Below the pieces are notes generated by a model. That model was not told where the DNA came from. It saw only the letters and a list, made by a program, of their open reading frames with translations, and made no database searches. Shown here piece after piece: positions 1 through 64,000 of a DNA stretch of 64,000 nucleotides. Each line of letters starts with the position of its first letter. Position 1 is the stretch's first letter. A program made the translations under genes and the position numbers. Source of the stretch: Marinicella litoralis (GTDB lineage: Bacteria > Pseudomonadota > Gammaproteobacteria > Xanthomonadales > Marinicellaceae); NCBI RefSeq assembly GCF_002591915.1, contig NZ_NIHB01000001.1, positions 535,805 through 599,804 on the forward strand. The letters are read 5' to 3'.

Positions 1-10
1 TTCCATCAGC

Positions 11-1285
11 TTATGCCATTATGGCCGATCTGGCGGCGGTTAACGTTTGTTCGATGATGTCATCGTTGTGTTTGCTGCTGACAAAGCCGGCTTCATAAGC
101 CGAAGGTGCTAAATAAACACCTTGTTCAAGCATGGCATGGAAAAAACGTTTGAATTTGTCTTCATCGCAGTGTTTCAGGTCGTTGAAACCAGTGACTTTA
201 TGATCGGTAAAGAATAAACCAAACATGCCGCCTTGGTTGCAGCTTGAAAAAGGCACACCAGCCTCGTCAGCAACGGCCTGTAATCCATCAACTAATTTTT
301 GTGTTTGGCCAGATAGATAAGTATAGAAACCAGGTTCAGAAATGAGGTTTATCATGGCAGAACCGGCGGCCATCGCCAAAGGATTTCCAGACAAAGTACC
401 TGCTTGATAAACTGGACCATTGGGTGCAATGTAATCCATGATGTCTTTGCGACCACCGAAGGCGCCTACCGGTAAACCGCCACCGATGACTTTGCCAAAA
501 GTGGTCAGGTCAGGTTTAACACCATACAGTTCTTGGGCACCGCCCAGGGCCACCCTGAAACCAGTCATCACTTCATCAAAAATCAACACCGAACCATACT
601 GATCACAAAGAGAACGCATGCCCTCAAGGTACCCAGGTAGTGGCTCAATCATGTTCATATTGCCTGCGATGGGTTCAACGATAATGGCTGCCACCTCATC
701 ACCCACTTCGGCCATCAAGTTTTCAAGGCAGGTTAAATCATTGAAGGGAACGGTTAACGTCAAGTCAGCCACTGCTTTTGGTACGCCCGGAGAACCCGGT
801 ATACCCAGGGTCAAAACGCCGCTGCCTGCCTTAACCAAAAAAGAATCGGCATGGCCATGGTAACAACCTTCAAATTTAATGATTTTATCGCGATTGGTAA
901 ACCCACGTGCCAAGCGAATCGCACTCATGGTGGCTTCGGTCCCTGAATTGACCATGCGCACCAATTCAATCGACGGAATCATGTTGCAAATTTGTTCAGC
1001 CAGAGTCACTTCAGCTTCTGCCGGTGCACCAAAACTCAATCCACGATCAACCGCAGCATGGACAGCTGCCAACACATGTTCATTGCTGTGACCGGCAATC
1101 ATTGGCCCCCAGCTGCCGATGTAGTCAATATAAGACTTGCCGTTAACATCGACCATGTGTGGCCCTTTTGCTGTGGCGATAAACAGGGGGTCGCCACCCA
1201 CACCTTTGAAGGCCCTGACTGGAGAATTGACACCGCCTGGAATGAATTGTTGTGCTTTGCTGAATAAGTTGTGGTTGTTGTCCAT
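11..1285 (-). CDS. hemL: Glutamate-1-semialdehyde 2,1-aminomutase
   Basis: PLP enzyme that converts glutamate-1-semialdehyde to 5-aminolevulinate, the last step of the C5 route to heme. At 424 aa from ATG 1285 it has normal family length. An in-frame ATG at 1354 would add 23 residues that do not look like HemL, so I chose the start at [12 protein letters not shown]-terminal [11 protein letters not shown], the cofactor region [14 protein letters not shown], and TFGKVIGGG with the Schiff-base lysine at about residue 265 (the E. coli position) are all visible. It diverges from the gamma-glutamyltranspeptidase homologue. Other heme genes in the window (hemXY, hemJ) are in separate transcription units. 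Confidence 0.97.
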
Positions 1286-1319
1286 GTTTATGATTGTATG
1301 TGTGGATACGAAAGCTGCC

Positions 1320-1325
1320 ATTATA
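1320..1325 (-). promoter_or_regulatory. Candidate -10 box of hemL
   Basis: A perfect TATAAT lies on the minus strand 34 nt before the hemL ATG. I see no good -35 at 16-18 nt. It abuts the divergent promoter at 1332-1359, so the two promoters may interfere or be co-regulated. Confidence 0.4.
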
Positions 1326-1331
1326 ATTGTT

Positions 1332-1359
1332 TTGACATGGTTTTTGCATGGCATACAAT
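1332..1359 (+). promoter_or_regulatory. Sigma-70 promoter of the GGT homologue
   Basis: TTGACA at 1332-1337, a 16-nt spacer and TACAAT at 1354-1359, 34 nt before ATG 1394. It is one of the best consensus promoters in the window and lies head-to-head with the hemL -10 box. Confidence 0.6.
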
Positions 1360-1393
1360 GGACTTTTGAAAATAACTGCTTGAATTGATCTGT

Positions 1394-2812
1394 ATGTCAC
1401 AATCTCAACCTCATGCCATTGCGGCAGGTCATCCTGAAACAGCCGCAGCCGCAGCCAAAATTTTGCAACAAGGTGGTAATGCCTTTGATGGCGTACTGGC
1501 TGCAATGATGATGTCATTTGTGGCTGAACCGTTGTTGTCATCTCCTGGTGGCGGTGGTTTTTTATTGGCAACAGGTCCTGAGCAACAACCCAAAGTGTTG
1601 GATTTTTTTTCTGACACCCCTACAGTGCCAGCGGCAGAAATCAGTGCTGATCAATTGGATTTTTATCCCATCATGGGAGATTTTGGGCCACGCAGCCAGG
1701 AATTTCACATTGGTCATGCAGCCGCAGCTGTCCCCGGGGTCCCAGCTGGCATATTCAAAGCCCATGAAAAACTCTGTTCTATGCCTTTGAGTGAAATTGC
1801 GGCACCAGCAATTGCGGCAGCTCGACAAGGTGTTAAGGTGAATCACCAACAGGCTTATGTGGCGATGATTCTTGATCCAATCATTAAATCCACCACTGCC
1901 AGTCAATCCATTTTCTCAGGTTTGAGGTCTGGTGCTGTCTGGAAAAACCCACAACTGGCAGTTTTTCTTGACAGGCTGTCAACCGCTGATCATGACTGGT
2001 TTTACCAAGGTGAAGTGGCGCAATCCTTGTCACAACAAAGGGACAGTTTGTTACAGTTTGATGATTTTTCGAAATACCAATGTGTCATCAGAGAACCGTT
2101 GACCTATGAGGTGGGTTCATACCAAGTCATGACCAATCCTGAACCCAGTACAGGTGGGCGATTGATCATAGAACAATTGAAGAGGCTTAAATCACGGCAT
2201 GACGATGCTGCTGTGCTAGAAGCGATGCAACATGCCGATGACTTAAAACGAAATCCAATGACAGAAGTGTCTCGTGGTACCACCCACATGAGTGTGGCAG
2301 ACAACCAAGGCAACCTGGCAAGCCTGACCCTTTCCAATGGTGAAGGCAATGGTCAAATAGTGACTGATTGTGGTTTTATGTTAAATAACTTTTTAGGTGA
2401 GGAGGACATCAACGCCCAAGGATTTTTTAATTGGATCCAGAGACAACGCATGCAATCGATGATGTCACCCACGCTAATCACCGGACCTGATCAACAGTAT
2501 GCGCTGGGAACGGGTGGCTCTAACCGAATAAAAACCACATTGTTTCAGGTCATCAATCATTTGCTCAACAATCGCAAGATACTTAAACACGCCATTGAAG
2601 CACCGAGGATGCATTTTGAAAATGGGCATTTAGACATTGAACCAGGTTTCTCAGAAAGTGCGCTTTCGTTACTTAAAAAACTCAATCCCATTCATTCGGA
2701 ATGGCACAATCACAACCTGTATTTTGGTGGTGTGAATGCTGTTCAAACAGGTGAAACAGTCGCTGCGGTGGGCGACTTTCGTCGACATGGCTGTGGCATA
2801 GTCGGTCATTAA
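1394..2812 (+). CDS. Gamma-glutamyltranspeptidase family protein (short form)
   Basis: Ntn-hydrolase of the gamma-glutamyltransferase family, which cleaves gamma-glutamyl bonds such as that of glutathione after autoprocessing into two chains. The processing/nucleophile motif GTTHMSVAD is present at about residue 296 from ATG 1394 (a TTG at 1385 is also possible). N-terminal SSPGGGGF and the C-terminal GTGGSNRI are also family-like. It is 472 aa, against about 560-580 for periplasmic GGTs, and has no signal peptide: the protein begins directly at the family's N-terminal [17 protein letters not shown] cytoplasmic enzyme of uncertain substrate is therefore likely (inference). Substrates could include other gamma-glutamyl amides or a cephalosporin-acylase-like compound. 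Confidence 0.85.
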
Positions 2813-2887
2813 AACTTTGATTTGTATTGGCCTTGGCTCAGCCTGCTGCAAACCGTTGCCAGCAATCACAGGACCTAAGCAAACTCA

Positions 2888-3205
2888 TTATTGGCAGTGT
2901 TTCAGTGCCATATGATAGGTTTCGAGCAAGTCCTTCGGGTGGTCTGAAATGGAATGGCCGCTTAATTTCATTTGATTGATGGCGTTCAAGTCATAGACGT
3001 CACCGGCCAACATGTCTTCAACCACACAGCTGGCTGTTGCTTGGTCCATACCGATGTTGGCTGATTTTACTTTTTCAATCACAGCGACTTTGAGTTTACT
3101 GGGTCTTGTTGGCTTGCTTTGATTGTTGACTTGCTGATCCGTGCAAGCAGTTAACAGCATCACAAAGGTGCATACAGTGGGTATAGCGCGAACAGCTGCC
3201 TTCAT
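2888..3205 (-). CDS. Small hypothetical lipoprotein
   Basis: 105 aa with a type II signal peptide: a hydrophobic stretch ending in the lipobox LTAC with Cys at about residue 21. The rest is soluble and has two further Cys residues. I recognise no family. It ends 75 bp after the convergent GGT-like gene. It is likely an outer- or inner-membrane-anchored periplasmic protein; function unknown. Confidence 0.7.
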   Translation of the reverse strand: MKAAVRAIPTVCTFVMLLTACTDQQVNNQSKPTRPSKLKVAVIEKVKSANIGMDQATASCVVEDMLAGDVYDLNAINQMKLSGHSISDHPKDLLETYHMALKHCQ

Positions 3206-3366
3206 GTGTTTTTATGATCCAGAGTGTTGAGGATCATCAGTATAGCAAAAGTCCCCCAGTGCCATTGCGGTTGCAGCAAAAGAAAAGTGTGTGTGATCAG
3301 TTGGGCGCTGTTTTTAATTGAACAAGTCGATTGAAATCAGTGAACTCATAGCTACTCTGGGTTAAA

Positions 3367-3387
3367 ATCAGTGTATTGCACACTGAT
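3367..3387. repeat. 21-bp palindrome upstream of hemX
   Basis: ATCAGTGT and ACACTGAT are exact inverted 8-mers separated by ATTGC, ending 8 bp before the hemX ATG and starting inside a TAAAAT (3363-3368) that could be its -10 box. A third half-site ATCAGTG occurs about 30 bp upstream (from 3335). It could be an operator or a 5'-UTR hairpin that affects hemXY translation. Confidence 0.45.
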
Positions 3388-3395
3388 AATTAGAC

Positions 3396-4577
3396 ATGGA
3401 TAAAAGCGAAGAAAACAAACTCACTGAAGACAAGCTTGATAATCAAACGCAGCTCAACGAGGCCGAAGAAGAACTGAGCGATGTGGTTGAAGTAAGCAAT
3501 GAAACTCAAGTGGTGGTAAAAAAATCGGGTGCTGGCATGGCTGTATTTTTATCTGTATTGGCTTTGCTGGCCACGGCTTATTTGTATTATCAGGACTGGA
3601 AAAAGCCTGATGCAGTGATGGCAAATAACAGTCATGATGAGGTGATTAAAACATTGTTGGATACCGATAAAGTGTTGCAAACTGATTTAACAAATACACA
3701 GGTTGATGTGAACAATGTCAAGCAACAACTGGCGGCCATCCAGACAGCGGTGGAACAGCAACTGAATGAAATCAGTCAACAAGACAGTAGCCAATCAGCC
3801 AGTGCCACAGACCCAGTTCAAGTCTTTGATAACAGCCTCAATGAACAATCCATTGAACAATTGACCCAGCAGTTAAATGCCCAGTCATTGTTGATTACCC
3901 AGTTACAAACACAGATACAAAGCCAGGCATTATCAGCGGCCACAGAACCCAGCTTGGTAGCCAAAGAAGTGCTGCCAGAAAACGATGGCATGTACCTGTA
4001 TCGAATGGCGGTTGATGTATTGAACAGAGTCAGGGTGTTGATCGATACCCAGCGATTGTCTTTGGCCATCGAAACACTGGACGACTTTTTGAATTTAACT
4101 GAGGTTGAACCAGCCAGTATGAGGCAAATGGCACAATTACGCCGTCAACTTAAAAGCCTTAAATCACCTGATTTTGATGATTTAAGACAGCAGTTATCTG
4201 ACTTAAAATTGACAGTCGATGAATTAAAGTTAACTACCGAAGACGCAGAAGTTGAAGAAAGCAGTTGGTACAGTCGGTTGGTTACTGTGAAAAAAATAGC
4301 CAACGATGAAGCCATTAATTCAACTGCCAAGTTGATCGAATTCAAAACCGCGTTGAAACAAGCATTGTTCCAAGCGGGCTTGTATTTGACGGTTCATGAT
4401 CAGCAAGGGTGGTCTGACAGTCTGACGGAAGCGGTTGAGTTGATGAAGCAACAAATGCCTGGCCAGCAAGCTGTGATACGCCAGCTGAACCAACTTGCTA
4501 AACAAGCTGTGGTGATTGAGTTACCTGCTGAAATTGATATTCAATCTTTGATTGATGAGTTGAAAGGACTGCGCTGA
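3396..4577 (+). CDS. hemX: HemX, uroporphyrinogen-III C-methyltransferase-like membrane protein
   Basis: HemX family protein of 393 aa, the length of the E. coli protein. It has an acidic N-terminal tail, one transmembrane helix at about residues 46-65, a Gln-rich coiled coil (about 80-185), then the HemX domain containing the W-Y-S-R-L-V element. Despite the common name it lacks a methyltransferase domain; the family is thought to form a membrane scaffold beside heme synthesis. It overlaps hemY by one base (TGATG), so the two are translationally coupled. hemC and hemD, which usually precede it, are absent; an unrelated lipoprotein gene lies upstream on the other strand. Confidence 0.92.
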   Translation: MDKSEENKLTEDKLDNQTQLNEAEEELSDVVEVSNETQVVVKKSGAGMAVFLSVLALLATAYLYYQDWKKPDAVMANNSHDEVIKTLLDTDKVLQTDLTNTQVDVNNVKQQLAAIQTAVEQQLNEISQQDSSQSASATDPVQVFDNSLNEQSIEQLTQQLNAQSLLITQLQTQIQSQALSAATEPSLVAKEVLPENDGMYLYRMAVDVLNRVRVLIDTQRLSLAIETLDDFLNLTEVEPASMRQMAQLRRQLKSLKSPDFDDLRQQLSDLKLTVDELKLTTEDAEVEESSWYSRLVTVKKIANDEAINSTAKLIEFKTALKQALFQAGLYLTVHDQQGWSDSLTEAVELMKQQMPGQQAVIRQLNQLAKQAVVIELPAEIDIQSLIDELKGLR

Positions 4578-5761
4578 TGCTAAAAACCATTAAAATAGTG
4601 ATCTTGATCTTGTTGCTGTTATTGGCAGCATGGTTAACCCCCAAGTTAATCAATAACCCCGGTCTGATTCAGATTGAATTACTGGGTTACCAAATTCAAA
4701 TGACAGCCATTGCTGCCGGTATTTTATTGGTCTTGGTGTTCTTGTCCATTTGGTTGGTTTTTGGTTTGTTGAAAGCACCGAAAAAAGCGGTCCATCATTT
4801 GACAGCCAACCAAAGTCGTAAAAAGTTTGCCCGTGGTTTATTGGCCCTCAGTGAAGGCAAATGGTCACAAGCAGAAAAATTGCTGTTGGCATCGGCTGAA
4901 AAAAGCCCTACCCCAGAGCTCAGTTATATGGCGGCGGCAAGGGCAGCTGTGGCGCAAAACAACTTGGAACAGGCCGAGGCACATCTGGATTTGGCCGAAA
5001 AGGTCATCGACAACCCTTTGACTGTGGATTTAACCCGTTGTGAAATATGGATCAAATCAGGTCAAGCCGAACGGGCTTTGCCGTTGTTAGAGACCATATT
5101 AAAAACTTATCCGAATAATCCCAGGGCCGTGCATTTATTGACCCAAGCCTCACAGCAAACACAAGATTGGAAGTTGTTACAAAACACCATCCCTAAAGCT
5201 GAAAAATTAAAACTCATCAATCACCAACAAAGCAATCAATTGAAACAACAAGTGACCATGGCGCGTTTTGCCGAAGCCGCTGACCAAGCAGAGTTGCAGG
5301 ACATTTGGCAAAATTTGAGTAAAAAACAACAAAGCAAATACAGCCACACTTATTGTGAGAATGGTTTGCGTTTGGGTGCCTATCAAGAGATCACCAGCCA
5401 CATAGAAAAAGCCCAAAAATATCAATTTGACGAGCAGCTGGTGGCTTATTGGTCGGCGCTGCCACACAACCTCAACCACCGCCTTAAGGTGGCAGAAAAA
5501 TGGTTGGTTCAACACCCAAAAAAAGCTTCGGTGTTGTTGTGTAATGCCAAATTGCAAATGGCAAAAAAACAATGGGACAAGGCAGAAAGCTTGTTGTTGG
5601 AAGTACTCAAAGTGGCACCCAGTGCCGAAATCAATCAGCTGTTGGGTTTGATATACCAAGAAAAAGACCAACCTGACAAAGCTTTGAATCACTTTCGTGA
5701 ATCGGTGGTGCCTAACAACCATGCCATCAGTGTGATTGATGAGCATGAACTTAACTCTTAA
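4577..5761 (+). CDS. hemY: HemY, heme biosynthesis-associated TPR membrane protein
   Basis: 394 aa. Two transmembrane helices (about 5-22 and 40-66) with the HemY_N domain are followed by TPR-like helical repeats, including KWSQAEKLLL and QWDKAESLLLEV. Proteobacterial HemY is unrelated to the Bacillus protoporphyrinogen oxidase of the same name; its role in tetrapyrrole synthesis is scaffold-like and not fully defined. It starts at the ATG overlapping the hemX stop and is followed 12 bp later by a small membrane protein that may be co-transcribed. Confidence 0.93.
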   Translation: MLKTIKIVILILLLLLAAWLTPKLINNPGLIQIELLGYQIQMTAIAAGILLVLVFLSIWLVFGLLKAPKKAVHHLTANQSRKKFARGLLALSEGKWSQAEKLLLASAEKSPTPELSYMAAARAAVAQNNLEQAEAHLDLAEKVIDNPLTVDLTRCEIWIKSGQAERALPLLETILKTYPNNPRAVHLLTQASQQTQDWKLLQNTIPKAEKLKLINHQQSNQLKQQVTMARFAEAADQAELQDIWQNLSKKQQSKYSHTYCENGLRLGAYQEITSHIEKAQKYQFDEQLVAYWSALPHNLNHRLKVAEKWLVQHPKKASVLLCNAKLQMAKKQWDKAESLLLEVLKVAPSAEINQLLGLIYQEKDQPDKALNHFRESVVPNNHAISVIDEHELNS

Positions 5762-5773
5762 ACAACCTAAATA

Positions 5774-6022
5774 ATGAAGAAAAAAGAATTGTCAGAATTC
5801 ACCGATCAGGAATTGTTAGAAGCAGCCAAAAAAAGCAAATCAATGGCCACAATTAATGCGTTGTTAATAGGCTTTATGATTGGAGTGATCATTTTCAGTA
5901 TTGTGAAAAACACGGTTGGTTTATTCACCTTGATTCCTTTGTTGTTTGCATTCAAAGTATTGAATCAACCGAAAACCAATGAAGAATTAGAAAAACGACT
6001 GAAAGAAAGGAACTTGAAATAG
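5774..6022 (+). CDS. Small two-TM membrane protein
   Basis: 82 aa with a charged N-terminus (MKKKELSEFTDQELLEAAKK), two adjacent hydrophobic helices (about 28-45 and 48-62) and a charged coiled tail ending EELEKRLKERNLK. The DQELLEAAKK-plus-two-helices layout is known from uncharacterised proteins, often in Bacteroidetes. It lies 12 bp behind hemY and could be a third member of that operon. Function unknown. Confidence 0.7.
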   Translation: MKKKELSEFTDQELLEAAKKSKSMATINALLIGFMIGVIIFSIVKNTVGLFTLIPLLFAFKVLNQPKTNEELEKRLKERNLK

Positions 6023-6089
6023 ATGATGTGGTCAATTAGGGTTAACTATCCAATGCCCCATCTAAGGCGATGTGCCTAACGAGATTAAT

Positions 6090-6794
6090 ATGAGCCAGCA
6101 AACCAAACTATTTTTTTTGTTAATTTTGATTTCAGTTTCTACTTTACTGGCGGCAGCACAAACTCAAAGTGAATTCGATCAAATCTGTGGTAACAACAGC
6201 CATGCCGCAGAATTGGGTCAGTTGATCAAAGGGCACCCATCACAACAAAGACAGTCGTTGCAATGCAATGCAATATTGGCAGAAATTGCCCAACAACGGG
6301 CTGAACAGTTGGCCAATAACAGCGCCGATCCAGAGATCACTCCCAATCAAGTTATCATCAAAGGCGGTTTTCGTGTACCCAATTATTACCCAGTCATAGG
6401 GAATCAAGTTGAAGCAGTGGCTAAGAATTTTGATCAAGCGCAGCATGCCCTCAGTTACCTGCTTGAAAGCGGCAAGCACCATGACCACATCATGGGAAAA
6501 GGTGATTTTTTTGCTTTGCAAAGTCAGTTAGGTGTGGGGTTTTTTAAAGCGCAAGAAGACACCCAACACGATCAGTGGGTGGTGTTAATTGCACAACCTT
6601 GGCAGTCACCAAAAATTGTGTATCAACAACAGTTCAATATGCCGTTCAAAATCGCCAAAGGGTGTGAAAAAGATTGGCAAAACAGCAACGATGAGTTTTT
6701 GAAACGAAAATGCAGCAGTATGGGCAGAACCAAACGCAATTCGAACAAAGAAACGCAACTGGATTGTGATGAAAAGACCTGTGAAATACAGTAG
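6090..6794 (+). CDS. Secreted CAP/SCP-like domain protein
   Basis: 234 aa from ATG 6090 (a GTG at 6072 would add six residues ahead of a clear signal peptide ending around LLAAAQT). The mature part has features of bacterial CAP (SCP/YkwD) domains: ILAEIAQQRAEQLAN, a Gly-Asn-Gln-Val-Glu element in place of the usual GEN, a His-rich HHDHIMG, then LGVGFF and QWVVLIAQP in the final strands. Cysteines near both ends may pair. CAP proteins are secreted and poorly understood in bacteria. The family call is by eye and moderate. Confidence 0.55.
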   Translation: MSQQTKLFFLLILISVSTLLAAAQTQSEFDQICGNNSHAAELGQLIKGHPSQQRQSLQCNAILAEIAQQRAEQLANNSADPEITPNQVIIKGGFRVPNYYPVIGNQVEAVAKNFDQAQHALSYLLESGKHHDHIMGKGDFFALQSQLGVGFFKAQEDTQHDQWVVLIAQPWQSPKIVYQQQFNMPFKIAKGCEKDWQNSNDEFLKRKCSSMGRTKRNSNKETQLDCDEKTCEIQ

Positions 6795-6872
6795 TCTTTG
6801 TCGGTGTCGCCCATAAATAATTCGTTCGTCTAATGCTGTTACAATGGCAGTCAATCAATTACCTAAGCCGTC

Positions 6873-8669
6873 ATGCGTCCACAACCTCCACCTGATAGCA
6901 ACCAAGCCGAAAATTGGGGCGTGCTGAAGCAGTTATTGCCTTATTTGGCTGAGTTCAAAGGGCGCATTGTCTTGGCTTTGCTGTTCTTGCTGTCAGCCAA
7001 GTTAGCCACCACAGGATTGCCCTTTGTGATCAAAGGCATGGTTGATCAGTTGGATTCAGGTGGTGATGCCTTGTTGGCAGCCAGCGATTGGTTGTTGGCA
7101 CCTTTGGCTCTGGTTTTTGTCTATGGCGCTTTGCGCTTTGCCAATGTCCTGTTTGGTGAAATTCGTGATACTTTATTTGGTCGAGTGACGGAACGCGCCA
7201 TGCGCAGGGTGGCACATGAAGTATTTCAGCATTTACATCGTTTGGATTTAGATTATCATTTAAACCGCAAAACGGGTGGCTTGTCACGGGACATTGAGCG
7301 TGGCGTCAGTGGCATCAGTTTCTTGATGCGTTTTATGGTGTTCAGCATTTTACCGGCCTTGCTTGAGATCTGTTTGGTGGTTGGTATCTTGCTGTTGCAA
7401 TATGGCTGGTCATTTGGTCTGACCACTTTGGTTTCGATTTTTATTTACATCCTATTTTCAGTTCGCATTACCGATTGGCGCAAGGCTTTTTTGCGTGCCG
7501 CCAATACCGCAGATTCTGACAGCAACAGCCGAGCCATAGACAGTTTATTGAACTATGAAACGGTTAAATATTACACCAATGAAAATTATGAAGCCAAGCG
7601 CTATGATGCCAACTTAAAAAACCTGGAACAGGCCAAACGCAAGAACCGATTGTCTTTGTTTGCGCTCAATGGCGGCCAAGCATTGATCATCAGCCTGTCC
7701 ATGACAGCGATGATGTTGTTGGCCGTTTTGGGTGTACAGCATGGCGACATGACAGTGGGTGACTTTGTTTTAATCAATGCCTTTATGATGCAATTGTTTA
7801 TCCCGCTGGGTTCATTGGGTTTTGTTTATCGGGAAATCAAAACATCAATGATTAACATTGAACAGATGTTTGATATTTTGGCGATTGAACCCAAAATCAA
7901 AGACCCAGAAAACGCCAATGAATTGGTCATATCACAAGGTGAAATCAATTTTGATCATGTTGAATTCAGCTATAGGTCAGATCGAGACATTATAAAAGGC
8001 ATCAGTTTTCGAGTGACGGCTGGACAAACTTTGGCAGTGGTTGGCGCCAGTGGTTCAGGCAAGTCCACTTTGGTTAAATTGCTGTTTCGCTTTTATGACC
8101 CCACAGCTGGGGTGATAACCATTGATGGCCAAGACATCAAACAGGTCACTCAACATTCTTTGCGCTCTGCCATCGGAATCGTGCCGCAAGATACGGTGTT
8201 ATTCAATGATTCTATCTTTGAAAACATCAGATATGGTCGACCAACGGCCACTGATGATGAAGTCAAGCAGGCGATTTCTTTGGCCCATCTGGATGAATTC
8301 ATCGGTCAATTGCCTAAAGGCAGCAACACCAAAGTGGGTGAACGGGGTTTAAAACTGTCTGGTGGAGAAAAACAACGGGTGGCCATTGCCCGAACGATTT
8401 TGAAACAGCCGCCAATCATGGTGTTTGATGAAGCGACTTCTTCCTTGGACAGTAAGTCCGAACAGATGATTCTCAAAGCGATTCAAGACATCGCGAAAAA
8501 CACCACCAATTTAGTCATCGCGCACCGACTATCAACCGTGGTGCATGCCGATCAAATCATTGTATTGGATCAAGGGCAATTGATCGAACAAGGATCTCAT
8601 GAAACCTTGATTGCACAACAAGGGGCTTATGCTGAACTGTGGGAAGCACAACAAAAGGAACTGGTTTAA
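6873..8669 (+). CDS. Atm1-type ABC exporter (fused permease and ATPase)
   Basis: 598-aa half-transporter. Six transmembrane helices occupy about residues 25-310, with the Atm1-typical NYETVKYYTNE segment. The nucleotide-binding domain has Walker A GASGSGKST, signature LSGGEKQRVAIART, Walker B IMVFDEATSSLD and an H-loop IAHRLST. Bacterial Atm1 homologues export glutathione-linked compounds and confer metal tolerance; mitochondrial Atm1 supports Fe-S protein assembly. The start at MRPQPPPDSNQAENW fits the family. It is convergent with thrC, with 8 bp between stops and no visible terminator. Substrate not determinable here. Confidence 0.92.
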   Translation: MRPQPPPDSNQAENWGVLKQLLPYLAEFKGRIVLALLFLLSAKLATTGLPFVIKGMVDQLDSGGDALLAASDWLLAPLALVFVYGALRFANVLFGEIRDTLFGRVTERAMRRVAHEVFQHLHRLDLDYHLNRKTGGLSRDIERGVSGISFLMRFMVFSILPALLEICLVVGILLLQYGWSFGLTTLVSIFIYILFSVRITDWRKAFLRAANTADSDSNSRAIDSLLNYETVKYYTNENYEAKRYDANLKNLEQAKRKNRLSLFALNGGQALIISLSMTAMMLLAVLGVQHGDMTVGDFVLINAFMMQLFIPLGSLGFVYREIKTSMINIEQMFDILAIEPKIKDPENANELVISQGEINFDHVEFSYRSDRDIIKGISFRVTAGQTLAVVGASGSGKSTLVKLLFRFYDPTAGVITIDGQDIKQVTQHSLRSAIGIVPQDTVLFNDSIFENIRYGRPTATDDEVKQAISLAHLDEFIGQLPKGSNTKVGERGLKLSGGEKQRVAIARTILKQPPIMVFDEATSSLDSKSEQMILKAIQDIAKNTTNLVIAHRLSTVVHADQIIVLDQGQLIEQGSHETLIAQQGAYAELWEAQQKELV

Positions 8670-8677
8670 TCAGTTAT

Positions 8678-9967
8678 TCAAGCGGTTAAAAATTGTTTCA
8701 AAGCCGCATAATCAGGTTCAATGGTTTTGGACAAGTCAGGCAACTGAGCACAAGCGGCAATCGCCGGTGGTAATGGCAATTCAATTTTTAAAATGTCTTC
8801 CACGGTTGATTTAAATTTAGCCGGGTGCGCAGTTCCTAAAAAGACACCCACTTCATCAGGGGTCAATGAATCTTGCAACCCTTGGTAGGCCACCGCGGCA
8901 TGCGGTTCACTGATGTAGCCGAGTTGATGTAGTTGTTGCATGGTGTTGGCCGTTTGGCTTTCATCCACCGCCAAACCGGTTAATAATTCTCGATCAAATT
9001 GACCTGATTCAATCAAATACTCAATCCTTGGCCAATTGTTGGGTTTGCTCACATCCATCGCATTGGACAGGGTTTCAACGGTTTTGTTGGGAGCCCATAC
9101 GCCATCTTGCAGATACCGCGGAACGGTGTCGTTGAGGTTGGTTGAAGCAATGAATCGTTTGATGGGTAAGCCCATGGTTTTGGCAATGATGCCGGCACAC
9201 AGGTTGCCAAAGTTGCCACTGGGAACTGCCACCACGGCTTGCGACCTTTGTTCTATAGGCAATTGTGCCAATGCATCGAAATAATAACAAACTTGCGCAA
9301 ACAAGCGGCTGACATTGATGGAATTGGCTGAGTTCAAACCCACTTCTTGCACCAATGGTCGGTCATCAAAACATTGTTTGACCAGTTTTTGGCAATCATC
9401 AAATGCGCCTTTGATGGCAACGGTACGGATGTTGTCAGATAAGGTGGTGAACATCTTTTGTTGCAGTTCACTGATTTTACCTGCTGGAAACAAAATCACC
9501 ACATTGATGTTGTTCAAACCATGGAATGCATGGGCAACGGCTGCGCCGGTATCGCCGGAAGTGGCAGTGAGTATGGTGATTTTTTCTGATTGACCACTTT
9601 GTTGTTGGGCAAAATGTTGTAAACAGTTGGCCATAAATCGAGCACCAAAATCTTTGAATGCCAAAGTGGGCCCATGAAACAATTCCAAACAATGGGTTTG
9701 TTGATTGATGGTTTTTAACTGAGATGGAAAAGCATAGGTGGCGGCAATGATTTTCCTTAATTCATCATCAGCGATGTTCTCATGCACCAAGGGTTTAAGG
9801 ATGTGGAAGTTACGCTCAAGGGTAGGCATCGCCAATAAACCATCAATGTTTTGCAGTTGCGGTATTTTTGCTGGGAAAAATAAGCCTTGGTTGTTGCCCA
9901 GTCCGGTTTTGACAGCGGTGGCATAGTCAACCACTTGTTGTGGGTCTTTGAGGTTGTTCAATTTCAT
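8678..9967 (-). CDS. thrC: Threonine synthase
   Basis: 429 aa, the length of E. coli ThrC. PLP-dependent conversion of O-phosphohomoserine to threonine. The cofactor lysine lies in LAFKDFGARF, and the phosphate-binding region is SGNFGNLCAG. It is the last gene of thrABC and starts 1 bp after the thrB stop. Expression should follow the attenuator upstream of thrA. Confidence 0.97.
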   Translation of the reverse strand: MKLNNLKDPQQVVDYATAVKTGLGNNQGLFFPAKIPQLQNIDGLLAMPTLERNFHILKPLVHENIADDELRKIIAATYAFPSQLKTINQQTHCLELFHGPTLAFKDFGARFMANCLQHFAQQQSGQSEKITILTATSGDTGAAVAHAFHGLNNINVVILFPAGKISELQQKMFTTLSDNIRTVAIKGAFDDCQKLVKQCFDDRPLVQEVGLNSANSINVSRLFAQVCYYFDALAQLPIEQRSQAVVAVPSGNFGNLCAGIIAKTMGLPIKRFIASTNLNDTVPRYLQDGVWAPNKTVETLSNAMDVSKPNNWPRIEYLIESGQFDRELLTGLAVDESQTANTMQQLHQLGYISEPHAAVAYQGLQDSLTPDEVGVFLGTAHPAKFKSTVEDILKIELPLPPAIAACAQLPDLSKTIEPDYAALKQFLTA

Positions 9968-9968
9968 C

Positions 9969-10937
9969 CTAAATTCCTTGTTTTATTATTCTGCTGCCTT
10001 GTTGGTCTACTTGGCAAATGGTGACAAAGCCGTGTTCACTTTGTAAATAATTTTCGCGCAACCATGTGGCTTGTTCTTGGGCCTCTGCCAAGTGTACACA
10101 GGCTGAGAAAATGGTTGGACCTGAACCTGATATACCGACGGCCAAACTGTTCATGCGCTTCAATTGTGCTTGTGTGTTGAGGTAGTCAGGTAGTAAGCCA
10201 GCACGATAAGGTTCAGCCACTTCATCAGTAATGAGGCTGAAGGCCAAGGCCAAATTTTGTTCATAACTTGCAGCAACGAATCCAGCCAAATTTTGACCGA
10301 AACGGATTAAAGTGGCTCGGTCATAGTGTTTGGGTAGCAAGTCTCTGGCTGCTTGGGTGCTGACCAGCACATCGGGATAGGCCAAGACCCAATAGACGTT
10401 TTCGAAAACTGGGATAGATTGTGTCACTTTGGTCTGCCCATGGAGCATCAATTGCAAGCCGCCTAAATAACAAGGTGCCACATTGTCATAATGCAGTGAA
10501 CCACTGATTTCGGCTTCAGATTCGCCCATCAAACGCAACAAAGTCGATTGATCAATGGGTGATTGGTAAAATTGATTCAAGGCATCAAAAGCCGCCACCA
10601 CGGAACAGGCGCTGGATCCCAATCCGCTACAGACAGGGATGTTTTTGTGAAGACTGATTCTGACTTTTTGGGTTGCTACATTGAGTTGTTCTAAATGACG
10701 TTCAAAGGCATGTAACACATGCCAGACAATGTTCGACTCTTTGTCTTTTGGTAAACGATCAGCAAAGGTACCGGTGAGTTCAAACGCATTGTCCTCGCCA
10801 TCCTTCAGTGCCTCAATCGTCACTGAATCACCCAAAAGATCGCCATCAATGGGTTTAAGTGCCAAGCCCAAAGAGTCAAATCCAACACTGACATTACCTA
10901 TGGAAACCGGGGCAAAAACCGTGACCGAATCGTTCAT
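9969..10937 (-). CDS. thrB: Homoserine kinase
   Basis: GHMP kinase of 322 aa from ATG 10937 (MNDSVTVFAPVSIGNVSVG). A longer in-frame extension to 11018 lies inside thrA and is not family-like. The ATP-binding motif PVCSGLGSSACSV and the C-terminal GISGSGPTIFS glycine-rich loop are clear. It phosphorylates homoserine for ThrC. One base separates it from the thrA stop, so it is tightly coupled. Confidence 0.97.
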   Translation of the reverse strand: MNDSVTVFAPVSIGNVSVGFDSLGLALKPIDGDLLGDSVTIEALKDGEDNAFELTGTFADRLPKDKESNIVWHVLHAFERHLEQLNVATQKVRISLHKNIPVCSGLGSSACSVVAAFDALNQFYQSPIDQSTLLRLMGESEAEISGSLHYDNVAPCYLGGLQLMLHGQTKVTQSIPVFENVYWVLAYPDVLVSTQAARDLLPKHYDRATLIRFGQNLAGFVAASYEQNLALAFSLITDEVAEPYRAGLLPDYLNTQAQLKRMNSLAVGISGSGPTIFSACVHLAEAQEQATWLRENYLQSEHGFVTICQVDQQGSRIIKQGI

Positions 10938-10938
10938 A

Positions 10939-13386
10939 TCAATGCTCCTGTTCCCATGCCAAAGTTCGCAGTAAATCGCCAAACAAGCCTGCGGCAGTGA
11001 CTTCAGCCCCAGCGCCATAACCGCGAATAATGAATGGTTTGGGTTGGTAATACAGGGTGTTTATGGCCAAGGCATTTTCACCGGCTTCAATTTCATACAG
11101 TGGATGGTCTGGACCGACTGATTGAATTTTTACTGCGCATTTGTGATCCTTAATTAAAGCCACATAACGCAGCTTTTCTCCTTTTGACTCGGCATCATCA
11201 ATCAATTTTTGGAAAGAGGCATCGTATTCCGGCAGCTGATGCATGAATTGTTCGCCATCAGTCATTGCGGCCAAATGAGCGGGGACCACGGCCTGTAAAT
11301 CAACATCGGATAACTCCAATTCCATGCCCGCTTCTCGAGCAATCACCAACACTTTTCTGGCCACATCCATGCCATTCAAATCTTCGGCAGGGTTGGGCTC
11401 GGTATACCCCAGCTTTTTGGCTTTCAAGGTGGCTTCAGATAAACTCAAACCTTGGTGAATTTCACCAAAAATATAAGACAAAGATCCAGACAATATGCCT
11501 TCAAATTGCAGCAATTGATCGCCGGCACGCAACAAACTTTGTAAATTATCAATCACCGGAAGACCCGCGCCCACATTGGTTTCATATAAGAATCGACGTT
11601 GACGCTTGGCGGCCATGTTCTGTAACTGGTGGTAATAAGTCAAGGAGTCGGTGTTGGCTTTTTTATTGGCTGTGACCACATGAAAGTTGGCTTCTAGGTA
11701 ACTTAAGTAGTTCATTGCAATCTCTTGGTTGCTGGTACAATCAATGATCACAGGATTGGTTAAATGGGCCGAGCGCACAAACTGCTTCAATCGATCCAAA
11801 GACAAACCTTCTTCACAACGGGCCAGTTGAGCTTGCCATTGGTCTAAATCAATGCCATTGGCTGACAATAAACATTGTCTGGAGTTGGCGATGCCAACCA
11901 GATTCAATTCAACTTCCTTGCTCTTGAGCCAGTCTTTCTGTTTATTGATTTGTTGAATCAGTTCATGGCCTACGGTGCCGCAACCAATCAGGAAGGCATC
12001 AATGCGAGGTTTTTTAAGGAACAACTGTTGGTGACAAATTACCACAGCATCATCCACCCTTTTGGCGCGAACCACAGCTGAGATGCTGCGCTCGGAGGAA
12101 TCTTGGGCGATGGCAATGATGTTCACTCTGGCATGCGACAAGGCACTGAAAAAACGGCTGGCCGTGCCTTTTTGTTGGTGCATGCGATCACCAATCAATG
12201 TGATGATGGCCAAATCTTTGCGACATTGGATGGGTTCTAACAAGGCATTTTTTAATTCCAATTTGAAAGATTGATTGAGGCGTTTAACTGCCAAATCTGC
12301 TTCTTCACCCGGGACGCAAAAACTGATGCTGTATTCTGATGACGATTGGCTGATCAGGATAACAGAAATGTTGGCTTCACTCATGCTGGCAAATACCCGT
12401 GCTGCCATACCAACCATGCCTTTCATGCCTGGTCCTGACACATTGATCATGGCCACATCTGACAGGTTGGATATGGCTTTGACGGCTTTTTCTTTATCGG
12501 TTTTGGCTGAAATCAAAGTGCCAGCATGGGCTGGGTTCAAAGTGTTTTTAATCACACACTGAATCTGATGCTTGGACAAGGGTGTGATGGTTTTTGGGTG
12601 TAATATTTTGGCACCGAAATAGGACAGTTCCATGGCTTCTTGGTATGACATTTGTTTGATCAGTTGAGCTTGTGCCACCAAGCGAGGATCGACACTGTAA
12701 ATGCCATCCACATCGGTCCAAATCTCACACACAGTGGCAGCGGTACAAACGGCCAATATAGCCGCCGAATAGTCCGAACCATTCCTGCCGAGTAAACACA
12801 AGTCGCCGGCTGGATTGACCCCATAGAAACCAGGCATCACAGCCACCTCTTCTGCATCGGCATAATGTTGTTTAAACAGCTGTACACTTTGTTCGATATC
12901 TGCAATCGGTTCATCACTGAAATCTTCAGTGGTTAAAAAATGTTTGGGATCAATGACGGTGACTTTGCTTTTGGTCCGCAACAAAGCAGCCATTAATAAA
13001 GTACTGAATTTTTCTCCGGTTGAATAGATCTGAGCTGCAGTGACTTTGGGGCAATGACCAATCAACAAACAACCTTGTGCCAAGGACCTCAAATCTTCCA
13101 ATAATTCAGTGGTTTGTAAGTGGTTGTGACTGGCATCAAACCCATCGCGTAACGAGGCACAATCGGTACTGATGGTGAGTAGGTTTTGACTGATCAAATC
13201 CAATTGTGGTGTGATGTCTTGTTGGGCTTGAATCATTGCTATCAGATCAGCCAAGGAGTTGGTAACACCTTGGGGTGCGGAAAACACCCCGCAGACTGGA
13301 ACGGTTTGATGTTCGATCAAACCAACCACATGATTGAATTTAGCTGCTGTGGCCAGTGAAGAGCCACCAAATTTCATTATTTTCAT
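10939..13386 (-). CDS. thrA: Bifunctional aspartokinase I / homoserine dehydrogenase I
   Basis: 815 aa (E. coli ThrA is 820). The N-terminal aspartokinase begins with KFGGSSLAT, followed by paired ACT regulatory domains at about 310-460 (VSGPGMKGMVGMAARVF). The C-terminal homoserine dehydrogenase has the Rossmann motif IGCGTVGHELIQQ near residue 465 and NPAEDLNGMDVARK. It catalyses the first and third steps of threonine synthesis, and threonine feedback through the ACT domains is expected. Starts at 13386 or 13377 are both possible (MKIMKFGG or MKFGG). It is preceded by a leader peptide and attenuator. Confidence 0.97.
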   Translation of the reverse strand: MKIMKFGGSSLATAAKFNHVVGLIEHQTVPVCGVFSAPQGVTNSLADLIAMIQAQQDITPQLDLISQNLLTISTDCASLRDGFDASHNHLQTTELLEDLRSLAQGCLLIGHCPKVTAAQIYSTGEKFSTLLMAALLRTKSKVTVIDPKHFLTTEDFSDEPIADIEQSVQLFKQHYADAEEVAVMPGFYGVNPAGDLCLLGRNGSDYSAAILAVCTAATVCEIWTDVDGIYSVDPRLVAQAQLIKQMSYQEAMELSYFGAKILHPKTITPLSKHQIQCVIKNTLNPAHAGTLISAKTDKEKAVKAISNLSDVAMINVSGPGMKGMVGMAARVFASMSEANISVILISQSSSEYSISFCVPGEEADLAVKRLNQSFKLELKNALLEPIQCRKDLAIITLIGDRMHQQKGTASRFFSALSHARVNIIAIAQDSSERSISAVVRAKRVDDAVVICHQQLFLKKPRIDAFLIGCGTVGHELIQQINKQKDWLKSKEVELNLVGIANSRQCLLSANGIDLDQWQAQLARCEEGLSLDRLKQFVRSAHLTNPVIIDCTSNQEIAMNYLSYLEANFHVVTANKKANTDSLTYYHQLQNMAAKRQRRFLYETNVGAGLPVIDNLQSLLRAGDQLLQFEGILSGSLSYIFGEIHQGLSLSEATLKAKKLGYTEPNPAEDLNGMDVARKVLVIAREAGMELELSDVDLQAVVPAHLAAMTDGEQFMHQLPEYDASFQKLIDDAESKGEKLRYVALIKDHKCAVKIQSVGPDHPLYEIEAGENALAINTLYYQPKPFIIRGYGAGAEVTAAGLFGDLLRTLAWEQEH

Positions 13387-13422
13387 AGTTTTATCAACTT
13401 GAGACTGCTACAAGTCCCGCTT

Positions 13423-13460
13423 AAAAAAAAGCCCGTGAGTTGTTTCCAAATCACGGGCTT
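13423..13460 (-). terminator. thr operon attenuator (intrinsic terminator)
   Basis: On the minus strand a 10-bp stem (AAGCCCGTGA paired with TCACGGGCTT, 12-nt loop) runs straight into a U-tract. It sits between the Thr-rich leader ORF and thrA in the same orientation, the defining layout of transcription attenuation. The terminator starts 22 nt after the leader stop codon. Confidence 0.85.
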
Positions 13461-13481
13461 CTCAGTTTTGTTATTAACGAA

Positions 13482-13547
13482 TCAGCACATGACCAAAATT
13501 TGCAGTGTGGTAATCAGGGTTGTCGATGTGGTGGTTTGATTTTGCAT
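13482..13547 (-). CDS. thrL: thr operon leader peptide
   Basis: A 21-codon ORF (ATG 13547 to TGA) with seven threonine codons (ACC/ACA), in blocks TTT, TT and TT, and two isoleucine codons. It ends just before the intrinsic terminator upstream of thrA. Stalling on scarce Thr-tRNA (and possibly Ile-tRNA) should favour read-through into thrABC, as in enterobacteria. No Shine-Dalgarno sequence is visible; the nearest promoter places transcription start at the A of the ATG, so translation may be leaderless. Confidence 0.85.
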   Translation of the reverse strand: MQNQTTTSTTLITTLQILVMC

Positions 13548-13553
13548 CACACT

Positions 13554-13582
13554 AATATATTGAGTTTACTGGTAAATTACAA
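13554..13582 (-). promoter_or_regulatory. Promoter of the thr operon
   Basis: TTGTAA (13582-13577), a 17-nt spacer and TATATT (13559-13554) on the minus strand. The expected +1 is 13547, the first base of the leader ATG. Confidence 0.55.
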
Positions 13583-13683
13583 CTGTTGATTGAATGGAAT
13601 TAACAATCATCGCAAGAAACACCGAATCACACGCATTCAGATTAATTTAAAGCCATTTGATCTGATACCAGGGTTCATGAGTA

Positions 13684-13714
13684 GGGGTGACCAAGCACTT
13701 GTGGTTTCACCCCC
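13684..13714. repeat. Inverted repeat, function unknown
   Basis: GGGGTGACCA and TGGTTTCACCCC form a stem with a 2-nt bulge and a loop of about 8 nt. There is no T-run on either side, so it is not an obvious terminator. It lies between the divergent thr promoter and the lipoprotein gene. The rest of 13583-13808 shows only a possible extended -10 (TGGTATAAA, 13772-13780). Confidence 0.3.
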
Positions 13715-13808
13715 CTCTGCATGGCAGTTAAAATATGAGTGTATTTATTCATACCACATTAATACTTAGTTTGGTATAAATGACAGACTGAATAAATCGA
13801 GAGAACGC

Positions 13809-14228
13809 ATGAAAATTTTTGTTGTTGCTGTAGCCATATTGCTGTTGGGGGCTTGTCAAACCAACAGAGGCCATCGTCCTGATTATCAATCTTTTATCCA
13901 AGCCGAACAATTGGTCAAAAAAAGCAGGGTACAACGATTCCGTTTTCAAGGTTGGCAACCCTTGGATGACAGGTATTTGATCCTGAAAAGTTCTCAGCGT
14001 ACCAGTTACTTGGTGAGGTTAATGTCATCTTGTAATGAACTGCCCTATGCACACAGTATTCAACTGAAACAGGATTTTGAGTCAACGTTGAATGCCAAAT
14101 TTGATTCAATTATTGTGCCCGGACAGTTCAACCAAGAATGCACCATACATTCATTGTATGAAATGAATAAAGAACAAAAAGCGGCCTTATTGGACTTTGT
14201 GAATCAAAAAGAAGAGAACAGACCCTAG
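13809..14228 (+). CDS. Lipoprotein resembling DUF6491
   Basis: 139 aa with a lipobox LLGAC (Cys at about 16) after a short hydrophobic stretch. The mature part carries QRFRFQGWQPLDDRYLIL, then SYLVRL with a conserved-looking Cys and a late C-x-I pair. This pattern resembles the DUF6491 proteins of Xanthomonadales-like bacteria; the assignment is from memory of the motif, not a search. The ATG is preceded by GAGAG. Function unknown. Confidence 0.7.
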   Translation: MKIFVVAVAILLLGACQTNRGHRPDYQSFIQAEQLVKKSRVQRFRFQGWQPLDDRYLILKSSQRTSYLVRLMSSCNELPYAHSIQLKQDFESTLNAKFDSIIVPGQFNQECTIHSLYEMNKEQKAALLDFVNQKEENRP

Positions 14229-14412
14229 TCAAATGATGGATGACTTGGCTGCCTTAAGGCCAAAACCGGTGGTTATTTGTTAAATGGGTGTTAATTTTCA
14301 AAATCGTGCTATAAGATAGAATACCGTAGGCGTTTCTCAGTACCCAGTGACTGCGGTATTAAAAGAACATATTATTCGCAGTCGATTTTATTCAATTCGA
14401 CGGCGATTCAAT

Positions 14413-16671
14413 ATGAAAAATACATGCAATAAATTCCATTTCAAAGCAATCAGCATTCACATGTGGACAATGATTTCTTTGGTGGCTGTTACTTTCAGCT
14501 CAAGCTTGCTGGCTCAATCCAATGAAGATGATGAAGACTCAATGGAGCTGGATTCAGTGATAGTTACCGCACAAAAGCGTCCAGAAGATGCTCAACAAGT
14601 CTCTAAGGCCATTTCGACCTTGTCAGGTGATAAATTAGACGTGCTGACTTCAGGCGGCATGGACATTCGATTCCTTAATTCGAGGTTACCCAGTTTACAG
14701 ATTGAATCATCGTTTGGTCGTGCCTTCCCAAGGTTCTACATTCGTGGTTATGGCAACACTGATTTCGATGTGAATGCCTCACAACCGGTTTCATTGATCT
14801 ATGATGAAGTGGTTCAAGAAAATGCCATTTTAAAAGGATTTCCAGCATTCGATTTGGAACGGGTTGAAATGTTGCGCGGACCTCAAGGTACTTTATTTGG
14901 TCGAAACACCCCAGCAGGTGTTGTTAAATTTGACTCAGTAAAACCCTCGCAAGCACAAGAAGCTTATGCCCAAGTGGCTTATGGTACTTTTAACCGCATG
15001 TTGTTTGAAGGCGCTATGGGTGGATCGATTACTGACAGCGCTTCTGGGCGTTTTTCGGTGCAATACCAAACTCGGGATGATTGGGTTGATAATGGCGGGT
15101 TTGTTGACCAGCGAAATGTTTTAGAAGGTTATGATGAATTGGCTTGGCGGGGTCAGTTACGCCATGAGTCTGATGCTTTAGATGTTTTATTCAATCTGCA
15201 TGGCCGTGACAACGAAGGATCGGCCCGCGTCTTCAGGGCCAATATTATTGAGCCAGGAACCAATAACTTTGTCAGTGACTTTGACATGGATGATGTATTT
15301 ACCGATGGTTTGAACAAACAAGAATTGGAACAGATTGGTTTTAATTTGCGCATCAATTATGACATGGGTGATTACACTTTGACTTCAGTAACCGGTTATG
15401 AAGATGTCGAAGTCTTTTCCCGTGGAGACATTGATGGAGGGTATGGCGCAAGCTTTATTGGTACCTTTGGACCAGGCTTCATTCCTTTTCCATCAGAATC
15501 AGCCGTCAGTGTGCCTGACCACAGTCAATTCACTCAAGAGTTCAGGATAGCATCAAATGATTTAGGCGTGTTTGATTGGCAGGGTGGCTTGTTCTATTTC
15601 AATGAAGACATTTCGATTGATAACCTTGGTTATGATTCCTTGGGTGGCAATGTGCAAGACACACTGGCTACACAAAGACAGAAAACCACAGCTTGGGGTT
15701 TATTTATATCGGGTGATTATGACGTTTCAGAACAATTTCGGTTGCAAGCTGGCATGCGTTATTCCAATGATAAAAAGGATTTTGTGGCTGAGAGAATCAC
15801 TTCGCCATTCTCACCCCCCATTGGCCCCTTGGTTGAAAACCCAGAGGATGATGAGATTTCCTGGGATTTAAGTGCCACTTACGAATTCAACGATGACGTC
15901 AATGTATACACCCGTGTTTCCAAAGGGTTCAGGGCCCCAAGTGTACAAGGGCGCATTGCCTTTGGTGACACCACATCAGTGGCCAACTCTGAAACCATTT
16001 TGTCATGGGAAGCCGGTTTGAAGTCAACGTTATTAGACCGAAGGTTGCGAATGAATGCTTCGGTTTACAGTTATGTGGTGGATGATTTGCAACTGACGGC
16101 CGTTGGTGGCGTAGGCAATGTGACTCAATTGTTGAATGCAGATAAGGCCAGAGGGCAAGGTCTTGAATTAGAAATAGAAGCTTTATTAACCGCTGATTTG
16201 TTATTAACTGCCGGTTACTCTTACAACGACACTGAAATTGATGATCCGAATTTATATGTGGCTGGATGTGGTTCGGGTTGTACCGTATTAGATCCAGAAA
16301 GCAGTGTCAATGCAGGACAATTTTTAATCCATGGCAACAACTTGCCGCAAGCGCCAGAGAATGTATTTAACTTAACCTTGTCATACACCCGAGCGATCGG
16401 CTCAGGTGAGTTTTTTACATTTGTTGATTGGGCCTACCGTGATGAGGTGTCATTCTTCTTATATGACTCGGTTGAATACACAGGGAAAAGCCTTTCGGAG
16501 CTGGGTTTAAGAACAGGCTATCGTTGGGGTGAGAAATGGCAAGAGGTTGCATTGTTTGTTCGCAACATGACCGATGAGCATGTGATTGTTGGTGGTATTG
16601 ATTTCAACAACTTGACTGGCTTTGTCAATGAACCCAGAACCTTTGGTGTTGAATATAAAATAGAATTCTGA
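14413..16671 (+). CDS. TonB-dependent outer-membrane receptor
   Basis: 752 aa from ATG 14413; the in-frame extension to 14347 would put 22 residues ahead of the signal peptide. After the signal peptide (ending near LLAQS) come a TonB-box-like DSVIVTAQKR, the plug domain (VEMLRGPQGTLFGRNTPAGVV) and a 22-strand-type barrel ending VEYKIEF with the C-terminal Phe typical of BAM substrates. It imports a ligand across the outer membrane using TonB energy. No Fur box or neighbouring uptake genes identify the ligand, so siderophore, vitamin or glycan remain open. An intrinsic terminator follows. Confidence 0.95.
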   Translation: MKNTCNKFHFKAISIHMWTMISLVAVTFSSSLLAQSNEDDEDSMELDSVIVTAQKRPEDAQQVSKAISTLSGDKLDVLTSGGMDIRFLNSRLPSLQIESSFGRAFPRFYIRGYGNTDFDVNASQPVSLIYDEVVQENAILKGFPAFDLERVEMLRGPQGTLFGRNTPAGVVKFDSVKPSQAQEAYAQVAYGTFNRMLFEGAMGGSITDSASGRFSVQYQTRDDWVDNGGFVDQRNVLEGYDELAWRGQLRHESDALDVLFNLHGRDNEGSARVFRANIIEPGTNNFVSDFDMDDVFTDGLNKQELEQIGFNLRINYDMGDYTLTSVTGYEDVEVFSRGDIDGGYGASFIGTFGPGFIPFPSESAVSVPDHSQFTQEFRIASNDLGVFDWQGGLFYFNEDISIDNLGYDSLGGNVQDTLATQRQKTTAWGLFISGDYDVSEQFRLQAGMRYSNDKKDFVAERITSPFSPPIGPLVENPEDDEISWDLSATYEFNDDVNVYTRVSKGFRAPSVQGRIAFGDTTSVANSETILSWEAGLKSTLLDRRLRMNASVYSYVVDDLQLTAVGGVGNVTQLLNADKARGQGLELEIEALLTADLLLTAGYSYNDTEIDDPNLYVAGCGSGCTVLDPESSVNAGQFLIHGNNLPQAPENVFNLTLSYTRAIGSGEFFTFVDWAYRDEVSFFLYDSVEYTGKSLSELGLRTGYRWGEKWQEVALFVRNMTDEHVIVGGIDFNNLTGFVNEPRTFGVEYKIEF

Positions 16672-16692
16672 ATGGACGGTGATTTAACTCAA

Positions 16693-16717
16693 AACCCTTC
16701 AACTTGAAGGGTTTTTT
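16693..16717 (+). terminator. Intrinsic terminator after the TonB receptor
   Basis: AACCCTTC and GAAGGGTT pair across an AACTT loop and are followed by a T-run. Confidence 0.8.
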
Positions 16718-16772
16718 TGTTCGAGGTTTGGCCTACAATGATGAATCATGTTCATGGTTACCCTGTACTGAA

Positions 16773-17135
16773 TTGAAAATAATTTCAGGTTTGTTGATTT
16801 TGATTGCTTACCACCAAACTGGTGAGGCTTTGATGTATTGGTCTGGTTGGCCGATTCCAGGTTCAGTGATTGGCATGTTATTGTTGTTGCTCAGCTTGAT
16901 GTTATTTAATAAACCACCCAAGCCTATTAAACATTCTGCTGAATTTTTACTGCGTCATTTATCGTTGTTATTTGTTCCGGCTGGTGTGGGCATGATGCTG
17001 TTGTTTGATTTGATCGCAGACCAATGGGTGGCGATGTTGCTCAGTTTGGTTTTGAGCACGGTCATATCATTGGCCTTCACGGCTTGGTTGATGCAATTTA
17101 TATTGAAATTTATGGGTCGACCAGACCATGAATGA
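16773..17135 (+). CDS. lrgA: LrgA/CidA family holin-like protein
   Basis: 120 aa from TTG 16773. The longer frame reaches back into the terminator at 16693 and adds a non-family segment, so a TTG start is preferred. Four hydrophobic helices and the family motif PIPGSVIGMLLL are present. It overlaps lrgB by 8 bp. LrgA/CidA proteins are small membrane proteins linked to murein hydrolase control and, in some species, pyruvate transport. Confidence 0.85.
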   Translation: MKIISGLLILIAYHQTGEALMYWSGWPIPGSVIGMLLLLLSLMLFNKPPKPIKHSAEFLLRHLSLLFVPAGVGMMLLFDLIADQWVAMLLSLVLSTVISLAFTAWLMQFILKFMGRPDHE

Positions 17136-17853
17136 ACTGATTCAATCTGCGGTGGTTTTGTTCCATGGCAATCCTTTGTTAGGCTTGGTTTTAACTTTGC
17201 TTGTGTTCTATCTGGCCCAAGCCATGTATCATAAATTCAATGCCACACCCTTGTTACACCCGGTATTGCTTTCAATCGTGGTTATTATTGGCTTGTTGCT
17301 GTTATTAGAAATTGACTATTCAACTTATATGAGCGGTGGGCAATTGATTCACTTTTTTTTGGGCCCTGCCACGGTGGCTCTGGCTTGGCCTTTGCACCAA
17401 AATTTTAAAGCAATCAAAGCAATGTGGTTACCAGTCTTGGTGGCAGTGATTGCCGGTGTATTGGTGGCTGCCACATCGGCCATTTATTTGGCTCGATGGT
17501 TGGGTGCGGATGTGGTGACTCAGCTGTCACTGGCACCTAAATCTGTGACCACACCCGTGGCCATCGCTGTGGTCGAAAAAATCGGCGGTTTGCCGGCATT
17601 GACGGCTGGCTTTGTTATTGTCACTGGGGTGGTGGGCGCCATGTTGGGTTCATTGGTGTTTAAATGGATGGGTATAGATGACCAAAAAGTCAAAGGCATC
17701 GCAATGGGCGTTTCTGCGCATGGGGTGGGTACTGCCAGGGCGTGGCAAATCAATCAAACCATGGGTGCCTATGCTGGATTGGCGATGGGCGTTGCGGCCT
17801 TGTTGATTGCTTTTATTTTACCGCCATGGTTGCAGCTTTTGGGATTGTGGTGA
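17128..17853 (+). CDS. lrgB: LrgB/CidB family protein
   Basis: 241-aa membrane protein with about seven hydrophobic helices. Family motifs include LAPKSVTTPVAI and GVSAHGVGTARAW. It pairs with the overlapping lrgA, as in most genomes. Its role is in membrane permeability, autolysis or metabolite transport; the family function is not settled. Confidence 0.93.
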   Translation: MNELIQSAVVLFHGNPLLGLVLTLLVFYLAQAMYHKFNATPLLHPVLLSIVVIIGLLLLLEIDYSTYMSGGQLIHFFLGPATVALAWPLHQNFKAIKAMWLPVLVAVIAGVLVAATSAIYLARWLGADVVTQLSLAPKSVTTPVAIAVVEKIGGLPALTAGFVIVTGVVGAMLGSLVFKWMGIDDQKVKGIAMGVSAHGVGTARAWQINQTMGAYAGLAMGVAALLIAFILPPWLQLLGLW

Positions 17854-17926
17854 ATTTGACCTAACAGCTAATTTTGCGTGATGCTTGAGGCCAATGCTAC
17901 AATCATTGCAATTAAAGGGTGGTTGT

Positions 17927-19108
17927 ATGAATACTGAAATCAAAAGAAGTCGAATCCAATCATTGGATATCCTGAGGGGTTTGGTGATTGTGTTGATGGC
18001 GATTGATCACGTCAGAGACATGTGGTCTTTGGAGGCTTTTCAGCCTGAGGATTTAAGCCAAACATCACCTGAGTATTTCTTTACCCGTTGGATCACGCAT
18101 TTCTGTGCACCTGTTTTTGTTTTTTTGGCCGGCACATCATCATTTCTGTACCAAGTCAAAATCAATGACACCAAAGCTTTGAGTCGGTTTTTATTGATTC
18201 GTGGTTTGTGGTTAATCTTGGTTGAAGTTATGGTGATTAATGCCAGTTGGATGCTGGGATTTTTCTGGTCTGAATGGGGTTTCTTTTTGCAGGTCATATG
18301 GGCGATTGGAATTTCAATGATTGCATTGGCCGGTCTGGTTTGGTTGTCTGACAAGATGATACTGCTGATTGCGTTGCTGCTGATATTTGGACACAATGCT
18401 TTGAATTTCATTGTACCTGCTGATTTGGGCTCGTTCAGTTGGTTGTGGAAAATGCTGCATGAGTCAGGCTACCACGGCTTGAATCAGAGCGGTAATTGGG
18501 GCGTTTATTTTGCTTATCCGATGATTCCGTGGATGGGTGTGATGGCTGCCGGTTATGTGTTTGGAAATGTCATGACTTTTACACTTGAAAGGAGGACGCA
18601 GTGGTTGTATCGATTGGGTTTGGCTGCCATCGTTTTATTTGTGATCTTGCGGTATTCTAATGTTTATGGTGATACCGCTGTATGGGAGCCACAGCAAACG
18701 ATGTTGTTTACTTTCATGTCTTTTTTGAACACCCAAAAATACCCACCTTCCTTGTTATATGTATTGATGACAATGGGGCCGGCATTTTTGTTGCTGATAT
18801 TGTTTGAGAAAAAAGACTATAAGTGGTTCGGTTTTTTGCGGGTATTTGGCAGGGTGCCATTCTTTTTCTACGTGCTACACTTTATAGTGATTCACCTGAC
18901 TTCAATGGTGTATTTCAAGCTGTTTCATGGTGAATGGTTTGATTTGGCGAATACACAAAATCCACAGAATTGGCCTGATTTTTACCAACCTTCCTTACTG
19001 AGGTTGTACGTGGCATGGGCGGTGATTGTGGTGTTTTTCTATTACTTGTGTCGTTGGTTTGACCGTTATAAATCAACGCATCAACAGTGGTGGCTGAAGT
19101 TCCTTTAA
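17927..19108 (+). CDS. DUF1624/HGSNAT-like membrane acyltransferase
   Basis: 393 aa from ATG 17927, which has a good AAAGGG ribosome-binding site; the frame upstream to 17885 is not needed. It opens with the signature RSRIQSLDILRGLVIVLMAI followed by DHVRDM, whose His is the acyl acceptor in heparan-alpha-glucosaminide acetyltransferases. About ten transmembrane helices follow, with PFFFYVLHF near the end. It probably acetylates a sugar or lipid at the membrane; substrate unknown. It is convergent with mscS. Confidence 0.82.
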   Translation: MNTEIKRSRIQSLDILRGLVIVLMAIDHVRDMWSLEAFQPEDLSQTSPEYFFTRWITHFCAPVFVFLAGTSSFLYQVKINDTKALSRFLLIRGLWLILVEVMVINASWMLGFFWSEWGFFLQVIWAIGISMIALAGLVWLSDKMILLIALLLIFGHNALNFIVPADLGSFSWLWKMLHESGYHGLNQSGNWGVYFAYPMIPWMGVMAAGYVFGNVMTFTLERRTQWLYRLGLAAIVLFVILRYSNVYGDTAVWEPQQTMLFTFMSFLNTQKYPPSLLYVLMTMGPAFLLLILFEKKDYKWFGFLRVFGRVPFFFYVLHFIVIHLTSMVYFKLFHGEWFDLANTQNPQNWPDFYQPSLLRLYVAWAVIVVFFYYLCRWFDRYKSTHQQWWLKFL

Positions 19109-19124
19109 GGCCAATTGTTCTGAA

Positions 19125-20183
19125 CTATTTCACAGCCTGGTGAGTCAACGGAGTGGCCAAAGTCAGTCCGTGTTCTGTTTGAAGGTCGAAAGCAGCCCGA
19201 TTCAGTGCGTATCGCGCTTGTTTTATCCTGTAAACCGATTCAACCCGAAAATTCAGTCGCCAAAGGATGGCATGGTCGCCTGGGTTAACCAGCACCAATT
19301 TGGGTGTTTTTTCCGCATTCAATTGTTTTTCTATTTCACAGGCTTTTTGCCAGACGGCCTGGGCATAAGCTTCTACTTGTTCCGAGGGCGTTTCATAACC
19401 AATATTGAATTCAACATAATCGTTCCAATAAGGCACATCCACTTTGTTGAGTACTTCAACAGGTACCGCTCTTAATTTAGAGTTGGCAACTATGATGTTG
19501 TGTTTTTGAATCACATCATGAAAAGTGGTTTCGGTCAGCGACATGCGTCTGACCACAGCCAAAATATCCATAGATTGGATGCGACACACCACGCCGGGGG
19601 CAATTTCTCCTTGGTGTAACATAATCAAGCCACTGACCGCATCATGTGCCCAGGCTTCTTTGGTACCAAATAAGATCACCAAAATACCACCAATCACCCC
19701 CGTCGCTTGTAGCCAAGAAGTGACTTGCCATATGTTGATCAGTAACAACAGTGAAACGGCAATGGTCACCAGTAAGATGATGATGTAACCCATCTCTGAT
19801 TGATAGGTTCTGGTTTTTGATTCTTTGCCATCTATGGTGCGGTCTTTGCCGTATTTTTTGATGGTCCATGAGTGGGAGAATTGCGCAAATAAATAACCCA
19901 GTAATAACACCAAACCGGTTTGAGAAACCCGTTTGAAGAATTCACTGTGTCCATTGTCGTATATGAAGTAATTCCACATCCAATCAAACAGATAGATGGA
20001 CAACAACAAGACGTTCATCAAACGCAGCATCCGAGCCCGTTTGATGTTTAACCCATCAGAGCCTGATGGGACCACTTTCCTGAATAAAAATCCGGCGATT
20101 AGCAACAAGCTGAAATTCAAAACCACCGCCGTCTTGCCAAAAACCGACAGGGTTAAAAAATATGAAATCAGCGATTCAATCAT
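19125..20183 (-). CDS. MscS-family mechanosensitive channel
   Basis: 352 aa. Four or five N-terminal transmembrane helices are followed by the MscS-like pore helix and beta domain (VIGGILVILFGTKEAWAHDAVSGL, split here by my reading into helix and beta parts). The later RRMSLTETTFHDVIQKHNII is the family's beta-domain turn. It probably gates on membrane tension during osmotic downshock. The ATG overlaps the stop of the upstream saccharopine dehydrogenase-like gene by 4 bp, so it is the last gene of the glyA-led run. Confidence 0.85.
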   Translation of the reverse strand: MIESLISYFLTLSVFGKTAVVLNFSLLLIAGFLFRKVVPSGSDGLNIKRARMLRLMNVLLLSIYLFDWMWNYFIYDNGHSEFFKRVSQTGLVLLLGYLFAQFSHSWTIKKYGKDRTIDGKESKTRTYQSEMGYIIILLVTIAVSLLLLINIWQVTSWLQATGVIGGILVILFGTKEAWAHDAVSGLIMLHQGEIAPGVVCRIQSMDILAVVRRMSLTETTFHDVIQKHNIIVANSKLRAVPVEVLNKVDVPYWNDYVEFNIGYETPSEQVEAYAQAVWQKACEIEKQLNAEKTPKLVLVNPGDHAILWRLNFRVESVYRIKQARYALNRAAFDLQTEHGLTLATPLTHQAVK

Positions 20184-21265
20184 TGTGGGGTGATTTTGAT
20201 GTTGTGCTGGGCCAACTCTGCAAAAATTTGATCAAACCATGTTTTATTTTGACCAATGAGTTCCGGTGGAATCACGCCGCAAGGCAGGTCATCATGAGAA
20301 AGTGCCAGCCGCACGCCAGCTGCACAAGTAAATCCAGTGGTGCGCGCCATTGAAGATATGTTGTTCTCGTGGTCGTAGTGATCAATCAATTGAAAAGTTT
20401 CTGCTGTGGCTTGGCCGTTTTTGATGCCTGTGGCAGAGATTTCCATCACCGTGAGGTCTGGTTCATTTTCAGCAAACTGCCATTGCTCAAGCAACACTTT
20501 GGCTGTGGCATCCCGGTGTTCTGCTTTAAAGAACCCCGCATCGATTAACTTTTGAATAAAGCCCGCGTGGCCATTGTAGCGAACTGTTTTTTCGGCCATG
20601 GTAGGGATGTCTACCGTTTGTAACAACGAACGTAATCCATCGGTATTAAAGGCTTCCATGTGACCGACACCTTTGAAGTACAGTGACTCAATTTCACTCA
20701 TGGCAGGTAAAATAATTTCTTCCCCCATTCTTTTCATCCGTGCAGGGCGGGTGTATTCCTCAATCACATCCAATGGGGCAAATGGGGCTTTGTATTCAAA
20801 TGGTTTTAATCGTTCAACTGGAACGCCACCCACTTTGCAAGCAAAGCTATCAACTTGGTCATACTGCGCCACAAAATGTCCAGCATATAAATTTGAAATA
20901 CCAGGGGCTAAACCAAAATCAACCAAGGCGGTGACACCATTGGTCTTGGCCAATTGATTGAGTGCCAAGGCATCTTCCGCAAAAAATGAAATATCCACGA
21001 TATTTTTTTTCAGTTCAATCAAAGCACGCAAGCGATCAAAGCCCAATAAACTGGGTAAAGCGCCAACCACTAAATCAAAGGGTTCGACCAAATCAGACAA
21101 CACCTGGTCATCACATGCATTGGCTGCAACCAATTGACAATGAGGGGATAAATGGCTCAAATGATTAATGCTCAAATCTGCCAAAGTCACTTCGTGATCG
21201 ACACTTAAATTCTTTGCAATCGCAGCGCCAATGCGACCGCCTCCCAATACCAATACTTTTTTCAT
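20180..21265 (-). CDS. Saccharopine dehydrogenase family protein
   Basis: 361 aa from ATG 21265, which overlaps the pgpA stop (TGATG). The N-terminal Rossmann motif VLVLGGGRIGAAIAKNL and the catalytic-domain segment DFGLAPGISNLYAGH match the saccharopine dehydrogenase/Lys9-like family. Such stand-alone bacterial members can act in lysine catabolism or carboxyspermidine-type chemistry, or have unknown roles. No lysine-ketoglutarate reductase or aminoadipate gene is nearby, so the substrate is open. An upstream in-frame extension lies inside pgpA and is rejected. Confidence 0.85.
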   Translation of the reverse strand: MKKVLVLGGGRIGAAIAKNLSVDHEVTLADLSINHLSHLSPHCQLVAANACDDQVLSDLVEPFDLVVGALPSLLGFDRLRALIELKKNIVDISFFAEDALALNQLAKTNGVTALVDFGLAPGISNLYAGHFVAQYDQVDSFACKVGGVPVERLKPFEYKAPFAPLDVIEEYTRPARMKRMGEEIILPAMSEIESLYFKGVGHMEAFNTDGLRSLLQTVDIPTMAEKTVRYNGHAGFIQKLIDAGFFKAEHRDATAKVLLEQWQFAENEPDLTVMEISATGIKNGQATAETFQLIDHYDHENNISSMARTTGFTCAAGVRLALSHDDLPCGVIPPELIGQNKTWFDQIFAELAQHNIKITPQ

Positions 21266-21750
21266 CAAACAAATCTCACTAAAATCATTAAAATTATCCA
21301 AGCAAATACCCCAGCTATCACGTCATCTATCATGATGCCAAATCCACCTTTTACTTTTTTATCCAGCCATTTTATCGGAAATGGCTTGAAGATATCAAAA
21401 AATCGAAACAACAAAAAACCTGTCAATAACCAAGGCCATTCATTGGGGACCAAGAATAAAGTAATCCACAATCCAACAAACTCATCCCAAACGATTCCAC
21501 CGTGGTCATGCACACCCAAATGGTGACTGGCACGTTCACAAAGATAGATCCCCAGAATAAATGCGATGACGGTCAATGCTAAATAGACAGTCCAAGGCAA
21601 TGGAGCCATCAGCCAATACAAGGGAATGGCCGCGAGGGTGCCAAATGTGCCTGGGGCAAATGGTGCCAGGCCGCTGCCAAAGCCAAAAGCCAAAAAACCA
21701 GAAGGGGTTTTCAGCGCGACGTGTTGGGTGGTTTTTCTGTCAATGCTCAT
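21265..21750 (-). CDS. pgpA: Phosphatidylglycerophosphatase A
   Basis: 161-aa inner-membrane enzyme that dephosphorylates phosphatidylglycerophosphate to phosphatidylglycerol. Motifs: FGSGLAPFAPGTFGTLAAIP, DEFVGLW, FRFFDIFKPFP and GFGIMIDDVIAG. It lies 5 bp behind thiL, the usual gammaproteobacterial nusB-thiL-pgpA order. Confidence 0.95.
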   Translation of the reverse strand: MSIDRKTTQHVALKTPSGFLAFGFGSGLAPFAPGTFGTLAAIPLYWLMAPLPWTVYLALTVIAFILGIYLCERASHHLGVHDHGGIVWDEFVGLWITLFLVPNEWPWLLTGFLLFRFFDIFKPFPIKWLDKKVKGGFGIMIDDVIAGVFAWIILMILVRFV

Positions 21751-21755
21751 GGTTG

Positions 21756-22655
21756 TTAAGTGAAGTGCTGATAGCCTTTAAAATTGGTTTCAATGGGTTG
21801 GTGATGATTGAGCACCATAACCCCTTGGCCAGCTATGATTTGACCGATGATATGACAATCCTCGGGCAGTTGGTCTTCGTCATCCATATTGATGGTGAAA
21901 CACAGTTGATAATCGTCACCGCCAGCCAGTACATATGACATCCAATCCGGGTGTTTTTTAACTGTTTCATTCACTGGAATTTGGCTCAGTTCAATCACTG
22001 CCGCCAGTTGGCTGGCGTGGCAAATATGCCCTAAATCAGCCAACAGACCATCAGACACATCAATCATGGCTGTGGCCATGTGTTTCACTTGTTCAGCGAC
22101 ATCCAAGCGGGGTTTGGGGCTGTGTAATTGCTCGTTACATGCTTTACTTTTTCTGGGATTTTTAAGTGCAAAGGCAGCTGAACCTAATTCTCCTGTGACC
22201 ACAATCAGGTCATCCATTTTAGCGCCATCCCTGCGCACCGCTTGGTCGGTTTCACCCATCACTGTAACGGTGATGGATAGTGGGCCTTGTGTGGTGTCAC
22301 CACCAATCAGTTGGGCTTGGTGTTGGCTCAGTAGCTTGGCAAAGCCTTGGGTGAAACCCTTCACCCATTTGTCATTGATTTTAGGTAAAGTTAAATTGAG
22401 CAATACCCATTTAGGTTTGGCAGCCATGGCAGCCATGTCACTGAAACTAACAGCCAAAGCTTTGTGTCCGATGGATTGTGCTGAATCTTTGGCTTTAAAG
22501 TGAATGCCTGAAACCAAAGTATCGGTTGAGACCACCAGCTGCTGAATATTCGCTGGATGTAATATGGCTGCATCATCACCGATACCCAATACAGTGCCAT
22601 CGGTTTCAGATGTGCACTGTTGTTGAATGTGTTGAATCAGGTCAAATTCTTTTAT
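21756..22655 (-). CDS. thiL: Thiamine-monophosphate kinase with an apparent ATA start
   Basis: ThiL makes thiamine diphosphate from thiamine monophosphate. The ATP/Mg site GIGDDAAIL, SGIHF and VSDGLLADLGHI are clear. The conserved N-terminal helix (KEFDLIQHIQQQC) is encoded upstream of the first TTG (22589), but the frame then meets a stop just before codons GTC ATA AAA. ATA (22655-22653) is exactly where an ATG overlapping the nusB stop would be expected; the sequence is ATAA instead of ATGA. A TTG start at 22589 would remove the helix; CTG at 22640 is another option. Coding from ATA gives 299 aa. Confidence 0.88.
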   Translation of the reverse strand: MKEFDLIQHIQQQCTSETDGTVLGIGDDAAILHPANIQQLVVSTDTLVSGIHFKAKDSAQSIGHKALAVSFSDMAAMAAKPKWVLLNLTLPKINDKWVKGFTQGFAKLLSQHQAQLIGGDTTQGPLSITVTVMGETDQAVRRDGAKMDDLIVVTGELGSAAFALKNPRKSKACNEQLHSPKPRLDVAEQVKHMATAMIDVSDGLLADLGHICHASQLAAVIELSQIPVNETVKKHPDWMSYVLAGGDDYQLCFTINMDDEDQLPEDCHIIGQIIAGQGVMVLNHHQPIETNFKGYQHFT

Positions 22656-23125
22656 GACTCACCTGTCGCGGCATTGATTTCGGCTTTTCTGGTACTTGCG
22701 GCCACTTGTGTTAATACACCGTTGACGAATGTGTGTCCCCCTTCTGCACCAAATTCAGTGGCCATTAAAATGGCTTCATTGATCACCACTTTGAACGGGG
22801 TTTCCATGTGGTTAAGCAACTCATAGGTGGCCATGGTCAAAACCGCATATTCAACGGCACCCAATGACTTTTTCTCCCTGCCTAAATGGGGATCTATGGT
22901 CGCTTCGATTTCAGTTCGATTGGCTTCAATATAGCGCAGGGCGCTTTTAAAAAACTCGGTATCCACTTTGTCGAAATCTTGTTCCTCAAGAAATTGCTCG
23001 ATGACAACCCTGGCTGTCATTTCGTTGTAGTGCATTTGATACAAAGCTTGAACCAAACGTTTTCTGGCTCGGTGCTTTCGAGCCAATGGCTCTGGTAATC
23101 GTTTATTTTTTTTGTGGTTTGTCAT
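22652..23125 (-). CDS. nusB: Transcription antitermination factor NusB
   Basis: 157 aa from ATG 23125, preceded by an AGGACAG ribosome-binding site. In-frame starts upstream (23155, 23230) run into glyA. The RNA-binding Arg-rich start (RKHRARKRLVQALYQM) and the C-terminal FVNGVL element are typical. It works with NusE (S10) at boxA in rRNA transcripts. The ribH gene commonly upstream is replaced here by glyA. Confidence 0.95.
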   Translation of the reverse strand: MTNHKKNKRLPEPLARKHRARKRLVQALYQMHYNEMTARVVIEQFLEEQDFDKVDTEFFKSALRYIEANRTEIEATIDPHLGREKKSLGAVEYAVLTMATYELLNHMETPFKVVINEAILMATEFGAEGGHTFVNGVLTQVAASTRKAEINAATGES

Positions 23126-23147
23126 TGACTGTCCTGGAGGTGTTCGT

Positions 23148-24407
23148 TTATCCATAAACCGGAAATTGCCGGCACATTGAGGCCACTTTGGCCTTGACTG
23201 ATTTAACAACTTCGTCATTTTCCATGTCATCTAGGATATCACATATCCAATGAGTCATTGCTGAAAACTCTTCATGACCAAAGCCTCTGGTGGTGCCTGC
23301 GGGTGTACCCAGTCGCAAGCCACTGGTAACAAAAGGTGATTTTGGATCATTGGGAACTGAATTTTTATTGACTGTGATGTGGGCTTCACCCAATCGAGCT
23401 TCAGCGTCTTTGCCCGTGATGTCTTTATCGATCAAGTCCAATAAAAACAGATGATTTTCGGTGCCACCAGAAACCACATTGTAGCCACGTTCAATAAACA
23501 CTTTGGCCATGACTTGTGCGTTGTCAACCACTTGTGCTTGGTAGGTTTTGAATTCAGGTTCCAAGGCTTCTTTAAAGGCAGTGGCTTTGGCAGCAATCAC
23601 ATGCATCAACGGGCCGCCTTGAATACCAGGAAAAACCAATGAATTGAGTTTTTTCTCTATTTCAGGATTGGCCTTGGCCAGGATGATACCGCCTCTGGGA
23701 CCACGCAATGTTTTGTGGGTGGTTGAAGTGGTCACGTCTGCGATGTTAACTGGGGATGGGTAAACATCAGCTGCCACCAAACCAGCCACATGGGCCATAT
23801 CAACCATAAAGTACGCGCCGATTTCATCAGCGATGTCTTTGAATTTTTGCCAATCTATGCGTTTGGAATAGGCTGAAAAGCCACCAATAATCAGTTTGGG
23901 TCTGTGTTCTAGCGCCATCGCCCGCACGTTGTCAAAATCAATTTCACCGGTGTCTTCCTTGATGCCATATTGAACTGCATTGAAAAGTTTACCTGACACA
24001 TTCACCTTGGCACCGTGGGTGAGGTGACCGCCATGCGCCAAAGACATACCTAAGATGGTATCCCCTGGTTGTAACAAGGCGAGAAATACAGCTTGATTGG
24101 CTTGAGAACCTGAATGAGGTTGGACATTGGCATAATCGGCATTAAACAATTTTTTGACCCGTTCAATGGCTAAATTTTCTGCGATGTCGACAAATTCACA
24201 TCCACCATAATAACGTTTGCCTGGGTAACCCTCTGCATATTTATTGGTCATTTGACTGCCCTGCGCTTCCATCACAGCCGGTGAACAATAGTTTTCAGAG
24301 GCAATCAACTCGATGTGATCTTCCTGGCGTTGATTTTCAGCCTCGATGGCGGCTTGTAATTCTGGATCCGTGTGAGCCAGGGTCAAAGATTTATCAAACA
24401 TAGTCAT
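23148..24407 (-). CDS. glyA: Serine hydroxymethyltransferase
   Basis: 419 aa. PLP enzyme that interconverts serine and glycine and charges tetrahydrofolate with one-carbon units. The PLP lysine is in [14 protein letters not shown], with the conserved ASENYCSP and HSGSQAN near the start. Starts at 24407 (MTMFDKSL) and 24401 (MFDKSL) are equivalent. It leads the run glyA-nusB-thiL-pgpA-SDH-mscS. A 21-bp palindrome sits just upstream. Confidence 0.97.
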
Positions 24408-24415
24408 TGATGGTG

Positions 24416-24436
24416 TGTAAAAAACGGTATTTTACA
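24416..24436. repeat. 21-bp palindrome upstream of glyA
   Basis: TGTAAAA and TTTTACA are perfect 7-bp inverted arms around a 7-bp centre, 9-29 bp upstream of the glyA ATG. On the minus strand one arm contains TAAAAT, which could serve as the -10 box. A dimeric repressor operator is plausible; it does not match the PurR or MetR consensus. Confidence 0.45.
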
Positions 24437-24523
24437 TGAGGAGACCACCGGATGGTTCAACAGTGAAGCAAAAAAAGACAAAAATCCTGATCTATTTACC
24501 TGTGGCTGGTCGACTGCAATGAT

Positions 24524-24970
24524 TCAAAACGGCTTGGCGATGACTAAATAGAGCACCAACAACAGCATCAAAGCGGGCACTTCGTTGAAAACTCGAAACC
24601 AAACATGGCCGCGATGTTCCTGATTTTGGGCGAAATTATAGTGAATTTTTATGCACCAAAAATGATAAAAGACCAATAAAAAGACCAGGGCAATTTTGGC
24701 CATAAACCAGCCTTGTTGGATGTAGGCTTTCCAACCACTGCCAGCAATGGAATAAACCAATAATGTGGCAGAGACCACGGTACCCCAAAAAGTGAAGCGC
24801 ATCATTTTTATTAACCTGATTTCCATACCCAGAAGCATCACTCGTTGAGCATCTTCTTTGGTTTGGGCGTGGTTGACATAGAGTCTTGGCAGGTAAAATA
24901 AACAGGCGAACCAACTGACAACAAAAAAAACATGAAAAGTTTTGATCCAAAGCATGACATTTAATCCCAT
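24524..24970 (-). CDS. hemJ: HemJ-type protoporphyrinogen oxidase
   Basis: 148-aa four-helix membrane protein of the HemJ (UPF0093) family, often annotated as CopD-like. Visible marks are KTFHVFFVVSWFACLFYLPRL split over helix 1 with its heme-ligand His, and the C-terminal FRVFNEVPALMLL. HemJ oxidises protoporphyrinogen IX to protoporphyrin IX using the respiratory chain. Its presence suggests this organism does not rely on HemG or HemY-type oxidases. A start at 24955 (MLWIKTFH) is also possible. Confidence 0.88.
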   Translation of the reverse strand: MGLNVMLWIKTFHVFFVVSWFACLFYLPRLYVNHAQTKEDAQRVMLLGMEIRLIKMMRFTFWGTVVSATLLVYSIAGSGWKAYIQQGWFMAKIALVFLLVFYHFWCIKIHYNFAQNQEHRGHVWFRVFNEVPALMLLLVLYLVIAKPF

Positions 24971-25041
24971 TTACAAGGTTGAAAATATTTTCCATGGAAA
25001 TCATCGATATCTGTGAATTTAACGGCTGTTTTCCATGCCAG

Positions 25042-25050
25042 TGGTATAAT
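25042..25050 (+). promoter_or_regulatory. Extended -10 promoter of the bactofilin-erpA-mutM run
   Basis: TGGTATAAT is a perfect extended -10, with no convincing -35, as expected for that class. It lies 30 nt ahead of the GTG at 25080. Inverted AACGGC/GCCGTT flank it (25021-25026 and 25051-25056). Confidence 0.5.
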
Positions 25051-25079
25051 GCCGTTTTTTTGAGCAAACAACAAGTCAA

Positions 25080-25835
25080 GTGAATATCAAAACACCTAAA
25101 TATGTGATGCAACAAGCCACCGATGAACCTTCGTTTATCCGTCAGCATTGGCTCATGTTTTCGTTGATGGTATTGGCGGTTGTCACTTTTTTGATTGGAC
25201 GTTACAGCAATATTGATATGTTAAATGCATTCAAAGGTCAAAAAAGAACCTGGGATGAAGTGAATCAACAGCTGACTGCAGAAAATGAACAACAGAAAAA
25301 AACCATCAGCTTGTTAGAGACCGAAGTTAAAATCAAGAATCAAGCCATAGCTGAGTTACAAAAAAGTTTGGATTCATTGACCCAAGAGAAATCAACATTG
25401 AAAGCTGATTTGGTTTTTTATGAAAATTTACTCAGTCACAAGGACACCATCAATAAGCTCCGGGTATTTGACATAGAAATTGAAGAACAAGGTGAATTGG
25501 TTTTTATCAAAATGGTGCTGGCGCAAAAATTACAAAAAGCTGACTTAACTGAAGGCACACTGGTCATGAAGTTAACAGGCATCACGGAACAAACTGGCAC
25601 AGTGATAGATTTGGTGGAGCAATATAAATTGGACAATGATTACGCTTTTAAGTACTTTGAAATTAAGAAATATACAATCAGTTTGCCCAAAGGTTTCAAT
25701 CCAACAACGCTTTTAGTAGAATTACACGGTAAAAACAAAAGACAGAAAGTGGTTTCAGAACAGTTTCAATGGTCTGAACTGCTGAGTCGTTCGCAAACTG
25801 ATTTGGTTGATGAACCATCAGCCAACGCCAATTAA
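25080..25835 (+). CDS. Membrane-anchored coiled-coil protein (DUF6776-like)
   Basis: 251 aa from GTG 25080. One transmembrane helix at about 24-42, a long coiled coil (about 55-125, with ISLLETEVKIKNQAIAELQ) and a C-terminal beta-rich domain that would be periplasmic. The layout and the position before bactofilin match DUF6776 proteins of gammaproteobacteria (from memory). It may organise the envelope with the bactofilin encoded 17 bp downstream; function not established. Confidence 0.75.
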   Translation: MNIKTPKYVMQQATDEPSFIRQHWLMFSLMVLAVVTFLIGRYSNIDMLNAFKGQKRTWDEVNQQLTAENEQQKKTISLLETEVKIKNQAIAELQKSLDSLTQEKSTLKADLVFYENLLSHKDTINKLRVFDIEIEEQGELVFIKMVLAQKLQKADLTEGTLVMKLTGITEQTGTVIDLVEQYKLDNDYAFKYFEIKKYTISLPKGFNPTTLLVELHGKNKRQKVVSEQFQWSELLSRSQTDLVDEPSANAN

Positions 25836-25851
25836 TATCATTGGGATAATC

Positions 25852-26289
25852 ATGTTCAATTCAAAAAATAACAAAGAAAAAATCATGTCAAATAATAATC
25901 AAACGCAAAATTTCGCCACCTTAATTGGTCAAGGTACCAATGTAAAAGGCGACCTCACTTTTTCCGGCCTGATGCATGTAGAGGGAAGCATTGAAGGATC
26001 CATCGTTTCTGCATCTGACAATGACACCCTAACCATCAGCGAGTCTGGAAGTATCAGTGGTACAGTGAAAGCAGGTAACCTCACGATCAGTGGAACGGTA
26101 GAAGGTGACATCACTTCTTCGGGTAAAATTGAAGTCGCTTCGCAAGCCAGAATCAATGGCAATATTTTTTATGTCAACATCGAAATGGAAACCGGCTCAC
26201 AAGTCAATGGTAAACTGATTTATCAAGGTGGAGAAGTCACTCCTATGATCGGTAAAAAACCAGAAAAATCGGAACAAAATGGAAAATAA
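25852..26289 (+). CDS. Bactofilin (polymer-forming cytoskeletal protein)
   Basis: 145 aa from ATG 25852. The central DUF583 right-handed beta-helix is visible as short repeats: [40 protein letters not shown] and [12 protein letters not shown]. The tails are disordered and charged. Bactofilins polymerise without nucleotides and scaffold cell-wall enzymes or polar structures. It overlaps erpA by 11 bp, so the two are coupled. Confidence 0.93.
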
Positions 26290-26614
26290 CCCCATTCAAC
26301 TTTCTTCTGCTGCCGCCCACAAAATCAGCCAGTTGGTGTTAGAAGAAATGAACCCAGATCTTAAATTCAGGGTTTACATCATCGGTGGTGGCTGTTCTGG
26401 CTTTCAATATGGGTTTGCTTTTGAAGAAGACATCACTGATGGTGACATGGTCCTTGAACAAAATGGAGTTCAAATGATGGTGGATCCAATGAGTTTTCCC
26501 TATCTGATGGGCTCTACAGTCGATTACCTTGAAGACCTACAGGGTTCACGATTTTTAGTCAGTAACCCCAATGCCAAATCAACTTGTGGCTGTGGGAGTT
26601 CATTTTCTATATGA
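26279..26614 (+). CDS. erpA: Iron-sulfur cluster insertion protein ErpA
   Basis: 111-aa A-type Fe-S carrier. The three ligand cysteines are visible in [13 protein letters not shown] and, near the end, CGCGSSF. ErpA hands clusters to IspG/IspH and respiratory enzymes. It overlaps both neighbours: bactofilin upstream (11 bp) and nudC downstream (ATGA). Confidence 0.96.
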
Positions 26615-27495
26615 GTGCTGACCAAATCCACTTTGTTCGAACGGAACTCGATCGTTGTGCCGATATGCGCGACCAAAAACAACGGATTAAACAACTTAAA
26701 AAATTCAAAACCTGCCACTATGTGCCGGTGTATCGAGGCAACCACATTTATCCAGATTCGGATGAAGAATATTACGTGTCTCAGGTTCCTTTAGGCTCGA
26801 CAGATAAACAAAGTTTTCTGGGTGTTTTGGATGATGAACTGTGGTTTGGTTGTGGTCTGACTGAAAAAGAGGCCAATGCCCTAGAAATACAACTTGGGTG
26901 TCGCTTTGAATCAATCAGACAATATGCCATGGCATTAAAGGATGACTTGGCTCACATTGCCTTGTACTCTCGAGGCTTGGATCTTTGGCAACGGCAAAAA
27001 CGATATTGTTCAAGCTGTGGCACCAAGAATCATTTAGAAAGTTCTGGGCATAAAATGGTGTGCGAAAATGGCCATGAGCAATTTCCCCACATCGAACCTG
27101 CGATCATTGTTTTGATTTCAAAAGGTGACCAGTGTTTATTGGGCAGGAAACATACATGGCCACCCAATGTTTATTCAACTTTGGCTGGTTTTGTCGAAGC
27201 GGGGGAGTCCATTGAAGATGCTGTGCACAGAGAAATCTATGAGGAATCCAATGTACGCATTAAAAATGTAACTTATTTTGGATCTCAGCCATGGCCATTC
27301 CCGTCTTCCTTAATGTTGGCTTTCAATGCCGAGGCAGTTTCTGACGACATCAGACTTGATGATGAAATGGAAGATGTCCGTTGGTTCAAAAAGGCCGACC
27401 TCATCAAATGGGCCAAAGATGGGTCAATCATTTTATCGCCGCGTTTCACCGTAGCCAATAACCTCATCAGCAACTTTTTAGGACAACGCATATAA
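26611..27495 (+). CDS. nudC: NAD(H) pyrophosphatase / RNA NAD-cap hydrolase NudC
   Basis: 294 aa from ATG 26611, overlapping the erpA stop. It hydrolyses NAD(H) and removes NAD caps from RNA. The Nudix box runs from GFVEAGES through HREIYEES, with Asn in place of the usual final Gly. The NudC-specific SQPWPFPSS follows. The zinc ribbon has CSSC and a third Cys in [11 protein letters not shown], but the fourth Cys of the family is Gly with His next to it, so the metal site is Cys3 or Cys3His. The residues 1-95 domain is divergent, as is common. Confidence 0.93.
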
Positions 27496-27512
27496 ACATT
27501 GAGTGATTAATT

Positions 27513-28328
27513 TTGCCTGAATTGCCTGAAGTCGAAACCACGGTACGTGGCATTTATCCTTGGTTAATAGATCAGGAAATTACAACCGTGAATGTCTATA
27601 ACGCTGCCATGCGTTGGCCGATACCGCCCGAAGTTAATGATTTGACAGGTGTGCGTATTTGTCATGTTTCCCGAAGGGCAAAATACATATTGATCGAATT
27701 ATCAAACCAAGCGCACTTGATCCTTCACTTAGGTATGTCAGGTGTTATTCGGGTGGTTGATGCCAATGAAAGCCTCTTAAAGCATGATCATTTTGAATTG
27801 GTTTTGTCACACGGAAAGGCACTGCGATTGAATGACCCAAGAAGGTTCGGCTGTGTTTTGATGACCAATCAGCCACTTGATGACCACAAGTTATTAAGCA
27901 AGCTAGGGCCTGAACCTTTGTCTGAACACTTTTCAGGGCGCTGGTTGAAGCAACAGGCAAAAAACAAACAGACCCTGATTAAAAATTTCATCATGAATAA
28001 CCAAGTGGTGGTGGGAGTGGGTAATATTTATGCCGCAGAATCATTGTTTCTGGCTGGCATCAGACCAACCAGAAAAGTGTCGAATATCAGCTTAAAACAA
28101 TACCAACAATTGGCTCAAGTGATTAAAGGTGTTTTACAACAAGCCATTGAAGTCGGTGGCACCACGTTAAAGGATTTTAAGAATATTGATGGTAAACCTG
28201 GGTATTTCAAACAGGAGTTACAAGTCTATGGACGAGCCGGTGAAGCTTGTTATGCTTGTGGAAAATCAATAAAAAGCCTGATCATTGGACAACGTGCCAG
28301 TTGTTATTGCCCAGGCTGCCAAAAATAA
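27513..28328 (+). CDS. mutM: Formamidopyrimidine-DNA glycosylase
   Basis: 271 aa. It removes 8-oxoguanine and nicks the abasic site. The catalytic Pro2-Glu3 follows directly after a TTG start (PELPEVETTVRG), which fixes the start. HLGMSG, NDPRRFG and the C-terminal CX2C...CX2C zinc finger (CYACGKS and CPGCQK) are present. It closes the bactofilin-erpA-nudC run, 17 bp after nudC. Confidence 0.96.
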   Translation: MPELPEVETTVRGIYPWLIDQEITTVNVYNAAMRWPIPPEVNDLTGVRICHVSRRAKYILIELSNQAHLILHLGMSGVIRVVDANESLLKHDHFELVLSHGKALRLNDPRRFGCVLMTNQPLDDHKLLSKLGPEPLSEHFSGRWLKQQAKNKQTLIKNFIMNNQVVVGVGNIYAAESLFLAGIRPTRKVSNISLKQYQQLAQVIKGVLQQAIEVGGTTLKDFKNIDGKPGYFKQELQVYGRAGEACYACGKSIKSLIIGQRASCYCPGCQK

Positions 28329-28482
28329 CCCATCCATTGGGTTAATGATTGTCTGTTCAAAACATTTCAGGGCTTAACCCAATCAGCCAGTCCATTTAAT
28401 CACCGCTTCACTTTAAGCCATCATGCACCTTGAATACCCATTGTGGATTGGTTATCATCAATACAAATAATGGGTGTTACAA

Positions 28483-31248
28483 ATGGTAAGTAGAAGAAGG
28501 TCTATTGCTTGGTGGACAGTGGTCAACGTGACGGTTGCGGTGGTCTACGCGAGTTGTTGTTATATGGCCCAAAAATACATGGTCAGACCCACCTTGTCTG
28601 TTGCCATTTGGCCTGCCGCCGGTTTGGGGATAGGCTTGATCATGGTTTGGGGCAAAAAAATCATACCTGCGTTGGTGATGGGTGAAATAATCAACAGCCT
28701 TGTTTTGTATCAAATTCATTTGGATTTTGGATGGAACAAAATGGCCATGTATGACATGTTGTTGTTGGCCAACAATATCTTCAGACCGTTGTTTGCGGGG
28801 TTTTTGGCTCGTTATGTGATTGGTCCAGAACCCAGGCTGATTCAATTTAAGCAAATCCTCCGGTTTTTTGTCTTTGCAACCATGTTACCTTGCCTGCTTT
28901 CAACCACTATTTTTGTGGTCTTATTGACAGCGGCTGGCCATTACACCACAGATGATTATTTTGTCAAAGGTGGCTTGTGGTATTTGGGGGATTTGATGAG
29001 TGTGTTGATTTTGACACCTGTGGTGATGGCTTTTTTTGCCAAACCCAGAACCATTTGGCGGCCCAGAATCATCAGTGTTGCGCTGCCTGTTTCGGCAGGT
29101 TTTTTAATGGTGTTCGCCTTATTCAATTCTTTTAAGTCATACGAAGAAAATAGAATCAATGAATTGGTTAAAAATCATGCCAGCTACATTGTAAACACAG
29201 CAGAGATTCATTTATTTAGTTACCAAGAGTTGATTCAGTATCTAGAGCAAAGCAGGGACGGGTTGAATCTGGACAGCTATAAAATTGAAATTGATGAGCA
29301 ACAAGGTGATGTATGGGTTAATCGATACACCAGCCAAAATGTATTGACGACCAGGCACCAAAACCTCATCAGTCATGAAACCCTTCAATTAGGTAACAAG
29401 CCCTATAGAATTACCTTCACCCCGACCAATCAATATTTTTCTGAAGAATCATCTTCAAGTTTGTGGTTAACCCTGTTCATTGCGCTGTGTTTCACTGGCT
29501 TTGTCGGGATTGGTATGTTGACACTGACAGGAAGGCATTGGTTAACCGCCAAGGCAGTCAAAGACAGGACCATACAACTCAAGTTGATTAATCAAGAGTT
29601 GAAAGAAAGGAACAACAATTACCAAAGAATCATTGAAAGTCAGCCAGTGATATTTTGGAAGGTTAATTTACAGTTGGACAAAGTGACATTTGTGTCTCAT
29701 GAAGCGGAGTCAATTTTGGGCTACTCAGTCGATGAATGGCTAAATCAGCCTCATTTTTTCAGTAAGATCATTCATCCAGATGACATCAGCTTGGTTAAAG
29801 ACACCATGCACAAGGATTACCAAACAGAGTCAAATGTTGAAGTTGAATATCGGATCAAACACGTCAATGGACAGTACCGGTGGTTCAGAGACGTTTTGCA
29901 CATTCCAGAAGATTTTAATGAGTCGCATGAAGTGATGGGCATGTTGGTTGACATCACTGAAAAAAAGAACGACACAGAAAAAATTCACCATTTGGCATTC
30001 CACGATTATCTGACACAATTGCCCAACAGACAGAAGTTTCAAAATGTGCTGCATGATTTGATTCAATATGGCCAGCAACACAAAAAATATGGCGCCGTTT
30101 TATTCTTAGACATGGACAGGTTCAAAGTGTTGAACGATGCTTTGGGACACCATTTCGGAGATCAGTTGTTACTGAAAATAGCCAATCGCCTGCTGGAATT
30201 TGATGAAGATTTCAAAGTCATGGCCCGGTTTGGTGGTGATGAATTTGTGTTGGCGACAGATTGTGAATATGAGAATGCCAATGATGCAGCAGTGCAAATC
30301 ATCTTGTTGGCAGAACAAATCATCAACCGCTTGGCCGAAGCCTATAACATCAACAAACACCATCATATTTGCACAGTGAGCATGGGCATTTCCTTATATC
30401 CGATTGACAACTCCACCGTGAACGACATCATTCGACAAGCTGATGTGGCCATGTACCGGTCAAAAGAACAAGGTCGAAATCAAGTGACCATGTACCATGA
30501 GAGCATGCAAAAGGACAATGACAAAATGTTGTTCGTTGAACAAGTGCTGCGCAATGCAGTGAGTCATGATAATTTTATTTTAAAATACCAGCCGATTGTA
30601 GACTCTGATCGCAATGTGGTTTGCTTTGAATCGTTGATTCGAATTTACAATGACCAGCAAACCATCTATCCAGATGATTTTATCCCAGTGGCTGAAGATA
30701 CGGATTTGATTCAACAGGTCGGCCGCTGGGTGATCTCACATGCCTGCTTAAAAATCATGGACTGTGAGTACAATATTTCGGTTAATGTCAGCTCCAAACA
30801 ATTCCACCAACAGGGTTTCATTATGTATATAGGTCAGATGATGAAGCGGTTTAACATTGAGGCTGGAAAATTGGTGATTGAATTGACAGAGGGTGTGGTG
30901 GTTGGCAACATCAAAGAAATTCAGTATAAATTCAATCGCCTAAAGGACATGGGTGTGATGATTGCAATTGATGATTTTGGCACGGGTTACTCATCATTGG
31001 AATATTTGCGTCAATTGCCGATTGATTATCTGAAAATTGACAAGAGTTTCGTTTTTGACTTGGGTCATGATGAATCTTCCAGGGTGATCATTGAAACCAT
31101 CATATCGATGGCACAACATTTGAACTTAAAGACGGTGGCAGAAGGGGTGGAAACCGAAGAGCAGTTTAAGGTGCTTAAAGCCATTGGCTGTGACTTATAC
31201 CAAGGCTATTTGTTTGGCAAACCTGGCGATTTAATGAGTTTGCAATAA
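28483..31248 (+). CDS. MASE1-PAS-GGDEF-EAL cyclic-di-GMP enzyme
   Basis: 921 aa from ATG 28483 (GTG 28474 also possible). An N-terminal MASE1 membrane sensor (about 1-205), a second extracytoplasmic stretch (about 215-325) and TM, a PAS domain with PAC (about 375-490), GGDEF (about 505-670) with intact RFGGDEF near 581, and EAL (about 690-921). The EAL motif reads ESL; the other phosphodiesterase residues are present (NVSS, ELTEG, DDFGTGYSSL, KIDKSFV, AEGVE). The protein could therefore make and break c-di-GMP in response to a small-molecule signal. No partner gene is adjacent. Confidence 0.93.
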   Translation: MVSRRRSIAWWTVVNVTVAVVYASCCYMAQKYMVRPTLSVAIWPAAGLGIGLIMVWGKKIIPALVMGEIINSLVLYQIHLDFGWNKMAMYDMLLLANNIFRPLFAGFLARYVIGPEPRLIQFKQILRFFVFATMLPCLLSTTIFVVLLTAAGHYTTDDYFVKGGLWYLGDLMSVLILTPVVMAFFAKPRTIWRPRIISVALPVSAGFLMVFALFNSFKSYEENRINELVKNHASYIVNTAEIHLFSYQELIQYLEQSRDGLNLDSYKIEIDEQQGDVWVNRYTSQNVLTTRHQNLISHETLQLGNKPYRITFTPTNQYFSEESSSSLWLTLFIALCFTGFVGIGMLTLTGRHWLTAKAVKDRTIQLKLINQELKERNNNYQRIIESQPVIFWKVNLQLDKVTFVSHEAESILGYSVDEWLNQPHFFSKIIHPDDISLVKDTMHKDYQTESNVEVEYRIKHVNGQYRWFRDVLHIPEDFNESHEVMGMLVDITEKKNDTEKIHHLAFHDYLTQLPNRQKFQNVLHDLIQYGQQHKKYGAVLFLDMDRFKVLNDALGHHFGDQLLLKIANRLLEFDEDFKVMARFGGDEFVLATDCEYENANDAAVQIILLAEQIINRLAEAYNINKHHHICTVSMGISLYPIDNSTVNDIIRQADVAMYRSKEQGRNQVTMYHESMQKDNDKMLFVEQVLRNAVSHDNFILKYQPIVDSDRNVVCFESLIRIYNDQQTIYPDDFIPVAEDTDLIQQVGRWVISHACLKIMDCEYNISVNVSSKQFHQQGFIMYIGQMMKRFNIEAGKLVIELTEGVVVGNIKEIQYKFNRLKDMGVMIAIDDFGTGYSSLEYLRQLPIDYLKIDKSFVFDLGHDESSRVIIETIISMAQHLNLKTVAEGVETEEQFKVLKAIGCDLYQGYLFGKPGDLMSLQ

Positions 31249-31310
31249 CATGGTTGTCAAACGTCATGCACTTTGGCTATGATGCCCCTGCTTAAAACCG
31301 AATAACTTCA

Positions 31311-33290
31311 TTGCTCAATCCCCAACAAAAAGCGGCTGTTGAAAAAACCGACCAACCCTTGCTGGTACTGGCGGGAGCTGGCTGTGGAAAAACCAGGGTC
31401 ATTACTGAAAAAATGGCACATCTGGTGAATCACAACTACTGTTCTACCGATCGACTTTACGCCATCACATTCACCAACAAAGCCGCCAAAGAAATGAAGC
31501 AGCGGGCGATGAAAATGGTGCAAAATGGTGAATTGCTCAATATATCCACCTTTCATTCATTGGGCTTGCGAATGATGCAACAGGAAATTACCAGTTCCGA
31601 ATACCAAAGGGGTTTCAGTATTTTAGATACTTCCGAATGCCAAAAAGTCATCCAAGCCTTGTTGCCTAAAGGCATCAAAAAAGAATTGTCCAATCAATTA
31701 CAATGGCAAATTTCAGGTTGGAAAAATGCCGCGTTGTATCCAGAACAAGTGGACTCTTCGGTGCCAATGGCAGTTGAAATATACCAACAATATTTGGATT
31801 ATATGGTCAGCATCAATGCGATGGATTTTGATGATTTGATCTTACAGCCTTTGTGGTTGTTGAATCGATCAGAAGCCGTCAGGAATAAATGGCAACAACA
31901 AATTGGTTACCTGATGGTGGATGAGTATCAAGACACCAATACCAGTCAGTATCAGCTGGTTAAAATGTTGATGGGCCACGGCAAGCATTTGACCTGTGTG
32001 GGGGATGATGACCAATCGATTTACGGCTGGCGGGGTGCCCAAATTGAAAACCTACAATTGTTACAAAAGGATTTTCCCTCATTGGCGGTGATTAAGTTGG
32101 AACAAAATTACCGATCAAGCAGCACCATTTTGAATGCGGCCAATGCGGTCATTCAGCACAACCCACATCCGTTTGAGAAGAAAATTTGGAGTGATTTGGG
32201 CCAAGGTGAGACCATCAAGATAACCGCCTACAACAGTGCTGAAGATGAGGCACAACAGTTGGTGACTGACATCAGTTTTCAAAAAAGGGTGAACCTCAAG
32301 AGTTACAGTGACTTTGCCATTCTTTATCGTTCTAATCACCAAGCCAAGTTACTTGAGCAAGAGCTCAGAATCAATAATTTACCCTACCAAATGTCAGGAG
32401 GCAGGTCGTTTTTTGATTACAGCGAGATCAAAGACTTGATGGCATACATTCGATTGCTGTCTAACCCCAAAGACAATTCGGCTTTCTTGCGTTGCATCAA
32501 CACACCGAAAAGAGGGATTGGGATGCAAACCGTGCAACAAATTTCGCAAATTGCCAAAAGAAATGGCAAATGCTTTTTTGAGGCTTGTGCTCAAACCCAA
32601 TTGCTCGGAGATTTAAGTCCTGCTGCACAAGCCAAAATCAAAAACTTTGTGGCCATGATTAAAACCCACCAAAGCATGAAATCATCGGCTGAACACATTG
32701 TAGAATCATTGGTTAAACAAACAGACTACATCAACTGGGTCAACCTTTCTGCCAACAATAAGGTGGCAAAAATAAACAAGGTAAAATTGGTCAGAGATTT
32801 TTTAAAGTGGATTCAAGCCATCAGTTCGAAGCAATTTTTAGCGATGGATGAATTGATGAATTATTTATCATTGCAAAGCAATCAAGACGATGAGGTGGCT
32901 GAGGATTCAATCAAAATGATGACCTTGCATGCCGCCAAGGGTTTGGAGTTTGAACACGTCTATTTGGTGGGGGTTGAAGAAGGTATATTGCCTCATGCCA
33001 ATTCATTGGCAGATTCCGATGATGAGAATGATGCGGTGGAAGAAGAAAGGCGTTTGATGTATGTTGGCATCACCCGTGCCATGCGCCAGCTAAATATTTC
33101 CTACGTCAAAAAACGCAAGAAAAGATACCAAGATGACCCCAATGAAGGGGTCTTCGGCCCCAGCCGCTTCTTGGATGAAATTCCAATGGAGCTAACCAGT
33201 GGTTACCACAGCCAAGACCTTTCTGAAGAAGAGCAGAAACAGAGCAACAAAAAGAATTTTGCTGCACTCAAGGCCATGTTAGGTGATTGA
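31311..33290 (+). CDS. rep: ATP-dependent DNA helicase Rep
   Basis: 659-aa superfamily 1A helicase that clears protein-DNA roadblocks for replication forks. It starts with LNPQQKAAVE after TTG 31311, as in E. coli Rep. Walker A is AGAGCGKTRV; other helicase motifs are AITFTNKAAKEM, VDEYQDTN, GDDDQSIYGWRGA, LEQNYRSS, TLHAAKGLEFEHV and EEERRLMYVGITRA. UvrD is the alternative, but the start, length and motif spacing favour Rep. Confidence 0.92.
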   Translation: MLNPQQKAAVEKTDQPLLVLAGAGCGKTRVITEKMAHLVNHNYCSTDRLYAITFTNKAAKEMKQRAMKMVQNGELLNISTFHSLGLRMMQQEITSSEYQRGFSILDTSECQKVIQALLPKGIKKELSNQLQWQISGWKNAALYPEQVDSSVPMAVEIYQQYLDYMVSINAMDFDDLILQPLWLLNRSEAVRNKWQQQIGYLMVDEYQDTNTSQYQLVKMLMGHGKHLTCVGDDDQSIYGWRGAQIENLQLLQKDFPSLAVIKLEQNYRSSSTILNAANAVIQHNPHPFEKKIWSDLGQGETIKITAYNSAEDEAQQLVTDISFQKRVNLKSYSDFAILYRSNHQAKLLEQELRINNLPYQMSGGRSFFDYSEIKDLMAYIRLLSNPKDNSAFLRCINTPKRGIGMQTVQQISQIAKRNGKCFFEACAQTQLLGDLSPAAQAKIKNFVAMIKTHQSMKSSAEHIVESLVKQTDYINWVNLSANNKVAKINKVKLVRDFLKWIQAISSKQFLAMDELMNYLSLQSNQDDEVAEDSIKMMTLHAAKGLEFEHVYLVGVEEGILPHANSLADSDDENDAVEEERRLMYVGITRAMRQLNISYVKKRKKRYQDDPNEGVFGPSRFLDEIPMELTSGYHSQDLSEEEQKQSNKKNFAALKAMLGD

Positions 33291-33298
33291 GGACAGCG

Positions 33299-33976
33299 TC
33301 AGGGTGTGTTGATCACCTGTGCATCGAATATGGCTTGCCATTGATCAAATAAAAATTGCGGCTTGCTGATTAGATTGATTTTCAGGTCCCCTTTGCGACT
33401 GGCTAAACATTGATTTCCAAAGTCACCGGCCAAGTTTTCATCAGATAAATTGATGCAGGGGTCATTTTCCGCCATTTGGGTCAAAATTTCCGTCAGCTCT
33501 TTGGGATTAATCACATGGGATACTTGCGCTCTTAAAGCATTCGAACAGCCATCGTTTTCAGATTCGCACAGCAGAAAGTCAATTTGACTGGGTGCAACCA
33601 ACAAGGATTCGCGTTGTAAAATCCTGATTTGTTTGGCGGTTTCTTGTCGATAGATAGGATGCGCATAGGCCCACAGTAATAATTGTTTCAGAATTATTTG
33701 TTGGTGCAGGTTGTAATGATGCAGGTTTTTCAACAACACTTGACTGTTGCTGATGACTTCGTAGGGTTTGTCATTGATGGTCAATTGATATAAATTAATG
33801 ATGTTGCGGTTTTTGGTGCTGATTTTCAGTTTATTTCTTTCGGCTTTAATCAAAGGATTGTTTTGCGCGATCAAAGCGGCAATCAGCCGTGTATGATCAA
33901 TTTGTGGCTTGCTTGGTTGGCTACCACAGGCAGACAACAAGATAAATGTAATGACAATTGAAGTAAATTTACGCAT
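33299..33976 (-). CDS. Hypothetical lipoprotein, 225 aa
   Basis: Type II signal peptide with the lipobox LSAC (Cys at about 17). The mature protein has three more Cys residues, two in CESENDGC. No family recognised. It is divergent from the ECF sigma operon and shares its upstream region, so it could be a regulated target or merely a neighbour. Confidence 0.75.
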   Translation of the reverse strand: MRKFTSIVITFILLSACGSQPSKPQIDHTRLIAALIAQNNPLIKAERNKLKISTKNRNIINLYQLTINDKPYEVISNSQVLLKNLHHYNLHQQIILKQLLLWAYAHPIYRQETAKQIRILQRESLLVAPSQIDFLLCESENDGCSNALRAQVSHVINPKELTEILTQMAENDPCINLSDENLAGDFGNQCLASRKGDLKINLISKPQFLFDQWQAIFDAQVINTP

Positions 33977-34054
33977 AAGATTTCTTATAATGAATGATAA
34001 ATTAAATAGAAAGTGACAGCATAAGCGATAAAGTGGGTTTATTTTTTTGAATTA

Positions 34055-34080
34055 TGTAACAAATCATTAAATAAACCGTC
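34055..34080 (+). promoter_or_regulatory. ECF-sigma-type promoter of the sigma operon
   Basis: TGTAAC (34055-34060), a 16-nt spacer and CGTC (34077-34080). This pairing of an AAC -35 with a CGTC -10 is characteristic of ECF promoters (compare B. subtilis SigX/SigM sites). The expected start is about 26 nt before the sigma gene ATG, implying autoregulation. Confidence 0.6.
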
Positions 34081-34112
34081 TTACAAGTTGAAAAGCAAAC
34101 ATAACTGATAGA

Positions 34113-34604
34113 ATGGGCATTTGGTATAGACTACAAGTAAGTAAGAACCAGCACGGATTGTATGCGCTTGCCTATCAAATGTTAGGCAACCAACTTGAAG
34201 CTGAAGATGTTGTACAAGACACCTTTATCAAGTTGTGGCAGCGAAAAGAGCAAGGTGGTGAGTTTGAAAAAGCATGGTTGTATAAGGTAACCCGAAATCA
34301 ATGTTTGGACATCCTTAGGCGACGTAAGCATGCTTATGAGTATCAAATCGCTCAAGCTGTAGGCAGTGATGTATCGCCTTCGGCGAGTGATGAAGTATTG
34401 AATGAAGAGTTATCTGGTGAAATTGGTAAAGCCATCAATCAATTGGAAGAACCTTATAAATCCTTATTGGTGATGCGTGAGGTGAATGGTCTAAGTTACC
34501 AGGTGTTGGCTGATTCTTTGGATTTGAGCTTATCTCAGACCAAAGTTTACTTACATCGAGCCAGAAAACAATTACAAGAAAGTTTGGAAAAAACATATGC
34601 GTGA
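34113..34604 (+). CDS. ECF-family RNA polymerase sigma factor
   Basis: 163 aa. Sigma region 2 is marked by GNQLEAEDVVQDTFIKLWQ and the DNA-melting segment; region 4 ends in LSLSQTKVYLHRARKQLQ with its helix-turn-helix. No region 3 or fused extension. It overlaps the next gene by 8 bp. With the downstream genes it forms a sigma / putative anti-sigma / DUF4252 cassette and carries its own ECF-type promoter. Confidence 0.93.
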   Translation: MGIWYRLQVSKNQHGLYALAYQMLGNQLEAEDVVQDTFIKLWQRKEQGGEFEKAWLYKVTRNQCLDILRRRKHAYEYQIAQAVGSDVSPSASDEVLNEELSGEIGKAINQLEEPYKSLLVMREVNGLSYQVLADSLDLSLSQTKVYLHRARKQLQESLEKTYA

Positions 34605-34962
34605 GCAATCAGTAGAGAAACAAGTCACAGAAGAATTGACAGAATATTTTGAGCAAGCCCGGCAGCTTAAGTGTCCGCCGAGCATGAAGAAAAAGCTATA
34701 CGCTCAAATTGGCATCAATAAATCCTGGTCATGGGTACAGCCTGCGATGGCATTCTCCTTTGTCGCCATCAGTGCCTTGGGTTTGGTTTGGCACAATCAA
34801 AATCAAATCAGACAGTTGGAATTGGCCCAAGCGGAACGAGACATGCAGATCGCTATGCACTATATGCAAAAAATCAGCGAGAAGACCTTAGAAGATACCA
34901 ACACACATGGCATCAAACCTGCCATCATAGTTCCTGTTTCTAAATCCATGGCACAGATTTAG
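34597..34962 (+). CDS. Putative anti-sigma factor (single-pass membrane protein)
   Basis: 121 aa: a cytoplasmic N-terminal helix region (1-45), one transmembrane helix (about 47-66, PAMAFSFVAISALGLVW) and a short periplasmic coiled tail. Overlap with the sigma gene and this topology point to an anti-sigma factor. The zinc-binding HxxxCxxC of ZAS proteins is absent, so the assignment rests on context. Confidence 0.65.
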   Translation: MREQSVEKQVTEELTEYFEQARQLKCPPSMKKKLYAQIGINKSWSWVQPAMAFSFVAISALGLVWHNQNQIRQLELAQAERDMQIAMHYMQKISEKTLEDTNTHGIKPAIIVPVSKSMAQI

Positions 34963-34975
34963 TGGAGATAAAAAA

Positions 34976-35494
34976 ATGAAAAAAGTATTATTGATTACAA
35001 TGACTATCTTGAGCTTTCAGCTGAATGCGCAAAATGTCATGGATAAGTTACAAGGCTTATTGAACACAGAACCCTCGGTGGAAATTAACTTAGGTAAGGC
35101 CATGTTAGGCTTATTAAGCGGCATGACCAGTGAAGAAAAACAAGTTTCTGATGTGATGAAAAACCTCACTGAAATCTCAGTCAGGGTTTATGACTTGGAT
35201 GACAGTGACTTTAAAGGTGATTTGAAACAGATCAAATCTTTCATCAACACCATGGCAGGGGAGATGAAAGCCTTGGGTATGGAACAGTTGGCCGCCATCA
35301 GAGAAGACGACTCTACGGTTTATATCATGGCCGAAATGAGTGACGACAGCATCATGGGTCTTTCGGTGATGTCATTAGATGATGACTCAGAATTGGTGGT
35401 GATTAAAATTGGTGGACAAATCATGTTAAAGGATTTGGCTGGTTTGATGGGTCGTTTTGATGTGGATTTAAACGATTTGGATATTGAACTTTAA
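34976..35494 (+). CDS. Secreted DUF4252 protein
   Basis: 172 aa with a signal peptide cleaved near LNAQN. The mature protein reads like DUF4252: a VRVYD strand, a central helix, and VVIKIGGQIMLKDLAGLMG near the end. DUF4252 genes recur next to ECF sigma/anti-sigma pairs in Bacteroidetes and some gammaproteobacteria. It may be the envelope reporter or target of the sigma factor (inference). Confidence 0.75.
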   Translation: MKKVLLITMTILSFQLNAQNVMDKLQGLLNTEPSVEINLGKAMLGLLSGMTSEEKQVSDVMKNLTEISVRVYDLDDSDFKGDLKQIKSFINTMAGEMKALGMEQLAAIREDDSTVYIMAEMSDDSIMGLSVMSLDDDSELVVIKIGGQIMLKDLAGLMGRFDVDLNDLDIEL

Positions 35495-35534
35495 GATTTA
35501 ACCCCATACAATGCATAAAAAGTGAAAAGTGGGC

Positions 35535-35563
35535 TTTACATTCGCCAGTCGCCACATTAAAAT
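35535..35563 (+). promoter_or_regulatory. Promoter of rpmE2
   Basis: TTTACA (35535-35540), a 17-nt spacer and TAAAAT (35558-35563), 38 bp before ATG 35601. I see no Zur box. Confidence 0.55.
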
Positions 35564-35600
35564 ACGCCGTCTTGTTTGAGACAGAACATTGGAAACAGTT

Positions 35601-35843
35601 ATGAGAAAAGATATTCATCCAGAATACAGAGAAGTGGTATTTCAAGACGCAAGTGCTGATTTTGCATTTTTGACGCGTTCTTGTATACATTCAAAAGAAA
35701 CCATCAAATGGGAAGATGGCAATGAGTATCCGTTAGTTAAAATCGAGATTTCATCAAAATCACATCCATATTATACCGGTCAACAAAAAGTGGCTGATAC
35801 CGGTGGACGTGTTGATCGATTCAAACGCAGATACCAAAGATAA
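35601..35843 (+). CDS. rpmE2: 50S ribosomal protein L31 type B
   Basis: 80 aa from ATG 35601 (MRKDIHPEY); an in-frame TTG at 35589 would add four residues. It lacks the CxxC zinc motif of type A L31 and has the longer type B length, with SCIHS and the C-terminal [12 protein letters not shown]. In many bacteria the zinc-free form replaces the zinc form when zinc is scarce. Without a Zur box here it may be the only L31. An intrinsic terminator follows. Confidence 0.95.
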
Positions 35844-35870
35844 TACACTTTTCAAAGCTATTCAGAAAAA

Positions 35871-35894
35871 AACCCGACCAGTTCGGGTTTTTTT
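35871..35894 (+). terminator. Intrinsic terminator after rpmE2
   Basis: AACCCGA and TCGGGTT pair over a CCAGT loop, followed by a T-run. Confidence 0.8.
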
Positions 35895-35956
35895 GTATCT
35901 TGAATTAAGCCCACACTACAAACGTTATTAGACTGTGTCATGAGAAGCAAACTGCT

Positions 35957-35985
35957 TTAATTCAATGGCAGTAAAGTGTTAAAAT
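35957..35985 (+). promoter_or_regulatory. Promoter of gltA
   Basis: TTAATT, a 17-nt spacer and TAAAAT (35980-35985), 52 nt before the gltA ATG. A GGAGAG ribosome-binding site precedes the ATG. Confidence 0.4.
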
Positions 35986-36037
35986 GAACGATTGTTTGAA
36001 ACCATAAATATCGAGACCTAAGATTGGAGAGTTGTAA

Positions 36038-37327
36038 ATGAGTGAAGATGTCGTAAAAGTCATTACCCCAGAAGGAAAAACTGCTGAATTACCTGTAATC
36101 AGAGCAGAAATGGGTCCGCCCACATTTGATATCAAAACCTTGCACAAACAAACAGGTTACTTCACCTATGACTCTGGTTTTGCTGCAACAGGCGCGTGTA
36201 AAAGTGACATCACATTTATTGATGGTGGCAAAGGTGTGTTGTTGTATCGTGGTTACCCCATTGAACAATTGGCGGAAAGCAGCAATTTTATGGAAGTCAC
36301 CTATTTGTTAATGAATGGTGAATTACCAGATGCACAACAATACAATGATTTCAATCACTTGATTTCTCGTCACACCATGGTGCATGAAAAGATCAGATCA
36401 TTCATGAAAGGCTTTCAATATGATGCACATCCAATGGCCATGATGATGAGTGTGATTGGTTCTTTTTCAGCCTTCTACCATGATGGAATGAATGTCAATA
36501 ATGCAGAGGACCGCAAAATGGCAGCCATCCGCTTGATTGCCAAAATGCCAACAGTGGCCGCCGCTGTTTATAAAAACTATGTGGGACAACCTTTTATGTA
36601 CCCACAAAATAAATTAGGCTTTACTGATCGTTTACTTCACATGATGTATGGTGTGCCTGCAGAAGATTATGTGATCAGCCCGGTGGCTTCTAAAGCCTTG
36701 GACTTGTTATTTATTCTACATGCAGATCATGAACAAAATGCCAGCACTTCAACGGTCAGATTGGTCGGCTCAACAGGAGCCAATCCATTCGCTTGTATTT
36801 CAGCGGGTATTGCATCGTTATGGGGACCGGCACATGGTGGCGCCAATGAAGCGGTGTTGAATATGTTGGATGAAATTGGTGACGTTTCTCAAATTGATAA
36901 GTATGTCGCCAAAGCCAAAGACAAGAATGATCCGTTTAGATTAATGGGATTTGGTCATCGGGTGTATAAAAACTTTGACCCTCGTGCCACCATCATCAGA
37001 AAAGCCTGTCACGAAGTGCTTGAAGATTTAGGCATAGTTGACCCTCAATTGGAATTGGCCATGCGTTTAGAGGAAATTGCATTGAAGGATGAGTATTTCG
37101 TTTCACGCAAACTTTACCCGAATGTGGATTTTTACTCTGGCATCATATATAAAGCATTAGGAATCCCGGTACAAATGTTTACTGTTATGTTTGCTATAGC
37201 CAGAACAGTTGGTTGGACATCGCAATGGTTGGAGCAATACGAAACACCAGACACTCGAATTGGTAGACCGAGACAAGTTTATGGTGGTGCCAAGACCAGA
37301 GACTATGTGCCACTTAAAAACAGATAA
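36038..37327 (+). CDS. gltA: Citrate synthase (type II)
   Basis: 429 aa, the length of the NADH-regulated hexameric type II enzyme. It condenses oxaloacetate and acetyl-CoA. Catalytic residues are visible: His in [11 protein letters not shown], His in [14 protein letters not shown] and Asp in [14 protein letters not shown]. rsmJ begins 5 bp later, probably in the same transcript. Confidence 0.97.
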
Positions 37328-37332
37328 GTCAG

Positions 37333-38031
37333 GTGGATCTAAAGCAACATTTGATCCAGATGGGATTGAATGCTGATTTAATTTTTAATTCATTGCCTGA
37401 ACATTTAACCCTGTCCTTTGAGGATGGGGTTTTGTTTGTTCGTGAACAAAACAATTCAGCCATCAAAGTTCATGTTGATTTCATTCATGGACCCATGGCT
37501 TACCGTGCTTCGCGACACATTGGTGGTGAGCATTTAATCAAAGCCTGTAACATCAAATCTTTGGATTCGTGCAGCATCTTGGATGCAACCTGTGGTATGG
37601 GAAAAGACAGCTTTTTGTTATACAAGGCTGGTTTTAAAGTGACTGCTACCGAACAAAATCCGGTTGTTCATGCTTTGCTTTCTGATGGTTTGTCACGTTT
37701 CAATAAGCAAACCGATGAGCTGGGGTTTAAGTTAATGCAAGGCGATTCTGTTGCTGTGATGAGTGAACAGGTTTTTGATGTCATATATTTAGATCCGATG
37801 TTCCCGGTAAAGACCAAATCAGCAAAAACCAAAAAGGACATGCAACTTTTTCAGAAATTGCATCATGATGCTCAGGACAATGCCCATGATTTGCTGGTAT
37901 CGGCGTTACAATCCAAATGTCAGAGGGTGGTCATTAAGCGCCCCATTCATGCCAAACCCTTGATATCAAGAAAACCCACTTTCCAAATGATTGGCAAAAC
38001 TTGTCGTTTTGAGGCGTTTCAGCTGGTTTAA
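37333..38031 (+). CDS. rsmJ: 16S rRNA (guanine1516-N2)-methyltransferase
   Basis: 232 aa from GTG 37333. SAM-dependent RsmJ: cofactor motif LDATCGMGKDSF and active-site YLDPMFPVKTKSAK, both close to E. coli RsmJ. It methylates G1516 of 16S rRNA. Five bp behind gltA. Confidence 0.92.
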   Translation: MDLKQHLIQMGLNADLIFNSLPEHLTLSFEDGVLFVREQNNSAIKVHVDFIHGPMAYRASRHIGGEHLIKACNIKSLDSCSILDATCGMGKDSFLLYKAGFKVTATEQNPVVHALLSDGLSRFNKQTDELGFKLMQGDSVAVMSEQVFDVIYLDPMFPVKTKSAKTKKDMQLFQKLHHDAQDNAHDLLVSALQSKCQRVVIKRPIHAKPLISRKPTFQMIGKTCRFEAFQLV

Positions 38032-38073
38032 CAGTATTTCACGTCATTTTCAATAAAAAATGCACGTTATTTT

Positions 38074-38118
38074 ACAAACATTTTGATTACTTATATAACC
38101 ATTTTGTATAATGTTTGT
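38074..38118. repeat. 9-bp inverted repeat bracketing a promoter
   Basis: ACAAACATT (38074-38082) and AATGTTTGT (38110-38118) are exact inverted copies that flank the -35/-10 pair at 38083-38112. This arrangement suits binding of a dimeric regulator, possibly the downstream product itself. Confidence 0.45.
38083..38112 (+). promoter_or_regulatory. Promoter of the DUF6502-like gene
   Basis: TTGATT (38083-38088), an 18-nt spacer and a perfect TATAAT (38107-38112), 33 nt before ATG 38146. Confidence 0.6.
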
Positions 38119-38145
38119 GTGTGAATAAAAAAGTGTGTATAAAAA

Positions 38146-38697
38146 ATGAAAAAATATGAAGTGAAAGCTACGCCTATGAATCAACAAGTTTCCAGTATTG
38201 CCAAAACCTTGGCACTGGCAACTTTGCAAAATGATTTCTCCTATAAGGAATTTGTAGAGTATTATAAAATGCATATGGTTCGTGAGGCAAAAAAGGAAAA
38301 GAAAAAATCAACTGTGGTTGAAATTTCGGCACGTACAGGTATAGATAGACGCTTTATTGCGCCTTATTTAAACAGTGAACAAATTCATGTGAAACCTTCA
38401 AAAGTGACTCGTGTTTTCGATGACGTGTTGGCCTATTGCAAGAAAAACAATACCAAGAAAATACTGAAAAATGATGACAAAGAATCATTTGAGGTGTTGT
38501 GCCAGAAACATGCCAATGGCAGTTTGACGCCAAAAGCCATCTATACTGAACTGTGGCGATTGGGTTTAATGAAAGATGTGGGAACACATTATAAGTTGAA
38601 AAAACCCAAATCTGCAGAAAAGAAAGTGGCCAAAGCAACCAAGCGTATGGTCGCCATTGGTGAAGCAATCACCCAATCAGTAGATGGTATGTTGTAA
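38146..38697 (+). CDS. Putative DNA-binding protein, short DUF6502-like
   Basis: 183 aa, basic. The middle reads SYKEFVEYYKMHMVREA, then VVEISARTGIDRRFIAPYL, a likely helix-turn-helix, and later SFEVLCQKHANGSLTPKAIYTELWRLGL. These elements resemble DUF6502 proteins, which are usually about 260-310 aa, so this would be a shortened form. The tail is Lys/Ala-rich (KSAEKKVAKATKRM). Its promoter is bracketed by an inverted repeat. Function unknown; autoregulation is a guess. Confidence 0.65.
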   Translation: MKKYEVKATPMNQQVSSIAKTLALATLQNDFSYKEFVEYYKMHMVREAKKEKKKSTVVEISARTGIDRRFIAPYLNSEQIHVKPSKVTRVFDDVLAYCKKNNTKKILKNDDKESFEVLCQKHANGSLTPKAIYTELWRLGLMKDVGTHYKLKKPKSAEKKVAKATKRMVAIGEAITQSVDGML

Positions 38698-38714
38698 CAA
38701 CATTGTTGGCTGAA

Positions 38715-38742
38715 AAATAAACGGCCTCTTGGCCGTTTATTT
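38715..38742. terminator. Bidirectional intrinsic terminator
   Basis: AAATAAACGGCC and GGCCGTTTATTT form a perfect 12-bp stem with a TCTT loop between convergent genes. The stop codon of the minus-strand gene (38737-38739) lies inside the stem. Confidence 0.75.
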
Positions 38743-40209
38743 GCTGATATAGCGACTTAAATGCTTGTCCATTAAATTATCATGGTATCCCTTGATGTGC
38801 TTGGCCACCAGGTGTCGTGAAACATAATGATACAGCGGTATGACAGGCAGCTCATCAGATAAAATTTGTTCTGCTTGGATTGTCAGTTTATTCAATAAAG
38901 ATGGGTCTGTTGTGGTGTTCATGGCATCAATCAAATCATCATATTTTTGTTGCTTCATGCCATAAAAGTTAAAGTGTGAATTGGAGTGAAACAATTCTAA
39001 AAAGTTTATCGGTGAAAAATAGTCCGCAATCCATCCTGACCTGAAGACTTGTTTATTGGGACTTTTTCGGGTGTTGACAAATATTTTCCATTCTTGATTT
39101 CTCAATCGGCTTTTTATGCCTAAATTTTGTCGCCACATGGCGGCTACTGCCAGTGCCACTTTCTTTTGGTTGTCACTGTTATTGTATAAAATTTCTAAAT
39201 GATCGGTCTCCTTGTTAAAACCAGAGTCAGCCAACAATTGTTTGGCTTTGGGTATATTGATCAATGGATCCTTGGGCGTTGGTTCGACTGGTGGGATGAT
39301 GGCATAGGCAGCTTGTTGACCTGATTTAAGGACTTTATTGACCAAGATGTCGCGATCAATAGAAGCACTGAGTGCCTGTCTGAGTTTAGGGTTATTTAAC
39401 AATGAATCATTGAGGTTTAAGCCCAAAAAAAAGGTGCCATAATAGGGCGCAATTTTCAATTCATTGGGGTGATTTTTCTTCAACCAGTCAATTTGATGGT
39501 CAGGTATGGTTTCTGTCAAATCAAGCTCATTGGCTCGAAAACGCAATAACTCGCTGTTTTGGTTTTCGGTGACCCAGTAAACCACTTCTTTGAGTTGAAC
39601 CTTGTCTGCTTGGTGATAATGTTTATTTTTAAGCAGGTGAATTTTTTCTTGAATGTCCCACTGACTTAAGTAAAAAGCCCCGTTGCTGACACGACGGTCA
39701 TTGTTGTGGCTAGGCAGGGGAAAGAAAATAGGTAAGACCAATTTGTTCAGAAAACTGGCGTCAGGATAATTCAGTGTGATGTGCAACTGCAGTGAATGAG
39801 GGGCTGTAACATTGAGCTCACCATCTCTCATCAAGTTATTGAACAGCTGGCGATAAGGTGCGGCCACTTGTGGGTCAATGGCTGTTTGCCATGCAAACAA
39901 GAAATCGTTGGCGGTCAGCGATGTGCCATCGCTCCATTTTGCATGCGGATTGAGGTAAAAATGCCACTGCAGTTGGTCCTCTGAAACTTGATAGTGGGTG
40001 ATGGCACCAGGAATGATCAGTCCCTTGGCATCAAAGGTCATGAGTCCTTCGTATAAGTCCAATAAGATGTTTTGGCTGTTGATTCCCTGTGCTTGATGGA
40101 TGTTCAAGGAATCGGGTTCAGAACCATTTCCTCGATGAAAGGTTTGGGCATGACAAACAGCAGTGGAGATCAGAAAAAAATACAACAAAGAACGTAAGGT
40201 ATAATTCAT
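38737..40209 (-). CDS. Orphan peptide ABC transporter substrate-binding protein (OppA-like)
   Basis: 490 aa from ATG 40209, which begins a clear signal peptide cleaved near CHAQT; 45 residues upstream in frame are rejected. SBP_bac_5 family: EPDSLNIHQAQG, WHFYLNPHAKWSDGTSLTANDF (two adjacent segments) and LRQALSASIDRDILV. It should bind peptides or a similar ligand in the periplasm. No permease or ATPase genes adjoin it, so it either shares a transporter encoded elsewhere or serves another role such as sensing or chaperoning. Confidence 0.88.
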   Translation of the reverse strand: MNYTLRSLLYFFLISTAVCHAQTFHRGNGSEPDSLNIHQAQGINSQNILLDLYEGLMTFDAKGLIIPGAITHYQVSEDQLQWHFYLNPHAKWSDGTSLTANDFLFAWQTAIDPQVAAPYRQLFNNLMRDGELNVTAPHSLQLHITLNYPDASFLNKLVLPIFFPLPSHNNDRRVSNGAFYLSQWDIQEKIHLLKNKHYHQADKVQLKEVVYWVTENQNSELLRFRANELDLTETIPDHQIDWLKKNHPNELKIAPYYGTFFLGLNLNDSLLNNPKLRQALSASIDRDILVNKVLKSGQQAAYAIIPPVEPTPKDPLINIPKAKQLLADSGFNKETDHLEILYNNSDNQKKVALAVAAMWRQNLGIKSRLRNQEWKIFVNTRKSPNKQVFRSGWIADYFSPINFLELFHSNSHFNFYGMKQQKYDDLIDAMNTTTDPSLLNKLTIQAEQILSDELPVIPLYHYVSRHLVAKHIKGYHDNLMDKHLSRYISK

Positions 40210-40288
40210 GTCTTGAATTAAAACACAAAAGCTACCATTTATAAATCCTTGAAGTTGTTTAAAACATGATGGCATACGTGCCAGTTTT

Positions 40289-40309
40289 TGGTATGATAAA
40301 TTGATACCA
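40289..40309. repeat. Palindrome between divergent genes
   Basis: TGGTAT and ATACCA are inverted 6-mers separated by 9 bp in the 231-bp gap between the OppA-like gene and gshA. It could be an operator for either; low support. Confidence 0.25.
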
Positions 40310-40440
40310 CAGGTCTCTTGAATTGATGCTTTTATATTGACCATAAAAGTCTATTTCCAAGACTATTATTTACCGCGATTAGCCAATGATCAAACTATGC
40401 TTAGCCATCAGGTCACCTCGCATCTTTAACCACCAATATT

Positions 40441-41793
40441 ATGTCTCAAGCTCCACATATAAATTCTAAAGCAGACCTCGTTGATTACTTGGCCTCAGGA
40501 TGTAAACCCAAATCCGCATGGCGGGTAGGGACAGAACATGAAAAATTCGGTTTCCATCGAGCGAACTTAAAGCCCTTACATTATGCCGAGAAAGGCGGGA
40601 TCAGAGACATCCTTCAAGGCTTGGCCAGCCAATTCAACTGGCAGCCTGAATACGAAGGTGAACACATCATTGCCTTGAAACGAGAAGGTTGTTCCATCAC
40701 CTTAGAACCAGGTGGACAATTGGAGTTGTCAGGTGCGCCCTTGGAAAATGTGCACCAAACGTGTACTGAAACTGGGGTACACTTGAAAGAGGTCAAAGCC
40801 ATTGCCGAACCTTTAGGCAGTGCCTTTTTAGGTATGGGTTTTCACCCTTCTGCTACCCGTGAAGACATTTCATACATGCCCAAGGGACGATATAAAATCA
40901 TGAGCGAGTACATGCCCAAGGTCGGTACCTTGGGGTTGGACATGATGAAGAGAACTTGCACCATTCAAGCCAACCTTGATTTTTCCAGTGAGGCAGACAT
41001 GATCAAGAAGTTCAGGGTATCCTTGGCACTTCAACCTTTGGCCACGGCTTTATTTGCTAACTCGCCATTCACTGAAGGAGCTGGCAATGGTTTTGTTTCT
41101 TACCGTTCACAGATTTGGACCGACACCGACAATGACCGATGTGGCACCATCCCCTTCGTGTTTGATGACAACATGGGATTTGAACGCTATGTGGATTATA
41201 TGTTGAATGTGCCCATGTATTTTGTTTACCGAAATGGACAATACATTGATGCAACCGGTCATTCATTTAAAGATTTCATGCAGGGAAAATTAGCCGTGTT
41301 GCCAGGTGAATACCCCACGATCAAAGACTGGGAAGATCATTTAACCACCGCTTTTCCTGAAGTGCGCTTGAAAAAGTTTTTAGAAATGCGCGGAGCCGAT
41401 GGTGGTCCTTGGCGCAGAATATGCGCTTTACCCGCATTGTGGGTGGGTTTGTTGTATGACCAAACCCAATTGGATTTGGCTTATGATTTGATCAGTGATT
41501 GGAGCATGGAAGAATATGAATTGTTGCGTTCACAAGTGCCCAAGCTGGGCTTGAATACCCCATTCAGAGATTCCAATGTCAGGGAGTTGGCTTTACAAAT
41601 GCTGGCTATGTCGCGCAAAGGATTGGAGCAAAGAGCCATTAAATCTTCTTGCGGTAAGGATGAAAGCATTTACCTCGAGCCGTTACAAATTATTGCGGAA
41701 ACTGACGTGACGCCGGCTGAGAGAAAACTCGGTAAATACCATGGTGTGTGGGATAAAAACATCGAAGAACTGTTCAAGATTTATGCATTCTAA
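40441..41793 (+). CDS. gshA: Glutamate-cysteine ligase, plant/alphaproteobacterial type
   Basis: 450 aa GCS2-type ligase that makes gamma-glutamylcysteine, the first step of glutathione synthesis. Visible: [12 protein letters not shown] at the start, [15 protein letters not shown] for the ATP/metal site, [19 protein letters not shown] and [19 protein letters not shown], two fingerprints of the plant-type family. This type differs from enterobacterial GshA and occurs in xanthomonads and alphaproteobacteria. gshB is not in the window. A strong terminator follows. Confidence 0.95.
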
Positions 41794-41820
41794 ACAGAAA
41801 AACTAAAGTGATAGACACAA

Positions 41821-41850
41821 AAAAACCCAGAATTTATTCTGGGTTTTTTT
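41821..41850. terminator. Bidirectional intrinsic terminator between gshA and the BNR giant
   Basis: AAAAACCCAGAA and TTCTGGGTTTTT form a 12-bp perfect stem with a TTTA loop; A- and T-runs serve both strands. Confidence 0.8.
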
Positions 41851-41861
41851 GTACTGTTGAA

Positions 41862-44800
41862 TCAATGTTCTTGTAATAAGTTCATTATTTTGATGTTTTC
41901 TCGGAACCATCGACCACCTTCTGAACCTTGGTAAGTCACGTCTATGGTGGTGGAACCATCGGTGTCCAAATCTCTGAATGTGTTGGCAAGGTTTAAGGTC
42001 ACTGTGCCTGAACTGGTTAAAGTAAAAGGCACAGGCGTCGCTGTTCGTCCATAGGCATTGACATCAAACATTGGGATGGTGATGTCTTTATTCGGGGCAA
42101 ATCCACCGGCACTGCCCGTGGCCCATCTTGCATTGCCATCGGCGTCATAATAAAACACATAAGCAATCATCACGTCACCGGTTTGGGCCAAAGAATATCC
42201 CCAACCATTTTCAGCTTGTCCACCCCACCAACCGGTACCAAAGTCTGGATCAGGCTTGGCCTCATCAGCGATGATGGGCACGATACACCAAGATTCTGTG
42301 ACGTTGTTGATGCGCCAAGTGGCCAAAGCAACGGTTTGTAACGGTCTGCTGACACCATCTTGGCATGCTGGGTGGTTTTGTACTTCACTGGAGTTAAAAT
42401 CAATGGATAAACGGCCTTCTGTGATTGAGTTGTCAGCAAAGAATGGATCTGCCACATTGGGATCAACGTCATAATCATAGATAAACTTACTTAATGTGTT
42501 GGCATCAAAACTTTGGTTCAACACCCCATTGGCCAAAGAAGTGACTGAGTTGAGCCACTCAGGATTGCCCGCATCATCATAGGTGTAAAACAAAGTGTAG
42601 TACAAATCATTGGCACCAACAGCCTCGACAATGAAACCGTGGCCATCATGCGCGGGATCGTACCATAAGCCTTTGGTCGGAATTTTGTTGTTTGTGGTGC
42701 TGACGCATTCATCACAGACGGCATCGGTTTGGGTGATGACATTGCTGACGCTGATGTCATCCAACCAAAATCCTTCAATAGATGTGTTGGTGTCAGAAAC
42801 CATTCTGAATCTGATTTGAGCGGTTTGTCCGACATATTGCGTACCTAAATTGACTGAAGTTTCCCGCCAAGCCAGCTGAGAACCTGACCAAGCAAACTGA
42901 GCTTGGGCGGTGTTATTGGTATACAAAGGTCCATCATATGCAACAGTGCTTAAATGACCAATGTCAAACCAGTTGTCAGTGCCTTCAAGTTTCATTTCCA
43001 AAACCAGGCCATCCCAATGTTGTTGGTTACTGCCTTCGGTGTTGTAAGACATGGCAAATTCGAGCACATTGCCGCCACCATCAAAGGTCATCCACGGGGT
43101 CAACAGTGATTTGTCTGAATAGGCATCTTCATTGGTGGTGAACCAACTTCTGCTGCCAGAATTCACGCTGTCTGTCACCCTGATCCAACCGTCATTACCC
43201 AAGGCCAATTCTGATTTCATCAAACTGTCAGCACTTTCTGCACCATCAGTGAAGTTGTGTTTAACGAATGATTGATTGGCACTGGTTTTGACTGTAACAG
43301 CACTGTTGTAACTGCCTTCACTGGTGGTGATGGTCAGCGGAATGGTTACATCAGCCAAACAACTGGCTTGATTGTCCAGGCGACTGTTCAGTGCAATGGT
43401 CTTTTGTGCGAAACCGGCCAATGAAAATGACTGATTGGCATCGGTGAAACTGATGGAGCTGGGTTGATTGAAAGACAATGCAACATTGTTAAAATTTTTG
43501 CCTGAATTATTGGTCACTGAGACCATTAATTTACCCGCTTCGCCGCGGTCTAAGATGCCGTCATCATCACAGCTTGAATCAGTGGTAAGGAATTTCACCA
43601 AACTCACAGCTATGGGGTTTTTACTGGCTTTAAATGTGCCTCGACCATGGGTGCCAATATACAATTCATCGTTGTTCCACACCAAATCAATCACACGAGA
43701 TGAGGCAGGGCCATAATCAAATTGTGTCCATTGGTAGGTGCTGCCAGATTTTTGGCCCACCCACAGGCCCAATTCGCTGCCTAAATACAGCATGTCAGCA
43801 TCGCTGGGATCATTCAATATTTGATACAAAGGAATTTTGGGCAGGTTGTTGGCAATGCTGCTCCAACTGTTGCCGCCATCGGTTGATTTGAGGATTCGGT
43901 TTTTTTCATAATCACCAAAAGTGGCGTATAAGGTGTTACCAGAGGTATCAAAGGTGTCAACCTTGATGTCTGTGACTACATCACCAAACACCGCGAGACC
44001 ACGAATGGGTGAAATATCAGTCACTGTATTGGCAGTTCCCAGACCAGATATTTTGACAATTTGGTTGGTACCCAGTGAATCAGAAGAACTCATTCCTGCA
44101 TAGGCCACAGTGCTTTGATGAGGGTTGAATGCGAGCGCTGACACGCCAGATCCATTGATTGAATCTGAAACATCTTGCCAAGTGGCGTTGCTTAAAAATC
44201 TGGCATTGTTGGTGAAAAACACATTGTCGGTGCCGACCAACATGCGGTTGCCGTTGTTTTCATCCAGTACAAAAGGTTGAATAAAACGCGCCCCATCGGT
44301 ATCAGGAAGTTCCATTGCAGCAGCAGATAAACCGCCATTGTTTGAACCGTACATTTGTCCATTAACATAGGACCCGTAAACATATTGTCCTTGTTGTTGG
44401 TCCCAGCCACTGTAGCCTCCATCTCCACCTTGCCACTCTAACCAAGTTTGTTGGTCACCAAAATACAGTTGAGAGCCATTGTCTTGGGTTCCCGATGTGA
44501 CTCGTTGACCGTCTGGGCTGACGGCAATGCCATAGGATTGCGAGATGTTCAGACCATTGTTTAAAGCCACCCAAGTTGTTCCGCCGTCTTCTGATTTAGA
44601 AACTCCGCCATCACTGACCGCATAAATGTGGTCGCTGTTGTGAGGGCTGAAGAAATAGCCGTGGTGATCGGCATGGATGTACTGAGGGACTTGTCCAGCC
44701 TGGGGACTCCAGTATGACTTTTGGTTGATGGTGGTACCGCCATTGGTGGTGGCATATTGGTCCACCGCGCCCATGACTACATGATCAGAATCATTGGGGT

Positions 44801-46331
44801 TTACTGCGATGGCCAGGTCATACCAACCTTGGCGTTCGACAAATTGGGTGTTGGATGTGGTTTTGCTGTAGCTCACGTGGTTGGGCGCTTGGGATTTCCA
44901 CAGTCCTAAGGTGCCTTCTGTGCCGCCGTTATCTAATTCAACGGTTTCTGTTGAGACAGCCAGGTATGATGTGCCGTCGGTACCAAAGCCAATTTCAATC
45001 CTTTCAACACCTGATTCAGGCAATCCATCTGATTGATCTAAAATTTGCCAGTTTTGACCTTGGTTGGTTGAGCGCATCACAAAACGTTCCAATGGGTCTA
45101 AAAGGCTTGGACCAACGTTGGCTTGAAGTGCCGTGGTAGACAGCAATATACCATCACCGAAATCTTTATTGACCATGGCTGATGGGATGTTGATGGTGTC
45201 ATCATCACCGCCCATGACAAAGGCGTCTTCGCTGGAACTTTGGACCACAATGGCAGCGATGGCACCGGCATTTTGTGCGTTTTTGACTTTATCTGTGAAA
45301 TTACACGAACCCCTTTGCATCACCGCAATTTTGTTGCTGACGTCACTGGTGATGGCTTGACAGCCGTTTAAATTATTACTGCCATAAGAGGCTGTAGCCA
45401 ACGTGTTGCTGATGCCATTTTCTGGAAAATCAGGACCAAATGAGGCTGGAATGGCGATGTTAGAACCACTGATGTTGTTGGCTGTGGTGATATCGACGGT
45501 CAGGACATCATTGGGAATACCGAAATGGCTGGCCAATAAATGTGCAGGGTTTGCTGGGTCTAATTTCAAATCAACAAAGCCCCTGCCGCTGGTGTTATGG
45601 TTACTGACTTCTGTCCAGTTTTGACCAGAATCGGTTGAACGAAATATGCCGGTTGCTGTGGCGGCTAAAAAGACATTGCTGTTTGGGATTTTTGCCATGC
45701 GATTGACATAATAAAAATTTTCGCTGTCGGTATTGCCAAAGCGTTGCCAACTTTCGCCAAAATCTTCAGAGACAAAAATGCCATTGCCTTGTGCGGCATC
45801 GAAATTAAAAAAGCCCTCGCCGGTGCCGATATAAACTTTTTCTGAATCATCGGGATCAAGTAACAGGCTACCGATGGCAATGTTTTCCAAGAAGTCGGTT
45901 TTGGCTTCCCATGATTGGCCATCGTCTGTGGATTTCCACACGCCACCCAGTACGCCTCCGGCCAACAAATGACCCGCTCGTTCGGGGTGAATCACGAATC
46001 CACGAATCCTACCTCCGAAGACCCCAGGTCCCAATTCCTCAAAGGCCAAAGCAGGAAGTTCCTGATTGGCTTTATTTGCTCGGGCATTTTTTATCTGCTT
46101 CAAGTTGGCTAAATTCAATTGTGCTGCGTTGGTACCCTCAGGCGCTCTTCGCATGGTCGCTAACCAAGCAGCCGCTTCGCTGGGTTGGTCATAGCGTTTT
46201 GGTGTTTTGGTTTTGCTGTAGAGGTCTTTGCTTTTCAATGCCTTGGATGGGGCCGGAACGATGTTTTGTTGGCTGAAATAAGCCAAAGCAATGAAAGCAG
46301 TCAAGGTGGTCAATGAAACAATTGTGCGCAT
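41862..46331 (-). CDS. Secreted 1489-aa BNR-propeller protein with PA, jelly-roll and G-x-W modules
   Basis: After an N-terminal hydrophobic export signal, sortilin/BNR-type repeats with GxxxSTDxGxxW motifs (VWKSTDDGQSW, IFRSTDSGQNW, VSKSEDGGTTW, ILKSTDGGNSW) span about residues 95-905. A protease-associated (PA) domain is inserted at about 290-400 (VMQRGSCNFTDKV, NAGAIAAIVVQ). Then a CARDB-like beta domain (about 905-1015), a MAM/jelly-roll domain (about 1020-1200) and two C-terminal modules beginning GLWYDPAHDGHGF (about 1217) and GWWGGQAENGWGY (about 1365), each with a YYDxxGxxxW-like core. No protease catalytic domain is seen. It is probably extracellular, binding glycans or proteins. No secretion gene is adjacent. 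Confidence 0.88.
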   Translation of the reverse strand: MRTIVSLTTLTAFIALAYFSQQNIVPAPSKALKSKDLYSKTKTPKRYDQPSEAAAWLATMRRAPEGTNAAQLNLANLKQIKNARANKANQELPALAFEELGPGVFGGRIRGFVIHPERAGHLLAGGVLGGVWKSTDDGQSWEAKTDFLENIAIGSLLLDPDDSEKVYIGTGEGFFNFDAAQGNGIFVSEDFGESWQRFGNTDSENFYYVNRMAKIPNSNVFLAATATGIFRSTDSGQNWTEVSNHNTSGRGFVDLKLDPANPAHLLASHFGIPNDVLTVDITTANNISGSNIAIPASFGPDFPENGISNTLATASYGSNNLNGCQAITSDVSNKIAVMQRGSCNFTDKVKNAQNAGAIAAIVVQSSSEDAFVMGGDDDTINIPSAMVNKDFGDGILLSTTALQANVGPSLLDPLERFVMRSTNQGQNWQILDQSDGLPESGVERIEIGFGTDGTSYLAVSTETVELDNGGTEGTLGLWKSQAPNHVSYSKTTSNTQFVERQGWYDLAIAVNPNDSDHVVMGAVDQYATTNGGTTINQKSYWSPQAGQVPQYIHADHHGYFFSPHNSDHIYAVSDGGVSKSEDGGTTWVALNNGLNISQSYGIAVSPDGQRVTSGTQDNGSQLYFGDQQTWLEWQGGDGGYSGWDQQQGQYVYGSYVNGQMYGSNNGGLSAAAMELPDTDGARFIQPFVLDENNGNRMLVGTDNVFFTNNARFLSNATWQDVSDSINGSGVSALAFNPHQSTVAYAGMSSSDSLGTNQIVKISGLGTANTVTDISPIRGLAVFGDVVTDIKVDTFDTSGNTLYATFGDYEKNRILKSTDGGNSWSSIANNLPKIPLYQILNDPSDADMLYLGSELGLWVGQKSGSTYQWTQFDYGPASSRVIDLVWNNDELYIGTHGRGTFKASKNPIAVSLVKFLTTDSSCDDDGILDRGEAGKLMVSVTNNSGKNFNNVALSFNQPSSISFTDANQSFSLAGFAQKTIALNSRLDNQASCLADVTIPLTITTSEGSYNSAVTVKTSANQSFVKHNFTDGAESADSLMKSELALGNDGWIRVTDSVNSGSRSWFTTNEDAYSDKSLLTPWMTFDGGGNVLEFAMSYNTEGSNQQHWDGLVLEMKLEGTDNWFDIGHLSTVAYDGPLYTNNTAQAQFAWSGSQLAWRETSVNLGTQYVGQTAQIRFRMVSDTNTSIEGFWLDDISVSNVITQTDAVCDECVSTTNNKIPTKGLWYDPAHDGHGFIVEAVGANDLYYTLFYTYDDAGNPEWLNSVTSLANGVLNQSFDANTLSKFIYDYDVDPNVADPFFADNSITEGRLSIDFNSSEVQNHPACQDGVSRPLQTVALATWRINNVTESWCIVPIIADEAKPDPDFGTGWWGGQAENGWGYSLAQTGDVMIAYVFYYDADGNARWATGSAGGFAPNKDITIPMFDVNAYGRTATPVPFTLTSSGTVTLNLANTFRDLDTDGSTTIDVTYQGSEGGRWFRENIKIMNLLQEH

Positions 46332-46367
46332 GGGTTTATCATTTTTTTAAAGGTACAAAAATTGTAG

Positions 46368-46405
46368 CAAAAAAAAAGCGACTTGAATATGCATCAAGCC
46401 GCTTT
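46368..46405 (-). terminator. Intrinsic terminator after nhaB
   Basis: On the minus strand AAAGCGGCTTGA pairs with TCAAGTCGCTTT (one G-U pair) and a U-run follows. It separates nhaB from the BNR gene start. Confidence 0.7.
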
Positions 46406-46427
46406 CCTTTACTATTTTGGGTCTGTC

Positions 46428-47900
46428 TTATTGGAAAATATAACCGACGACTGTCAATACGATGGTATATGGCAGGGCCATCCAAACCATTTGCATGTAC
46501 CCCAAACGAATTGCAGGTGCCAAAGCCGATGTCAACAGGAATAAAAAGGCGGCTTGTCCATTAGGAGTGGCCACGCTGGGTAGGTTGGTCCCGGTGTTGA
46601 TGGCCACAGCCAGGCTGTCAAAGTGTTCCCGGCTGATGTTACCCGCATCGTATTGTGCTTTGACTTCATTGATATATACGGTGGCGACAAACACATTGTC
46701 ACTGATGGCAGACAAAATACCATTGGCCAAGAAGAACGCTTTGGGTTGGGCTTCAATGGGCAGTGCCAAAACCCAATCAATCACGGGTTTGAATAAGTGT
46801 TGGTCATGAATCATGCCGACAATCACAAAGAAGATACACAGTAAGGACACGAAAGGCAATGATTCTTCAAACGCATGGCCTATGCGATGTTCTTCGTTAA
46901 TCCCCGTGAAGGCTGTTACCATCACCAATAACATCAAACCAATCAGGCCAGGTTGCATCACATGCAAATACAGCCCAATAATTAACAGCAAACCAGCAAC
47001 ACCTTGTACGATCAACGCGTATTTTTCTTTTTGGGTGCGTTTGGCGTCTTCTTCAGACAAGTAGTTTTCCAATATTTTTCGAACGCCACTGTCTAATTTA
47101 CCACCAAAACCAAATTTACCTGTCAGTTCTAACAGCACAACTGTTACCAAGCCAGCCAGCACAGCAGGTATTGTGACATGAGCCATTTCAGAAGCAAACT
47201 GGACGAAATTCCAGCCCATTTTTTCACTGATCAATAAATTTTGCGGCTCACCCACTTGGGTGCAAACACCACCCAAGGCAGTACCGACGGCACCGTGCAT
47301 GACCAAAGAACGCAGAAATGCCCTGAATTCTTCAAGGGTGTCGCCACCCAATTGCTTGCGGTCCTTGACTTCATTTTCATCGTAGTCAATGTTCATCGTT
47401 GAATGCACTTTCTCATAAACCCCATACAAGGCGACAAAGACGGTGATCAACACGGCCATTACGGTCAAGGCATCTAAAAAGGCCGAAAGGACAGCCGCTG
47501 AAATTGAAAACATCAATGACAGTATGATTTTATTTTTTACTTTCAACAAGATTTTACCGAAGATGAAAATCAGCAAAGGCTGCATAAAGTAAATAAAACT
47601 CACCATAAACACCAGCAGCATGATGACCCCGAGGTTTTGTTGAATTTCATACCACACAGTTTCTGGACTGGTCAGCCCTATGGCCAAGGCCGCGATGGCC
47701 AACAAGCCACCTGATTGTAATGGATAGCATTTAAGCGCCAAGGCCAATGTCATGATAAACATGGCGATGAAAGCCCAGCCCATAATGGTTTCACCCAACA
47801 GCAAGGTCAGCGGGTAACAAGTTACCAAGAAAGCAATAATCAGGTTTTTGAACCACCTGGGGCTGTTGCCTAAAAATTCAGTGTAAAAGGTATTTAGCAT
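46428..47900 (-). CDS. nhaB: Na+/H+ antiporter NhaB
   Basis: 490 aa from ATG 47900 (MLNTFYTEFLGNSPRW); an in-frame extension to 47957 lacks support. It closely follows E. coli NhaB: LALALKCYPLQSGGLLAI, FMVSFIYFMQPLLIFIF, AFLDALTVMAVLI and GTNLPSVATPNGQAAF. About twelve helices. It exports sodium in exchange for protons, consistent with a marine or saline habitat. Divergent from yeiH. Confidence 0.95.
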   Translation of the reverse strand: MLNTFYTEFLGNSPRWFKNLIIAFLVTCYPLTLLLGETIMGWAFIAMFIMTLALALKCYPLQSGGLLAIAALAIGLTSPETVWYEIQQNLGVIMLLVFMVSFIYFMQPLLIFIFGKILLKVKNKIILSLMFSISAAVLSAFLDALTVMAVLITVFVALYGVYEKVHSTMNIDYDENEVKDRKQLGGDTLEEFRAFLRSLVMHGAVGTALGGVCTQVGEPQNLLISEKMGWNFVQFASEMAHVTIPAVLAGLVTVVLLELTGKFGFGGKLDSGVRKILENYLSEEDAKRTQKEKYALIVQGVAGLLLIIGLYLHVMQPGLIGLMLLVMVTAFTGINEEHRIGHAFEESLPFVSLLCIFFVIVGMIHDQHLFKPVIDWVLALPIEAQPKAFFLANGILSAISDNVFVATVYINEVKAQYDAGNISREHFDSLAVAINTGTNLPSVATPNGQAAFLFLLTSALAPAIRLGYMQMVWMALPYTIVLTVVGYIFQ

Positions 47901-48209
47901 GGTTGCTCCAAAGTTAATAATTTGACATAGGTGTTTAACATGAACAAGGTCAAACAATCCAAACTGGCCGCCGCCTTTTGTTGTTGTGGGTTTAGGCCAA
48001 AATTTAAGCCATGCATTTTATCATGAGAACAATCATGATATGAAAAAGTTGGTCTGATTTTTTAGGCCAGGCATTCAGATTTACTTTTACTTGATAATCG
48101 GCAGCCAAATGCGATGAAACATGAATATTTTAAATCAATGGGGGGCTGTGTTTCATTGAATGTTTTTTTGTTTCACTGCATGGGCTCAAGCTTGGGTTAA
48201 AATACAAAT
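47901..48209. other. 309-bp gene-free interval between nhaB and yeiH
   Basis: No ORF, tRNA or terminator is apparent. The left part has two ATCATGA direct copies near 48020-48040. The right part holds three copies of a 14-bp motif (separate entry) and a TAAAAT -10 at 48198-48203, whose expected +1 is the yeiH ATG. I see nothing else assignable. Confidence 0.5.
48108..48182. repeat. Three copies of a 14-bp motif upstream of yeiH
   Basis: TGTTTCATTGAATG (48149-48162), TGTTTCACTGCATG (48169-48182) and, inverted, TGTTTCATCGCATT (48121-48108) fit TGTTTCAYYGMATK. The two direct copies start 20 bp apart, about two helical turns, and the last overlaps the expected -35 of yeiH. This looks like a regulator-binding array. 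Confidence 0.5.
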
Positions 48210-49205
48210 ATGGGTAAATTTATGAATGGAGTTCCAGGTGTATTAGGGGTGGCTGTATTGGCTGCCATTGCTGTCATCTTAAGCAAATATGTTAGCTTAA
48301 GCGGCACCCTAATTGCCATTATGTTGGGGTTTGCACTGGGTAATATAATCACTGTCCCGACAAAATTACAGACAGGTATCAAATGGTGTGAAAGTCAGGC
48401 CTTATCGATTGCGGTGGCTTTACTGGGCGTTAACTTGAATGTATTTACCATGCTTGAAATCAATGCCATGACATTGTTGTTTATCATTTCATCTTTGGCT
48501 TTGACTTTTTCAGTCACATTTATTTTTGCCAAAATTTTAAATATCCAGCCCGCTCAGGCTTGTTTGGTGGCCAGTGGTCAGGGAATTTGTGGCTCGGCAG
48601 CCGTGATGGCCACGCAAAAAATCATCAAAGCACCGACGGTTGAAGCCGGGTTGGTGGTGGCTGTAGTGAACTTTCTGGGGTTTGTTGGGGTGTTTTTAAC
48701 TGCTTGGATGGCACCCTACCTCTTTACTGTCAATGACAGTGGAGCAGGCTTGTTGATTGGTAATACTTTGCAGTCCATGGGAAATGTGGTGGCGGCTGGT
48801 TTCAGTGTCAATGATGAGGTTGGACACTTGGCGGTATTGGTTAAAATGTGTCGAATACTGTTATTGATTCCAGTGCTGTTGCTGTTGATCTTGTACAGCA
48901 AAAGGGCGGGTCAAGTGAACCGTCAAGCTGAGCCAGTGCCTATTCACTGGGTTAAATTGGTGCCATTATTCATTTGGGTGTTTTTGGTCTTGAGCTTCAT
49001 GTCATCCATGCAGTGGATTCCTCCCGTGATTCAAACCGGTCTGTCTGAAGTCAGTGGTGTGTTGTTTTTATTGGCTATGGTTGCCATTGGTTTAGCGATA
49101 AAAGTCAAAGACATTTATCAACAAGGTGGAAAGCTACTGATACTGGGGATGCTGGTGTTCAGTTTTCAACTGCTATTCAGCGTCTGGTTTTTGAGTGATG
49201 GATAA
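48210..49205 (+). CDS. yeiH: YeiH/UPF0324 family putative sulfate exporter
   Basis: 331-aa membrane protein with about ten helices. Family marks: ALLGVNLNVF, SGQGICGSAAVMAT and GFSVNDEVGHLAVLVKM. In enterobacteria yeiH is controlled by the LysR regulator YeiE; no LysR gene adjoins it here. Start ATG 48210 (or 48222). Its 3' end overlaps the convergent MOSC gene by 33 bp. Confidence 0.9.
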   Translation: MGKFMNGVPGVLGVAVLAAIAVILSKYVSLSGTLIAIMLGFALGNIITVPTKLQTGIKWCESQALSIAVALLGVNLNVFTMLEINAMTLLFIISSLALTFSVTFIFAKILNIQPAQACLVASGQGICGSAAVMATQKIIKAPTVEAGLVVAVVNFLGFVGVFLTAWMAPYLFTVNDSGAGLLIGNTLQSMGNVVAAGFSVNDEVGHLAVLVKMCRILLLIPVLLLLILYSKRAGQVNRQAEPVPIHWVKLVPLFIWVFLVLSFMSSMQWIPPVIQTGLSEVSGVLFLLAMVAIGLAIKVKDIYQQGGKLLILGMLVFSFQLLFSVWFLSDG

Positions 49206-50000
49206 GTGCATTCCAACTTGCAACCTTGAATCATGAACACCTGCTGTGTCAGGAATGGCATTGATGCCAAATACGGCTTTGTCTTGGTGAGGGAATTTTT
49301 GTTTCAAGGTCAATAAGACTTCAGTTCCTGTCTGGGTTCCAGTCTGTTGTTCAATACCGGTCATGACGCATCTGGCACATGGTTTGACTAGATTCAATTT
49401 CAGGTTATCAATCGAAAGTTCGTTCCAATCCAATTCACTCCATGCGGGTTCTGTGCTTTGGACCACAATGTTCGGTCTGAACCGACTCATTGCCACTGCA
49501 TGAGTTAAAGATTTATTTAACTGTTCCAATGTGGCTTGATGAGTTAACAAAATGGGATAACCATCAGCAAAAGCCACTGGCTGTCCAGGTTTTGAAAAGG
49601 CCAGGTCGATTTGGCGAAAACTGTTTGCTGCATAATGAACCAATTGCACAGCAACACCCAAGTAGGTTGAAAACCAGTCATTGGCTTGGTGGCTGATGAC
49701 ATGGGCAGTCAACGAGTCTTGCCAAATGGTGACATTCCTGTTGTGCCCAGTGGTGGTCAAATCAATCGACAATTGTTGCATGCCTGGTGCCGACAGTGTC
49801 AGTTTTGAATCTGTAAGCTGCGGTTGAATCAAGGCCATTTTTGGGTACTTTCTTTGGCTTAAAAAAACACCCTCTTCATCGACCAACATCCACTTGCGGT
49901 CACCTTCTAAGCCCATTGCGTTGATGGTGATTGTATCGTGACTGATGGCAGCACAAGACTTGATTGGATAGGTGTAAAGATGACTTATTTCAGCTGGCAT
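49173..50000 (-). CDS. MOSC-domain protein (YcbX/mARC-like)
   Basis: 275 aa from ATG 50000. The N-terminal beta-barrel ([25 protein letters not shown]) and the C-terminal MOSC domain ([21 protein letters not shown]) are present; the Cys in PCARC is the expected molybdenum-cofactor ligand. These enzymes reduce N-hydroxylated compounds. E. coli YcbX also carries a ferredoxin domain, which is missing here. The gene overlaps queC by 11 bp and the convergent yeiH by 33 bp. Confidence 0.9.
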
Positions 50001-50670
50001 ATCTGGTGGGGTCCTTAAGCCCTGCTGCCTCAAAACCTTTTCTGCGGTAATGACAAGAATCACATACACCGCAGGCTTCTCCTTTTCGGTTGGCACTGTA
50101 ACAACTGACTGTTAGGCCATAATCAAAACCTAAATGGTGCCCCAGTTGAATGATTTGTGATTTATCCAAGTCGATCAACGGCGTGATGATGCTGAGTTTT
50201 TGTCCCTCAACGCCAGCCTTGGTGGCTAAATTGGCCATGGTCTCAAAGGCTTGGATGTATTCAGCTCGACAATCTGGGTAACCAGAATAATCAACCGCTG
50301 TAACGCCTATAAAAATGGCATTGGCACCCACCACTTCGGCATAGGCCAAAGCAGTCGACAGGAATATGGTGTTTCTGGCAGGTACATATGTGACAGGAAT
50401 GGCATCATTTGAATCACCATAATCTGGCACATCAATGTCATCATCTGTTAAGGCAGATCCACCAATGGCATCCAGGTTTATTTGTACCACTTTATGTGGA
50501 TTGGGGGTTATGTTTTTGGCAATGGTTTTTGAGGCTTCCAACTCAGCCACATGTCGTTGACCATAATCTATAGACAAGGTATAGCAATCATAGCCATGGT
50601 CTTTGGCCACGGCCAAACAAGTAGAGGAGTCCAAGCCCCCAGAAAGCAGTACCACACACTTTTTACTCAT
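49990..50670 (-). CDS. queC: 7-cyano-7-deazaguanine synthase
   Basis: 226 aa. ATP-dependent conversion of 7-carboxy-7-deazaguanine to preQ0 for queuosine. PP-loop motif [23 protein letters not shown], and the zinc cysteines in [18 protein letters not shown]. Same transcript direction as queE, 64 bp apart. Confidence 0.97.
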
Positions 50671-50734
50671 GGCTATTATCCTGGGTTGTTGCTGAGGTCA
50701 TGGGGTATATAAGGTCAATCATATGGGGAAAGAA

Positions 50735-51391
50735 TTAAGTACCTGGGATGTCGCCCCAAAGGTGTTTATGTAATTGTATTTGAAACCTGACGTTCAACTG
50801 GTCAGCCAAAATCCATTCAGCCAATTGTTTGGCTGGTAGCACATCAGCCACTGGCGACATCAATATTTGACATTGCTCATTGAGCTTGTATTTATCCATG
50901 GTTTGTTTAGACCACAGGTAATCAGCTTCATCGGCAATAACAAACTTAACTTGGTCTTTTGGGGTTAATAAAGCCAAATTTTCATACAGGTTTTTACTGA
51001 CTTCGCCTGAGCCAGGGGCTTTCAAGTCCAACACCTTGTGAACCGCTGGATTAACTTTTTCGACACTCAATGAACCAGCCGTTTCTAAGCTGACCGTCAA
51101 GCCTTCAGCGACCAATCGATCCATCAATGGGAACACCCGTTTTTGTGCCAAGGGTTCGCCACCAGTGACACAGACATAAGGTGTGTTGTGTTGTTTGACT
51201 TGTTTGATGATGTCATCGAAAGTCATCCATTGGCCGCCAAAAAAAGCGTATTCAGTGTCACACCAAGTACAGCGCAATGGACAGCCGGTTAACCGAACAA
51301 AAACCGTGGGCAAACCAACGAAATGACTTTCACCCTGTAAAGAGTGAAAAATTTCAAATATTTTTAACTGTTGGTCTCTGTTGGGTTTCAA
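50735..51391 (-). CDS. queE: 7-carboxy-7-deazaguanine synthase
   Basis: 218-aa radical SAM enzyme in preQ0 synthesis. The cluster motif CPLRCTWC has CX3CX2C spacing; SLQGESHFVGLPTVFVRLTG and VTGGEPL are typical. The only possible start is TTG 51391, which overlaps the cpoB TGA (TTGA); no ATG exists upstream of the motif. Confidence 0.95.
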   Translation of the reverse strand: MKPNRDQQLKIFEIFHSLQGESHFVGLPTVFVRLTGCPLRCTWCDTEYAFFGGQWMTFDDIIKQVKQHNTPYVCVTGGEPLAQKRVFPLMDRLVAEGLTVSLETAGSLSVEKVNPAVHKVLDLKAPGSGEVSKNLYENLALLTPKDQVKFVIADEADYLWSKQTMDKYKLNEQCQILMSPVADVLPAKQLAEWILADQLNVRFQIQLHKHLWGDIPGT

Positions 51392-52248
51392 TTAATTTTA
51401 CCTTCGCGTTTCAGTAGGTTCAGACGATTTTGTGCCAAGCGAGCAACCGATTCATTGGGGAATGAGGTCACAACTTTCAACAAGGCTTGTTCGGCTTGTT
51501 GAAAATCTTCCAATTCATGATAGGTGTAACCGATTTTTAATAAGGAATCGGCCAATTTGCTGCTTAATGGAAATTGTTGTTCCAGGGATTGAAACGCCGA
51601 CAATGCCATTGGATAATTTCTGGTGACGTAATAACTTTCACCCAACCAATAATATGAATTGTCTGTCAATTCGTGATTGGGGTTTTGTTGAATAAAATCT
51701 TCAAATAAGCGCGCTGATTCGTTAAAGCGACCGGCTTTCAATTGACTGAAAGCGGCTTGGTATTTTTGTTCAATCGCTGGGTCTGTTTCACTTGAAGTGG
51801 CATTGATGTTGTTTTGATGAAGGGTGTTGGTTGATAGCTGCGCATCAACTGAATCACGAACCACGGGGTCGGCAATGGTTACCGTTTGGGTTTGTGCGCC
51901 GCTGTCTTCAATGGCACTGTCGACCACCAATTCATTGTTATTGTTGGTGTTTTGCGACAGCTTGGTTTTTTCTAATTCAGCCAACCTGGAATCCATGTCA
52001 ACATACAATACTTTTTGTCGTTCTTTGAGTTCACTGATTTCAAAGTTTTGTTCTTCAATGGTGCCTTGCAGTTGTGCAATTTGAGTTTGTAGTTGTTGTA
52101 GTTGAATCACCAAATCGGCTACATTGCTTTGTCCGCCTGATTGCTGTTCCAGTTTGCTCAGACGATCTTGAATGGACATTTTTTGTGCGCCAGCAGCTTG
52201 GCTGACCAACAAGGTTAAAACAATTAATGCAATGTGTTTCATAAGCAC
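51388..52248 (-). CDS. cpoB: Cell division coordinator CpoB (YbgF)
   Basis: 286 aa with a signal peptide (cleavage near AAGAQ), a trimerising coiled coil (about 25-95), a Ser/Thr/Asn-rich linker and TPR repeats (YQAAFSQLKAGRFNESARLF, YWLGESYY). CpoB links Tol-Pal constriction with PBP1B. It follows pal by 92 bp across an intrinsic terminator and is coupled to queE downstream. Confidence 0.93.
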   Translation of the reverse strand: MLMKHIALIVLTLLVSQAAGAQKMSIQDRLSKLEQQSGGQSNVADLVIQLQQLQTQIAQLQGTIEEQNFEISELKERQKVLYVDMDSRLAELEKTKLSQNTNNNNELVVDSAIEDSGAQTQTVTIADPVVRDSVDAQLSTNTLHQNNINATSSETDPAIEQKYQAAFSQLKAGRFNESARLFEDFIQQNPNHELTDNSYYWLGESYYVTRNYPMALSAFQSLEQQFPLSSKLADSLLKIGYTYHELEDFQQAEQALLKVVTSFPNESVARLAQNRLNLLKREGKIN

Positions 52249-52276
52249 CTCTTAAAATTTATTTAAAATTAACATG

Positions 52277-52304
52277 AAAAAAACCCGACATAAGCCGGGT
52301 TTTT
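52277..52304 (-). terminator. Intrinsic terminator between pal and cpoB
   Basis: On the minus strand AAAACCCGGC and GTCGGGTTTT pair (one G-U) followed by a U-run. It may set a higher level of pal than of cpoB and the que genes. Confidence 0.7.
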
Positions 52305-52340
52305 GACAATCATGCGTTGTGAAAGTTTATTTTACCAAAA

Positions 52341-52874
52341 TTATTTGGCAGTATAAACGATGACACCACGTCGGTTTTGTGACCAACATGAATCATTGCT
52401 ACAAGTGGCTTCAGGTCGTTCTTCACCGTAACTCACGACTTTGACTTGGCCAGAAGCGGCACCCTGTGCGTTCAATAAGTTAGCGACTGCATAGCCCCTT
52501 TTCTCACCCAATGCCAAGTTATATTCTCTGGATCCTCTTTCATCCGCGTGACCTTCAACAGTCATGCGAGCAGAAGGATTCTCTTGCAAGTATCTGGCAT
52601 GCAGTGACAACATTTCGCGGTATTCTGATGCGATGTTGGCTTGGTCGTAATCAAAGTAGACCACACGTTGTGATAACAAGCTGTTTGGATCATCTAAATC
52701 TTCAGCATTACAACAAATCAATCCGTCAGTTCTTACTGGTGTAGTATCAACCACAGCGGTGTCGTTGTTGTTGTCGCTACCATCATCCATAGGCGGCTTA
52801 ACTTCGTCTTTTTTACATGCTGTCATCGCTAATGCGAAGATCAGTATCATTGCTAATTTTGTTATTTTGTTCAT
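52341..52874 (-). CDS. pal: Peptidoglycan-associated lipoprotein Pal
   Basis: 177 aa from ATG 52874. Lipobox MTAC (Cys at about 20), an Asp/Asn-rich linker, then the OmpA-like peptidoglycan-binding domain with VEGHADERGSREYNLALGE and QNRRGVIVY. It anchors the outer membrane to murein with TolB. tolQRAB are not immediately upstream, where most gammaproteobacteria keep them; the preceding 226 bp are empty. Confidence 0.96.
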   Translation of the reverse strand: MNKITKLAMILIFALAMTACKKDEVKPPMDDGSDNNNDTAVVDTTPVRTDGLICCNAEDLDDPNSLLSQRVVYFDYDQANIASEYREMLSLHARYLQENPSARMTVEGHADERGSREYNLALGEKRGYAVANLLNAQGAASGQVKVVSYGEERPEATCSNDSCWSQNRRGVIVYTAK

Positions 52875-53136
52875 AGTCACTCCAAGGCGTTTTTGTGAAA
52901 TATCATTCAACGATGTAGTTTACAACAAATACCCATTAAATGAATAAAATTTTAGTTAATTATCGATGTTACGGTTATTTAAGCCGATTATTGGTCTAAT
53001 TAATGTGAATAAGTCCGTATTTTTGCTGTTTCAAGAGCTAAATTTAAAACAGATAAAAAAGGGTCCTAGGTCTCGATGGGTGTTGAGTTGAGTCAAGCTG
53101 CTTGGTTCAATTCACAGAAAATCCAATGGCATTCAT

Positions 53137-53691
53137 TTATGATTTGACCCTGATTGGTCCTTGTTTTTCAGGATTTTTGCCTTGTATGTTTTCATAAAAT
53201 GCCCTGATTAGTTCCATGTCTTCTTGGATGTTTCCGCTGGGCATAAAAGCACTGCCTAGTTTGACCATTTTGTTGCCAAAATCCAAGGTGGCCATAGCGA
53301 TTGGAACCCCTGCTTTGTGAGCGATGTGATAAAAACCTGATTTCCAGTACTCAAGGTGTGAACGGGTTCCTTCTGGCGACATGGCTAAAATCATGTGCTC
53401 ACGTTTATTGAATTCTTGCACCATTTGATCGACCATATTCAGTTTCTTTTTGCGATAAACCGGAATGCCACCCAAGGCACGAAAAAACCAACCAAAAGGT
53501 GAATCAAATAAAGCCCCTTTGCCTAAGTAGTTGAGTTTAACTTTTTGTGAAAATTTAACCAATATACCCAAAGGGAAATCCCAGTTACTGGTGTGTGGGG
53601 CTGCAATCAGCATGTACTTTTTTTCATCCGGTAAGTCATTGATGACTTTCCAGCCTAAAATTTTTAAAATAAATTTAGCAATCCAAGACAT
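53137..53691 (-). CDS. 1-acyl-glycerol-3-phosphate acyltransferase-like (PlsC family)
   Basis: 184 aa, short for PlsC. The catalytic HX4D is HTSNWD, with the later SPEGTRS substrate motif and GGIPVYR between. It transfers an acyl chain to a glycerophosphate or related acceptor. It starts 3 bp after paaZ and is probably co-transcribed with it; the pairing is unusual. Confidence 0.85.
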   Translation of the reverse strand: MSWIAKFILKILGWKVINDLPDEKKYMLIAAPHTSNWDFPLGILVKFSQKVKLNYLGKGALFDSPFGWFFRALGGIPVYRKKKLNMVDQMVQEFNKREHMILAMSPEGTRSHLEYWKSGFYHIAHKAGVPIAMATLDFGNKMVKLGSAFMPSGNIQEDMELIRAFYENIQGKNPEKQGPIRVKS

Positions 53692-53694
53692 TGT

Positions 53695-55743
53695 TTATTC
53701 CTCAAAAGGTTCGGTGTTTGAGGCAACCATGGTTAATATGTCATAGGCAGCCACCACTTCATTGTCTTGGTTGATGGCTTGTAAGTCCCATCTGACTTCG
53801 CCATAACCCTTACCGCGACGATAGGATTTTTGTTTGCATGTTAGTTGGATGCGGATGAGGTCTCCCGGATAAACCGGCTCAGTGAATCGCAATTCATCCA
53901 AACCATAATTGGCCAACACAGGACCCTCTTCTGGATAAACAAACAAGCCTGCAGCCATTGAAACCAGAAAGTAACCGTGAGCCACTCGGCCGTCAAAAAA
54001 CGGGTTTCTGGCAGCGGCTTCTTCATCCATGTGCGCATAAAAATGATCGCCAGAGAGTTCGGCAAATTGTTCGATGTCAGCCAAGGTAATTTCACGGCTT
54101 TCGGTGGTGATTGATTGGCCGACTTGTAGTTCTTCATAATGTAGCTTAAAGGGGTGTTGGGGTGGTTCGATGGTTTTCGCTTTCGGCATGTATTTTTCAG
54201 TTAGTTTCATCAAAGTGGTTGGTGAACCTTGTATCGCCGTTCTTTGCATGTAATGTTTGACCCCACGAATGCCTCCCATTTCTTCACCACCACCGGCACG
54301 ACCAGGTCCGCCGTGAACCAAATGTGGCAAAGGTGAGCCATGGCCAGATGATTCGCCAGCTGAATCACGATTTACCAAGACCATGCGGCCATGAAAGCTT
54401 GCGGTTTGATTGACCAATTCACAAACGTTTTCATCGCTTTGACCAAAAATTGAACCAACCAAAGATCCTTGACCCAAATTCGCCAGTTGAGCCGCTTCTG
54501 CCAATGAGTCATATGGCATCAAGGTAGACACTGGGCCAAAGGCTTCAATATCATGTGCCATGTGATTGTTCAAGGGGTCTGAGTTCAGCAATAAGATGGG
54601 TGAAATGAACGCACCCTCTTTGTCATTGCCACCTGTGACTTCTGTGTGGTCTGGGTCACCATACAGTAAGTCGCAACTTTGTCTGAGTTCGGCCACCCGT
54701 TCTCTGACTTCAGTTTGTTGTGCTTGGCTGGCCAGTGATCCCATTTGAACACCAGCATGGGCTGGATCACCAATGACGACTTTTTGCAGTTCTTTTTGTA
54801 TCGCTGCAGCCACTGCTTCAGTCAATGCTGCAGGGACGATGGCACGCCTTATGGCGGTACATTTTTGACCTGATTTAACGGTCATTTCTTTCACCACCTC
54901 TTTGACATACAGATCAAATTCAGCTGTGTCAGGTGTGGCGTCAGGGGTCAAAATTGAACAGTTCAGTGAGTCGGCTTCCATGGTGAAGCGAACGGCATTC
55001 TTGGTGATATTGGGTTTGGATTTGAGGTATAAGCCAGTATAGGCAGAACCAGTGAAAGCAACCACATCTTGGCAGCTCAATAAATCCAAAAGATTGCCGG
55101 TTGAACCACAAATCAATTGCACAGCACCTGGCGGTAAAATGCCGGACTCAATCATGGCTTTGAACATCAATTCAGTTAAATAGGCAGTGTCTGATGCCGG
55201 CTTAACGATCGCTGGCACTCCAGCCAGTAAGCTGGGGGCTAATTTTTCAAGCATGCCCCAACAAGGAAAGTTAAAGGCATTGATGTGGATAGCCACCCCT
55301 TGTAGTGAAGTGCAAATATGTTGGGCCAGAAAACTGCCATTTTTTGAAATATGCTCAGGTGGCCCATCCAAAAGAATGTGGTGGTCTGGCATTTCTCTGC
55401 GGCCTTTGCCTGAGTAAACAAATAAAGTGCCTATACCGCCATCGATGTCTATCCATGAATCTAATTTGGTGGCGCCAGTGGCAGCAGACAATTGATAAAA
55501 TTCTTTTTTGCGTGACATCAAATACAAAGCCAATTCCTTGAGCATCAATGCCCTTTCGTGAAAAGTCATTTGAGCCAGTGCCGGTTTTCCTGTGGACTTG
55601 GCATAATCTAACATGCCAGAAAAATCTAAGCCTGCACTGGAGATTTGGGCAATCAGTTGACCATTGATGGCATGGTGACAGGGTTTGAATCCATCAGTGG
55701 CCGTGTGCCACTGTCCTTGAGCATATGATTTGAGTTTGTTCAT
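53695..55743 (-). CDS. paaZ: Bifunctional aldehyde dehydrogenase / enoyl-CoA hydratase PaaZ
   Basis: 682 aa. The N-terminal NADP aldehyde dehydrogenase has INAFNFPCWGMLEKL and the nucleophile Cys in KSGQKCTAIRR; the C-terminal MaoC hotdog (about 530-682) has SGDHFYAHMDEEAA and FDGRVAHGYF. In phenylacetate breakdown PaaZ opens the oxepin-CoA ring and oxidises the aldehyde. No other paa genes are near, so the role may be part of a scattered pathway or related ring cleavage. Confidence 0.93.
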   Translation of the reverse strand: MNKLKSYAQGQWHTATDGFKPCHHAINGQLIAQISSAGLDFSGMLDYAKSTGKPALAQMTFHERALMLKELALYLMSRKKEFYQLSAATGATKLDSWIDIDGGIGTLFVYSGKGRREMPDHHILLDGPPEHISKNGSFLAQHICTSLQGVAIHINAFNFPCWGMLEKLAPSLLAGVPAIVKPASDTAYLTELMFKAMIESGILPPGAVQLICGSTGNLLDLLSCQDVVAFTGSAYTGLYLKSKPNITKNAVRFTMEADSLNCSILTPDATPDTAEFDLYVKEVVKEMTVKSGQKCTAIRRAIVPAALTEAVAAAIQKELQKVVIGDPAHAGVQMGSLASQAQQTEVRERVAELRQSCDLLYGDPDHTEVTGGNDKEGAFISPILLLNSDPLNNHMAHDIEAFGPVSTLMPYDSLAEAAQLANLGQGSLVGSIFGQSDENVCELVNQTASFHGRMVLVNRDSAGESSGHGSPLPHLVHGGPGRAGGGEEMGGIRGVKHYMQRTAIQGSPTTLMKLTEKYMPKAKTIEPPQHPFKLHYEELQVGQSITTESREITLADIEQFAELSGDHFYAHMDEEAAARNPFFDGRVAHGYFLVSMAAGLFVYPEEGPVLANYGLDELRFTEPVYPGDLIRIQLTCKQKSYRRGKGYGEVRWDLQAINQDNEVVAAYDILTMVASNTEPFEE

Positions 55744-56234
55744 TGTATTTTATCTTTGGGTGAAAGTAGCCAAGTAACTGTGACGATTGATACCAAATCA
55801 TTGTCACTGTCATAAATGTTGGCTTGAATGGTGTGGCTGGTTTTGGGCACTGTGATTTCTGGAATTTGAACTTCAGCAATGGCGATTAAATGGCCACGCG
55901 CTTTTTTTAAATATTCGGTGCTGATGTGCGTAACAATACCCCTGATGTGGCTTGGTAAACCAGTCATTACAGCCAGACCACCGGTGAACTCGCCTAAATT
56001 TGATAAGGCCAAAGCATGAACTGAATTCAAATGGTTGGTGTTGGCTTTTCTGAATTTTAAAGCCACTTCACACAGGCCAGGTTGCAATTTTTGCACATCC
56101 GCTTTGATGCTACCAGTATAGGGAATTTTCTTCGCTATGATCTGCTTAAACAGAAATTTTCCGAAGGGTTTTTGGTGTAATTTCCGCCAGGTTTTTAATA
56201 GATTTTGACCGGCAGATTCTAAGTTATTGTTCAT
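55740..56234 (-). CDS. DUF4442 hotdog-fold thioesterase-like protein
   Basis: 164 aa from ATG 56234, overlapping paaZ by 4 bp. Hotdog-fold elements: NHLNSVHALALSNLGEFTGGL and VTHISTEYLKKARGHL, as in DUF4442/PaaI-like thioesterases. Coupling with paaZ suggests hydrolysis of a CoA thioester from the same route. Confidence 0.85.
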   Translation of the reverse strand: MNNNLESAGQNLLKTWRKLHQKPFGKFLFKQIIAKKIPYTGSIKADVQKLQPGLCEVALKFRKANTNHLNSVHALALSNLGEFTGGLAVMTGLPSHIRGIVTHISTEYLKKARGHLIAIAEVQIPEITVPKTSHTIQANIYDSDNDLVSIVTVTWLLSPKDKIQ

Positions 56235-56390
56235 GTTGCGATTATAACATGAGGGCATGATTGTGGGGTTTAGATAAATCTGCAGATTTGAGTTAAGATG
56301 ATAACGTTCGATGAAATGACCGTCACCAAGGTGCTGTGGTTTAAAGCAAAGCGTATGAATGAAACAAAAAAATACATGACAGTTTACAAA

Positions 56391-59300
56391 ATGGATATTT
56401 TCAAATTGATCTGCTTAATGGCACTGGTACTCCACGTACTCACAGCTGGGGCGCAAAATGACCAGTTTGTCAACATCACCCAATATGATGTTTATGAAGG
56501 CTTGGCCGGGAATAAAGTCACCCAAATCAGTCAAGACGATGCCGGTTATATGTGGTTTGGGACCCACAGTGGCTTAACTCGCTTTGACAGTCAAAATTTG
56601 CATAATTATAAACAAGATACCTTGGCTACAAATGCCTTGCCAGCCAATGAAATTTCGTTGTTCCATTGGGTAGAAGATGAAATGTGGATCAGTTTAAACG
56701 ATGTAGGCTTGGCTCGATTCGACAAAAACAAAGACACTTTTTCAATGGTTGATGAAACCCCTGGAAGTCCTGAGGGTATTCAGCATTCCGTGGTTTTTGC
56801 GATTTCATCTGATGACCAAAACAATGTTTGGGTGTTTCAATTTGACCATGGTATTTCGGTCTTTGAACGGGCACAAAATTCATACAGTCATTACACCCCA
56901 GAAAACGCAAGTTGGTTGACTTCAGTGCGGTTTTTTGATGCCAAAAAAGACCCTTTGGGATTTATTTGGGTGGCCACCTTGGAAGGAAAAATTCTTAAAA
57001 TTGATCCAAGCAAGCGACACGCTGAGACGTATTTAATTGAACATGATGTCGAGGACCTCAAAACGGCTCGCATGTATGGCATATCGATTGCTCCAGATGG
57101 TCAAGTGTTTGCCTCAGGTTACCAAGGCGTGTATCAATACAATACAGCCAGCAATCAATTTCAACAAATCATATCGGATCAAAACATCATCGACTTAATG
57201 GGAGAACGGTTCACTGTCCGTAGTCTGTTGTCTGATTCACAAGGCCATTTGTGGTTGGCCACCAGAGGCGCCCTGTTGTTGTTTAAACAGCATCAATTGA
57301 ATCAAATCAGATTTTTGCAGAAGGGTAAGCCTGTTTTGGATGATTTTCATGTCAGGATGGTTTTTGAAGACAAAGAAAACAACATATGGTTGGCCACGGA
57401 TGAAAATGGTGCGATCAAGTTGAACAGTGGTTGGGATGATTTCAATATTTATTTGCCTTACCTCAACAACCAACTCCCCAACAACAGAATCAATGTTATT
57501 TTAAGTGATCACGGCAGCCTTGAAGATACATTTTGGGTAGCCAATGAAGGTGAAAATAACCTCATGGTATACCGCTATGTGAAAGGCAGAATCATGCAAA
57601 GCCAGGTATATGACAGCCAACATAATTTGCCTGATGTGGTTTTATCGATGTACCAAGACTCAGATTTTCGACTTTGGATCACGTCACTTTCCGGTTTGTA
57701 TGTTTTTGATCGTGCGAAGAACCAATTTATGCAAATCGAATCCGATGTCATCCAAGGTGGGGTCACTGGGTTATTTGAGGCAGGTAACCAACTTTATTTT
57801 GCTGTTTATGGTGAGAAGACCCTCTACAGTGTCGATAAAACTGCATTGATTGTGACCAAGCATGAACAAAAAATGTTAAGTGATGTGTTGTCAACCACAG
57901 CACAAGACAGCGAGGGCAATTACTGGCTGGGAGGTAATCGTGGCTTGGAAATTTTTAGTCCTGAAGACTTGTCATTTACCTTGAAAATAGAATCAGATGA
58001 AGGTTTCAACCACATTTTGTTGGAACCAGAAAACGACTTGGTTTGGCTGATTTCAAACGGCAAATTACTGCAATATGAACTGACCGAAGGTCATCTGATT
58101 GCCAAGGACACCAGTCTGACCAACGCGCTTATTTCTAAAGAATTTGTTGACGCTGTTCATGTGTTTGGTGATGAGTTGTGGTTAGGCTCGAACAATGGGG
58201 TGATCGTGGTTGATAAAAACACCGGAGGTTTTGTTCAAAAAATCACAGTTGAAACCAACTTACCCAGTAACGAAATTCTGGAGATCATCGAACTTTACGA
58301 TCGATCAAAGATGGTGTTTACCGATTCAGGTATGGCACATTTGACCCAACCCTTAAAACATAAACCTAACGGCCCATCAAAGCTGGTTATGCAACAAATT
58401 CGCTTGAATGATGATGTGGTCAGTGGTTTGACAGAATTGGCATATAACTACGGTAGCTTGTCTTTCAATTATCAATTGTTGTCGTTTACTGATCCGAGTT
58501 TGCATCAATATCAATACCGATTAAATACAGAGTCCACTTGGACCCACTTACAACAACAAACCCATCTGATTTTTAATCAACTGGGAGCGGGCAATTATGA
58601 TTTAGAAATCAGAGGCAGAAGTGGTCAAGCACAATGGTCAGATCCATTGATTGTGAATTTTGCAGTTTTGGCGCCACCTTGGAAGAGCCATGTGGCTTAT
58701 TTGATGTATGCATTGACCGGTCTGCTTTTGTTGATTCTGGTCATGTACTTGTATCGCAAACGCTGGCAATATACCGCCAAAATTTCTCAAGCCAAAGAAA
58801 AACAATCTTTTGCGGAAACCCAGCTTTCCTTAACCACTTCGTTGGTTTCTTCGCTGGCCATTGATGAATTGTTAGAAAAAATCAAACAGGAAGTCAAAAG
58901 CAATGTGAAAGCGGACCAAGTAGAGGTTTGTTATTGGAACAGCCAAAGTCATTATCAGATTTTTAGTGACAACAACCTGACAGTGGTTGAACAAAACGAA
59001 TTGGGTGCCAAGGCGCTGACGATGTATGAAAATCAACAAGATCAAATGATTGAGTCTTCAGAGAATGGCCATGTTTTGTGGGTGCTGTTCAGTCATGCCA
59101 AGGACAGGTTGGGTTTGGTCAAGTTATACCGTGCAAGTAAGTCATTTAAACAATCTGACATTGCGCTTTCATTGGCCTATGCCACCCAGTCTTCCTTGGC
59201 ACTTGAAAATGCCAGGTTATTTGAGGAAGTGAATCACTTAGCGGAACAAGCCAATGCTTCCAACCAGGCCAAAAGTGATTTCTTGGCGCAAGTGTCCCAT

Positions 59301-60674
59301 GAAGTCAGGACGCCGATGAATGGTATTTTAGGTATGAATGAATTGTTACTTGATACTGACTTGAATGACGAGCAGCGTTTGTATGCCAGTGCTGTGGCCG
59401 AATCAGGTGATCATTTGTTACACATCATCAATGACATTTTGGATTTGTCAAAAATTGAAGCAGGTGAACTGGTGTTAGAGCATCGTTTGTTGAACTTACA
59501 AACCTTGTTGGATGAAGTGGTTAAGTCATTTGTGTGTGTCAGTAAAAATAAAAAGATTTTGTTCTGGTTCAATTACGACCCTGCACTTGAACCGATGCAA
59601 ATGGGTGACTCAGTGCGACTTAAGCAAATCATGATGAATTTATTGAGCAATGCTTTCAAGTTCACACCCGCTGGTGAAGTCAGTATAGAAATGGGATATG
59701 CAGCTCCAGAGGGTTTATTGCAGTTGACCGTTACGGACTCTGGTATTGGTATTGAACCTGAACTGTTAGATAAGTTATTTGAACCATTCACTCAAGCGGA
59801 CAGTTCAATCACCCGCAAATACGGAGGCACCGGTCTTGGCTTAAGCATTGTTAAACGTTTGACAGAAAAAATGGGTGGCTATTTGGCCGTGAACAGCAAG
59901 CCCAATGAAGGCACCGCTGTCAGTTGTTTTATTCCTTTGGTTGAAGCAGAAACAAAAGCAGAGGTTCCAGTAGCCAATGACCGCCATCTGGTCAAGGTTT
60001 TGTGTCACCATACAGGTATTAAAAACAGTTTAGTCAACTGTTTAGGCACTGTTGGAATTCAAGTGGTTGATGTAGCAGAGAACGTTCATTGGGATGCTCT
60101 GTTTATCTTGGATGATGAATCAATTGATTACACCGATGAAATTGCTGAAGCCAACCGAAATTTAATTCCTGTTTATCTGTTTAAAAGGGCTTTTCAAGAC
60201 CACTGCCACCAATCAGGCACGTACAGAACCATCGATTTACCCTTCACATTTGAAGCCGTTAAAAATCTGTTCAGAACCAAATCACAAGAATCAACAGCTG
60301 AAGAAAAGCACAGCTCACAGCAATCCAGTCTGCATTTATTGGTGGTTGAAGACAACCCCATCAACCAACAGTTGTTGCTGGAGTTATTGGAAAAAGAAGG
60401 ACATATCGTGGATATTTTTGATGATGCCAATCATGCCTTGTCAGGGATTAATAATTCCCATTATGATATTTTATTGGTGGATTATCATTTGCCTGACATG
60501 ACAGGAATAGAATTTATTGCTGCCTGTAAAAATTTGGATGTAGAGGCCAAAGCCATTATCATGACTGCTGATGTGTCGAATGAATTGAAGCAATTGTGCG
60601 CAGAAAGCGGGGTTAATCACATGATCACAAAACCATTTAAAATGGCAGAATTGAAAGCCATCATTGGCCAATAA
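56391..60674 (+). CDS. Hybrid sensor histidine kinase with two-component propeller
   Basis: 1427 aa from ATG 56391, where a signal peptide begins; ATGs at 56298, 56355 and 56376 are alternatives. A periplasmic two-component propeller (about 25-680; [34 protein letters not shown]), a Y_Y_Y domain (about 680-765), one TM (about 768-788), a GAF-like region, HisKA with [10 protein letters not shown] (His about 968), HATPase (GGTGLGLSI), a degenerate receiver (about 1197-1297) and a C-terminal receiver with phospho-acceptor Asp about 1364 in [10 protein letters not shown]. It lacks the AraC output typical of HTCS regulators, and no response regulator is adjacent. Confidence 0.9.
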
Positions 60675-60684
60675 CAAGATAGTC

Positions 60685-61104
60685 TTAGGCTTGTTCAGAG
60701 GGTCCTTTCTTGGTGTTCATCTTGCCATTGATGTCATTTAAGGCATCATTGAGTTTTTTAAGCAGCAAGTCCTTTTTTTCGGGATCAATGTACTTTGACT
60801 CAAAGGCCGTTTGGGTTTTTTGAATCATTTCATCAAAATTCTTGCCTTCATATTTAATCGGCTCCATTTGATCTTTGTCAGCATCATCAAACAAACCAAT
60901 CCATTTTTCAGAAATGCGACCGTAACTGAGAATTCGATACAAATACCTGCCTGGCTGTTCACGATGTAAAATCAAACCCAACAAGGCTGCAAAAAAGCAC
61001 AATGGCATCAAAGCCAAGTCTCGCAAGCCATCCACGATTAATTTAAGCTGTAATACCACAGTGTCTCGAACCACTTCAGTTCTGGAGTTGATACTTTCTG
61101 GCAT
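60685..61104 (-). CDS. Small hypothetical membrane protein
   Basis: 139 aa. Residues 18-46 are hydrophobic and may form one helix or a hairpin (LRDLALMPLCFFAALLGLIL); the C-terminal half is charged and helical (EKKDLLLKKLNDALNDI). No family recognised. It lies 10 bp from the convergent kinase gene. Confidence 0.65.
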   Translation of the reverse strand: MPESINSRTEVVRDTVVLQLKLIVDGLRDLALMPLCFFAALLGLILHREQPGRYLYRILSYGRISEKWIGLFDDADKDQMEPIKYEGKNFDEMIQKTQTAFESKYIDPEKKDLLLKKLNDALNDINGKMNTKKGPSEQA

Positions 61105-61283
61105 GTTTTTCCCTGTTGTTTTTTAAATAATTATAAGCCATTCATCATTATTTATGAATAGGCCTTTGGTCATCTTGTTTAACATCTTTGCTCTGCCAGC
61201 AAAAGGCAAAAAAAGCAGTTTATCACCTGTTGTAGGCATTGGCGTTGAGAGAAACTTGGCAAGTGGCAGAGCTTGGTGATGCT

Positions 61284-61742
61284 TTAGTCTGCTTGAATGG
61301 ATTGAACAAATATTTTTACCACGGCCTCAAAAAATGACTTTTCAGCTTGGGAAAATCGATTTTTTATCGGGCTGTCCACATCCAAAACACCATTGATTTG
61401 ATCGGTGTAAAAGGGCACCACGATTTCAGATTCTGACGCGGCGTCACAAGCAACATGGCCAGCAAATGCGTGCACATCATCCACCACTTCGGTGTTACGC
61501 TTGGCAAATGCGGTGCCACAAACGCCTGATCCAATGGTTAATCGAGTACAAGCCGGTTGGCCATGAAATGGCCCCAACACCAACTCTTCGCCTTGCTGGT
61601 AATAAAAACCAAGCCAGTTAACCTGGGTTAAATTGTGGTACAAAAATGACGACAGGTTAGCGGCATTGGCTTGGACATCTTTTTCAACTGAAAGCAAGCC
61701 TTCTAATTGTTTCAACAACAGTGAGTAGTGGTTGTTATTCAT
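61284..61742 (-). CDS. msrC: Free methionine-(R)-sulfoxide reductase (GAF domain)
   Basis: 152 aa. Matches fRMsr: WLGFYY, GPFHGQPACTRL, GSGVCGTAFAKRN, HVACDAASESEIVVP; the three redox cysteines are all present. It reduces free Met-(R)-sulfoxide. The 179 bp upstream of the small membrane gene hold no clear feature. Confidence 0.95.
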   Translation of the reverse strand: MNNNHYSLLLKQLEGLLSVEKDVQANAANLSSFLYHNLTQVNWLGFYYQQGEELVLGPFHGQPACTRLTIGSGVCGTAFAKRNTEVVDDVHAFAGHVACDAASESEIVVPFYTDQINGVLDVDSPIKNRFSQAEKSFFEAVVKIFVQSIQAD

Positions 61743-61815
61743 GTTTTGGGTTAATTGATTGTGTTTTGAGTAGCTGTAGTGCGGTCGACTTGATTTATTT
61801 CAAGCTTTGATTGAT

Positions 61816-61858
61816 AAAAACAGCAGAACTTTGCAAATACCAAAGTTCTGCTGTTTTT
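61816..61858 (-). terminator. Long perfect-stem terminator after mscL
   Basis: Perfect 18-bp inverted repeat with a 7-nt loop (AAAAACAGCAGAACTTTG and its complement), 10 bp past the mscL stop. A and T runs make it usable in both directions. Confidence 0.8.
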
Positions 61859-61868
61859 CGGATTAAGT

Positions 61869-62279
61869 TTATGCTTTTTCTTTCAACAAGTCCCTGATTT
61901 CAGTCAGTAACTGTTCTTCCTTGGTCGGCTCTGGTGGTGCAGAAGGTGCTGCTTCTTCTTTCTTTTTCAAGTTGTTCATGGCTTTAACCACCATAAAGAC
62001 AGCAAACGCCACAATCAAGAAATCGATGGTGGTCTGCACGAACGCGCCCCATTGAATGGTCACTGCTTCGGCGGTTTCTGTGGCTGGTTTCAGTACATAG
62101 GCCAGCTCGGAAAAATCGACCCCGCCAATCAATAACCCCAATGGTGGCATCATGACACCACTGACAAAAGAGGCCACAATTTTACCGAACGCCGCACCAA
62201 TGATGATACCAACTGCCATGTCCATGACATTGCCTTTGACTGCAAACTTTTTAAATTCTGACATCATACCCATGTCCAT
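61869..62279 (-). CDS. mscL: Large-conductance mechanosensitive channel
   Basis: 136 aa, E. coli length. [30 protein letters not shown] spans the amphipathic helix and pore TM1 (split in the protein); TM2 is around [16 protein letters not shown], and the C-terminal bundle is [13 protein letters not shown]. Opens under severe hypo-osmotic shock. It lies 132 bp downstream of glnA and has its own terminator. Confidence 0.97.
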
Positions 62280-62359
62280 CTCCTCTCATTAATTAAGTCC
62301 AATTATTTTAAACGCCATGAGACAAGTTTGGACAGTAAAACATTGTAAATTAAAGACAA

Positions 62360-62389
62360 AAAGGCCAGTTATGTAAATAACTGGCCTTT
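62360..62389 (-). terminator. Intrinsic terminator after glnA
   Basis: AAAGGCCAGTTAT and ATAACTGGCCTTT are perfect 13-bp arms with a 4-nt loop; on the minus strand a U-run follows. Confidence 0.8.
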
Positions 62390-62411
62390 GGATTTACTTA
62401 AAAATGATGGT

Positions 62412-63815
62412 TTACAATGAATAATACATGTCAAATTCTGCTGGATGGGTGGCCATTCTGATGCGATTGACTTCTTCCATTTTTAAATCAATGAACCCAT
62501 CAATAACATCATCAGTAAACACACCGCCCGCTTTTAAGAATTCACGGTCATTGTCTAAGGCTTCTAAGGCTTGGTCTAATGAGTGACACACAGTAGGGAT
62601 GTTTTTGGCTTCTTCAGGCGGTAAATCATACAAGTCTTTGTCCATGGCAGAACCTGGGTCAATTTTGTTTTTGATGCCATCAAGGCCGGCCATCATCATT
62701 GCAGAAAACATCAAATAAGGATTACCCATAGGGTCGCCAAATCTGACTTCAATGCGCCGAGCTTTTGGATTGTTGACAAATGGGATGCGGATAGAAGCTG
62801 AACGATTTCTGGCTGAGTAAGCCAACATCACAGGGGCTTCAAAACCAGGAACCAATCGTTTGTAAGAGTTGGTTGAAGAGTTGGCAAATGCATTCAAAGC
62901 GCGGGCATGTTTGAAGATGCCGCCAATGTAATGCAAAGCGGTTTCTGAAAGTCCGCCGTAGCCATCACCCATAAATAAGTTGTTGCCATCTTTGGTCAAT
63001 GACTGATGCACATGCATCCCGCTGCCGTTATCACCTACCACTGGTTTTGGCATAAATGTTGCGGTGTAACCGTAATCGTGAGCCACGTTGTGGACGGCAT
63101 ATTTCATCATCAAAACTTCATCGGCCTTTTTAACCAAGGTGTTGAATCTGGCACCAATTTCGCATTGGCCAGCAGTGCCCACTTCATGGTGATGAACTTC
63201 AATTTCGATGCCCATACCTTCCATGACTTTACACATGGCAGAACGCAAATCATTCAAAGAATCAACTGGTGGCACTGGAAAATACCCGCCTTTGACACGA
63301 GGTCTGTGCCCTGAGTTTTCCTTGGCATCGGTGCCAGATTCCCAAGCACCTTCGCGTGAATAAATTTCATAACCACAATTGTTGGCATCATTTTTCCAGC
63401 TGACACCATCAAACACGAAAAATTCAGGTTCAGGACCAAAAAAAGCGGTGTCGGCCACGCCTGATTGTTGCAGGTAGGCTTCAGCACGTTTAGCGATTGA
63501 ACGTGGGTCACGTTCATAACCTTGCATGGTGTTGGGTTCCAAAATGTCACACCGAATCACCAAAGTTGGGTATTGGCTGAATGGGTCGATAAAAGCAGTG
63601 TCTGGTTCAGGCATCAATACCATGTCAGATTCATTGATGCCTTTCCAACCAGCAATCGATGAACCGTCGAACATTTTACCGTCCTCAAACATTTCTTCAT
63701 TAACCTGAGAAACAGGCAATGTCACGTGGTGTTCTTTGCCACCCGTGTCACAAAAACGCAAATCAACAAAATCGATGTTTTCGTCTTTAATTAAATCTAA
63801 TATTTTATCGCTCAT
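62412..63815 (-). CDS. glnA: Glutamine synthetase type I (GSI-beta)
   Basis: 467 aa (E. coli 469). ATP-dependent amidation of glutamate. Signatures: [37 protein letters not shown] and the adenylylation Tyr in [11 protein letters not shown] near residue 397, so GlnE control is likely. ntrB/ntrC are not in the window; a TGGCAC upstream does not make a convincing sigma-54 site. Confidence 0.97.
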
Positions 63816-63912
63816 TATTCAGCCTGTTATTTTGATGGAATGCACGTATTTTAAGGTTTGTGCCAAAATAAAAACATACGCAATTCTGCGTGGATAGCCA
63901 AATTCATCTGAG

Positions 63913-63941
63913 TTGTGATAGAGTAAATACCTGTCTATTTA
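63913..63941 (+). promoter_or_regulatory. Candidate promoter for the gene leaving the window
   Basis: TTGTGA, a 17-nt spacer and TATTTA, 16 nt before the ATG at 63958. Confidence 0.35.
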
Positions 63942-63957
63942 ACAGCTTCATTGAAAC

Positions 63958-64000
63958 ATGAATAATATTTTAAAATGGTTGCCATTGTTGTTATTCTCTG
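63958..64000 (+). CDS. Truncated 5' end of an exported protein
   Basis: ATG 63958 opens a frame, MNNILKWLPLLLFS, that reads like a signal-peptide start and runs off the window edge. Divergent from glnA. Product unknown. Confidence 0.45.
   Translation, partial: MNNILKWLPLLLFS

Follow-up and report, generated by a model that had tools for sequence, protein, structure and literature searches.

Translation of thiL in Marinicella litoralis very probably initiates at an AUH codon, AUA in the window (the whole 64,000-nt stretch of DNA analysed here), and this start appears to be a trait of the genus. On the minus strand, the nusB-thiL junction reads ...GCGACAGGTGAGTCATAAAAGAATTTGACCTG..., where the nusB stop TAA (22654-22652) overlaps the thiL start as ATAA, with thiL in a different frame. 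In the thiL frame, the order is TGA (22661-22659), GTC, ATA (22655-22653) and then AAA GAA TTT GAC CTG ATT. No ATG, GTG or TTG occurs from the upstream stop to codon 23, the next one being the TTG at 22589, and the conserved thiL coding sequence begins directly after ATA (Table 1). This frame reading confirmed what the sequence-only reading had stated, namely that no canonical start lies upstream in frame and that the conserved N-terminus extends up to an ATA at the nusB stop.

When read from ATA, the protein scored 308.8 bits against TIGR01379 (cut-off 184.15), with residues 2-298 aligned to model positions 1-320; both the score and the nearly full-length alignment identify it as ThiL. It was the only match above this cut-off in the source genome. 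Additionally, ThiL chains with solved structures matched it.

Table 1 Features of thiL and its neighbours in the window
Feature	Position	Strand	Remark
thiL, thiamine-monophosphate kinase	21756..22655	-	299 codons from ATA plus stop; TIGR01379 match
thiL start codon ATA (AUH class, predicted)	22653..22655	-	No canonical codon upstream in frame; of the 16 other thiL genes in the genus, 15 have ATC or ATT
Shine-Dalgarno sequence AGGTGA (predicted)	22659..22664	-	6 nt separate AGG from ATA
TGA stop in frame with thiL, shortly before its start codon	22659..22661	-	Reading of the frame
nusB	22652..23125	-	TIGR01951, 121.6 bits (cut-off 88.35)
TTG, thiL codon 23, first canonical codon inside the gene	22587..22589	-	Start of the mechanically listed ORF; unlikely start
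pgpA-like gene, downstream of thiL	21265..21750	-	NF008288, 211.5 bits, slightly below the cut-off of 226

The thiL start codon across the genus Marinicella

A thiL gene above the TIGR01379 cut-off was found in 17 of the 18 genus genomes, that of the window included, and the eighteenth (G010, 81% complete) was without such a match. The locus L045 duplicates the record G016/L004, with no difference over the 3700 bases compared, and was counted once; its ThiL is 72% identical to that of the window, and within the genus identity to the window ThiL goes as low as 53%. The codon at the thiL start position was ATC in 11 genes, ATT in four, ATA in one (the window) and ATG in one (L004). The comparison with close relatives that had been proposed as a check on the ATA hence found ATH in 15 of the 16 other genes. 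The suggestion that a rare start codon is used fared well, as the best reading puts the start at 22655 and the relatives have ATH there too.

Canonical starts were absent upstream in frame, between the stop and the start position, in 11 of the 17 genes (ten with ATC, and the window). In the four ATT genomes (L012, L014, L016 and L017), the codon immediately preceding ATT is GTG, which shares bases with the nusB stop (GTGA), and these genes may start at GTG. A GTG also lies eight codons upstream of ATC in L018, TTG codons lie 5 and 10 codons before the ATG of L004, and L010 has a CTG three codons upstream of its start codon. The window and ten others of the 17 genes have no canonical codon able to start the conserved N-terminus; the four ATT genes and L018 are ambiguous in this respect owing to the upstream GTG, and L004 has ATG. 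Counted in this way, the non-canonical codon is kept as ATH in 16 of 17 genes, in 12 of 17 if the ATT clade uses GTG, and in 11 if L018 is also set aside. In L003, L008 and L018, ATC stands immediately before EF and is one codon closer to EFDLI than elsewhere. Because its position shifts by one codon in these genes, the start codon is not merely a conserved isoleucine of the protein.

In L011 and L013, an ATG in another reading frame (GATGCATC) overlaps the stretch that immediately precedes ATC; the frame it opens is only a few codons long. This ATG could compete for the same Shine-Dalgarno sequence.

The tree was built from NusB, ThiL without its first eight residues, PgpA and GlyA, and was rooted with three genes of another genus that covered just 25-32% of the columns. 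ATC was found in the basal clade (L018, L003 and L008) and in most inner clades, ATT formed one clade, and the ATA of the window adjoined two ATC species, L005 and L009 (support 90/88). The ATG of L004 was nested, with no resolved sister, in a group supported at 99/97. The simplest history would be that AUG was lost at or before the genus ancestor, followed by drift among the AUH codons and a single reversion to AUG. Because ATC spans the tree and the nearest relatives have ATC, the ATA of the window is most simply derived from ATC (C to A), not from ATG. The earlier idea of a recent G-to-A change from ATGA does not agree with this, since L005 and L009 carry ATC, which is also the simplest assignment for the genus ancestor. 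Overall, the comparison suggests that the non-canonical thiL start is real, old and genus-wide.

Starts outside the genus and controls within the genome

Outside the genus, a canonical in-frame start lay upstream in 210 of 210 thiL loci parsed, a sample in which some loci were possibly counted twice, as the genome and contig sets may overlap. The 210 loci comprised 99 script-parsed loci (from genome contigs, the family and the order), 11 examined by eye (L033-L036, L051, L052, L062, L067, L075, L101 and L112), 60 order stretches and 40 class loci, 20 of the latter chosen for open frames short relative to the match. They were sampled by keeping 80 of 584 and by draws of 121 and 274 genomes, the latter among the matches listed, and 14 further loci were left out as unparsed (L131, L136, L140, L152, L154 and nine class loci). 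The canonical start lay within 12 codons of the conserved block in 98 of the script-parsed loci (at 14 codons in the remaining one), in 56 of the order stretches (at 17-24 codons in the other four) and in 40 of 40 class loci. In genus g3, which belongs to the same family, the thiL genes of L031, L032 and L036 begin with ATG.

In three loci from one family of the order (L239, L241 and L242), the canonical thiL start was found only 19-24 codons upstream, with none within 12 codons. These genes might have an N-terminal extension or another odd start.

Among 40 open frames of the window with conserved counterparts in two or more relatives, four, including thiL, were flagged as having no shared canonical start, under a flag limit that was tightened after a looser version had been seen. 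The looser version (41 frames) flagged one frame, which was not thiL, as it allowed shared starts far downstream, and a separate loose criterion flagged 10 of 50 window frames. Reading by eye showed that thiL alone of the four flagged frames is without a canonical codon before the conserved block; the other three have ATG. The infC gene was found in 15 of the 18 genus genomes (L044 and L155-L168) and starts with ATC in 15/15; thus, the method of reading starts recovers a known case.

The pcnB gene (L169-L185) was left out as a control because its 5' end is ambiguous. In the 8 of 17 5' ends viewed, some genes had ATG, others had ACG or ATA nearby, and most shared a TTG a few codons on, so pcnB is possibly a second weak start in the genus.

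A variant initiator tRNA reading AUA was considered and rejected. An exact pattern for the initiator-type anticodon arm, with any first anticodon base, matched one site in the genome, and its anticodon is CAU; a more diverged tRNA would escape this pattern. RNA structure around the thiL start showed nothing unusual in the six sequences folded (of 17 genes; z-scores -0.74 to 1.26). Additionally, no Rfam element matched the window at gathering scores, and a consensus scan of 22400-24600 detected no promoter-like site near the nusB-thiL junction.

Shine-Dalgarno signal and a proposed mechanism

All 16 ATH genes carry a core (AGG, GGG, GGAG or GAGG) whose end lies 6-9 nt before the start codon, compared with 7.0% of random places in the window; the 6-9 nt range was chosen after the genes had been seen, and the related species counted are not independent. 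None of the three distinct AUG contexts (L004, L031/L032 and L036) has this core; L031 and L032 share 22 bases upstream and were treated as one context. For the predicted duplex with the 16S 3' end, the ATH genes gave -5.1 to -12.5 kcal/mol and the AUG genes -0.2 to -3.4 kcal/mol. Specifically, the value for the window was -7.9 kcal/mol, which 5.2% of random places reach, and L010 had a weak duplex of -5.1 kcal/mol, which 20.5% of random places reach. Gene by gene, these energies are modest.

In the mechanism that we propose, the AGGTGA Shine-Dalgarno sequence six bases upstream would position ribosomes on the AUA at 22655-22653, the ordinary initiator tRNA would read AUA, and the protein would begin with fMet-Lys-Glu-Phe. 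The sequences themselves show that a canonical start is lacking, that this lack is conserved, that selection sets in at the codon and where the Shine-Dalgarno sequence lies; the actual initiation at AUA and the use of the initiator tRNA are what we infer. The ancestral thiL start of the genus would have been AUC, which then would have drifted among AUC, AUA and perhaps AUU with the Shine-Dalgarno core kept. By analogy with infC, pcnB, ccpN and sigR, we further infer that the AUH start gives a low ThiL output that is held down by, and dependent on, initiation factor IF3. An AUH codon is not indispensable, because L004 has ATG. It seems rather unlikely that IF3, itself made from an AUC start, throttles the last step to thiamine pyrophosphate, with start codon and Shine-Dalgarno sequence co-evolved for a fixed low dose. 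If the IF3 reading were true, the condition of the initiation machinery would govern ThiL synthesis.

Thiamine pathway context

Neither thiE nor TPK had a match in any of the 18 genus genomes, and a model of thiamine kinase, a possible supplier of thiamine phosphate, matched in 18/18 genomes, in none of them above its cut-off. Without thiE and TPK, no recognised route to thiamine pyrophosphate besides import would be left except ThiL, acting on salvaged thiamine phosphate; a low flux would allow a weak thiL start. However, genus g3 also showed no thiE match (0/11), yet its three thiL starts read are ATG, and the lack of thiE alone therefore does not explain the weak start.

Across the 33 family genomes, ThiL and TPK tend to substitute for one another. 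Seven genomes (G018, G019, G024 and G026-G029) had TPK without ThiL above its cut-off, and 23 (17 of the genus, G021-G023 and G030-G032) had ThiL above its cut-off without a TPK match. G020 carried TPK together with a sub-cut-off ThiL piece, and G010 and G025 had neither.

Alternative explanations

Single-base errors and mutations occur in draft genomes, and the ATA might on that ground be an assembly error or a recent change from ATG to ATA. ATH is also found in 15 of 16 other thiL genes of the genus, and on this comparison both were rejected, leaving the idea with next to no probability. Initiation inside the gene, at the CTG of the conserved helix or at TTG 22589, had been offered by the sequence-only reading as the other option, and we consider it very improbable. 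TTG 22589 is indeed the first canonical codon in the window thiL, but a canonical codon is aligned with it in just 3 of 7 relatives compared, and the leucine codon of EFDL differs by species (CTG, TTG, TTA, CTC or CTT). Moreover, the first internal ATG, GTG or TTG is at codon 46 in L003, codon 67 in L006 and codon 47 in L010, in each case past the GIGDD motif, which an internal start would remove in these three genomes. For pairs of genus genes, pN/pS was 0.30 over ten codons starting at EF and 0.76 over the nine that lead up to GIGDD; it was 0.50 over 25 codons beginning with GIGDD and 0.88 over the five that precede the start codon, the last being a control that in some species partly overlaps nusB in the other frame. 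The EFDLI block, which an internal start would bypass, thus has the lowest value of the four stretches measured. On these grounds, a start at an internal CTG or TTG was rejected.

The AUH start may also be real but neutral, with ThiL serving only in low-flux salvage and the weak start having drifted in without any regulation, which we regard as quite possible, if somewhat short of probable. The unmatched thiE and TPK, which would leave ThiL with only salvaged thiamine phosphate, are consistent with this, as are the variation of the third base among C, T and A and the ATG of L004. However, a change from AUC to AUG needs one base, yet 16 of 17 genes stay ATH across the full range of ThiL identity in the genus; the presence of the Shine-Dalgarno core in all ATH genes and in none of the AUG contexts looks like a maintained output level; and genus g3 uses ATG although it likewise has no thiE match. 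It is slightly less likely, though still plausible, that ThiL is made mainly by ribosomes that restart on the spot after finishing nusB and that proximity lets a poor thiL start codon work. The ATAA overlap in the window would fit such a restart, and in 16 of 16 ATH genes the nusB stop ends somewhere from 19 nt inside the thiL start to 34 nt ahead of it, compared with 91 nt before it in L004. On the other hand, distance and order vary freely between species, and thiL has retained a Shine-Dalgarno core of its own. In any case, coupling would aid a weak start rather than replace it, and it is compatible with initiation at the AUH codon, which remains our preferred reading.

The 91-nt nusB-thiL gap of L004 contains a CACCCT-loop-GGGGTG hairpin with a T-rich stretch after it, and thiL there lacks a preceding Shine-Dalgarno core.

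Comparison with known weak starts

Only a small number of genes known to use non-canonical starts have been studied in detail, and the prediction of starts relies on ATG, GTG and TTG (PMC5472188); consequently, a default annotation would truncate this ThiL at TTG 22589. Among the papers listed from the open-licence literature on thiL or thiamine monophosphate kinase starts, no report of an AUH start of thiL was found, nor was a report on start codons in Marinicella found in the open-licence literature. For Campylobacter jejuni thiL, an out-of-frame small ORF inside the gene is described in PMC11955535. A metabolic gene with a genus-wide weak start, together with one ATG species without the Shine-Dalgarno core, provides a ready comparison for asking why weak starts persist.

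Conserved non-canonical AUH starts are already known from infC and other genes, and thiL in Marinicella would join them. Such starts are described as weak and modulated by IF3 (PMC13009471, PMC5472188). In E. coli, infC and pcnB are named as AUH-start genes (PMC9410913, PMC1780047). Like thiL here, infC (AUU, AUC or AUA) has an AUH start after a good Shine-Dalgarno sequence that is kept among relatives, whereas infC closes a feedback loop on IF3 and thiL encodes a metabolic enzyme without such a direct loop. E. coli pcnB, with its AUU start (Binns and Masters 2002, as cited in PMC13009471, PMC9410913 and PMC1780047), is a different gene but resembles thiL in having an AUH start without being an initiation factor gene, and it is described as limited by that start.

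In S. aureus, infC (AUA), ccpN (AUA) and cvfC1 (AUU) are reported to have extended Shine-Dalgarno sequences, and reporters of cvfC1, ccpN and citZ gave an output strongly below that of their AUG versions (PMC13009471). As described there, ccpN and cvfC1 share with thiL a conserved AUH start with a Shine-Dalgarno sequence, which is strong or extended in S. aureus, although these are other genes in another phylum, in which the reduction was measured, while a reduction for thiL would follow by analogy. The sigR gene of Streptomyces starts with GTC in 32 of 34 species and with GTT in two, has an extensive RBS and is repressed by IF3 (PMC5472188). According to that account, its non-canonical start is kept genus-wide as in thiL, but the codon is GTC rather than AUH, and the product is a sigma factor balanced against an anti-sigma factor. 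Finally, the full length of lepA in Borrelia burgdorferi and Bacillus licheniformis is restored only if an AUU start is assumed (PMC1780047); as far as that source shows, these are two single cases, whereas the start of thiL has been compared genus-wide.
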